A DNA stretch of 33,542 nt, taken from Acetobacter sp. (GTDB taxonomy: Bacteria > Pseudomonadota > Alphaproteobacteria > Acetobacterales > Acetobacteraceae). The position numbers and the translations under genes were made by a program. This document shows positions 1 through 33,542 of the stretch, piece after piece. The stretch's first letter is position 1. Each line of letters starts with the position of its first letter. The notes beneath the pieces are model-generated. The model had not been told where the DNA came from. It did not search any database and worked only from the letters and a program-made list of their open reading frames with translations. The stretch is from assembly GCA_017413025.1 (NCBI GenBank), contig JAFPVE010000014.1:1-33542 (forward strand), written 5' to 3'.

Positions 1-621
1 TTTAAGCGCCTTTTACACAAAGCCAAAGAGATTGCCCTTACAGCTTCGCCACCCCCCTCTGCGCATCATCTCCCCCCTTCTTATACCCAAACACAACATA
101 TCCAAACACAACAGGGCACTATTCGCCACGCCGCTATTTTTATGGAGAACAATGCCAAATTACCTTTTTTGAAAAACTTTTTTACGCGCGCGCCACGCTT
201 ACGCAGTTTGGTTTTTGTCCGCACAAAATCAGAGGCTGATCAGATCGCCCATGATCTCTACAAAGAAGGAATTGCCGCCGCCGCTCTTCATGCCGATTTA
301 CCCCAACAAAAACGCACAAAAACGCTTGCTTGTTTTGCCTCTGGCAGAATTTATGTGCTTGTTGCCACAGATGTGGCGGCGCGGGGAATCGATATTGACG
401 CTATTGCGCAAGTCATTCAGTACAATGTGCCAGAACAGCCCGATATTTACCTTCACCGTGTGGGGCGTACGGGGCGCGCCACACAAAGGGGATCAGCCCT
501 CATACTCTGCGCACCTAACGAAAGGCTTTTTTTACGCGATATTGAAAAACAAACAAAAATTAAAATGAGAGTTTTGCCCGTCAACCATGTTTTTAATATA
601 TCTTTTACATCGCTAAAATAA
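1..621 (+). CDS. DEAD-box RNA helicase, C-terminal part (5' end outside window)
   Basis: ATP-dependent RNA helicase of the RhlE/DeaD type, which remodels RNA duplexes in ribosome assembly or mRNA decay. The frame is open from base 1, so the N-terminal RecA-like domain with motifs Q, I and DEAD lies outside the window. The visible part is the second RecA-like domain: SLVFVRTK (motif IV region), HADLPQQKR, VATDVAARGIDID (motif V) and HRVGRTGRA (motif VI with the arginine finger). The protein ends soon after this domain, with no long basic or RNA-binding tail such as DeaD or RhlE often carry. An internal ATG at 142 is not the true start, because helicase-like coding continues upstream of it. The next gene, ugd, is convergent. 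The family call is secure; the exact paralogue is not. Confidence 0.9.
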   Translation, partial: FKRLLHKAKEIALTASPPPSAHHLPPSYTQTQHIQTQQGTIRHAAIFMENNAKLPFLKNFFTRAPRLRSLVFVRTKSEADQIAHDLYKEGIAAAALHADLPQQKRTKTLACFASGRIYVLVATDVAARGIDIDAIAQVIQYNVPEQPDIYLHRVGRTGRATQRGSALILCAPNERLFLRDIEKQTKIKMRVLPVNHVFNISFTSLK

Positions 622-704
622 TCGATACGGGTTCAAGGCAATAAAATACACGCCTTCAGCTCATACTTAAACGTTTATTCTTTTTTAATAGACCCTCATG
701 ATAC

Positions 705-2048
705 TCATGATAAAGGACGCCCAATAGAATGATAGTCAAACCCTGCTTGACACATCGTGGACTCGTCAAAAATATTGCGCAAATCCATGATAATTTTTCC
801 ACGCATTTCTTGGGCTAAATGTTGTGGTGAAAGTGTTCGAAATATATCCCAATCTGTAATAATCACAAGGGCATCTGCACCGTGTATTGCAGTGTCAACC
901 TCTTCACAATAGCGAATATCTTCAGGCAGTAAAGATTTTGCCGTTTTCATTCCTTCCGGGTCGTAAGCCTGTAACACAGCCCCTGCTTCCGCTAACCGAT
1001 GTAAAATAGGAATAGCAGGAGATTCGCGCATATCATCGGTACCCGGCTTAAATGTTAGCCCTAAAATGGCAATAACCTTTCCATTAACACCACCACAGGC
1101 TGTGATAATACGCCCCGCCATCGAGGCTTTACGCCCTTCATTAACGTGTACAGCCGCTTCAACAAGACGGCATACAATATGATTTTCTTGGGCAATACGT
1201 GATAAAGCCAGCGTATCTTTTGGCAGGCACGAGCCACCATAGCCGGGTCCTGGCTCAAGAAATTGTGACCCAATGCGCGAATCTAACCCCATACCCAGCG
1301 CCAGATCTTGAACATTTGCCCCAAGCCTTTCACATAAATCTGCCATTTCATTGATAAAAGAGATTTTGATAGCGAGAAAAGAATTAGAAGCGTATTTCGT
1401 AAGTTCTGCCGTTTCTAAACTTGTGAAAATTAACGCCCCAAAGGAAGCATAAGAAGAAGAATGATCTAACGAAGCATAAACCCGCCTCATCACTTTTTCA
1501 GCACGAGTAGGGTAGGTTTTTTTCTTGGTATCAAGCCCAATAATCACCCGCTCTGGGTGCATAAAATCCTCAATTGCTCTTCCCTCACGTAAAAATTCAG
1601 GATTTGAGGCAACATCAAATTCTAAATCAGGTCGTGCCTGACAAATAATTTCTGCAATTCTGCGACTACTACCAACCGGTACGGTTGATTTGGTCACAAT
1701 CACTGTATAATTTGTTAAAGCTTGTGCTATTTGGCGAGCAACTTTATGCACATCGTACATATCTGCCGCCCCGTCTCCTTTCCGCGGCGGTGTCCCTACA
1801 GCAATAAAAACGGCTTCTGCCCCTTGCACAGCAAAAGCCAGATCATCGACAAAAATAAGTCGCCCTGCTTGGATCTGATCAGAAAGTAAAGCCTCCAACC
1901 CGGGTTCATAAATAGGCACGCCCCCTTTTTGTAGCAAAGCAAGACGTTCAGCATTCGTTTCCACAACCACAACATGCCGACCAAATGCTGCAAAACAGGC
2001 TGCCGAAACCAATCCCACATACCCACCGCCAATGACCGCTATCCGCAC
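705..2048 (-). CDS. ugd: UDP-glucose 6-dehydrogenase
   Basis: Oxidises UDP-glucose to UDP-glucuronate with two NAD+, feeding exopolysaccharide, capsule or lipid A-modifying sugar synthesis in the cytoplasm. The 447-residue length is normal for the family. Visible features are the N-terminal Rossmann motif GGGYVGL (residues 7-13), KSTVPVGSS (about 120-128), NPEFLREG (149-156), the catalytic Cys274 in GPGYGGSCLPKD, and the C-terminal UDP-binding segment GLTFKPGTDDMRESP. The start is GTG, preceded by a clear GAGGAG ribosome-binding site six bases upstream, and the Rossmann strand begins right after it. The gene stands alone, divergent from the DAHP synthase gene and convergent with the helicase gene. 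No polysaccharide genes are adjacent, so the destination of the UDP-glucuronate cannot be read from context. Confidence 0.95.
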   Translation of the reverse strand: MRIAVIGGGYVGLVSAACFAAFGRHVVVVETNAERLALLQKGGVPIYEPGLEALLSDQIQAGRLIFVDDLAFAVQGAEAVFIAVGTPPRKGDGAADMYDVHKVARQIAQALTNYTVIVTKSTVPVGSSRRIAEIICQARPDLEFDVASNPEFLREGRAIEDFMHPERVIIGLDTKKKTYPTRAEKVMRRVYASLDHSSSYASFGALIFTSLETAELTKYASNSFLAIKISFINEMADLCERLGANVQDLALGMGLDSRIGSQFLEPGPGYGGSCLPKDTLALSRIAQENHIVCRLVEAAVHVNEGRKASMAGRIITACGGVNGKVIAILGLTFKPGTDDMRESPAIPILHRLAEAGAVLQAYDPEGMKTAKSLLPEDIRYCEEVDTAIHGADALVIITDWDIFRTLSPQHLAQEMRGKIIMDLRNIFDESTMCQAGFDYHSIGRPLS

Positions 2049-2130
2049 GCGTTTCTCCTCAAAAAATTAACAGCCTTCATCTCTCATTACGTTACCACAA
2101 AAAACACAAGAAAATTCTATTATTCTCATG

Positions 2131-2145
2131 TTAAGATAATCTTAA
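2131..2145. promoter_or_regulatory. 15-bp palindrome in the ugd / DAHP synthase divergent spacer
   Basis: TTAAGAT-A-ATCTTAA is a perfect 7-bp inverted repeat with a one-base centre, in the 304-bp gap between two divergent genes. It has operator geometry, but AT-rich palindromes this short occur by chance. The same gap holds two adjacent copies of TTGAAAAAAC at 2235-2254, also unexplained. I saw no convincing leader peptide or attenuator ahead of the DAHP synthase gene. Confidence 0.3.
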
Positions 2146-2352
2146 GAAAATTTATTACGAATACGTTTTGTGCTCTCAAATCGTTACATTAAAAGATATG
2201 ATCCTTTATCTGCTGGTTTATTCTTTTTTCTCTGTTGAAAAAACTTGAAAAAACTTGCATTTTTTGCCTTTTTCATATTAGAGATTTTTATTATTTAGAG
2301 TATTACACACATCACGCTTATTGCTCGTTATCGATCTATGAGGAATTATTTT

Positions 2353-3726
2353 ATGCCCGTAGCATCTGTACAGGATCACCATACATCTTGGACGCCAGAA
2401 AGCTGGCGCTCTTTTCCTATTCAGCAAGTTCCTTCCTATTCAGATACAGAATCTCTTCACGCTGTTGAACAACGTCTCAGCACCTACCCGCCTCTTGTCT
2501 TTGCCGGCGAAGTAAGGCGATTAAAACACCATTTAGCCCAAGCCGCACAAGGAAAAGCCTTTGTTCTTCAGGGTGGATCTTGTGCCGAAAGTTTTCAAGA
2601 GTTCAAAGCCGATATTATTCGGGATATGTTTCGTATTTTGTTACAAATGGCGATTGTCCTTACATTTGGTGCCAAAGTACCCGTTGTTAAAATAGGACGT
2701 ATGGCTGGGCAATTTGCTAAACCACGCTCGTCGGATACAGAGACCCAAAATAATGTTACCCTCCCCTCTTATCGGGGGGATATTATTAACGGCGCCGAGT
2801 TTACACCAGAAGCTCGTAAGCCAGACCCACTTCGTATGGAAACAGGTTATTTTCAATCTGCTGGTATTCTCAATTTGTTAAGAACTTTTTCACACGGTGG
2901 ATATGCTAACCTTCATAAAGTTCATCTTTGGAACCTTGGTTTTGTCGAGGGAACACCCTTAGCCCACCGTTACCGTGTAATGGCGGAACGCATTGGCGAA
3001 ACGCTTGCCTTTATGCAAGCTTGTGGTATTGACGCTACCTCTTCGGCACAAGTTGACGAAACAGAGTTTTATACCTCTCATGAAGCTTTGCTTTTACCAT
3101 ATGAACAAGCCTTAACACGCGTCGATTCCACAACAGGGCAGTGGTATGATTGTTCAGCGCATTTTGTATGGATTGGTGACCGCACACGCCAGCCAGAAGG
3201 TGCCCATGTTGAGTTTTTACGCGGGGTACAGAACCCTATTGGTATTAAGGTCGGTCCCACCGCGTGTGCTGAAGATATTTGTCGCATTCATGAAATTTTG
3301 AACCCCCAAAACGAAGCGGGAAGAATTACGCTGATCGCCCGTATGGGTGCCGATAAAATCAGCCAATTTCTTCCCCCCATTATGCGGTCTATCCGTGATC
3401 AAGGAAAACAAGTAACATGGTTAAGTGACCCTATGCATGGAAATACTGTTGTGACACAACAAAAGTTTAAGACTCGTTTTTTTGACTCAATCATGAGTGA
3501 AGTTAAAAATTTCTTTCACATTTGTGCTACTGAAAATGTACCTGCTGGCGGTGTTCACTTAGAAATGACAGGACAAAACGTTACAGAATGCCTTGGTGGA
3601 TCCCCCCTTATCACAGAAGCAGACCTTGCCCATCGTTATGAAACATTTTGTGACCCCCGCATGAATGCTGAACAATCATTAGAACTGGCTTTTCTCATTG
3701 CGGAGGAATTAACCGCCCGTTCCTAA
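2353..3726 (+). CDS. aroG: Class II 3-deoxy-7-phosphoheptulonate (DAHP) synthase
   Basis: First enzyme of the shikimate pathway: condenses phosphoenolpyruvate and erythrose 4-phosphate to DAHP. It is the plant/mycobacterial class II type, not the E. coli class I type. Metal ligands of the family are present: Cys in [10 protein letters not shown] (about residue 77), His in DPMHGNT, Glu in HLEMTGQN and Asp in FCDPRMN. Other landmarks are [13 protein letters not shown] and RMGADKI. An in-frame ATG lies five codons upstream at 2338, but AGGA at 2341-2344 sits eight bases before the ATG at 2353, so I take 2353 (457 aa, normal length). It is followed after 14 bp by pncB and is probably co-transcribed with it. 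Allosteric type cannot be judged by eye. Confidence 0.93.
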
Positions 3727-3740
3727 TTATACTTATACGC

Positions 3741-4949
3741 ATGTCTTCTTTCTTAAATTCTACAGATTTACCAGGGGTCACACAGGCTTTCTCAAGCGCG
3801 TTGTTAACAGATGCGCATATTCGGGCACGAACCGATTCTTATTTTAACCGTGTTAAAGAAATTCTCGATCGGTTTGGTGATTGTACTGTTACCTATGCCT
3901 TTTTTATCCGTACCCCTGTTATTTCTGCCCCCAACATTATGCTTGCGTGGTTAAACACTATTTTAACCGCGCGTGAGTGCCAATATTCGGTAGACTTATG
4001 CCATCCAGAAGGAAAATGGGTAGGCGCTGGAGAACCCCTTCTTTATATTACCGGACCTTTTAGTCAATTAGTCGATTTAGAAACAATTCTCCTTCAAAAA
4101 CTAGGCTGTGCCTGTGTTGCCGCATTACGCGCTTATCAAATGGCTATTTCTCTTCCTCAAACGCGTTTTCTTGCTATGGATGCTCGCCACTGTGCCGGTT
4201 ATGAGATGCAAGAGCTTATGGCTTATGCCGCCTCTGTTGGAAGCAGAGCAGCCTCTAAAGATGGCGCCGTTGGTTTTGTTGGAACCGCCAACGATGCTGT
4301 AGCCCCTTTTTTTGGTGGCACACGTGGATTTGGCACAATGCCACACGCTTTAATTGGATATGCCGGCTCTACTGTACGCGCTGCGGAAATGTTCCATTCA
4401 CAATTTCCTGACGCGAATCTTATTGTTTTAGTCGATTATTTTGGACAAGAACTTACAGACGCGTTAGCTGTTTGCCACCGTTTTCCCGAACTTGCGCAAG
4501 CCGGGCGTCTATCGGTACGGCTAGATACACATGGCGGACGTTTTATAGAAGGTCTTAACCCTCAAGATTCTTATGCTGTTCTCAACCGCCATGCACCTGA
4601 CTCTCTGCGTCGTTATCGTTCAGATAAAGAACTTCACTACCTCATTGGCACGGGTGTTTCTGCCGCAGCTATCTGGAAAATGCGTGATACGTTAGATGAA
4701 GCGGGCTTTTCTTCCGTTGGTATTGTTGCCTCTTCTGGTTTTGGGGTAACAAAATGTGCTTGTATGGCTGATGCAAAAGCCCCTATTGATATTGTTGGAA
4801 CAGGATCATATATTCCTAAATTATGGAATGAAACTTATGCGACCGCCGACATTATCTCGTATAATGGTGTTCAACGTGTCAAAACAGGCAGAGAATTTTT
4901 ATTCCCCTCCCCTCAAAACGACCCTATTCAAAGAGATTTGCATGACTAA
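3741..4949 (+). CDS. pncB: Nicotinate phosphoribosyltransferase
   Basis: Converts nicotinate and PRPP to nicotinate mononucleotide in the Preiss-Handler route of NAD salvage. The 402-residue protein has the NAPRTase barrel signature: MDARHCAGYEMQ (about 145-156), GSRAASKDGA, GTANDAVAPFFGG and GTMPHALIG, the last matching the usual GTMAHS-like segment after the conserved glycines. The C-terminal phosphate-binding part VASSGFG and DIVGTGSYIP is also clear. It starts 14 bp after the DAHP synthase stop with no strong ribosome-binding site, suggesting coupled expression. Its last codons overlap the start of the following hypothetical gene. Its pathway partner pncA lies three genes downstream, so both salvage steps from nicotinamide are encoded here. 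Confidence 0.92.
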   Translation: MSSFLNSTDLPGVTQAFSSALLTDAHIRARTDSYFNRVKEILDRFGDCTVTYAFFIRTPVISAPNIMLAWLNTILTARECQYSVDLCHPEGKWVGAGEPLLYITGPFSQLVDLETILLQKLGCACVAALRAYQMAISLPQTRFLAMDARHCAGYEMQELMAYAASVGSRAASKDGAVGFVGTANDAVAPFFGGTRGFGTMPHALIGYAGSTVRAAEMFHSQFPDANLIVLVDYFGQELTDALAVCHRFPELAQAGRLSVRLDTHGGRFIEGLNPQDSYAVLNRHAPDSLRRYRSDKELHYLIGTGVSAAAIWKMRDTLDEAGFSSVGIVASSGFGVTKCACMADAKAPIDIVGTGSYIPKLWNETYATADIISYNGVQRVKTGREFLFPSPQNDPIQRDLHD

Positions 4950-5355
4950 CCAAACACCGCCGTCAGCCTCTTCCCCTTCTTCTCCTCCATCTGATCCACA
5001 AGAAAAAACATGGTCTGTACGGATTATCGACCTTTCTCTCAAAGAAGATGATAACGTGGCAGAAGAAGTTAAAGTCTTCTACGATCTCGCGCATGCAAAC
5101 GCTTTTGCCCGTGCTTATGTACGCGATAGTATAGAGCGTTGTCGTACAAAAGGGGCGTCGGCGCATGACATAATCGCCACGTGGCGCCATTTTGGTGAAG
5201 ATGCCGTTGTTGTTGGAGATGATGAAAACGCTTGGTCATCTGCCCACGAAATAGATTTCTTTGCGGCAGACCCTGCAACCCCGATGGAACGTGATTGGCG
5301 GGCTCTTGACCCACGCCGACTCGTAGACGATAATGAAATCTCTCGATATCTTTAG
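4942..5355 (+). CDS. Conserved hypothetical protein overlapping pncB
   Basis: A 137-residue soluble acidic protein whose ATG lies inside the end of pncB, giving an 8-bp stop/start overlap typical of translational coupling. AAAGAG seven bases upstream can serve as ribosome-binding site. Residues 1-22 are a low-complexity Pro/Ser tail. After that comes a compact domain starting WSVRIIDLSL, with a helix rich in Ala and Arg (FYDLAHANAFARAYVRDS) and a late W-H-F-G-E-D stretch. It has no signal peptide or membrane segment and no enzyme motif I recognise. The coupling suggests a role near NAD salvage or simple operon membership. Start and reality are well supported; the function is unknown. Confidence 0.75.
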   Translation: MTNQTPPSASSPSSPPSDPQEKTWSVRIIDLSLKEDDNVAEEVKVFYDLAHANAFARAYVRDSIERCRTKGASAHDIIATWRHFGEDAVVVGDDENAWSSAHEIDFFAADPATPMERDWRALDPRRLVDDNEISRYL

Positions 5356-5455
5356 TTTTTTATCGTCCATGTACATCTATTCTGTACGTCCATATACCGT
5401 AGTACCGGCTTTCTCCCAACTTTTTTACAACTTAATAAACGACTCATAAACGACA

Positions 5456-6787
5456 ATGAAACTTCGATTTGCCCCCAGCCCTACCGGTTTTTTACATGTT
5501 GGTAATGCCCGTCTCGCTATTGCCAACGCTCTCTATGCGCGCCGCCATGGAGGATGTTTTCAATTACGAATTGATGATACTGATACCGACCGTTCACGCG
5601 AAGAATTTGTTAAGGCGATTCAAGAAGATATACGTTGGATGGGCATTACTTGGGACGAAACATTTCGCCAAACAGAACGACTCAATCAATATGCACGCGC
5701 CATCGAAAGCCTAAAAGCTTCTGGTCGTCTGTACCCATGTTTTGAAAGCCCGGAAGAACTTGCAAAAAAACGCGAATTACAAATTCGGCAACGTCGCCTT
5801 CCCGTATATGATCGGACGATGTTAAAAATGACAGAGGAACAACGTGCCCGCGCAGAAGCGAACGGCAAAGTTCCCTACTGGCGCTTTAAATTATCTGATA
5901 CAACAATCCATTGGCACGATATGCTTATGGGAGACTGCCATGTTAAACTCCCCCTTGTTTCTGATCCTGTTCTTGTAAGAGCTGATGGAACTATTTTATA
6001 TGCTTTAGCCTCAGTTGTTGATGATTTAGAAACCGGAATAACCCATATTATTCGGGGCGAAGATCATGTAACTAATACAGGTATACAACTTGATATTGCT
6101 CAAGCCTTAGGAGCGCAGTCCTCTCCTTTCTCTTTTGCTCATATTCCTCTTTTACTCGATACAGATGGATCTAAATTCTCTAAACGCTTTGACTCTTATG
6201 CGCTTCGGAAATTACGCGACGACGGGATAGAAGCTAAGGCTTTGGTTTCGTATTTAGCGCGTTTAGGAAGTTCTGATGATCCTGTTCTCTTACCGTTCGA
6301 ACAACAAGCCGATCACTATGAACTCTCTCATATTTCGCGATCAGCCGCCCGTTTTGATATGCAGCAGCTTCTTTCTCTTAACCATAAACTTCTTGCACAA
6401 CTTCCTTATGAAGCTGTTGCAAACCGCCTTCCGAAGGGATCCACAAAAGAATTTTGGCTTGCCGTACGAAACAACCTCGATCTGTTATCGGAAGCACGAC
6501 TTTGGTATACCATCATCACGCAAGATATTCTCCTCCCTGTTCAAGAGGGAGAAGAAAGTTTTCTTCAAGAAGCGGCTGCTCTCCTTCCCCAAGAACCGTG
6601 GGATACCACAACATGGAAAACATGGATAACGGCTTTACGGGAACAAACAGGGCGTCATGGCAAATCTTTATTTCATCCCATTCGCCTTGCCTTAACAGGG
6701 GAAGAACAAGGTCCGGAACTACGTGATTTACTGCCTCTTATCGGAAGAAAACGTACATTAGCACGCCTTATACCCACCCCCTCATAG
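5456..6787 (+). CDS. gltX: Glutamyl-tRNA synthetase (GltX2-like)
   Basis: Class I aminoacyl-tRNA synthetase charging tRNA with glutamate. At 443 residues it is slightly shorter than E. coli GltX. The HIGH motif appears as PSPTGFLHVGNAR at residues 7-19 (HVGN), and the KMSKS motif as SKFSKRFDS (KFSKR). RIDDTDTDRS and ITHIIRGEDHVTNT are typical of full GluRS rather than the short tRNA-Asp-modifying GluQ-RS, and the C-terminal anticodon-binding half is present. The segment LRKLRDDGIEAKALVSYLARLG resembles the second GluRS (GltX2) of alphaproteobacteria, which often carry two paralogues. Specificity for tRNA-Glu versus tRNA-Gln mischarging cannot be settled here. pncA follows 16 bp later. Confidence 0.93.
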   Translation: MKLRFAPSPTGFLHVGNARLAIANALYARRHGGCFQLRIDDTDTDRSREEFVKAIQEDIRWMGITWDETFRQTERLNQYARAIESLKASGRLYPCFESPEELAKKRELQIRQRRLPVYDRTMLKMTEEQRARAEANGKVPYWRFKLSDTTIHWHDMLMGDCHVKLPLVSDPVLVRADGTILYALASVVDDLETGITHIIRGEDHVTNTGIQLDIAQALGAQSSPFSFAHIPLLLDTDGSKFSKRFDSYALRKLRDDGIEAKALVSYLARLGSSDDPVLLPFEQQADHYELSHISRSAARFDMQQLLSLNHKLLAQLPYEAVANRLPKGSTKEFWLAVRNNLDLLSEARLWYTIITQDILLPVQEGEESFLQEAAALLPQEPWDTTTWKTWITALREQTGRHGKSLFHPIRLALTGEEQGPELRDLLPLIGRKRTLARLIPTPS

Positions 6788-6803
6788 CAATAACGTCAAT
6801 CAT

Positions 6804-7394
6804 ATGCCATGCGATGATGTTTTTGTTTTAGACTCACATGATGCGCTTTTAATTGTTGATGTACAAAATGATTTTCTCCCCCATGGGGCTTTAGCAATTG
6901 CTGAAAGCGATAAAATTCTTCCTTTCATTAACGCACTCGCTTCTCTACCCTTTAGCTGTGTTATAACCAGCCAAGATTGGCATCCGCCTTTTCATTCTTC
7001 TTTTAATACAGCCAAACCTGCTGGTCCGTGGCCACGCCACTGTGTTGCGTATACATACGGCGCTGCTTTATCTTCTTCTCTGCGTCTGCCGAAGCATACC
7101 CTAGCTATTTTCAAAGGCATGGATGCCAATAAAGAAAGTTACTCTGCCTTTGAGGGAGTAGCTTCTACTAACCTCTCTCTTTTCGATCTTTTACAACAAA
7201 AGAAAATAACTCGTATTTTTATTTGCGGTTTAGCCCTCGATTATTGTGTCAAAGCAACCGCCCTTGATGCCTACGCCCATAATATAGACACCATCGTTAT
7301 TGTCAACGCCTGTCAAGGATTAGCCATAGACCCCAACCCAACCCTCCGTTTCCTCCAGCAAAACGCTATTAAACTATTATATTTCACATCATAG
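6804..7394 (+). CDS. pncA: Nicotinamidase (pyrazinamidase-type isochorismatase fold)
   Basis: Hydrolyses nicotinamide to nicotinate plus ammonia, the step before PncB. The 196-residue sequence shows the catalytic triad Asp19 (LLIVDVQNDF), Lys104 (IFKGMD) and Cys148 (LALDYCVKAT). The metal site is Asp58 and His60 in SQDWHPPFH plus His79 in WPRHC. The GLALDYCV context marks nicotinamidase rather than a generic isochorismatase hydrolase. It begins 16 bp after gltX on the same strand, with no clear ribosome-binding site of its own, so it probably shares the gltX transcript. Its stop codon is only 4 bp from the end of a convergent small open frame, with no hairpin between them. Confidence 0.93.
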   Translation: MPCDDVFVLDSHDALLIVDVQNDFLPHGALAIAESDKILPFINALASLPFSCVITSQDWHPPFHSSFNTAKPAGPWPRHCVAYTYGAALSSSLRLPKHTLAIFKGMDANKESYSAFEGVASTNLSLFDLLQQKKITRIFICGLALDYCVKATALDAYAHNIDTIVIVNACQGLAIDPNPTLRFLQQNAIKLLYFTS

Positions 7395-7398
7395 TCAG

Positions 7399-7482
7399 TT
7401 ACACAACTAGACTATTAACAAGAATAGAGAAAGAAAAGACCATTAAAACTAGGGCTAAAGCAGCATTAGAATATTTATTCAT
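7399..7482 (-). CDS. Putative 27-residue single-span membrane peptide downstream of copA
   Basis: A short open frame of 27 codons, from ATG at 7482 to TAA at 7399. The peptide begins MNKYSNAA and continues as an almost wholly hydrophobic stretch (ALALVLMVFSFSILV), the profile of a one-pass inner-membrane miniprotein. AGGA lies eight bases upstream of the ATG, a good ribosome-binding site. It is on the copA strand, 114 bp beyond the copA stop, and the gap contains a tandem repeat of the same ribosome-binding segment. A regulatory or stabilising partner of a membrane complex would fit this kind of peptide, but that is inference. I do not recognise it as CydX, KdpF, AcrZ or CcoQ. It could be a chance frame, though composition plus a well-placed Shine-Dalgarno sequence argue for a gene. 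Confidence 0.5.
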   Translation of the reverse strand: MNKYSNAALALVLMVFSFSILVNSLVV

Positions 7483-7557
7483 GTAAAAGATCCTTTCGTA
7501 AAAGATCCTTTCGTAAAAGATCCTTTCGTAAAAGTACCTTTCGTAAAAGTAGTTTTA
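7483..7557 (-). repeat. Five tandem 15-bp units carrying a Shine-Dalgarno core
   Basis: Read on the minus strand, the unit is GAAAGGATCTTTTAC. The three copies next to the ATG at 7482 are identical (7483-7527), the fourth has TAC for ATC (7528-7542), and the fifth is degenerate and lacks AGGA (7543-7557). Each of the first three has AGGA, and the last of these lies at ideal spacing from the start codon. In the frame of the small peptide the units would read as ERIFY repeats, but no start codon opens that extension and a TAA closes it in the fifth unit. So the repeat is best read as a duplicated translation-initiation segment. Confidence 0.9.
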
Positions 7558-7596
7558 TATTTGCCACAGCTTTGTTTGATCATAGGCAGAGTAAGA

Positions 7597-9987
7597 TTAA
7601 AGCATATGCCTGCATGATTTCCAACGATTAAGTAATAAAGAATTACTTACAACAGAAACAGAGCTCATCGCCATAGCTGCACTGGCGACAGCAGGAACGA
7701 GATAGCCCGACATCGCCAACGGCAAACCTAAAATATTATAGCCAAAGGCAAAAAACAGATTTTGCCATATTTTACGCACTGTTGCATGAGAAAGTGAAAT
7801 AGCATCTTCGACGGCTAGAAGATTACTATGCATGAGGACAATATCCGCTGTTTCTAAAGCCACATCAACCCCTGCGCCAATAGCAAAACCCACATCAGCC
7901 GATGCAAGAGCAGGGGCATCATTCAAACCATCACCAACCATACCAACAGAATGTTTTTCTCTTTTTAAGCGATCTACCACAGCGGCTTTTTCGCTTGGAA
8001 GAACACCTGAATACACGTCATCAATACCCACCTGATCTCCAACAACACGTGCAACACGCGCATTATCACCTGTTAACATAATCATATGAAGGCCACGTTG
8101 CTTAAAAGCCTTCACAGCTGAAAAGGCTTCCGGTCGAATTTGATCAGCTAAAGCAAAATAGCCAACACTCTGTTTTTCACAAGCTACGCCAATAGCTGTA
8201 AAACCTTTTTCTTGCCAACTCTGGATAAGGGATTCATCGACAATACAACCCAATTCTGTCAGAAAATGAGGTGATCCAAGGGCAATCTGTTGCCCTTGTA
8301 GCACACCCGTAACCCCAAGCCCCGGCATAGCTTGAAAATCGTCTATGGCAGGTGCTGTAATCCCTTTTTGAGTAATATAATCAACAAGAGCACGTGCCAA
8401 AGGATGCTCTGAATTTCGTTCTAATGCACATGCAAATGTTAATAATTGTATCTCTTCCCAGCCCTCACATGGTTTTATAGCCACAACACTCGGTTTTCCT
8501 AAAGTTAATGTGCCTGTTTTATCTGTCACTAACGCTGTAAGACGGCATGCCTGCTCTAACGCATGAACATTTCTAAATAAAATACCCTCCCGCGCCCCAA
8601 GCGCTGTACCAACCATAATAGCTGTAGGTGTTGCCAACCCAAAAGAGCAAGGACATGCAACGACTAAAACTGCAACGGCATCCAATACACTACGGCTTAA
8701 ATCACCTCCAATGATCCACCACATCACAAAAGTTAAAGCAGAAAGCCCTAAAACAGCCTGAACAAATATTGCAGAAATTTTATCCACCAATCGTTGCACG
8801 TGTGCCTTGCTTCCTTGTGCCTCTTGCACCATACGCACAATGCTGGCTAATACCGTTTGCGAACCAATTTGTGTTGCTTCTACACGCAGTGTACCTGTTT
8901 GATTGAGGGTACCGGCATAGACATTTGTCCCCTCTTTTTTAACAACGGGTAAACTTTCCCCTGTTAACATAGATTCGTTAAGCTCAGAAATACCGGAAAG
9001 AACAACCCCATCGACAGGTACTGATTCTCCCGGACGAACAACAAAAATATCGCCAACAACGATGTGTGAAACAGGTTTATCAATTTCTTCTCCCTGTTGT
9101 TCTACATGAGCAACACGGGGTTGAAGTTTTAAGAGGCTTTTCATGCCCTCTCTCGCATGCGCACGCGCTCTACTTTCAAGCACACGACCTAATAAAACAA
9201 ACGTCACAACAAAAACACCTGATTCAAAAAAAACAGGTTGTTGGAAATTAAAAATTGTCACGATACTACTAAACAGCCACGCAATATCGGCACCCGTCAC
9301 AATAAGAACATCCATTGTTGCTGTGCCTGTTTTAATAGCGTGCCAAGCCGCACTATGCAAACCACGCCCACACCAAAATATAATGATCGCTGCCATAATC
9401 AGCTGAATCATTCTAGACATTTCTAATTGGTGTATACCTAACATAACACCAACCATTTGTCCTAAAAATGGCAGTGTAAACAAAGCGGCGAATAAAAAAT
9501 TACGTAATCGAGATCGCCACTCTATCATATGAGAGTCGATCTGTTCGTCTTCTTCCTCTGCTGTAGAAACAGGATTATAGACTGCTGCCTCATATCCCCC
9601 TTTTTCAACAGCCTCAACCAAAGAAGCAACAGTGACACAACCTGCAATAAATTGAATATGGGCGCGTTCTGTCACAAGAGACACTGATGCCTGCACAGAA
9701 GGCAACGCGTTAAGCAGTTTTTCTACTTTATTCACACAAGAAGCACAGCTTAAACCCGTTATAGTAAGGTCAACACTATCAAAAACAACAGTAAACCCTG
9801 CTTTTTCGACAGTCGCAAGCACATCTTCTATGCTTTTTTTCCCTTCAGGAATACTCGCTTGTACCCGTGTTGTTGCAAAATTCACAGAAGCCTGTACATT
9901 CTCTAATTGGTTTAATAATTTTTCCAACCTCACAGCACAACTTGTACATGACATGCCTTCTACTAAAAAATTTATGGTTTGAACCAT
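7597..9987 (-). CDS. copA: Cu(I)-exporting P1B-type ATPase
   Basis: Inner-membrane ATPase that pumps monovalent copper out of the cytoplasm. The 796-residue protein has two N-terminal heavy-metal domains, with CxxC at residues 14-17 (GMSCTSC) and 81-84 (GLSCASC). These are followed by paired helices, the TGES actuator loop, the CPC metal site in [12 protein letters not shown], the phosphorylation motif DKTGTLT, SEHPLA, and the hinge [11 protein letters not shown]. The last helices carry YN (FGYNILG) and MSS ([13 protein letters not shown]), the Cu(I) group P1B-1 signature. A TTG seven codons upstream is in frame, but AGAGGAG eight bases before the ATG at 9987 decides the start. It follows the feo genes on the same strand after only 45 bp. 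No CueR site was seen directly upstream. Confidence 0.95.
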
Positions 9988-10032
9988 TTCCTCAACTCCT
10001 CTGCGCAAAATAAAAAAACTCTCTCCTTTTAC

Positions 10033-10248
10033 TCAATGACAATCATGATCACATGATTTACAACTTCCACATCCCCTTAAAAGAGATTGACGTTCTAAAC
10101 GCTTTTGCACATGTGGTAAAATACCCAAACGTTTTAAGAAACCCGCCATTTTCAGGCACAAAACGTTATATCCTTTTGGCATAATTTTTTTAAACCAAAA
10201 AAACACACATATTAACACCACAACGCCTGTTATTATCCACTGTAACAT
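10033..10248 (-). CDS. Small FeoB-associated membrane protein with Cys-rich tail
   Basis: A 71-residue protein with one N-terminal transmembrane helix (WIITGVVVLICVFFWF), a basic amphipathic middle, and a C-terminal cluster GCGSCKSCDHDC. This layout matches the small Cys-rich membrane proteins found beside FeoB (FeoB-associated/DUF6587 type), thought to help iron transfer or FeoB assembly. The start ATG at 10248 has GGAG eight bases upstream, and it begins 17 bp after the feoB stop. A longer in-frame reading extends into feoB but lacks such a signal. Five Cys and two His close together at the end could bind Fe or another soft metal. Its place between feoB and copA leaves a copper role open. 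Confidence 0.8.
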   Translation of the reverse strand: MLQWIITGVVVLICVFFWFKKIMPKGYNVLCLKMAGFLKRLGILPHVQKRLERQSLLRGCGSCKSCDHDCH

Positions 10249-10265
10249 AGGTATATCTCCCTTAA

Positions 10266-12125
10266 CTACCCCATGAACAAACCTGTAATACGATACACCA
10301 AAAACGCAGCAATATATGCAAGAGCAAACAAATAAACCACTGTTATCATAACCATTCGCCACGAACCGGTTTCTCGACGAATAACGGCTAACGTAGAAAG
10401 ACATTGTGGCGCATAAACATACCAAGCCAACAAGGAAAACGCCGTTGCTAATCCCCATTGTGCTGATAGTAACGGTATCAAACTCCCAGAAATATCATTC
10501 TCAGAAGCTGCAATCGCATAGACTGTCCCTAAAGCACCAACTGCCACTTCCCGAGCGGCAAGCCCCACAATAAGGGCGACACAAATTTGCCAATTAAACC
10601 CAATAGGGCTAAAAATGGGCACAAGTATATGCCCTATACGCCCGGCTAAACTCCACTCTAAAGCTGTCCCCGTTGATCCTGACGGTGGTGCAGGAAAACT
10701 AGAAAGTGCCCAAAGAATAATACTTAAACTAACAATAATTGTTCCCACGCGAGAAAGAAAAATTTTCGCTCTTTGCCATAGTCCTAATAGCAAATTACGC
10801 AAGCTTGGCCAATGATAATGAGGCAGCTCCATAAGTAAAAAACGTTCTTCTCCACCTTTTTTAAGAAGACGTGCAACGATAAATGCACTTAAAATACCGA
10901 CAATGTAGAGTACGAATAAAACAAGACCCTGTAAATTAAACACCCCTATAACAGATTTATTAGGAATAAAAGCACCGATAAGCAAAGCATAAATAGGAAG
11001 CCGTGCCGAACATGTCATTAACGGTGCGATCAAAATCGTGACAATTCTGTCACGTGTATGTTGAATCGTCCGCGTTGCCATAATACCCGGAACAGCACAA
11101 GCAAAACTCGACAATAATGGAATAAAAGAGCGCCCTCCAAGCCCTGCACACCCCATAAAACAATCAAGTAAAAATGCAGCACGTGGTAAATAACCTGACT
11201 CTTCTAAAGCCAAAATCCATAAAAATAAAATCAGAATTTGCGGTAAAAAAACAACAACTGTCCCTGCCCCTCCAATGACACCGTCGACAACTAACCCCCG
11301 TAATGGTCCTTCAGGTATAAGAGTACTAACTAAAATGCCCAGTCTATTTATTGAATCTTGAAGCATATCCATAAAAGGCTGTGCCCAAGAAAACACAGCC
11401 TGAAACATAATAAATAACAAGAATGAAAGAATTATCATTCCCCAAATAGGATGTAATACCCAACGATCTAAAACATCCTCCAATTTGACGGCAAGAGGGC
11501 GATCACGCGTAACACACGTTTCTAAAATTTTACGCACACGATCATGCACACAAGAAGAATTTTCTAAAATAACCGATGAGTTTAGCTTTGGTAAGTGCAA
11601 CACACCTTGCTGTGGCATCATTTCATCTAAAAGAGTGATAAGGTTTTTTGCACCGCCATTACGTACCCCAACTGTTGTCACAACGGGAACACCTAACTCA
11701 CTCTGAAGCCTCGGCACATCAATACGAATCCCGTATTTTTCTAAAACATCTACCATATTAAGCACGACCACTAACGGACGCCCTAATTGAAGAAGCTCTA
11801 ATAAAAAACGCAAATGAAGACGTAAGTTTGTTGCTGCTACAACACAAATCAACAAATCAGGGGCAGGTTCCCCCTTATAACGTCCCATACACACATCCCT
11901 CGTTACAGCCTCATCAGGACTTGTTGCCAAAAGGCTATATGTTCCGGGCAGATCTAATACTTGCAACTTACGCCCATGAGGTGTTACGAGATAACCGCTT
12001 TTCCGCTCAACCGTCACACCCGCATAATTAGCGACTTTCTGCCGACTCCCTGTCAGCTGATTAAAAAGAGCTGTCTTACCACAGTTTGGATTACCGACTA
12101 ATGCTATACGCAATGGTTTTGCCAT
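10266..12125 (-). CDS. feoB: Ferrous iron transporter FeoB
   Basis: Inner-membrane Fe(II) uptake protein with an N-terminal G domain. Visible are G1 GNPNCGKT (residues 11-18), G2 GVTVERK, G3 DLPGTYSL and G4 NMVD, then Gate-type helices with conserved Cys (SFACAVPG, LMTCSARLP). At about 619 residues it is well short of E. coli FeoB (773), consistent with a compact C-terminal region. Two starts are possible. ATG at 12125 gives the family-like N-terminus MAKPLRIALVG and has GGTGAT four bases upstream. The adjacent ATGs at 12143 and 12140 would add six or five residues but have only a G-run close by. I prefer 12125. It lies downstream of feoA and upstream of the Cys-rich protein, forming one transcription unit. 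Confidence 0.95.
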   Translation of the reverse strand: MAKPLRIALVGNPNCGKTALFNQLTGSRQKVANYAGVTVERKSGYLVTPHGRKLQVLDLPGTYSLLATSPDEAVTRDVCMGRYKGEPAPDLLICVVAATNLRLHLRFLLELLQLGRPLVVVLNMVDVLEKYGIRIDVPRLQSELGVPVVTTVGVRNGGAKNLITLLDEMMPQQGVLHLPKLNSSVILENSSCVHDRVRKILETCVTRDRPLAVKLEDVLDRWVLHPIWGMIILSFLLFIMFQAVFSWAQPFMDMLQDSINRLGILVSTLIPEGPLRGLVVDGVIGGAGTVVVFLPQILILFLWILALEESGYLPRAAFLLDCFMGCAGLGGRSFIPLLSSFACAVPGIMATRTIQHTRDRIVTILIAPLMTCSARLPIYALLIGAFIPNKSVIGVFNLQGLVLFVLYIVGILSAFIVARLLKKGGEERFLLMELPHYHWPSLRNLLLGLWQRAKIFLSRVGTIIVSLSIILWALSSFPAPPSGSTGTALEWSLAGRIGHILVPIFSPIGFNWQICVALIVGLAAREVAVGALGTVYAIAASENDISGSLIPLLSAQWGLATAFSLLAWYVYAPQCLSTLAVIRRETGSWRMVMITVVYLFALAYIAAFLVYRITGLFMG

Positions 12126-12190
12126 AACATCACCGACCATCATTCCCCCCGTGACATAGAAAATTCAAAAAATCAGAATAGTGAGTATGG

Positions 12191-12520
12191 CTAACGCAAA
12201 ATAACACGACGAGCTTCAGAACTCCGCAAAGCAAAACGAGTAAACCCAATTTCTACAGCTATTGGATCTTTTCCTAATGGACAATATGCAATCACTTTAA
12301 CAGGTTCACCGGGAACAAAACCTAATTCCTCTAATCTTTTTGCGATCATATCTTGAGGGAAAAGTGCCTCTACGTGGTCAACAACACCACTATGATACAA
12401 CGGAAGCGTATTGAGGGGTTTTTTTTGCTCATTTCTTTTTTCATGATATAAACTTTTCGCCTGTGTTGATAATTTCACAGGTATATGTCTTTTTTTTAGG
12501 AACACTTGACGAAAACACAT
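12191..12520 (-). CDS. feoA: FeoA-like SH3-fold iron transport accessory protein
   Basis: Small cytoplasmic partner of FeoB. The FeoA core spans about the last 75 residues (LNTLPLYHSGVVDHVE to SEARRVILR) and includes RLEELGFVPGEPVKV, the usual beta-barrel consensus. The frame extends about 35 residues upstream of the core as a basic, Lys-rich segment back to ATG at 12520, unusual for FeoA proteins of about 75-85 residues. That ATG has no ribosome-binding site. A strong purine run (AGGGGAGGAGAGG) lies farther upstream, around 12556-12569, but no ATG or GTG follows it at proper distance. The start is therefore uncertain; a TTG at 12535 or an internal start are alternatives. First gene of the feo-copA unit. 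Confidence 0.85.
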   Translation of the reverse strand: MCFRQVFLKKRHIPVKLSTQAKSLYHEKRNEQKKPLNTLPLYHSGVVDHVEALFPQDMIAKRLEELGFVPGEPVKVIAYCPLGKDPIAVEIGFTRFALRSSEARRVILR

Positions 12521-12593
12521 GAAAAAAGAGAACAAATTCTTGAGAAGTTTACGAATCCTCTCCTCCCCTTCTAAACATTACAAAAAGACTTTT

Positions 12594-12622
12594 TTTATAG
12601 CCTCCACAAAAAGATACCTCAA
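12594..12622 (-). promoter_or_regulatory. Putative sigma-70 promoter of the feo-copA unit
   Basis: On the minus strand TTGAGG (12617-12622), a 17-bp spacer and TATAAA (12594-12599) form a near-consensus promoter. The expected start of transcription is near 12587, giving a leader of about 65 bases before feoA. I saw no convincing Fur box over it, although iron control would be expected. Confidence 0.5.
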
Positions 12623-12703
12623 CAGCCTTAATAAATCGTGACAGACATACAAATCTCATGATATTAAGTTTAGGTTTAACTCTATACTAACTCAAGGGTT
12701 ATG

Positions 12704-12732
12704 TTGTAATAAAGGTAGTAGCTTATTCACAA
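12704..12732. other. Imperfect inverted repeat in the feoA / typA divergent spacer
   Basis: TTGTAATAA and TTATTCACAA face each other across a 10-bp centre in the 301-bp gap between feoA and typA. It may be an operator or a transcript hairpin. The right arm contains TTATTCACA, which fits the loose DnaA-box pattern, but it stands alone. A possible plus-strand promoter for typA is TTACAG, 17 bp, TAACAT just upstream of the gene. Nothing else definite was seen in the gap. Confidence 0.3.
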
Positions 12733-12821
12733 CAACGCAACAGTTACTATACAACAGCGTTACAGTATTTCTCCTGTGATACTAACATAATTTATTTATC
12801 AAAAAATTAGGTTTACCTCTT

Positions 12822-14630
12822 ATGGATATCCGTAATATCGCCATCATTGCCCATGTTGACCATGGAAAAACAACACTTGTTGATGAACTCCTTAAACAAT
12901 CAGGTACTTTTCGAGAAAATCAGACTGTTACCGAACGGGCTATGGATAGTAATGACCTGGAGCGTGAACGAGGTATTACTATTCTTGCAAAATGTACCTC
13001 AGTTGTTTGGAACAACACGCGCATTAACATTATAGATACACCTGGACACGCCGATTTTGGTGGTGAGGTTGAACGTATTCTTAGTATGGTGGATGGGGCA
13101 ATTGTGCTCGTGGACTCCGCAGAGGGTGCTCTACCCCAGACAAAATTTGTTGTTGGGAAAGCGTTAGCACGTGGTTTAAAACCTATTGTTGTCATCAATA
13201 AAATTGACCGCAGCGACGCGCGCCCCGATGAAGTACATAATGAGATTTTTGACTTATTTGCCGCCCTCGGAGCAAATGACGAACAACTTGATTTTCCCAT
13301 GCTTTATGCTTCTGGACGTCAAGGCTGGGCTGATGAAACGCTTAATGGACCACGTAAAACTCTTGTTCCTATGTTTGAACTCATTGTGCGCCATGTCCCC
13401 CCTCCAGCACTTGATAAGCATAAACCTTTTGCTATGACAGCGACAATTCTTGAAAGTGATAGTTTTTTAGGGCGCATTCTCACGGGTCGTGTTGAGCAAG
13501 GAAGTGCACGCGTCAATATGCCTGTTAAAGTCTTACGTGCTGATGGCACAGTTGTGGAATCTGGTCGTCTCACAAAATTACTTTCGTTCCGCGGACTTGA
13601 ACGCATTCCTGTTGAAGAAGTACACGCTGGCGATATTGTTGCTGTTGCAGGTCTCTCACAAGCCACGATTCCTGACACTATCGCTGCCCATGAACAGGAA
13701 GTACCTCTTCAGGCAATTCCCGTAGACCCGCCTACTCTCTCTATGACATTCCGCATCAATGATGGACCGTTAGGAGGTCGTGAAGGTAAAAAAGTAACTT
13801 CTCGCCAAATTCGCGATAGATTGCTAAAGGAAAAAGAAAGTAATATTGCCATCCATGTCACAGAAAGCTCTGAAAGTGAAGCTTTTGAAGTGGCTGGACG
13901 CGGGGAACTTCAATTAGGGGTTCTGATTGAAACCATGCGTCGTGAAGGATTTGAGTTGACAATTGGGCGCCCACGTGTTCTTTTCCGTGTTGATGAAAGC
14001 ACTGGAGAACGTCAAGAACCCTACGAAGAAGTAATTATCGATGTTGACGAACCTTATTCTGGTATCGTTGTTGAAAAGATGTCTTTACGCAAAGGACAAA
14101 TGCAAGATATGCGCCCCTTCGGAAGCGATAAACTACGGCTTACATTCATTATTCCTTCGCGGGGTCTTATTGGGTACCATAGTGAATTTCTTACAGACAC
14201 ACGAGGCACAGGCCTTATGAATCGTTTATTTTCACACTATGGATCTTATGCGGGATCCGTAGAAAGTCGTCGCAATGGCTCTCTTATCTCTATGGAAAAT
14301 GGTACAGCCACACAATACTCATTGTTTTCTTTACAAGACCGCGGCGTATTGTTTATAGATGCTGGAGAAACCGTTTACCAAGGTATGATCATCGGACAAC
14401 ACTCTCGCGAAAATGATCTTGAAGTCAATCCTATTCGTGAAAAGAAACTTACCAATATACGTGCTGCAGGTAAAGATGAGGCGTTACTTTTAACCCCACC
14501 ACGCCGTATGTCTTTAGAACAAGCCATTGCTTATATTGAAGACGATGAACTAATAGAAGTCACCCCTTCAGCTATTCGCTTACGGAAACGTTACCTTTCC
14601 CCTCATGAACGAAAAAAATATGCCTATTAA
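12822..14630 (+). CDS. typA: Ribosome-associated translational GTPase TypA/BipA
   Basis: EF-G-like GTPase that acts on ribosomes, supporting 50S assembly and stress or low-temperature growth. The 602-residue length is normal. G motifs are AHVDHGKTT (residues 10-18), the switch II segment [14 protein letters not shown] and NKIDR. These are followed by domain II, the III/V domains and the BipA-specific C-terminal domain ([30 protein letters not shown] and [16 protein letters not shown]). It starts with ATG 22 bases after a poor AGG signal. It is a single gene, divergent from feoA, followed by a hairpin. Identification is secure. Confidence 0.96.
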
Positions 14631-14646
14631 ATGCGTCAATACCAAT

Positions 14647-14681
14647 AAATGTTATTTCCGTAATACAAGGAAATAACATTT
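14647..14681 (+). terminator. Hairpin after typA, likely terminator
   Basis: A perfect 13-bp stem (AAATGTTATTTCC / GGAAATAACATTT) with a 9-base loop lies 16 bp after the typA stop. The stem is AT-rich and the trailing T-run is only four bases, so termination may be weak, or the hairpin may stabilise the 3' end. Confidence 0.6.
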
Positions 14682-14731
14682 TAATGTTCGTCTGATGTTT
14701 GCACAGTTAATCAAAATACAAAAGCCTCCTA

Positions 14732-14755
14732 ACATAACTTAACCGTAAGTTATGT
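14732..14755. promoter_or_regulatory. 24-bp palindrome between typA and the Ala/Pro-rich gene
   Basis: ACATAACTTA-ACCG-TAAGTTATGT is a perfect 10-bp inverted repeat with a 4-base centre. No T-run follows, so an operator is more likely than a terminator. It sits in a 478-bp gap (14631-15108) that otherwise holds the typA hairpin and one promoter candidate; no convincing open frame was seen there. Confidence 0.45.
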
Positions 14756-14954
14756 ATCATAAAGTGTTTTAATCAATAAATTATATCTTAACATTTGTCA
14801 ATCTACTTTTTCCTCCATATCTGGAATACTTCTATTGTCTAGAACACAAACAGATAAAACGACAATAAATATAAGCCATAGGAAAAATTATTGGAGGAAA
14901 AGACATTATAGACAATATCACCTATGCGCTGTTTATTATTGCACGTTTTTTTTA

Positions 14955-14983
14955 TTGACATTTTAATCTAGGCACCTCATAAG
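14955..14983 (+). promoter_or_regulatory. Candidate promoter for the Ala/Pro/His-rich protein gene
   Basis: A consensus -35 TTGACA (14955-14960), a 17-bp spacer and CATAAG (14978-14983) as a 4/6 match to the -10. It implies a leader of about 120 bases before the ATG at 15109, which has CGGAGA upstream. The long leader could carry post-transcriptional control. Confidence 0.45.
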
Positions 14984-15108
14984 AGAATTATGCTTAATAA
15001 TTTAAGTATGCTACTCGTTGAGATTCTATATGTAAAGGAAACCAAACATCTTTACACGGGATTTAAACGAAAGTAGGTCTCTTTTTAATATCTCGGAGAA
15101 ACTAGAAA

Positions 15109-15369
15109 ATGACTTCTCGTAGTTTATTTGCGGCTTTATCCGCTGTTGTTCTCTTTAGTGCTGCTGCTCCTTCTTTTGCGCAAGGTGGTGCTGCTGCTCC
15201 TGCTGCACCGGCTGCACCGGCTGCTCCTGCTGCACCGGCTGCTCCTGCTGCACCGGCTGCTCCGGCTGCTCCTGCTGCACCGGCGAATTCTGGAAATCAC
15301 CACAAACACCACCACAAACATCATCATAAAAAGGGTGCTGACTCTAACGCTGCTAAGGCTGCTAAATAG
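15109..15369 (+). CDS. Secreted Ala/Pro-repeat, His/Lys-rich protein (acid-shock-protein-like composition)
   Basis: An 86-residue exported protein. Residues 1-24 form a clear Sec signal peptide (basic start, hydrophobic LFAALSAVVLFSAAA, cleavage after PSFA). The mature part is ten AAP tripeptides followed by HHKHHHKHHHKK and an Ala/Lys tail. Composition and order resemble enterobacterial acid-shock protein Asr (signal peptide, Ala/Pro-rich, His/Lys-rich), a periplasmic intrinsically disordered protein. That is a compositional analogy, not demonstrated homology. The His/Lys block could buffer protons or bind Zn, Cu or Ni. GGAG lies 11 bases before the ATG. It is a single-gene unit with its own promoter candidate and a strong terminator, suggesting separate and possibly high expression. 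Confidence 0.75.
   Translation: MTSRSLFAALSAVVLFSAAAPSFAQGGAAAPAAPAAPAAPAAPAAPAAPAAPAAPAAPANSGNHHKHHHKHHHKKGADSNAAKAAK
15193..15282 (+). repeat. Ten in-frame 9-bp units encoding Ala-Ala-Pro
   Basis: Units alternate mainly between GCTGCTCCT and GCTGCACCG, giving a partial 18-bp higher-order period. Because units are multiples of three, copy-number change would lengthen or shorten the protein without shifting the frame. Confidence 0.9.
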
Positions 15370-15429
15370 TCTTCCTTCAAGCAAATCTCTAGAGTGTTAC
15401 ACTGTCAAGCAGTGTACGGTGTGGTTTTC

Positions 15430-15468
15430 AAAGGGCTGGTGCAGATCAAACATGCGTCAGCCCTTTTT
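15430..15468 (+). terminator. Strong rho-independent terminator after the Ala/Pro/His-rich gene
   Basis: AAAGGGCTG at 15430-15438 pairs perfectly with CAGCCCTTT at 15458-15466. The stem continues inward with GTGCA/TGCGT (two G-U pairs) around a 9-base loop, and the 3' side runs into TTTTT (15464-15468). It lies 61 bp past the stop. Confidence 0.85.
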
Positions 15469-15550
15469 GAAAAAACCGCTATTATCTCCGCATCTACAAA
15501 ACGTAGATATTATCGTGTACAACAACTCATTAAGCTTATTTAATCCTCGT

Positions 15551-15582
15551 AAAAATAATAGAACTTTCTGTAAAGAAGTTCT
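15551..15582 (-). terminator. Terminator for the convergent SH3-like gene
   Basis: On the minus strand AGAACTT and AAGTTCT form a 7-bp stem around a short loop, followed by ATTATTTTT. It lies about 60 bp past the stop of the SH3-like gene and pairs functionally with the plus-strand terminator at 15430-15468 in the convergent gap. Confidence 0.55.
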
Positions 15583-15640
15583 TACAATCTTTTAATAAAT
15601 TCGTCTGGGTATGCTAAAAAGTAGTGGTTATTAATAAGAT

Positions 15641-16540
15641 CTACCCAACACTTTCTCCATTATCCACCCCCCAAATATCTTTACGTATAACCCACCCTGT
15701 ATATTGCTGGACAGAGACCTCACACCAAGGGGAATCTGCCTTACATTTTTTAATGCTCCCTACCGTACCAGGTTGCAATATAGCCACAATAGGTGCTGTA
15801 TTTTGCGCACTCTGATACATAAAGACAACACCCCGCATAGCGCGCGCTTGGGATTGGTTTAGAACATAACCAACTTCGCGACTTCTTGTATGACCAGACA
15901 GATTCAGTTTATTCCCCTTTGAAGAAGTCTGATCAGAAAGTGCTGTTTTATCACCCGGTACCAAAAAGTCACGATTATTCACAAGTATTGCTTGCTGTAT
16001 CCATCCTTTTTGCCCGGTTGAATCTTCAACAAGACGCCACGTATCAAATTCCCGCTCTATGCGCACAGGTAAGCCCCGACGATGGTATACCCAAAGAATA
16101 GGAAAACGTTCTCCTGGTCCAACCCGCATATTCACTTCATCAGCACGTAAAGCTGCATAACGTGGTAAAGGGAGCCCTGTTACGGTCCCTTTTGTTACCT
16201 TCTCTGTATGGTCAACAGCCGTAGTTGGCGGTAAATTCTCTGCAGGTACTGCTGATGCCTGAGTTGGCGTTGTAAGTACAGAAGCCGCTGAAGCAGCAAC
16301 CGCTGTTAAGGCAACCCCCGTCGCTGCAACGGCAACGTGATGCCGAAGATGTTTTTTATTATTTCCACGCTGTTTTATGTGAGAGTGCCCCATATAAGCA
16401 TGCCTCTTAACATGCAAAATAGTGTGATGATGATGTTTTTCTAAAGCAGAGGCGGAAAACACTGGCATCACAGTCACGTAACCTAATACGCATAAAAAAA
16501 GCCTAAACTGACTTGATTTTGAAAAAGAATAAACAGACAT
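15641..16540 (-). CDS. Exported SH3-like domain protein with His-rich N-terminal region
   Basis: A 299-residue envelope protein. The N-terminus has a hydrophobic signal segment (LFLCVLGYVTVMPVFSASA), then a His-rich stretch (EKHHHH, GHSH, HLRHH) and a second hydrophobic run (VAVAATGVALTAVAASAA). The second half has two bacterial SH3-like units. The first starts RYAALRADEVNMRVGPGERFP and runs to GWIQQA. The second runs to SPWCEVSVQQYTGWVIRKDIWGV. Alphaproteobacterial proteins of this type probably bind peptidoglycan. ATG at 16540 is chosen because GGGGTG lies seven bases upstream; in-frame ATGs at 16555 and 16600 lack such a signal. The His-rich, double-hydrophobic N-terminal half is unlike most relatives. 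It is downstream of the moeB-dsrE pair on the same strand. Confidence 0.8.
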   Translation of the reverse strand: MSVYSFSKSSQFRLFLCVLGYVTVMPVFSASALEKHHHHTILHVKRHAYMGHSHIKQRGNNKKHLRHHVAVAATGVALTAVAASAASVLTTPTQASAVPAENLPPTTAVDHTEKVTKGTVTGLPLPRYAALRADEVNMRVGPGERFPILWVYHRRGLPVRIEREFDTWRLVEDSTGQKGWIQQAILVNNRDFLVPGDKTALSDQTSSKGNKLNLSGHTRSREVGYVLNQSQARAMRGVVFMYQSAQNTAPIVAILQPGTVGSIKKCKADSPWCEVSVQQYTGWVIRKDIWGVDNGESVG

Positions 16541-16565
16541 AAAAAAACACCCCATATTGACTGAT

Positions 16566-16600
16566 GTGTACAAATGAATCATCCATCGAAGAGTGTACAC
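16566..16600. promoter_or_regulatory. Two TGTACA sites upstream of the SH3-like gene
   Basis: TGTACA palindromes occur at 16567-16572 and 16594-16599, the second inside the 8-bp palindrome GTGTACAC, 27 bp apart. They lie in the 96-bp gap ahead of the SH3-like gene. They could be a two-site operator; the match is short and unproven. Confidence 0.25.
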
Positions 16601-16636
16601 GTATATCAGATAAAAAACAAAACCGTATCCTACATT

Positions 16637-17032
16637 TTAGAAGACAAGTTGACGACATGCGCCTATATATTCCAGAATACTCACCAATCCAAGGCAGTTT
16701 ACCCCATTTAATAAAGCTTCTCTCTCTAATCCCATAACCTTCAAAGCAGCCTCACACACGATGAGCTCTCCTCCCATTTCTACAACAACACTACGTAGTT
16801 CTTCCAACCCCGCAACACCCATTTTTTTCCTGCGTGTTTCGTCTATAGAAAAAGAGGTTATCCCTTGCCAATCATGACAGAAAGCCACAACGCCAGATCC
16901 CATACCAAATAGAACAACACGCGTACCAACAGCTACTGTTGTAGCTGCCATCATAAACGCTGCATGTAAACGTTCATACTCTGCATTGACCACAATAATA
17001 GCGAGTTCAGAAGAAGTAAGAGGTTTTTGCAT
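16637..17032 (-). CDS. DsrE/DsrF-like family protein
   Basis: A 131-residue cytoplasmic protein of the DsrE/F/TusD-like fold, whose members carry persulfide sulfur or act as peroxiredoxin-like partners. The fold is seen in the first strand LAIIVVNAEYERLHAAFMMA, the second strand and loop VVLFGMGSGVVAF, and the family segment KKMGVAGLEELRSVVVEMGG. This is followed by LIVCEAALKVMGL with the likely reactive Cys and a final hydrophobic helix. The ATG at 17032 has GGAAAT upstream; a TTG eight codons earlier overlaps the preceding gene's stop. It follows the MoeB/ThiF-like gene by 20 bp, so a sulfur-transfer function is plausible by context. No TusB/C/E partners are nearby. Confidence 0.8.
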   Translation of the reverse strand: MQKPLTSSELAIIVVNAEYERLHAAFMMAATTVAVGTRVVLFGMGSGVVAFCHDWQGITSFSIDETRRKKMGVAGLEELRSVVVEMGGELIVCEAALKVMGLEREALLNGVNCLGLVSILEYIGACRQLVF

Positions 17033-17052
17033 TTTTCTATTTCCGAATAAAC

Positions 17053-17808
17053 TCAACTCTTACAAACTGAACAACACGGATCAATACCTACTGGCATTTC
17101 TGAAAAACGCATTACCAAAGCATCAAAACATAACAAACGCCCCACAAGCGAATTACCAAGACCCGTTAATTCTTTAATAGCCTCTGTTGCTTGTAGGGTA
17201 CCCATCACACCAACAACAGATCCTAATACACCAGATTGGGAACATGTTGGAGCTTCAACCCTACCTTCGTCTTGAGGAAAAATGCAATGATAACATCCTT
17301 GCTTCGGTCGAAAAGTGGTAATCTGCCCCCTAAACCCTTGTAGTGCCGCAATAATAAGCGGTTTATGTAAATGCACACACATGGCGTTCACGTTATAACG
17401 GGTTTCAAAATTATCAGACCCATCACATACGAGGTCATAGTGTTGAATAATATCCAACGCAACAGCTCTTTCTTCTAAACGTATATCCCACACATCGACA
17501 CGCACTTGCGGATTTAATGCCCTCAGTTTTTGTGCTGCTAAAAAAACCTTTTTCTGCCCGATGGAAGCCGTATCATATAAAATCTGCCGTTGAAGGTTTG
17601 AAATGTCTACGCTATCGTTATCTATTAACCCAATACGTCCAACCCCTGCCGCTGCCAAATATAAAGCCACGGGTGAACCAAGCCCCCCAACCCCTACGAC
17701 AAGGACAGAAGCTTCTTTTAACGCCATTTGCCCGATCCCACCTAATTCATGTAACAGGATGTGACGAGAATAACGTTGCATTTCATCAACAGACAAATCA
17801 ATATTCAT
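17053..17808 (-). CDS. moeB: E1-like adenylyltransferase (MoeB/ThiF/HesA family)
   Basis: Activates the C-terminal Gly of a ubiquitin-like sulfur carrier (MoaD or ThiS) by adenylation for molybdopterin or thiamine synthesis. The 251-residue protein starts with RYSRHILLHELGGIGQ. It has the nucleotide motif VGVGGLGSPVALYLAAAGVG, the DNDSVDISNLQRQILY segment, the catalytic region CDGSDNFETRYNVN, and a zinc site from CYHC and CCSVC near the end. The C-terminal rhodanese domain of some relatives is absent. AGGAGGT lies 11 bases before the ATG. No moaD, thiS or other cofactor gene is adjacent, so MoeB versus ThiF is not decidable. The co-transcribed DsrE-like gene hints at sulfur delivery. Confidence 0.88.
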   Translation of the reverse strand: MNIDLSVDEMQRYSRHILLHELGGIGQMALKEASVLVVGVGGLGSPVALYLAAAGVGRIGLIDNDSVDISNLQRQILYDTASIGQKKVFLAAQKLRALNPQVRVDVWDIRLEERAVALDIIQHYDLVCDGSDNFETRYNVNAMCVHLHKPLIIAALQGFRGQITTFRPKQGCYHCIFPQDEGRVEAPTCSQSGVLGSVVGVMGTLQATEAIKELTGLGNSLVGRLLCFDALVMRFSEMPVGIDPCCSVCKS

Positions 17809-17957
17809 TACAACCGTTTACCTCCTAAGTCCATAGCTTATCTTGTATAAAATTCAGGTTAAATCTATGCCATGACTTTCAACACATAGCATATACTCTA
17901 TAAATTATTCATAACGCCTGCATAAAACGTTATAAGAAATAATAAAAGGATAAACCA

Positions 17958-18749
17958 ATGCTTCTCAATGTTATTGAACACACCCATGAACCATCCGCTT
18001 TGTGTCATACGCTTCCCATTGTATTCCTTCACGGATTATTTGGTCGTGCCCGTAATTTCGGTTTCGTTCAACGTCGCCTTGCCACAACTCACCGCACATT
18101 AGCTCTCGATCTCCGTAACCATGGAGAAAGCCCCCATGGTCCTATGTCTTACCCCATTATGGCACAAGACGTCTATGAAACTCTCAAATTTCACATGGCT
18201 GAACCCTGCACACTCATTGGCCATTCCATGGGCGGAAAAACAGCCATGATGTTAGCACTTCTGTACCCTCAAAGCGTTAAACATTTAATTATTGTTGATA
18301 TAGCCCCAGATCACGGTGGTTTTTCTTACCCGGATTTGCCGCAAAAATTAGAAACAATCGTTTTTCCACCAAAACTTGACCTCCATAAAGCAAACACTCT
18401 TTTACAGCCGGTCATTACCGATAACGCAGTAAGACAACTCATGATCCAAAATATCCGTTTAGGAGAAAACCCGGGCTGGATCATCGGACTTCATGAAATT
18501 CTCACTGCTCTTCCCCTTATTGTGAATTGGCCATCTTCTCTTCCTGAAAATGCTTGTTATACAGGACCAACTCTTTTTATACGAGGCGAAAACTCTCTTT
18601 ATATACAACCTCAAAATTACTCAACTATGCGCCATTTGTTCCCTCATTATACATTAGAGAGTATTGCTAGCGCAGGACATTGGGTACATGCCGACGCCCC
18701 TCAACAATTTTTAGCCTGTATTAAACATTTTTTAGAGACACATGGTTAA
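17958..18749 (+). CDS. Alpha/beta hydrolase, YbfF-like esterase
   Basis: A 263-residue cytoplasmic alpha/beta-fold hydrolase. It shows the oxyanion-hole motif FLHGLFGRARNF, the DLRNHGES loop, the nucleophile elbow GHSMGGK with the catalytic Ser, and the catalytic His in GHWVHAD. The usual acid position after strand 7 is occupied by Leu (GENSLYI). As in E. coli YbfF, the acid is probably the Asp in IIVDIAPDHGG after strand 6. Substrate is unknown; relatives cleave short acyl esters or acyl-CoA. A good AGGA lies seven bases before the ATG. It is divergent from the moeB-like gene and stands alone. Confidence 0.88.
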   Translation: MLLNVIEHTHEPSALCHTLPIVFLHGLFGRARNFGFVQRRLATTHRTLALDLRNHGESPHGPMSYPIMAQDVYETLKFHMAEPCTLIGHSMGGKTAMMLALLYPQSVKHLIIVDIAPDHGGFSYPDLPQKLETIVFPPKLDLHKANTLLQPVITDNAVRQLMIQNIRLGENPGWIIGLHEILTALPLIVNWPSSLPENACYTGPTLFIRGENSLYIQPQNYSTMRHLFPHYTLESIASAGHWVHADAPQQFLACIKHFLETHG

Positions 18750-19194
18750 AGTATTACAATTACATAAGGCAAGTTATTCTTTTCTTCTCGTATCTTCCCA
18801 TAAATCAGACACGTAACAAAGAGGAAAAGAAAGTATAAATAAATATCTCACGATTACTTTGTACTCTTTGCTCTTGCTTCAAAATGATTGAATTCGTCAG
18901 CTCTCTGGCGTTGATTTCTTTGTAGCTTTCTTCTAATCTTGTAACGTATTTATTCGTTGTAGATTTTCTAAATCTGCAATTTTAAGTTTATTGGCAACAT
19001 ACCATTTTCAAAACAGAATCTTATTTTCTTTTACCTACTCTATTATGGATAAACTCTCTTTTTCTCGTGATCAAACCCAAACCAGAAAAACCCTAAAATA
19101 TTTTTTTCTGACGATAATCCTTAACGCAAATTATAAAAATTTTAAGCATTGTAATTTCATTTTGTCTTACGATTGAACAAAGGAGGGAGGAGAG
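18750..19194. other. Long AT-rich gap upstream of the CDF genes
   Basis: No convincing gene of normal size. A short hairpin (GTAGATTT-TCT-AAATCTGC, 18959-18977) lies about 210 bp past the hydrolase stop. A plus-strand promoter candidate, CTGACG (19108-19113), 17 bp, TTATAA (19131-19136), precedes the strong ribosome-binding site and mini-frame at 19195. An open stretch from 18991 to 19176 has no ribosome-binding site and noncoding-like composition. Confidence 0.4.
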
Positions 19195-19260
19195 ATGATG
19201 AACAAAGTCATGATCATTTATTATGCAGTTTTATGGCGTATCATGTGTTTTTGCTCTTGA
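19195..19260 (+). CDS. Possible 21-residue leader peptide upstream of the CDF pair
   Basis: ATG at 19195 (or the next codon, 19198) is preceded by AAAGGAGGGAGGAGAG, the strongest Shine-Dalgarno-like run in the window, with normal spacing. The frame runs 21 codons to TGA and encodes MMNKVMIIYYAVLWRIMCFC plus a final Ser, a short hydrophobic peptide ending in Cys-x-Cys. It ends 84 bp before the first cation diffusion facilitator. It could be a leader peptide coupling translation to metal-exporter expression, or a small membrane protein. It could also be chance, although such a ribosome-binding site in front of nothing would be odd. Confidence 0.4.
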   Translation: MMNKVMIIYYAVLWRIMCFCS

Positions 19261-19344
19261 TATTTTGCTTTTACTCCCTATAGATCAGCAGTGCTCTCTC
19301 TCATATCTTTTAACCTCGCCCCGTAAAAACGCAAAGAGCTTGCC

Positions 19345-20301
19345 ATGCCCTTATTAGATCATCCTTCCTCACACAGCCATCACCACTGCCACCATCATCA
19401 TATACCGATCTCTTTTGGAAGAGCTTTTGTCATCGGTATTGCAGCAAATACTTCTTACCTTATCATAGAAGCTATTTGGGGAGTGCTTTGTCACTCTCTG
19501 TCTCTTTTAGCCGATGCGGGACATAATCTCTTTGATGTTATTACGCTTGTAGCAGCTTGGCTTGCCGATTATCTCTCTCATAAAAAGCCTTCCCCATCTT
19601 TTACCTATGGCTTACGTCGCTCTACTATTCTGATCGCCTTTATCAATGCAGTTTTGCTTATTGTCGTTGCGGGAAGTATTATGTGGGCTGCTGTTCTACA
19701 TCTTCTTAACCCTGCCACGCCTCTGCCCACAGAACAAGGTATGATGATCATTGCTGCCTTAGGTATTATCGTTAACGGGTTTTCAGCTATGCTTTTTTCG
19801 TCTGGACAAAAAGATGACCTCAATATCCGTAGCGTTTTTTTACATATGTTATTTGATGCTTTAAGCTCTTTTTCTGTGGTTATTGCAGGTGTACTGATTC
19901 TCCTTACAGGGTCTCATTGGATTGACCCTGCTTTAAGCCTTATCATCGCTGCCACTATATGTTTTGGCACATGGTCTTTATTAAAAGATTCCTTGCATAT
20001 GACACTTGACGCTGTCCCTAAAAAAATCAACGCTAGCGGACTAAAAACCTACTTACGTGATATTCCTGGTATTATTGATTTTCATGATTTACATATTTGG
20101 TCCATCAGTACAACGGAAACTGCGCTCACTGTTCACCTTGTTCGATCTTCAATACCCTTAACACCCCAAGCAGAAACCAAACTCCTTGGTGATATTATCC
20201 ACACATTACACCAACGTTTTGGTATTGCCCATTCTACTGTACAAATTGAAACGCAAGATTACGCCGCCTTTTGCCACCATACATATACCCATACAGTTTA
20301 A
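19345..20301 (+). CDS. Cation diffusion facilitator, ZitB/CzcD-like (Zn-CDF)
   Basis: Inner-membrane divalent-metal/proton antiporter exporting Zn (possibly Cd or Co). The 318-residue protein has a His-rich cytosolic N-terminus (HSHHHCHHHH), six transmembrane helices, and the two Zn-type HxxxD pairs, HNLFD in helix 2 (LLADAGHNLFD) and HMLFD in helix 5. A His-containing C-terminal domain ends CHHTYTHTV. All residues expected for the transport site are present. AAAGAG lies nine bases before the ATG. It is followed after 22 bp by a second CDF gene on the same strand, probably in the same transcript, and preceded by a possible leader peptide. Confidence 0.92.
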   Translation: MPLLDHPSSHSHHHCHHHHIPISFGRAFVIGIAANTSYLIIEAIWGVLCHSLSLLADAGHNLFDVITLVAAWLADYLSHKKPSPSFTYGLRRSTILIAFINAVLLIVVAGSIMWAAVLHLLNPATPLPTEQGMMIIAALGIIVNGFSAMLFSSGQKDDLNIRSVFLHMLFDALSSFSVVIAGVLILLTGSHWIDPALSLIIAATICFGTWSLLKDSLHMTLDAVPKKINASGLKTYLRDIPGIIDFHDLHIWSISTTETALTVHLVRSSIPLTPQAETKLLGDIIHTLHQRFGIAHSTVQIETQDYAAFCHHTYTHTV

Positions 20302-20323
20302 CAACCCTTTCTCATTTGAAGTT

Positions 20324-21253
20324 ATGCCCTCTCTTTCTCTCCCAAAAAGCAACAAAGATATTGCTTTTACCGGTCTCCTTGTAAGCCTCTTTGTATTCGG
20401 GCTTAAATACGCTGCCTATTTTTTCAGCAATAGTGTTGCCCTCTACGCTGATGCGATAGAAACGATTATCAACGTTCTTGCCGCTATCAGTAGTCTATGG
20501 GCTTTAAGTATTGTTGAACAACCGGCTGACCACAACCACACTTACGGTTACTATAAGGCAGAATATCTCTCTGCCGTTGCTGAGGGTACCCTTGTTATCA
20601 TTACTGCTTTTATCATTGGACATGATGCTATAAGAGATTGGTTTCATCCTCGCCCTCTCCTCACGCCTTGGGAAGGGTTAACTCTGAGTGGCATCGCCAC
20701 ATTGATTAACCTCATTTGGGGCATAACTATGATACACACAGGACGTGAACGGCGTTCCCCTGCACTTATTGCGGGAGGAAAACATATTTTCTCCGATGTT
20801 TGGGCAGGTGCAGCACTTGTTATAGGAGTTAGCCTCGTCTGCATCAGTGGTTGGGAACGGCTTGATTCTTTCCTTGCAGGATGTATTGCCCTTAAGGTAC
20901 TCCAGACAGGTTGGGAAGTGATTCGAGATTCTATAGCAGGACTAATGGATCGTGCGCCAGACCCAGAAACATTTCAACAAATCCGTACCATTATTACCGA
21001 AAATGGGCAAGGGGCTATCGAAGTCCATGATATTCGCACGCGTATTGTCGGAGCTATGACATTTTTAGACTTTCATATGGTTGTTCCCGGAAATATGAGC
21101 GTTATACAAGCCCATGATATTTGTGATCGCATAGAAGAAGCTCTCCACACCATGATGGGAGACACTCTCATCCATATACATGTTGAACCCGATTTTTTGG
21201 CAAAACACGAAGGTATTATTTTTAGTCCTATAGAAAAACCCGTTACATCATAA
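20324..21253 (+). CDS. Second cation diffusion facilitator, FieF-like with atypical site
   Basis: A 309-residue six-helix CDF transporter with a cytosolic C-terminal domain (VHDIRTR, FLDFHMVVPG, IHIHVEP). Helix 5 has the HxxxD pair (GGKHIFSD), but the helix 2 pair reads ExxxN (YADAIETIIN) instead of DxxxD or HxxxD. It is therefore neither the classical Zn nor the FieF type, and its metal may differ from that of its neighbour. The ATG at 20324 is chosen because CDF homology begins just after it and it follows the first CDF stop by 22 bp. A longer in-frame reading would overlap that gene without similarity. The ribosome-binding site is weak, consistent with coupling. Confidence 0.88.
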   Translation: MPSLSLPKSNKDIAFTGLLVSLFVFGLKYAAYFFSNSVALYADAIETIINVLAAISSLWALSIVEQPADHNHTYGYYKAEYLSAVAEGTLVIITAFIIGHDAIRDWFHPRPLLTPWEGLTLSGIATLINLIWGITMIHTGRERRSPALIAGGKHIFSDVWAGAALVIGVSLVCISGWERLDSFLAGCIALKVLQTGWEVIRDSIAGLMDRAPDPETFQQIRTIITENGQGAIEVHDIRTRIVGAMTFLDFHMVVPGNMSVIQAHDICDRIEEALHTMMGDTLIHIHVEPDFLAKHEGIIFSPIEKPVTS

Positions 21254-21267
21254 AATGTCCTCATAAA

Positions 21268-21447
21268 CTAAAAAGTTCTCTTACTATCGTTGATACAAGA
21301 CAGCGCAAAAGACGGGTAAAAACAAAGCTTACAGAAAGCAAAGCAAACCAATCCCGCTAAAAACCCACATAAAAAAACAACATCTAAAATAATGTTTTCT
21401 TCTCTCTTGTTACTTTCTAAAAAAATATCTAACATAAGCACACACAC
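21268..21447 (-). CDS. Possible small Cys-rich membrane protein
   Basis: A minus-strand frame of 59 codons in the gap between the second CDF and the ClC gene. The protein is polar at first (ESNKREEN), then has one hydrophobic helix with several Cys (VVFLCGFLAGLVCFAFCKLC). AGAGGA lies four bases before a GTG at 21447; an in-frame ATG follows at 21435 without its own signal. The Cys spacing in a membrane context beside metal exporters is suggestive. The frame is short, the region is AT-rich and no homologue is recognised, so chance remains quite possible. Confidence 0.33.
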   Translation of the reverse strand: MCVLMLDIFLESNKREENIILDVVFLCGFLAGLVCFAFCKLCFYPSFALSCINDSKRTF

Positions 21448-21537
21448 TAAATCCTCTTAAATTGTCATATTGACTACTTTCGAAAGTTTCTTTCTGTGTT
21501 GCCTATAACAAAATTTGCCTGCCATATCACGAAGTAT

Positions 21538-22881
21538 ATGCACGATAAATCTGTAAATTTACGAATTGAACTTTTTTATTGGTTGGGTGCTGCTATTGTT
21601 GGAATTATAGCTGTTGCCTTTGCAGAGGCTGCCGATTTAGCAACACGATTTCGTATTTTTATTACACATAACCATCCTTGGACTATGTTATTTATTGCCC
21701 CTGCAGGGATCACCTTCTCTCTATGGGTGACGCGCACATGGTTTTGTGGTGCACAAGGCAGTGGTATTCCTCAAGCAATTGCGTGCTTACATCTCTACGA
21801 CATGAAGACTGTCGATCACATTCTTTCATTGCGTATTTCCATTGCAAAAATTTGTTTAACGTGTTTTGGTCTGTTTGTCGGTGCTTCTATTGGAAGAGAA
21901 GGTCCGACAGTACAAATCGGGGCGTCAATTATGCATGCTGTCGGACGATTTGCCAAAATAACTAACGTCAGTTATAAACATGCCCTCGTTAAGGCTGGTG
22001 CCGCAGCTGGTGTTGCCGCAGCATTTAATACCCCTCTTGCAGGGATTGTATTCGGTATTGAAGAACTTTCTCGATCCTTTAAACAATACACAAGTGGCGT
22101 AATGCTCACATGTGTTATTATTTCTGGTATTACCGCTATTTCACTTGTTGGTAATTACACCTATTTCGGCCATGTCCATTCCATTAACATCTCCACTATA
22201 GGATGGATTGCTGTTCCTGTTTGTGGGATTTTAGGTGGGTTGGCTGGCGGTACATTTTCTCTTTTATTGATCCGTATTTCGCGTGGTCTTCCAGGAAAAA
22301 TTGGTACATTTATCACCCATTATCCCTTATATTTTTCTGCCTTCTGCGGATTAATTTTAAGTATTATCGGTCTTTTATCAAATGGTGCAGTTTATGGCAC
22401 CGGGTATTCTCAAGCACGTGATATTATTATGGAATCGAATGGTTACCAGTCATATTTTTTCATTCTCAAACTAATTGCCACACTAGTTTCCTATTGTTCA
22501 GGCATTCCCGGCGGATTATTTTCACCTTCTCTCTCCATAGGAGCCGGTATGGGAGAATGGCTTAAACATCTTCTCCCTCATACCCCGCCAGAAGCGGTGG
22601 TTCTTCTGGCTACTGTTGCTTATTTTTCAGCTGTAACACAGTCACCTCTAACCGCTACTATTATTGTTATGGAAATGTGCGATAATCAGGAAATTACACT
22701 TGCTATTATGGCAAGTGCATTTTTAGCTTTTGCTGTTTCACGCCTACTGTGTAGCCATACTCTTTATAGTGCACTTGCTCTTATTTTCTTACGAACAATA
22801 GACACACATAAACCATTAACTCCTCCTTCCTCTCCTGTAACGATAACGCATACGACTTCTCCACTCCCGTCTCATCACTAA
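21538..22881 (+). CDS. ClC-family chloride/proton antiporter
   Basis: A 447-residue inner-membrane ClC protein moving anions against protons, often for acid resistance. Selectivity motifs are GSGIP, GREGPTVQ and GGLFSP. The gating Glu in GREGP and the inner proton Glu in FGIEEL are both present, favouring an antiporter over a channel. AAFNTPLAG and TQSPLTATIIVMEM are typical. There are no CBS domains; the C-terminal tail is Thr/Ser/Pro-rich. ATG at 21538 is preferred over an in-frame GTG at 21496, since the ClC-like sequence starts after it and GAAG is close upstream. In an acid-exposed bacterium it could act in acid tolerance, but the ion is not proven. Confidence 0.92.
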   Translation: MHDKSVNLRIELFYWLGAAIVGIIAVAFAEAADLATRFRIFITHNHPWTMLFIAPAGITFSLWVTRTWFCGAQGSGIPQAIACLHLYDMKTVDHILSLRISIAKICLTCFGLFVGASIGREGPTVQIGASIMHAVGRFAKITNVSYKHALVKAGAAAGVAAAFNTPLAGIVFGIEELSRSFKQYTSGVMLTCVIISGITAISLVGNYTYFGHVHSINISTIGWIAVPVCGILGGLAGGTFSLLLIRISRGLPGKIGTFITHYPLYFSAFCGLILSIIGLLSNGAVYGTGYSQARDIIMESNGYQSYFFILKLIATLVSYCSGIPGGLFSPSLSIGAGMGEWLKHLLPHTPPEAVVLLATVAYFSAVTQSPLTATIIVMEMCDNQEITLAIMASAFLAFAVSRLLCSHTLYSALALIFLRTIDTHKPLTPPSSPVTITHTTSPLPSHH

Positions 22882-22948
22882 TATTTACGTTGTTCGTATA
22901 CTTTTGTTGAAGTACACTTTACTCTACCAATAAACGGAGATACTTGAC

Positions 22949-23944
22949 ATGCCTCATACACAATCTATTTCTCCCGCCAACAAAGGAAGTCGTTTACCTG
23001 TTACCGTTCTTACCGGCTTTCTTGGCGCAGGAAAAACAACTCTCCTCAACCACATTTTAACAACACAACATGGGCATAAATACGCTGTGGTTATCAATGA
23101 GTTTGGCGAACTCGGTGTTGACAATGACCTTGTTGTTGATGCCGATGAAGAGATTTTTGAAATGAATAATGGCTGTGTTTGCTGTACAGTTCGCGGTGAT
23201 TTGATTCGTATTCTTAATGGTCTTATACGCAGACGAAACTCCCTCGATGGCATTATTATTGAAACGACAGGACTTGCCGACCCTGCGCCCGTAGCACAAA
23301 CCTTTTTTGTTGATGAAGACCTTCGTCAAAAAACAAAACTTGACGCCATTATCACCGTCGTCGATGCTTACAATGTTCTTCAAACTCTCAACGAAAATCT
23401 CGAAGCTCGTGAACAAATTGCTTTTGCAGATATTATCATCCTCAATAAAACTGACCTTGTTGACCCTGAAACACTCAAAAACATTGAAGCTACTTTACAC
23501 AAGTTCAATGCGTTTTCTCCCATTCACCACGCTTATAAAGGTGCTATCCATTTAAGTAATATTCTTAACAAAGGCAGTTTTGACCTTGAACGTATCCTTG
23601 ACAATACCCCCCATTTCCTTGAAAGTCATAAACACCACCACGAAAAAGATATTTCAAGTGTTTCTTTAATACTCCAAAAACCGTTAGATATGACACGTTT
23701 TCAATTGTGGATGAGTACATTACTTCAAGAAAAAGGAGTCGATATTCTTCGTATAAAAGGTATTTTAGATTTTGCTGGACAATCTGATCGTTTTGCTTTC
23801 CAAGCAGTACACATGATGGCTGATGGTAACACAATTGGCCCATGGAAACCAAATGAACCTCGTGAAAGTCGGCTTGTTTTTATTGGTCGTCATCTTAACC
23901 ATACACAGCTTCGTCAAGATTTTGAAAACTGCCTTGTCTCATGA
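22949..23944 (+). CDS. COG0523 (CobW/ZigA-like) metallochaperone GTPase
   Basis: A G3E-family P-loop GTPase thought to deliver zinc, cobalt or another metal to client enzymes. The 331-residue protein has Walker A GFLGAGKTT (residues 23-31), the metal-binding GCVCCTVR motif (Cys76, 78, 79), ETTGLADPAP, and the guanine motif NKTD. After the G domain comes a His-rich linker (ESHKHHHEKD) and a CobW C-terminal domain. CGGAGA lies nine bases before the ATG. The WD40 gene starts inside its stop codon (ATGA), so the two are translationally coupled. With CDF exporters just upstream, zinc homeostasis is the likeliest setting. No Zur box was identified. Confidence 0.92.
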   Translation: MPHTQSISPANKGSRLPVTVLTGFLGAGKTTLLNHILTTQHGHKYAVVINEFGELGVDNDLVVDADEEIFEMNNGCVCCTVRGDLIRILNGLIRRRNSLDGIIIETTGLADPAPVAQTFFVDEDLRQKTKLDAIITVVDAYNVLQTLNENLEAREQIAFADIIILNKTDLVDPETLKNIEATLHKFNAFSPIHHAYKGAIHLSNILNKGSFDLERILDNTPHFLESHKHHHEKDISSVSLILQKPLDMTRFQLWMSTLLQEKGVDILRIKGILDFAGQSDRFAFQAVHMMADGNTIGPWKPNEPRESRLVFIGRHLNHTQLRQDFENCLVS

Positions 23945-25017
23945 ACACAGAGAAAAACAACCTCGCTGTCTTAGTTAAAACCAGAGGGGCTCAACAACAG
24001 ACAAATAGTGAAATTATGTCTTGTGTCGCAACGCGTGACTCTCGTCGTTTCGTTTTTGCACAAGCGTCGGGTGACATTATTACGATTCATCGCAAACATT
24101 TAAAAACACCTGAACACTGGGTTACAACGACAGTACATGATGGTCCTATTTTAGCCCTCTCTGTTGATACATCTTCTAGTAGTATTCTCACAGGTGGAGA
24201 TGATGGGCGTTTTTGTCGTTTAACTTCTTCTAACGTGATTGAAAATTTGGGGAAAAGTCGTCACTGGGTAGAACATATTACAAGTTTTTCTGGAGATAAA
24301 GTCGCCTTTATTGCTATTGCTTCTGGAAAAAATGTAGAACTACGCGATGGCACAGGACAAACCATCCTCCACACGTTCGAACATTCCACAACTGCAAACG
24401 GTATTGTTTTTGACCCTCAAGGCAAACATCTTGCAGTTTCACATTATAATGGTGTTTCTCTTTGGGCAATATCTTCTTACGATCAGCCTCTCTCACAGGC
24501 ACCTCGACTTTTTGAATGGAAAGGAAGCCATCTGGACATAGCTATGCATCCCAAAGGAAAAGCTATTGTAACAGCCATGCAAGAAAATGATTTGCATGGA
24601 TGGCGGTTGTCAGATGGTCATAACATGCGTATGAGCGGATACCCAGCTAAAGTACGTTCGTTATCGTTTTCCTATAATGGCGATTGGCTTGCAACAAGTG
24701 GTGCTCCTATTGTTGTTGTTTGGCCATTTCGTGATGATGACGGACCTATTGGTAAACCACCTATGGAACTTCCAGGGGTTGATAATACTATTCTTTGCAC
24801 ACGCGTTGCCTTTCATCCAACCCAAGAAGTACTCGCAGCAGGATTCGATAATGGCGTAGTCTTACTTTTTGAACCCTCAACACAACGTGTTCTTCCTGTT
24901 TCTCTCGATCCTACGGGACCTATTACAGCTTTAGCCTACAGCCCTGATGGATGTGTTCTAGGTTATGGTACTGAAAACGGTCTCATAGGTATTATTGATC
25001 TTTCTGCTGCACGCTAA
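23941..25017 (+). CDS. WD40-repeat protein coupled to the COG0523 GTPase
   Basis: A 358-residue beta-propeller protein. Repeats recur as strands with endings such as SILTGGDDGRF, HLAVSHYNGVSLWA, DWLATSGAPIVVVW, EVLAAGFDNGVVLLF and CVLGYGTENGLIGIID, enough for a seven-bladed propeller. It has no signal peptide, so it is probably cytoplasmic. The start overlaps the GTPase stop by four bases, so production of the two is coupled. This GTPase-WD40 pairing recurs in alphaproteobacteria, from memory, and suggests a scaffold or client partner of the metallochaperone. Specific function is unknown. Confidence 0.88.
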   Translation: MNTEKNNLAVLVKTRGAQQQTNSEIMSCVATRDSRRFVFAQASGDIITIHRKHLKTPEHWVTTTVHDGPILALSVDTSSSSILTGGDDGRFCRLTSSNVIENLGKSRHWVEHITSFSGDKVAFIAIASGKNVELRDGTGQTILHTFEHSTTANGIVFDPQGKHLAVSHYNGVSLWAISSYDQPLSQAPRLFEWKGSHLDIAMHPKGKAIVTAMQENDLHGWRLSDGHNMRMSGYPAKVRSLSFSYNGDWLATSGAPIVVVWPFRDDDGPIGKPPMELPGVDNTILCTRVAFHPTQEVLAAGFDNGVVLLFEPSTQRVLPVSLDPTGPITALAYSPDGCVLGYGTENGLIGIIDLSAAR

Positions 25018-25344
25018 TTATTACGTTCAACAAAAATATACTTTGAATTTTTACTTACGATTTCCCAAACCTATTGAATACCCTCTTAATTTCTAGTATT
25101 AAAAAGAATGTAAAATTAAAATATATAAAATTAAATAAATCTCCCTTTACACATATCACTCTTTATCTCAACCTATAACCATATTAAACAGATACCATAA
25201 ACAACCAACACATATTGACTACCTCTTTTGACACTGCCTAGTTCAAGATTACTTTTCTTTTAATTACCTTAACTGTCTTTCCTTAATTATTCATAACGTC
25301 TTATTCTTACTTAACACTTAAGAAATAAACTATTTTAGGTAAAA
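25018..25344. other. AT-rich gap upstream of secD
   Basis: No gene seen; in particular no yajC. A weak TTCAA/TTGAA hairpin followed by TTTTT lies at 25026-25052, just past the WD40 stop. A plus-strand promoter candidate is TTGACA (25228-25233) with TACTTT (25250-25255) at 16-bp spacing, about 90 bp before secD. Confidence 0.35.
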
Positions 25345-26904
25345 ATGTACTATAGTCGTGCCAAACTTGCCTCTGTATTAGGAATATGTTTTTTAGGGCT
25401 GCTCCTTTGCCTGCCAAATGTTTTACGCAAGCCTTTTCCGTTCATTCCTTGGCGACAAATCCATTTAGGGTTAGATTTACGGGGTGGTTCTTATCTCCTT
25501 TTACAAATTGACTCAACAAGCCTTATCCACGACAGACTGCAGACTCTTTCAGAAGTTATACGTGATACATTATTAGAGAAAAAACTTGGGTATCGTAACA
25601 TTACAATTGACGTTTCTAAAGCACGTATAACTTTCCAGCCACGTTTTTCATCGGAAATCCATGCAGATATAAGTGCTATTCAAGCCCTTCCCAAAAGTAT
25701 TCCGCATGAGTTTCAGGTTACCAAACAGGGAAATAATATTATTGCCCTTACCCTCTCTCCCGAATCACTTCGCCAACGCACTTATGAAGCCATTACGCAC
25801 TCTATTGAAATTGTTCGACGGCGTATTGACGGCACAGGCGTTCTTGACCCTCAAATTACCCGACAAGGAGACGACCGTATCGTTGTCGAACTTCCGGGTA
25901 TTAGTGATCCCCGTCGTATCAAAGCCCTTTTAGGCACAACCGCACGAATGACTTTTCGCCTTGTTGACCCCAACGTACTCCATGCCACTTATCCGCCGCC
26001 TGGTGTTAGCCTACTCCCTCTAGCAGATAACCCTAATGGCGCACGCTTACCTGTTTTTGACCATATCGATGTCGATGGCAGTGATCTGACGAATGCAGGT
26101 GCTGTTATTGATCAAAGAACAGGTGAATGGGCTGTTAATTTTTCTTTCGATTCTATAGGCACACGCGCTTTTGCTGCGGTTACACGTGCTAATGTTGGAC
26201 ACCGTTTTGCTATTGTACTTGATAATAAAGTTATTGAAGCCCCTGTTATTCGTACACCTATTACGGGAGGAGAAGGGCAAATTACCGGCAATTTTGATGT
26301 TCAAAAAGCCTCCGATCTTGCCCTTCTCCTCCGTGCTGGTGCCCTTCCCGCGCCGCTTAATGTTATAGAACAACGAACTATTGGTCCCTCACTTGGTGCT
26401 GATTCTATTCGTGCCGGTATTATCAGTCTTGCTATTGGCTTTTTCATGGTTGTGTTATTCATGGTACTTTTTTACGGACGTTTCGGTTGGTATGCCAATG
26501 CAGCTCTTTTCGCCAATTTAGTGCTTATGGTTGCTATTTTATCACTTTTTGAGGCAACTCTTAGCCTTCCAGGTATGGCAGGAATGCTTTTAACCCTTGG
26601 CATGGCTGTTGATGCGAATATTCTTATTAATGAACGTATTCGTGAAGAAGTCCACCGCGGAAGGACCCCTTTAAGTTCTATGCAAGCCGGATTTGATAAA
26701 GCAACATCAACTATTGTCGATAGTAATGCCACTGCTTTCCTTGCACACGTTATGTTGTTTGTGTTTGGTACGGGTCCAGTTCGAGGATTCGCCCTTACCA
26801 TTACTATTGGTATTTTAACATCTCTCTTCACAACCCTTCTTCTTTCACGTATGCTTATGGCACGTTGGTATACGCTCACACGCCCCACTAGTCTTCCTGT
26901 CTAA
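25345..26904 (+). CDS. secD: Protein translocase subunit SecD
   Basis: Inner-membrane RND-type component that uses the proton gradient to help SecYEG export proteins. The 519-residue protein has one N-terminal helix and LGLDLRGGSYLLL. The long periplasmic P1 region includes RRRIDGTGVLDPQI and the later segment ITGGEGQITGNFD. Five C-terminal helices carry the family sequence GMAVDANILINERIREE. AGG five bases before the ATG is the likely ribosome-binding site. secF follows after 11 bp, giving the usual secDF pair. Normally yajC precedes secD in alphaproteobacteria; here it is replaced by a noncoding gap. Confidence 0.96.
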   Translation: MYYSRAKLASVLGICFLGLLLCLPNVLRKPFPFIPWRQIHLGLDLRGGSYLLLQIDSTSLIHDRLQTLSEVIRDTLLEKKLGYRNITIDVSKARITFQPRFSSEIHADISAIQALPKSIPHEFQVTKQGNNIIALTLSPESLRQRTYEAITHSIEIVRRRIDGTGVLDPQITRQGDDRIVVELPGISDPRRIKALLGTTARMTFRLVDPNVLHATYPPPGVSLLPLADNPNGARLPVFDHIDVDGSDLTNAGAVIDQRTGEWAVNFSFDSIGTRAFAAVTRANVGHRFAIVLDNKVIEAPVIRTPITGGEGQITGNFDVQKASDLALLLRAGALPAPLNVIEQRTIGPSLGADSIRAGIISLAIGFFMVVLFMVLFYGRFGWYANAALFANLVLMVAILSLFEATLSLPGMAGMLLTLGMAVDANILINERIREEVHRGRTPLSSMQAGFDKATSTIVDSNATAFLAHVMLFVFGTGPVRGFALTITIGILTSLFTTLLLSRMLMARWYTLTRPTSLPV

Positions 26905-26915
26905 AAAGGCACCTA

Positions 26916-27863
26916 ATGTTGTTCGGACGCCCTCTTTTCCGCTTTGTTCGTAAAGAAACGCACATCAATTTCATGCGCGGTCGTTATATCGGACTTATAA
27001 CCTCTGCCATGCTTTCTATTGCTTCACTTATTTTATTTTTCTATCCTGGCTTAACCCTTGGATTAGATTTCCGTGGTGGGATTGTCGTCGAAGCTAAAAC
27101 AACTACGGCAATTGATTTTAGCCAGTTACGTGCCGTTCTTAAAAGCCATGGCATACAACATGCCTCGCTTCAATCTTTTGGCAGTGATCACGATGTTTTA
27201 ATCCAACTTGACACAGAAAAAGGGCAAAATACACAAATCCTTGTTGACCAAGTTCGCCATACGCTTGTTCAAACAATGCCGGGAACAACCATTCTCCGGG
27301 CAGATGCTGTAGGACCATCGGTTTCTGCCGAATTATTTCGTAATGGCATTCTTGCCCTCGTGCTTAGCCTTGCTATGATTTTAGCGTATGTCTGGGTTCG
27401 TTTTGAGTGGGGGTTTGCGTTAAGCGCTGTTATCACTCTTATTCTCGACCTAACAAAAACAATCGGATTTCTTGTCGTGACAGGATTTGAATTTAATCTT
27501 GTCATGGTTGCTGCTATTTTAACCATTTTAGGTTATTCTACGAATGATAAAGTTGTTGTTTATGATAGAGTGCGTGAGAATTTACGCCGTTATCGAAATA
27601 TGCCTTTTATAGATCTTATTAACCTTTCTATCAATGAAACACTTAATCGTACATTAGGAACATCATCCACCGTTTTTTTGGCTTCTCTCCCTCTTGCTCT
27701 TTGGGGTGGTCATACACTTTCCGGGTTTGCATGGACGATGTTATTTGGTATTGTTGTTGGCACATCTTCTTCCATTTTTATTGCTGCCCCCCTTCTCCTC
27801 ATTATGGGAGAAGGACGCCTTAAAGCAGCGATGAAAAAATCTGTCGAATCACGTAGAGCATAG
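26916..27863 (+). CDS. secF: Protein translocase subunit SecF
   Basis: Partner of SecD in the SecDF complex. The 315-residue protein has the N-terminal helix, LGLDFRGGIVVEA, a short periplasmic domain, and the helices containing VGPSVSAELFRNGILAL, GYSTNDKVVVYDRVREN and NETLNRTLGTS, all SecF hallmarks. It starts 11 bp after secD with AAAGG upstream. The protein ends in a short basic tail. A weak hairpin lies about 70 bp past the stop. Confidence 0.96.
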   Translation: MLFGRPLFRFVRKETHINFMRGRYIGLITSAMLSIASLILFFYPGLTLGLDFRGGIVVEAKTTTAIDFSQLRAVLKSHGIQHASLQSFGSDHDVLIQLDTEKGQNTQILVDQVRHTLVQTMPGTTILRADAVGPSVSAELFRNGILALVLSLAMILAYVWVRFEWGFALSAVITLILDLTKTIGFLVVTGFEFNLVMVAAILTILGYSTNDKVVVYDRVRENLRRYRNMPFIDLINLSINETLNRTLGTSSTVFLASLPLALWGGHTLSGFAWTMLFGIVVGTSSSIFIAAPLLLIMGEGRLKAAMKKSVESRRA

Positions 27864-27932
27864 AGTAGCGATCTCTTACACTAAAATCTTTTTCTTTCCT
27901 CCCAATAATTTAACAAAAACTTTTCACAAAAC

Positions 27933-27964
27933 AGGCAAGAAAGGTTATAACACCTTTTCCGCCT
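27933..27964 (+). terminator. Weak hairpin downstream of secF
   Basis: AGGC/GCCT outside and AAAGGT/ACCTTT inside form an interrupted stem with a 6-base loop, between secF and the convergent lipoprotein gene. The following sequence has TATTTTTG only after several bases, so efficiency as a terminator is doubtful. Confidence 0.3.
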
Positions 27965-28008
27965 ACCTTGTATTTTTGTATTGTGCACGAACATTACAAA
28001 ATCATTTG

Positions 28009-28803
28009 TTACTCAACGCCTGTCATTGCTCTCCACATTAACTTATGTTGTATACATCCGTGTTTCCCATCTGCCGGTAAGACTATATCCTCTGTTTTTC
28101 CATTTTCGCCGGGAAATTTTTTGAACAATGCTTGAATAAAGCATGGAGCAATAGCTGAAAAATTACCACTTATCCCGTCAGTCCCTTTACTCTTTAATCG
28201 ACCCTCATAGACATTTTGTCCAGTTTTCCTATTAAAAATAATAAGATCGAAATAACGAGTATATATGTCGTGTGAAACATCTCGTATCACAGATGTAGAC
28301 GCACCCCTATTAACATACGTATACGTGCCGAACAAATTACTACTACTCGAATAAGTTGCGCTCGAAGGAAGCGTATACGCCACCATGTTATGAACTGTTT
28401 TACGATTTGAAATGCCGTAAACAAAGCGCACGCCATAATAGGCTATAGCACCATTTGTCACAGGGAAATAGCCGTGACGTTGGAGATCACCTGCAATTAA
28501 ACCAGCATATTCTTTAAATTCAAGGTTATTTTCTTGCCCTTTTGAGGGAATAATCACAAAAGTTTTTCCCGGGATAAGCCCTTGTTCATCATGAAAAGAA
28601 GTGACTTGAGATTGTACTCTCGCACATCCGGATAACAAAAATATTCCTGCTAAAACCGTGCCAAACCGTGCCAAACCGTGCCAAACCGTGCCAAACCGTG
28701 CCAAACCGTGCCAAACCGTGCCAAACCGTGCCAAACCGTGCCAAACCGTGCCAAGAAAGTCATAACATCTCCTTATTAAGGGTACAAGAGAAAATTCATA
28801 CAT
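28009..28803 (-). CDS. DUF4136-like lipoprotein with frame-shifting repeat in the signal peptide (apparent phase-OFF)
   Basis: The body is a lipoprotein: hydrophobic LAGIFLL then the lipobox LSGC, and about 205 residues after the Cys. Those include KTFVIIPSKGQ, EYAGLIAGDLQRHGY, a YFDLIIFN strand and a late Gly/Lys segment, the layout of DUF4136 envelope lipoproteins. In its frame the only ATG is at 28803, with no ribosome-binding site, putting the lipid-modified Cys at residue 60. A well-formed start (AAGGAG, five bases, ATG at 28763) lies between, but reads one frame off through nine 10-bp repeats and stops at 28650. With a single unit it would read MTFLARFGTVLAGIFLLSGC, an ideal lipoprotein signal peptide. 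The gene therefore looks repeat-expanded and presently out of frame. Confidence 0.8.
   Translation of the reverse strand: MYEFSLVPLIRRCYDFLGTVWHGLARFGTVWHGLARFGTVWHGLARFGTVLAGIFLLSGCARVQSQVTSFHDEQGLIPGKTFVIIPSKGQENNLEFKEYAGLIAGDLQRHGYFPVTNGAIAYYGVRFVYGISNRKTVHNMVAYTLPSSATYSSSSNLFGTYTYVNRGASTSVIRDVSHDIYTRYFDLIIFNRKTGQNVYEGRLKSKGTDGISGNFSAIAPCFIQALFKKFPGENGKTEDIVLPADGKHGCIQHKLMWRAMTGVE
28653..28754 (-). repeat. Nine exact 10-bp tandem repeats (plus partial units)
   Basis: The minus-strand unit is CACGGTTTGG. Nine identical copies fill 28661-28750, flanked by partial units on both sides. Three units encode WHGLARFGTV in every phase, so the repeat stays open in all frames but changes the downstream frame by one base per unit. 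Perfect identity implies recent or ongoing slipped-strand expansion. Confidence 0.97.
28761..28775 (-). promoter_or_regulatory. Ribosome-binding site and start codon of the lipoprotein, currently out of frame
   Basis: AAGGAG (28770-28775), five bases, ATG (28761-28763). Reading from here gives 37 codons, through the repeats, to TAG at 28650-28652. Adding one 10-bp unit or losing two would join this start to the lipoprotein body. Confidence 0.75.
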
Positions 28804-28888
28804 CAGCGATTTAAAAAGAACTTTATCTCGCTTCTCTGTCTTTATAGAACAAAACGCCTAAAAAAACAAACCCATTTTCTCTTACGGC

Positions 28889-28917
28889 TTTATATATCTC
28901 CGTTATAATGCTGTCAA
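28889..28917 (-). promoter_or_regulatory. Near-consensus sigma-70 promoter of the repeat-containing lipoprotein gene
   Basis: Minus strand TTGACA (28912-28917), exactly 17 bp, TATAAA (28889-28894). It predicts a start of transcription near 28882 and a leader of about 120 bases before the ATG at 28763. This is the best promoter match in the window. It argues that the gene is still transcribed even though its main start is out of frame. Confidence 0.65.
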
Positions 28918-28943
28918 GCTTAAAAAAAATACCCTAGAAAAGA

Positions 28944-29306
28944 CTATCGCATGATTTGAGAGGAAGAGGTTTTTTGCGCCTCAATAACACCGATCAAATT
29001 TTCGACTTTTTGTCCGGCTTGTTGCAAAGTGCTTCGGCTAGGATGCTTACCAAAGAATCTTAACGCCGCACGTGCATCGCGATCCGCCTTAAGAATAGCC
29101 TGCTCTTGTGCAAGATATAAAGGTTTTGTCATAAAACGACCGCGTGCCATCCCATTTGCAATAGCATAGCTATAAAGAACTGTACGAGGTGTTTGCCGTA
29201 TAATAATACCTTGAAAATCATATCTATGACAGGCTGAAATTGTCCACACCAATATAACAACAATACACACGCGTAAAAAAAAATAATAACTTACTAAACC
29301 CTGCAT
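28944..29306 (-). CDS. Small lipoprotein of unknown function
   Basis: A 120-residue predicted lipoprotein. The N-terminal hydrophobic segment (FFLRVCIVVILVWTISAC) ends in the lipobox-like ISAC, so lipidation at about Cys26 is likely. The mature part is mostly helical and charged: YLAQEQAILKADRDARAALRFFG, then a QQAGQKVENLIGVIEAQK helix suggesting a coiled coil. I do not recognise a family. The ATG lies only six bases from a TATAAT on the same strand and has no ribosome-binding site, so the mRNA may be leaderless. It lies between the repeat-containing lipoprotein gene and mscL, all on the minus strand but with separate signals. Confidence 0.7.
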   Translation of the reverse strand: MQGLVSYYFFLRVCIVVILVWTISACHRYDFQGIIIRQTPRTVLYSYAIANGMARGRFMTKPLYLAQEQAILKADRDARAALRFFGKHPSRSTLQQAGQKVENLIGVIEAQKTSSSQIMR

Positions 29307-29312
29307 AATATT

Positions 29313-29326
29313 ATTATATCATTATC
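29313..29326 (-). promoter_or_regulatory. TATAAT box with overlapping GATAATGATA half-site
   Basis: On the minus strand GATAATGATA (29317-29326) runs into TATAAT (29313-29318), six bases before the ATG of the small lipoprotein. The first ten bases match the start of the classical Fur box; the second half does not. The -35 is poor (TTGAGC at 19-bp spacing). Iron control is a weak guess in such AT-rich DNA. Confidence 0.3.
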
Positions 29327-29378
29327 AGTAATTTTGTGCTCAATCGTAAAATATAAAACACGACATTATCTCAATATA

Positions 29379-29936
29379 TTACACACGATCCTTATGATCT
29401 TGCATAGGTTTTACTATTTCCCCTATATTTTCTCTCTTCTCAATATTTTCAATGGGTTCGATATTTTTAGAGGCATTACTCGCTGCCAATTCAGAAAGAA
29501 TTTGTTCTAATAACATTTCAGTACGCGACGAGGTTGTTTGAACAGGGACAGGTCTCGTTGGCGTATAGGCATGAACACGCCTCATACCCATAACTGTTTT
29601 AACAATCCAAAGAACTAGCGCTAGAACAATAACGACATGCATAACAGCGTTAAGAATCGTTGTCCCATCAAGAACAATAGCCCCTGCATTATGAGCTTCT
29701 GCTAAAGTTTGTGCATGTTTACCTTTCACTGTGACAAAAAGATTAGAAACATCATGTCCACCTACTAACACACTCAATAAAGGATTTAACACTCCCTTAA
29801 TAAGACTATCAATTAGAAGTGTAACAGTTGCCCCGATACTCACGCCAATAGCAATATCAACCACATTACTATGGAGAACAAAACCTTGAAATTCTCTTAA
29901 CCAACCCGATTGATGTTCGTGCTGATGCGAATCCAT
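29379..29936 (-). CDS. mscL: Large-conductance mechanosensitive channel MscL, with long C-terminal tail
   Basis: Inner-membrane pressure-release channel opening under hypo-osmotic shock. The N-terminal amphipathic segment REFQGFVLHSN, first helix NVVDIAIGVSIGATVTLLID (gate region), NPLLSVLVGG and second helix (AVMHVVIVLALVLWIVKTVMG) match MscL. At 185 residues it is longer than the usual 135-150. The extra length is a tail with a coiled-coil-like helix (EMLLEQILSELAAS) and a charged Glu/Lys/Ile segment at the end. GGAA precedes the ATG closely. It is divergent from rpmE. The channel call is secure; the tail function is unknown. Confidence 0.93.
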   Translation of the reverse strand: MDSHQHEHQSGWLREFQGFVLHSNVVDIAIGVSIGATVTLLIDSLIKGVLNPLLSVLVGGHDVSNLFVTVKGKHAQTLAEAHNAGAIVLDGTTILNAVMHVVIVLALVLWIVKTVMGMRRVHAYTPTRPVPVQTTSSRTEMLLEQILSELAASNASKNIEPIENIEKRENIGEIVKPMQDHKDRV

Positions 29937-30097
29937 AATTTCCGTCTAACTAATTGTAAAACCCAACCATAGCCAATCGTAGTACAAATACAAATCTTTA
30001 TTTCGGTAGTGTACTCCACATTACCAATAATGACTACTAAAGAAAATAGTATAAAACATTAAGAAATAAAAAATGTTGCTTTCTATAACCCCTCACT

Positions 30098-30126
30098 GTT
30101 ACACTAGCTTGAAGTTACACTATGAT
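30098..30126 (+). promoter_or_regulatory. Candidate promoter with 9-bp direct repeat upstream of rpmE
   Basis: TTACAC (30099-30104), 16 bp, TATGAT (30121-30126) is a plausible promoter about 58 bp before the L31 start. GTTACACTA occurs twice, at 30098-30106 and 30114-30122, overlapping both elements, which could be a repressor site or coincidence. Confidence 0.35.
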
Positions 30127-30183
30127 GCAACATGCCGTACCTTAACCTTAAGTTTTAAACAATCCAAAGAAAGACCAAATTTC

Positions 30184-30420
30184 ATGAAACCTAACATTCA
30201 TCCAGACTACCACGAAATTACTGTTATCATGACCGACGGTACACACTACAAGACACGTTCTTGTTATGGTCAGGCAGGAAGCACTCTACGTTTAGATGTT
30301 GACCCAAAGTCTCATCCTGCGTGGACAGGTGTTATGCGTATTATTGATACCGGCGGGCAAGTGGCAAAATTCAATAAACGATTTGCTGGTATTGGTACCC
30401 ACACAGGAAAAATTAGTTGA
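30184..30420 (+). CDS. rpmE: 50S ribosomal protein L31
   Basis: A 78-residue ribosomal protein bridging the 50S head and the 30S subunit. The sequence [20 protein letters not shown] with [13 protein letters not shown] and [17 protein letters not shown] is the alphaproteobacterial L31 type. It lacks the four-Cys zinc site (only one Cys, in TRSCYGQ), so it is the zinc-independent (C-) form. An in-frame ATG at 30073 would add 37 residues unlike L31 and is rejected; the family begins at 30184. AAAGAAAG lies upstream as a moderate ribosome-binding site. The DUF1013 gene follows 122 bp later. Confidence 0.95.
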
Positions 30421-30542
30421 CGCTTTTCACTACGAATTCGTATGTAGTGATGCTCCGTTATGGAACACTTGTTGTTTTTGAGATTCTGTAATTTGAGAGT
30501 GTTTTGAGACTTTCATCTGCAAAGTTGTTAATAGGCTAAAAT

Positions 30543-31085
30543 ATGACTTCCCTTCCTTTAATGCCAAAAGCGACTGCTGTATGGCTTATTGAAAAGACAT
30601 CTTTAAGTTTTGAACAAATTGCTATATTTTGTGGTATGCATCCACTGGAAGTACAGGCTATCGCTAATGGAGAAGTCGCACAAAGTATTATTGGCTACGA
30701 TCCTATTGCTAACCACCAGCTTACGCGCGAAGAAATTCAACGTTGTGAAAAAAACCCTTCAGCGCGCTTAAAAATGGTACCCATAAACAATCCTATAAAA
30801 AAACGGGCAAGAGGTGCACGTTATACACCTCTTATAAAACGCCGTGATAGACCAGATGGCATTGCCTTTTTACTACGTCATTATCCGCAATTAAGCGATA
30901 TACAAATCGTTAAGTTACTTGGCACGACTAAAAACACTATTGCAAAAGTCAAAAACAAACAACATTGGAATACCCTAAATATAAAACCTCGTGACCCTGT
31001 GACAATTGGTTTGTGTAGTCAGACTGATCTTAACGCTGCTCTGCATGAGGCCTCATCTGCTTCTGTGTCTGTACCACAAGAGTAA
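30543..31085 (+). CDS. DUF1013 / TrcR-type cell-cycle transcriptional regulator
   Basis: A 180-residue cytoplasmic protein characteristic of alphaproteobacteria. It contains PLMPKATAVWLIEKTSLSFE at the start, FCGMHPLEVQAIANGEVAQ, IIGYDPIANHQLTREEIQRC, and the second helix-turn-helix-like part LSDIQIVKLLGTTKNTIAKV. The family is annotated as cell-cycle regulator TrcR. The two HTH-like regions are consistent with DNA binding. The C-terminal about 15 residues are Ser/Ala-rich and probably disordered. AGG lies about 10 bases before the ATG. It is downstream of rpmE on the same strand. Confidence 0.85.
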   Translation: MTSLPLMPKATAVWLIEKTSLSFEQIAIFCGMHPLEVQAIANGEVAQSIIGYDPIANHQLTREEIQRCEKNPSARLKMVPINNPIKKRARGARYTPLIKRRDRPDGIAFLLRHYPQLSDIQIVKLLGTTKNTIAKVKNKQHWNTLNIKPRDPVTIGLCSQTDLNAALHEASSASVSVPQE

Positions 31086-31224
31086 TCTTTGGAGTCTCAC
31101 TTTAATATTGGTTATTATCGGTGTTTTAATAAGAAAATGACACTTTTGAAAGGGTATTTGGTTATTGCTTCTATTGTCTATTTCAATTAGGTAGCTTTTT
31201 TCTTTCCATAGAAAGATACTTGAT

Positions 31225-31752
31225 ATGATCCCTTCTGCTACTTTTCCACAGGTTGGTATTCTCATGGGAAGCCAATCCGATTGGGATACGATGTGTCATG
31301 CTCAAACTGTTTTAGATGAACTTAAAATTTTTTATGAAACACGTATCGTTTCAGCACATCGTACCCCTGATAGACTCGCTGAGTATGCACGTACGGCAGC
31401 CGATCGAGGAATAGCCGTTATTATTGCCGGCGCAGGTGGCGCTGCCCATTTACCTGGTATGTGCGCGGCTTGGACACATTTACCTGTGTTAGGTGTGCCC
31501 GTAGAATCACGCGTTTTAAAGGGTCTCGATAGCTTACTTTCTATTGTGCAAATGCCGGGAGGTGTACCTGTTGGAACTCTTTCTATTGGCTCTGCAGGCG
31601 CAAAAAATGCAGCTCTTTTAGCCGCCTCTATTCTTGCATTATATGATACCTCTTTGGCTCTTCGCCTTAAAACGTGGCGTAAGAACCAAACAGCATCTGT
31701 TGCCGATGTCCCCTATAACCCAATAAAACATAACCCAAAACATGATGGATAA
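31225..31752 (+). CDS. purE: N5-carboxyaminoimidazole ribonucleotide mutase
   Basis: Moves the carboxylate of N5-CAIR to give CAIR in de novo purine synthesis. The 175-residue class I PurE has the nucleotide motif [10 protein letters not shown] near the N-terminus, SAHRTPDRL with the catalytic His, and [12 protein letters not shown] short extra tail after the fold ([11 protein letters not shown]) is present. Eleven bases of its end overlap the start of purK, the enzyme making its substrate, so the two are translationally coupled. No purine riboswitch or clear PurR-type site was recognised in the 139 bp upstream. Confidence 0.95.
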
Positions 31753-32914
31753 AACTCCTGCACTACCTCCCGGTTCAGTTATCGGCATTATAGGTGGAGG
31801 GCAATTAGGTCGTATGTCGGCAATAGCAGCGGCAAAGCTTGGTTTCAAGGTCCACATTTTTACCCAGTCGGTAACAGACCCTGCTGTTGACGTTGCGCAT
31901 AATGTTACCATTGCTTCTTATAACTCAACCAATGCACTTAAGGAATTTGCACAAGCTGTTGATGTCATAACATTTGAATTTGAAAATATTCCTTCTGACA
32001 CTTTAGAATACCTTACTCATGATTGTTCTCACTACTGTTTCATCAGACCTTCCATCTATGTATTACAAACGACTCAAGATCGCTTCAAAGAAAAAACTTT
32101 TTTAACATCACAAACCTCTATCCCTTTAGCTCCATGGTGTTTTGTCACCGATCAAACCTCTCTCTCTCTAGCTGTAGAAAAACTTGGTTTTCCTTTTATT
32201 TTGAAAACGTCACGCAATGGGTACGATGGTAAAGGACAACGATATGTCCGTAATCTGGAAGAGCTAAATACTGCCTTTACTGACCTCACGCCACATCCTC
32301 TTATAGCCGAGAGTGTTGTTGATTTTGCTTGTGAGTTAAGTGTTATGGTTGTCCGTAGTCACGACGGTATTTTGCGCTGTTTTGACACAGTGCAAAACTA
32401 CCATTGGCACGGTGTTTTAGATATGACACTCGCCCCTGCCCCTCTTACAGAAAACATCTCTACAGAAGCGCAAAATATTGCTCGCACTATAGCGGAAGCG
32501 TTAGATCTTATCGGGATTATGGGTGTAGAAATGTTTCTTGACCGTACAGGTCATTTACTTGTCAATGAAATTGCACCACGCCCCCATAATTCAGGTCATT
32601 GGACAATGGATGCTTGTCCATATGATCAATTCGATATGCATATCCGTGCTATTGCAGGCTTACCCTTACCACACGCCGTTCGACACAGCGACGCCATTAT
32701 GAAAAACCTCATTGGACCTGAGGATATGGCACTTTTGCCAAGAGTTTTACAAACACAAGGCTTTATTCCCCATCTCTATGGTAAAAGCATCGCTCGCCCA
32801 GGTCGAAAAATGGGGCATGTTAACGTTCTTTTTCCTTTTGGTTCTCTTCCAGGTAGTTTAGGCATACGCAATACTCTTGGCGTATTAGCCACCAAAACAG
32901 CTCTTGAGAAATAA
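31742..32914 (+). CDS. purK: N5-carboxyaminoimidazole ribonucleotide synthase
   Basis: ATP-grasp enzyme making N5-CAIR from AIR, bicarbonate and ATP, the step before PurE. The 390-residue protein begins with the pre-ATP-grasp motif [12 protein letters not shown]. It has TFEFENIP, the ATP-binding strand [17 protein letters not shown], and the metal/phosphate segment [16 protein letters not shown]. All are typical of PurK. The start ATG at 31742 lies within purE (a second ATG follows immediately at 31745). It ends 15 bp from the convergent radC stop, with no terminator seen between them. Confidence 0.95.
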
Positions 32915-32929
32915 CCCTTTCAACACAGG

Positions 32930-33542
32930 TTATAACGGAAGCAATCCCTCTTTTTTCATGCTCAACATATGCCCTGCCCCAACAATAATATGATCCCACA
33001 CAGTTAAACCTACAACACGAGCAGCGGCAATAACTTGATTAGTCATGACAATATCGGCTTCGGAAGGTTTGGGATTGCCGCTAGGATGGTTATGTACCAG
33101 GACGAACCCAGAAGCACCAAGTTGTAGAGCTCGATACACTAACTCTCGTGGGTAAACAGGCGCCTGATCAATAGTTCCACGCCCTGTCACCTCATCTCGT
33201 AACAAATACTGATTTTTATCAAGAAATAATACCCGAACCTGCTCTGTTTTTTCATAGCCCATAACAGTTCGCAGATATGCAAAAACTTGTTCATATCCTG
33301 CCAAAAAAGGTTGCCTGTATATTTTAGCCCGATGCAGCCTTTGCACAACTTCTCGTACTAGTAAAAGCATCACCCTAATACTTTCTGACTGACGCCTAAC
33401 CACATCTGTCTCTTGCCCCGTTGCTGTCAAAAGTGCGGATAAACTTCCTGTTTCTACCAACATATCTTCCGCGATCTTTTGAGCTTGTGATAAGTCAGAC
33501 GGCAAAACAGATTCCAACACGGCTACAAGTAGGCTTTTACTC
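32930..33542 (-). CDS. radC: RadC family JAMM-domain protein, N-terminus outside window
   Basis: RadC/DUF2466 (UPF0758) protein, long named as DNA repair but of unsettled function. The frame is open to the right edge, so the first residues are missing; an in-frame GTG at 33520 is not the real start, since helix-hairpin-helix-like sequence continues upstream. The visible part includes EDMLVETGSLSALLTA, the conserved VRVLFLDKNQYLL and GTIDQAPVYPRE, and the JAMM zinc motif HNHPSGNPKPSEAD. All catalytic metal residues appear intact. It is convergent with purK. Confidence 0.92.
   Translation of the reverse strand, partial: SKSLLVAVLESVLPSDLSQAQKIAEDMLVETGSLSALLTATGQETDVVRRQSESIRVMLLLVREVVQRLHRAKIYRQPFLAGYEQVFAYLRTVMGYEKTEQVRVLFLDKNQYLLRDEVTGRGTIDQAPVYPRELVYRALQLGASGFVLVHNHPSGNPKPSEADIVMTNQVIAAARVVGLTVWDHIIVGAGHMLSMKKEGLLPL

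Follow-up and report, generated by a model that had tools for sequence, protein, structure and literature searches.

The window, i.e. the whole stretch of 33,542 nucleotides analysed here from the Acetobacter sp. assembly GCA_017413025.1, carries on its minus strand a gene for a DUF4136 lipoprotein whose start region contains a tandem array of the 10-bp unit CACGGTTTGG (Table 1). TRF assigns the array a period of 10, 10.2 copies and 100% match; nine units are complete (28661-28750) and flanked by partial ends on both sides, bearing out the first-pass annotation, which had placed nine perfect units between a start codon preceded by AAGGAG (ATG 28763) and the lipobox. Its longest period-10 matching run is 92, compared with a maximum of 14 in 2000 sequences simulated under a first-order Markov model trained on the region. 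Translation yields the decapeptide ARFGTVWHGL, stop-free in the two frames translated, and the third frame must also be free of stops because a 10-base unit has one codon cycle common to all frames, just as had been claimed. The array is in addition a mirror sequence, so that its reversal gives the same repeat and control counts are equal. Rfam returned no match for the region, and RNA folding of the array region was no better than that of shuffled sequences (z +1.49). Elsewhere in the window (15193-15284) lies a nine-bp GCTGCTCCG tandem repeat of 10.2 copies and 83% match, i.e. with a triplet-sized unit.

Downstream of the array, the frame is open to the end of the gene for about 210 codons, retains the conserved core of DUF4136 and passes the curated Pfam cut-off; no solved structure was found by sequence for this protein. 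The motif LSGC, which we take to be the lipobox, is preceded by a hydrophobic core. Export of signal forms of 40-60 aa is a prediction, as is the protein's final location. Upstream, the TTGACA-17-TATAAA site of the first-pass annotation is present on direct reading, and a stricter promoter scan omits it because its rule requires T as the final -10 base.

Table 1. Features of the DUF4136 lipoprotein locus (window coordinates) and members of the poly-C lipoprotein family in this genome and its sister
Feature	Position	Strand	Remarks
TTGACA-17-TATAAA promoter-like site	28889..28917	-	read directly from the sequence; putative function
Upstream ATG	28801..28803	-	no Shine-Dalgarno; in frame with lipoprotein at nine units
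AAGGAG Shine-Dalgarno	28769..28774	-	5 nt from ATG 28763; coordinates read from the sequence
Predicted main start codon	28761..28763	-	reads into the lipoprotein at 1, 7 and 10 units, not at nine
10-bp tandem array	28653..28754	-	nine full CACGGTTTGG units and partial ends
TAG	28650..28652	-	closes 37-aa reading from ATG 28763 at nine units
Presumed lipobox LSGC	28624..28635	-	follows a hydrophobic core
264-aa open frame	28009..28803	-	DUF4136 lipoprotein as assembled
DUF4136 domain (PF13590)	28108..28581	-	residues 75-232; E 6.7e-9, 36.8 bits vs cut-off 32.8
Poly-C member, own genome	C2:6140		C8; out of frame
Poly-C member, own genome	C16:40366		C9; out of frame
Poly-C member, own genome	C39:27944		C8; in frame from ATG 10 nt before tract
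Poly-C member, own genome	C43:88074		C9; in frame
Poly-C member, own genome	C38:1108		C11; out of frame
Poly-C member, own genome	C4:132		C12; in frame, then a stop
Poly-C member, own genome	C31:175083		C9; farther ATG out; near ATG gives 58 aa, further lesion
Poly-C member, sister	C26:30401		C7; in frame
Poly-C member, sister	C31:6632		C9; out of frame
Poly-C member, sister	C23:11534		C9; near ATG in, two farther ATGs out
Poly-C member, sister	C56:4813		C8; degenerate

A perfect repeat whose unit is not a multiple of three, positioned between the start and the body of a gene, is the arrangement of SSR-type translational phase variation, and here frame arithmetic alone dictates that unit number sets whether the full-length product is readable. 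With nine units, the frame of ATG 28763 ends at the TAG after 37 aa; it joins the lipobox at 1, 7 and 10 units, which agrees with the earlier statement that ten or seven units would restore it. From ATG 28803 the lipoprotein can be read at 0 and 9 units, giving 264 aa at nine, and at 8 or 11 units it can be read from neither start. The proposed three-state counter thus stands by frame arithmetic, the states being a strong start, a weak start and none.

What did not hold is the first-pass view that nine units represent a firm OFF state. This was an overcall because the 264-aa frame can be read from ATG 28803, and first ATGs lacking a Shine-Dalgarno sequence are common in this genome: across 20 stretches of it plus the window, an SD-like 4-mer lies 4-10 nt before the first ATG, which may not be the true start, in just 45 of 193 long ORFs (background 5 and 4), and a stronger one in 17 of 193 (background 3 and 1). 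When any in-frame start within the first 40 codons is allowed, a strong SD is found in 19 of 193 against a background of 12, so by this looser test SD use is weak. Among nine other window starts checked, one has an SD-like 4-mer. The ATG 28763 site thus appears unusually good for this genome, and a silent ATG 28803 is not to be assumed; we read nine units as probably giving low output rather than none.

Homologues of the gene are distant. The gene was not found in any of the 48 other genomes of the genus (one per species) at E<=0.001; six matches in five of these genomes (E 0.03-0.29), five of them with internal stops, were taken as noise. Homologues at 22-39% identity are present in 3 of 396 other genomes sampled from the family and in 22 of 384 others sampled from the class, and one plasmid homologue belongs to Fusobacteria bacterium ZRK30 (29.9% identity), with no DNA match among plasmids. 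The PF13590 profile run over the genus gave no match, not even in this genome or the controls, and is hence uninformative. Peptide scans found 59 stretches fitting the pattern in genome contigs and two in viral contigs, none of them a relative. Separately, a 20-mer of the repeat occurs in two viral contigs, at 2.4 and 2.6 copies.

Of 31 homologue loci, 25 could be aligned, the six without a tblastn match being dropped. A lipobox was recognised by pattern in 23, with 16-29 aa up to the cysteine, a range in which longer signal peptides could not appear since starts were sought only within 32 codons of the lipobox; in one further locus (L124) a CSC box was recognised by eye. One locus (L097) aligned only inside the gene, and two (L142 and L147) are one gene. 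The window protein resembles other DUF4136 (PF13590) lipoproteins in its domain and lipobox and is unlike them in the repeat near its start, a perfect tandem repeat of at least three copies being found there in none of the 24 homologue loci covered (23 distinct genes). Given the short signal peptides of the homologues and this lack of repeats, a short signal peptide is most likely the ancestral state, the array having expanded later. The related proposal of an ancestral signal sequence into which the repeat expanded is plausible (20 aa at one unit, within the homologues' range); the ‘one unit’ form as worded keeps one full unit plus a partial copy.

The gene lies between secF and a small lipoprotein gene (27864-28943), in what appears to be an insertion-prone gap. 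The window's SecF shares 93% identity with the SecF of Acetobacter sp. RGIG5182, a MAG from sheep abomasum, whose secF locus is found exactly in genome G012 of our set, hereafter the sister. At the same site, the sister has two other ORFs and no match to the DUF4136 protein. Both flanking genes were found in 23 of 27 Acetobacter loci, the other four being without a small-lipoprotein match; the gap between the matched parts is about 80-490 bp in 21 of the 23, about 1.2 kb in L016 and about 2.2 kb in A. thailandicus (L028). As gap contents and sizes differ among these loci, the site seems to take insertions.

The array is one of only two of its kind in this genome as sampled: a survey of 40 stretches (610 kb) plus the window for perfect arrays with a non-triplet unit of at least four bases and at least five copies returned the window array and an array of TAGCTATTGT (11.3 copies, L157:7685-7797, G000:C18), the latter some 40 bp upstream of a different lipoprotein gene. 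The product of that gene matches BamE below cut-off (18.4 vs 23.2 bits), and the array possibly lies in the promoter or leader of this BamE-like gene. No array was seen upstream of BamE-like homologues in the 29 other genus loci fetched (30 of 37 matches fetched in all), and in 27 Acetobacter loci (324 kb) no perfect array of at least three copies turned up for units of 7-30 bases.

A larger set of repeat-bearing lipoprotein genes is built on homopolymers. In this family, the start codon is followed by a poly-C tract and a lipoprotein core such as KFLLSISLFVSLSGC, with copies in and out of frame both in this genome (L280, L286, L297, L300, L246, L223 and L296) and in the sister (L281, L283, L269 and L291; Table 1). 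Eight members extracted by script interlink at E<=1e-3, sister C31 mostly via its signal peptide, and the remaining ones were identified by inspection. Two members were scanned against Pfam over their first 260 aa and gave no match. The signature CCCCCCN{0,7}AAAATTTTT occurs at six sites in this genome, five in the family and one (C26:32229) in no member, and at three in the sister. It is lacking from 46 of 47 other genus genomes, and the single match in the remaining one (G067) is at chance level because the reversed pattern, which is found in neither this genome nor the sister, gives up to one match elsewhere. Compared by blastp with the eight extracted members, the DUF4136 protein is not homologous to the family (best E 0.077, otherwise at least 6); since the proteins are unrelated, the design common to them is an analogy. 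In a homologous glycosyltransferase gene, moreover, a G9 tract occupies the same position in the two genomes, out of frame in this one (L228) and in frame in the sister (L256).

These tracts belong to a general excess of G/C runs. Relative to a first-order model, a 641-kb sample of this genome contains 24 runs of at least 8 bases where 5.0 are expected, 19 of at least 9 where 1.1 are expected and 9 of at least 10 where 0.24 are expected; none of 26 other Acetobacter loci exceeds expectation. Over the whole genome, we counted 34 runs of at least 9 bases here (23 per Mb) and 54 such runs in the sister (32 per Mb), the median over 49 genus genomes being 3.3 per Mb. High density alone is not peculiar to this pair, because G025 (2.3 Mb) and G006, both without the poly-C lipoprotein signature, reach 20 and 12 per Mb. 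Only 5 of the 34 runs belong to the poly-C family; 30 of the 34 loci were fetched, of which 12 have a downstream open frame of at least 90 aa and 18 do not. Runs also stand in frame inside ordinary genes, which we take to be aroK-like (this genome) and atpF-like (the sister). Five run loci (L233, L235, L237, L238 and L245) are copies of one repeated element with a G9-G10 tract and the flank ..ATCAAAATGATAA, four of them near contig starts; this is perhaps the end of a mobile element. Because many tracts lie away from gene starts or in ordinary genes and some poly-C members carry further lesions, lax selection in a small genome may explain part of the repeat load.

On balance, we consider it probable that the DUF4136 gene is a translational contingency locus undergoing phase variation, a reading drawn from one assembly. 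The 10-bp repeat would act between the start codon and the hydrophobic core of the signal peptide, where slippage would gain or lose one unit and so move the reading frame by a single base. With n=1 mod 3 (7, 10), ATG 28763 as the strong start would make the lipoprotein with a signal sequence of 40-50 aa, provided that so long a sequence works; at n=0 mod 3 (9, as assembled), the SD-less ATG 28803 alone could make it, with output expected to be low or nil; and at n=2 mod 3 (8, 11), it would be made from neither ATG. The locus would then be one among several repeat-bearing lipoprotein genes of its genome. In favour of this reading we counted the perfect array beyond chance, the non-triplet unit, the intact domain, the repeat-free homologues and, outside the locus, the excess of G/C runs, and against it the unusually long signal sequence of the ON state, the frame left open at nine units, the many tracts away from gene starts or in frame in ordinary genes, and the decay of some poly-C members. 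Phase variation is favoured over accident because other lipoproteins of the genome have similar anatomy and mixed frame states; the second 10-bp array and the poly-C family have in this respect strengthened the first-pass reading, with slippage as its presumed motor.

The alternative that fares best is neutral expansion, whereby slippage enlarged the array in an N-terminal stretch that tolerates it and the protein is made from ATG 28803, with an extended signal sequence and no switching. The open 264-aa frame of the assembled sequence, the scarcity of SD-like 4-mers among both the sampled ORFs and the other window starts, and the excess of G/C runs in ordinary genes all speak for it. Yet a coding repeat that is tolerated should not have a unit of 10 bp, the well-spaced AAGGAG serves ATG 28763 and not ATG 28803, and the homologues have short signal peptides while similar anatomy recurs in other lipoproteins; we regard neutral expansion as unlikely. 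It is more doubtful still that the assembled unit number is wrong and the gene, with 7 or 10 true units, is simply on. The 102-bp array would be near read length if short reads were used, the 1.46-Mb genome is in 45 contigs and 2 of 20 contigs first sampled start inside tandem repeats, but the array is closed within a 33.5-kb contig and a different n would leave the switch anatomy as it is. Least probable by our estimate is a decaying accessory gene, acquired at the insertion-prone site, switched off by the expansion and being lost: the lack of a match in the other genus genomes searched, the two other ORFs in the sister and the stops or shifts in some poly-C members would fit, but not the long open frame and preserved DUF4136 core behind the array.

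Beyond the single locus, phase variation of the DUF4136 gene leads to a broader proposal, to which we give an even chance: that a clade of Acetobacter with small genomes, perhaps associated with the gut, possesses a phasome resembling that of Neisseria. A group of its lipoproteins would be switched by repeats, both poly-C tracts and 10-bp arrays, which lie either between the start codon and the core of the signal peptide or a little upstream, and the DUF4136 locus would be a three-state member of this group. Repeat-driven phase variation has been studied mainly in mucosal pathogens. If the sheep-abomasum source of the sister is a guide, a gut-associated set would suggest that host life, not disease, favours contingency loci, and such a set in Acetobacter would provide a harmless genus in which to test this idea. 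The three-state start arrangement, in turn, leads to a clear expectation for arrays of 8, 9 or 10 units.

A search of a literature largely free of subscription papers returned nothing relevant on phase variation in acetic acid bacteria, Acetobacter or alphaproteobacteria. The remark of the first-pass annotation, which knew of no such switching in bacteria of this kind, calls for qualification, as hyper-mutable tandem repeats are on record in genes of A. pasteurianus IFO 3283, a member of the same genus (PMC4686929, citing Azuma 2009); the passages of that paper available to us mention nothing on lipoprotein signal peptides. According to the accessible parts of PMC2651432, the contingency loci of Haemophilus influenzae have tetranucleotide units, those of more than 7 nt being reported as not frequent; the DUF4136 locus is like them in that its repeat lies at the start codon or closely follows it and a frameshift leads to an early stop, and unlike them in its 10-bp unit. 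Another related system is Neisseria opa, with CTCTT pentamers in the leader-peptide region (PMC3960869, in the part available): both have a non-triplet repeat in the signal-peptide coding region of an envelope protein, and unit number sets the frame, whereas the DUF4136 locus, known here from sequence alone, has a 10-bp unit, a lipoprotein product, an alternative upstream ATG and an acetic acid bacterium as its host. The kind of mechanism is already known from opa (PMC3960869) and H. influenzae (PMC2651432); what looks new, within the literature searched, is that acetic acid bacteria should have a set of lipoprotein signal peptides bearing repeats.
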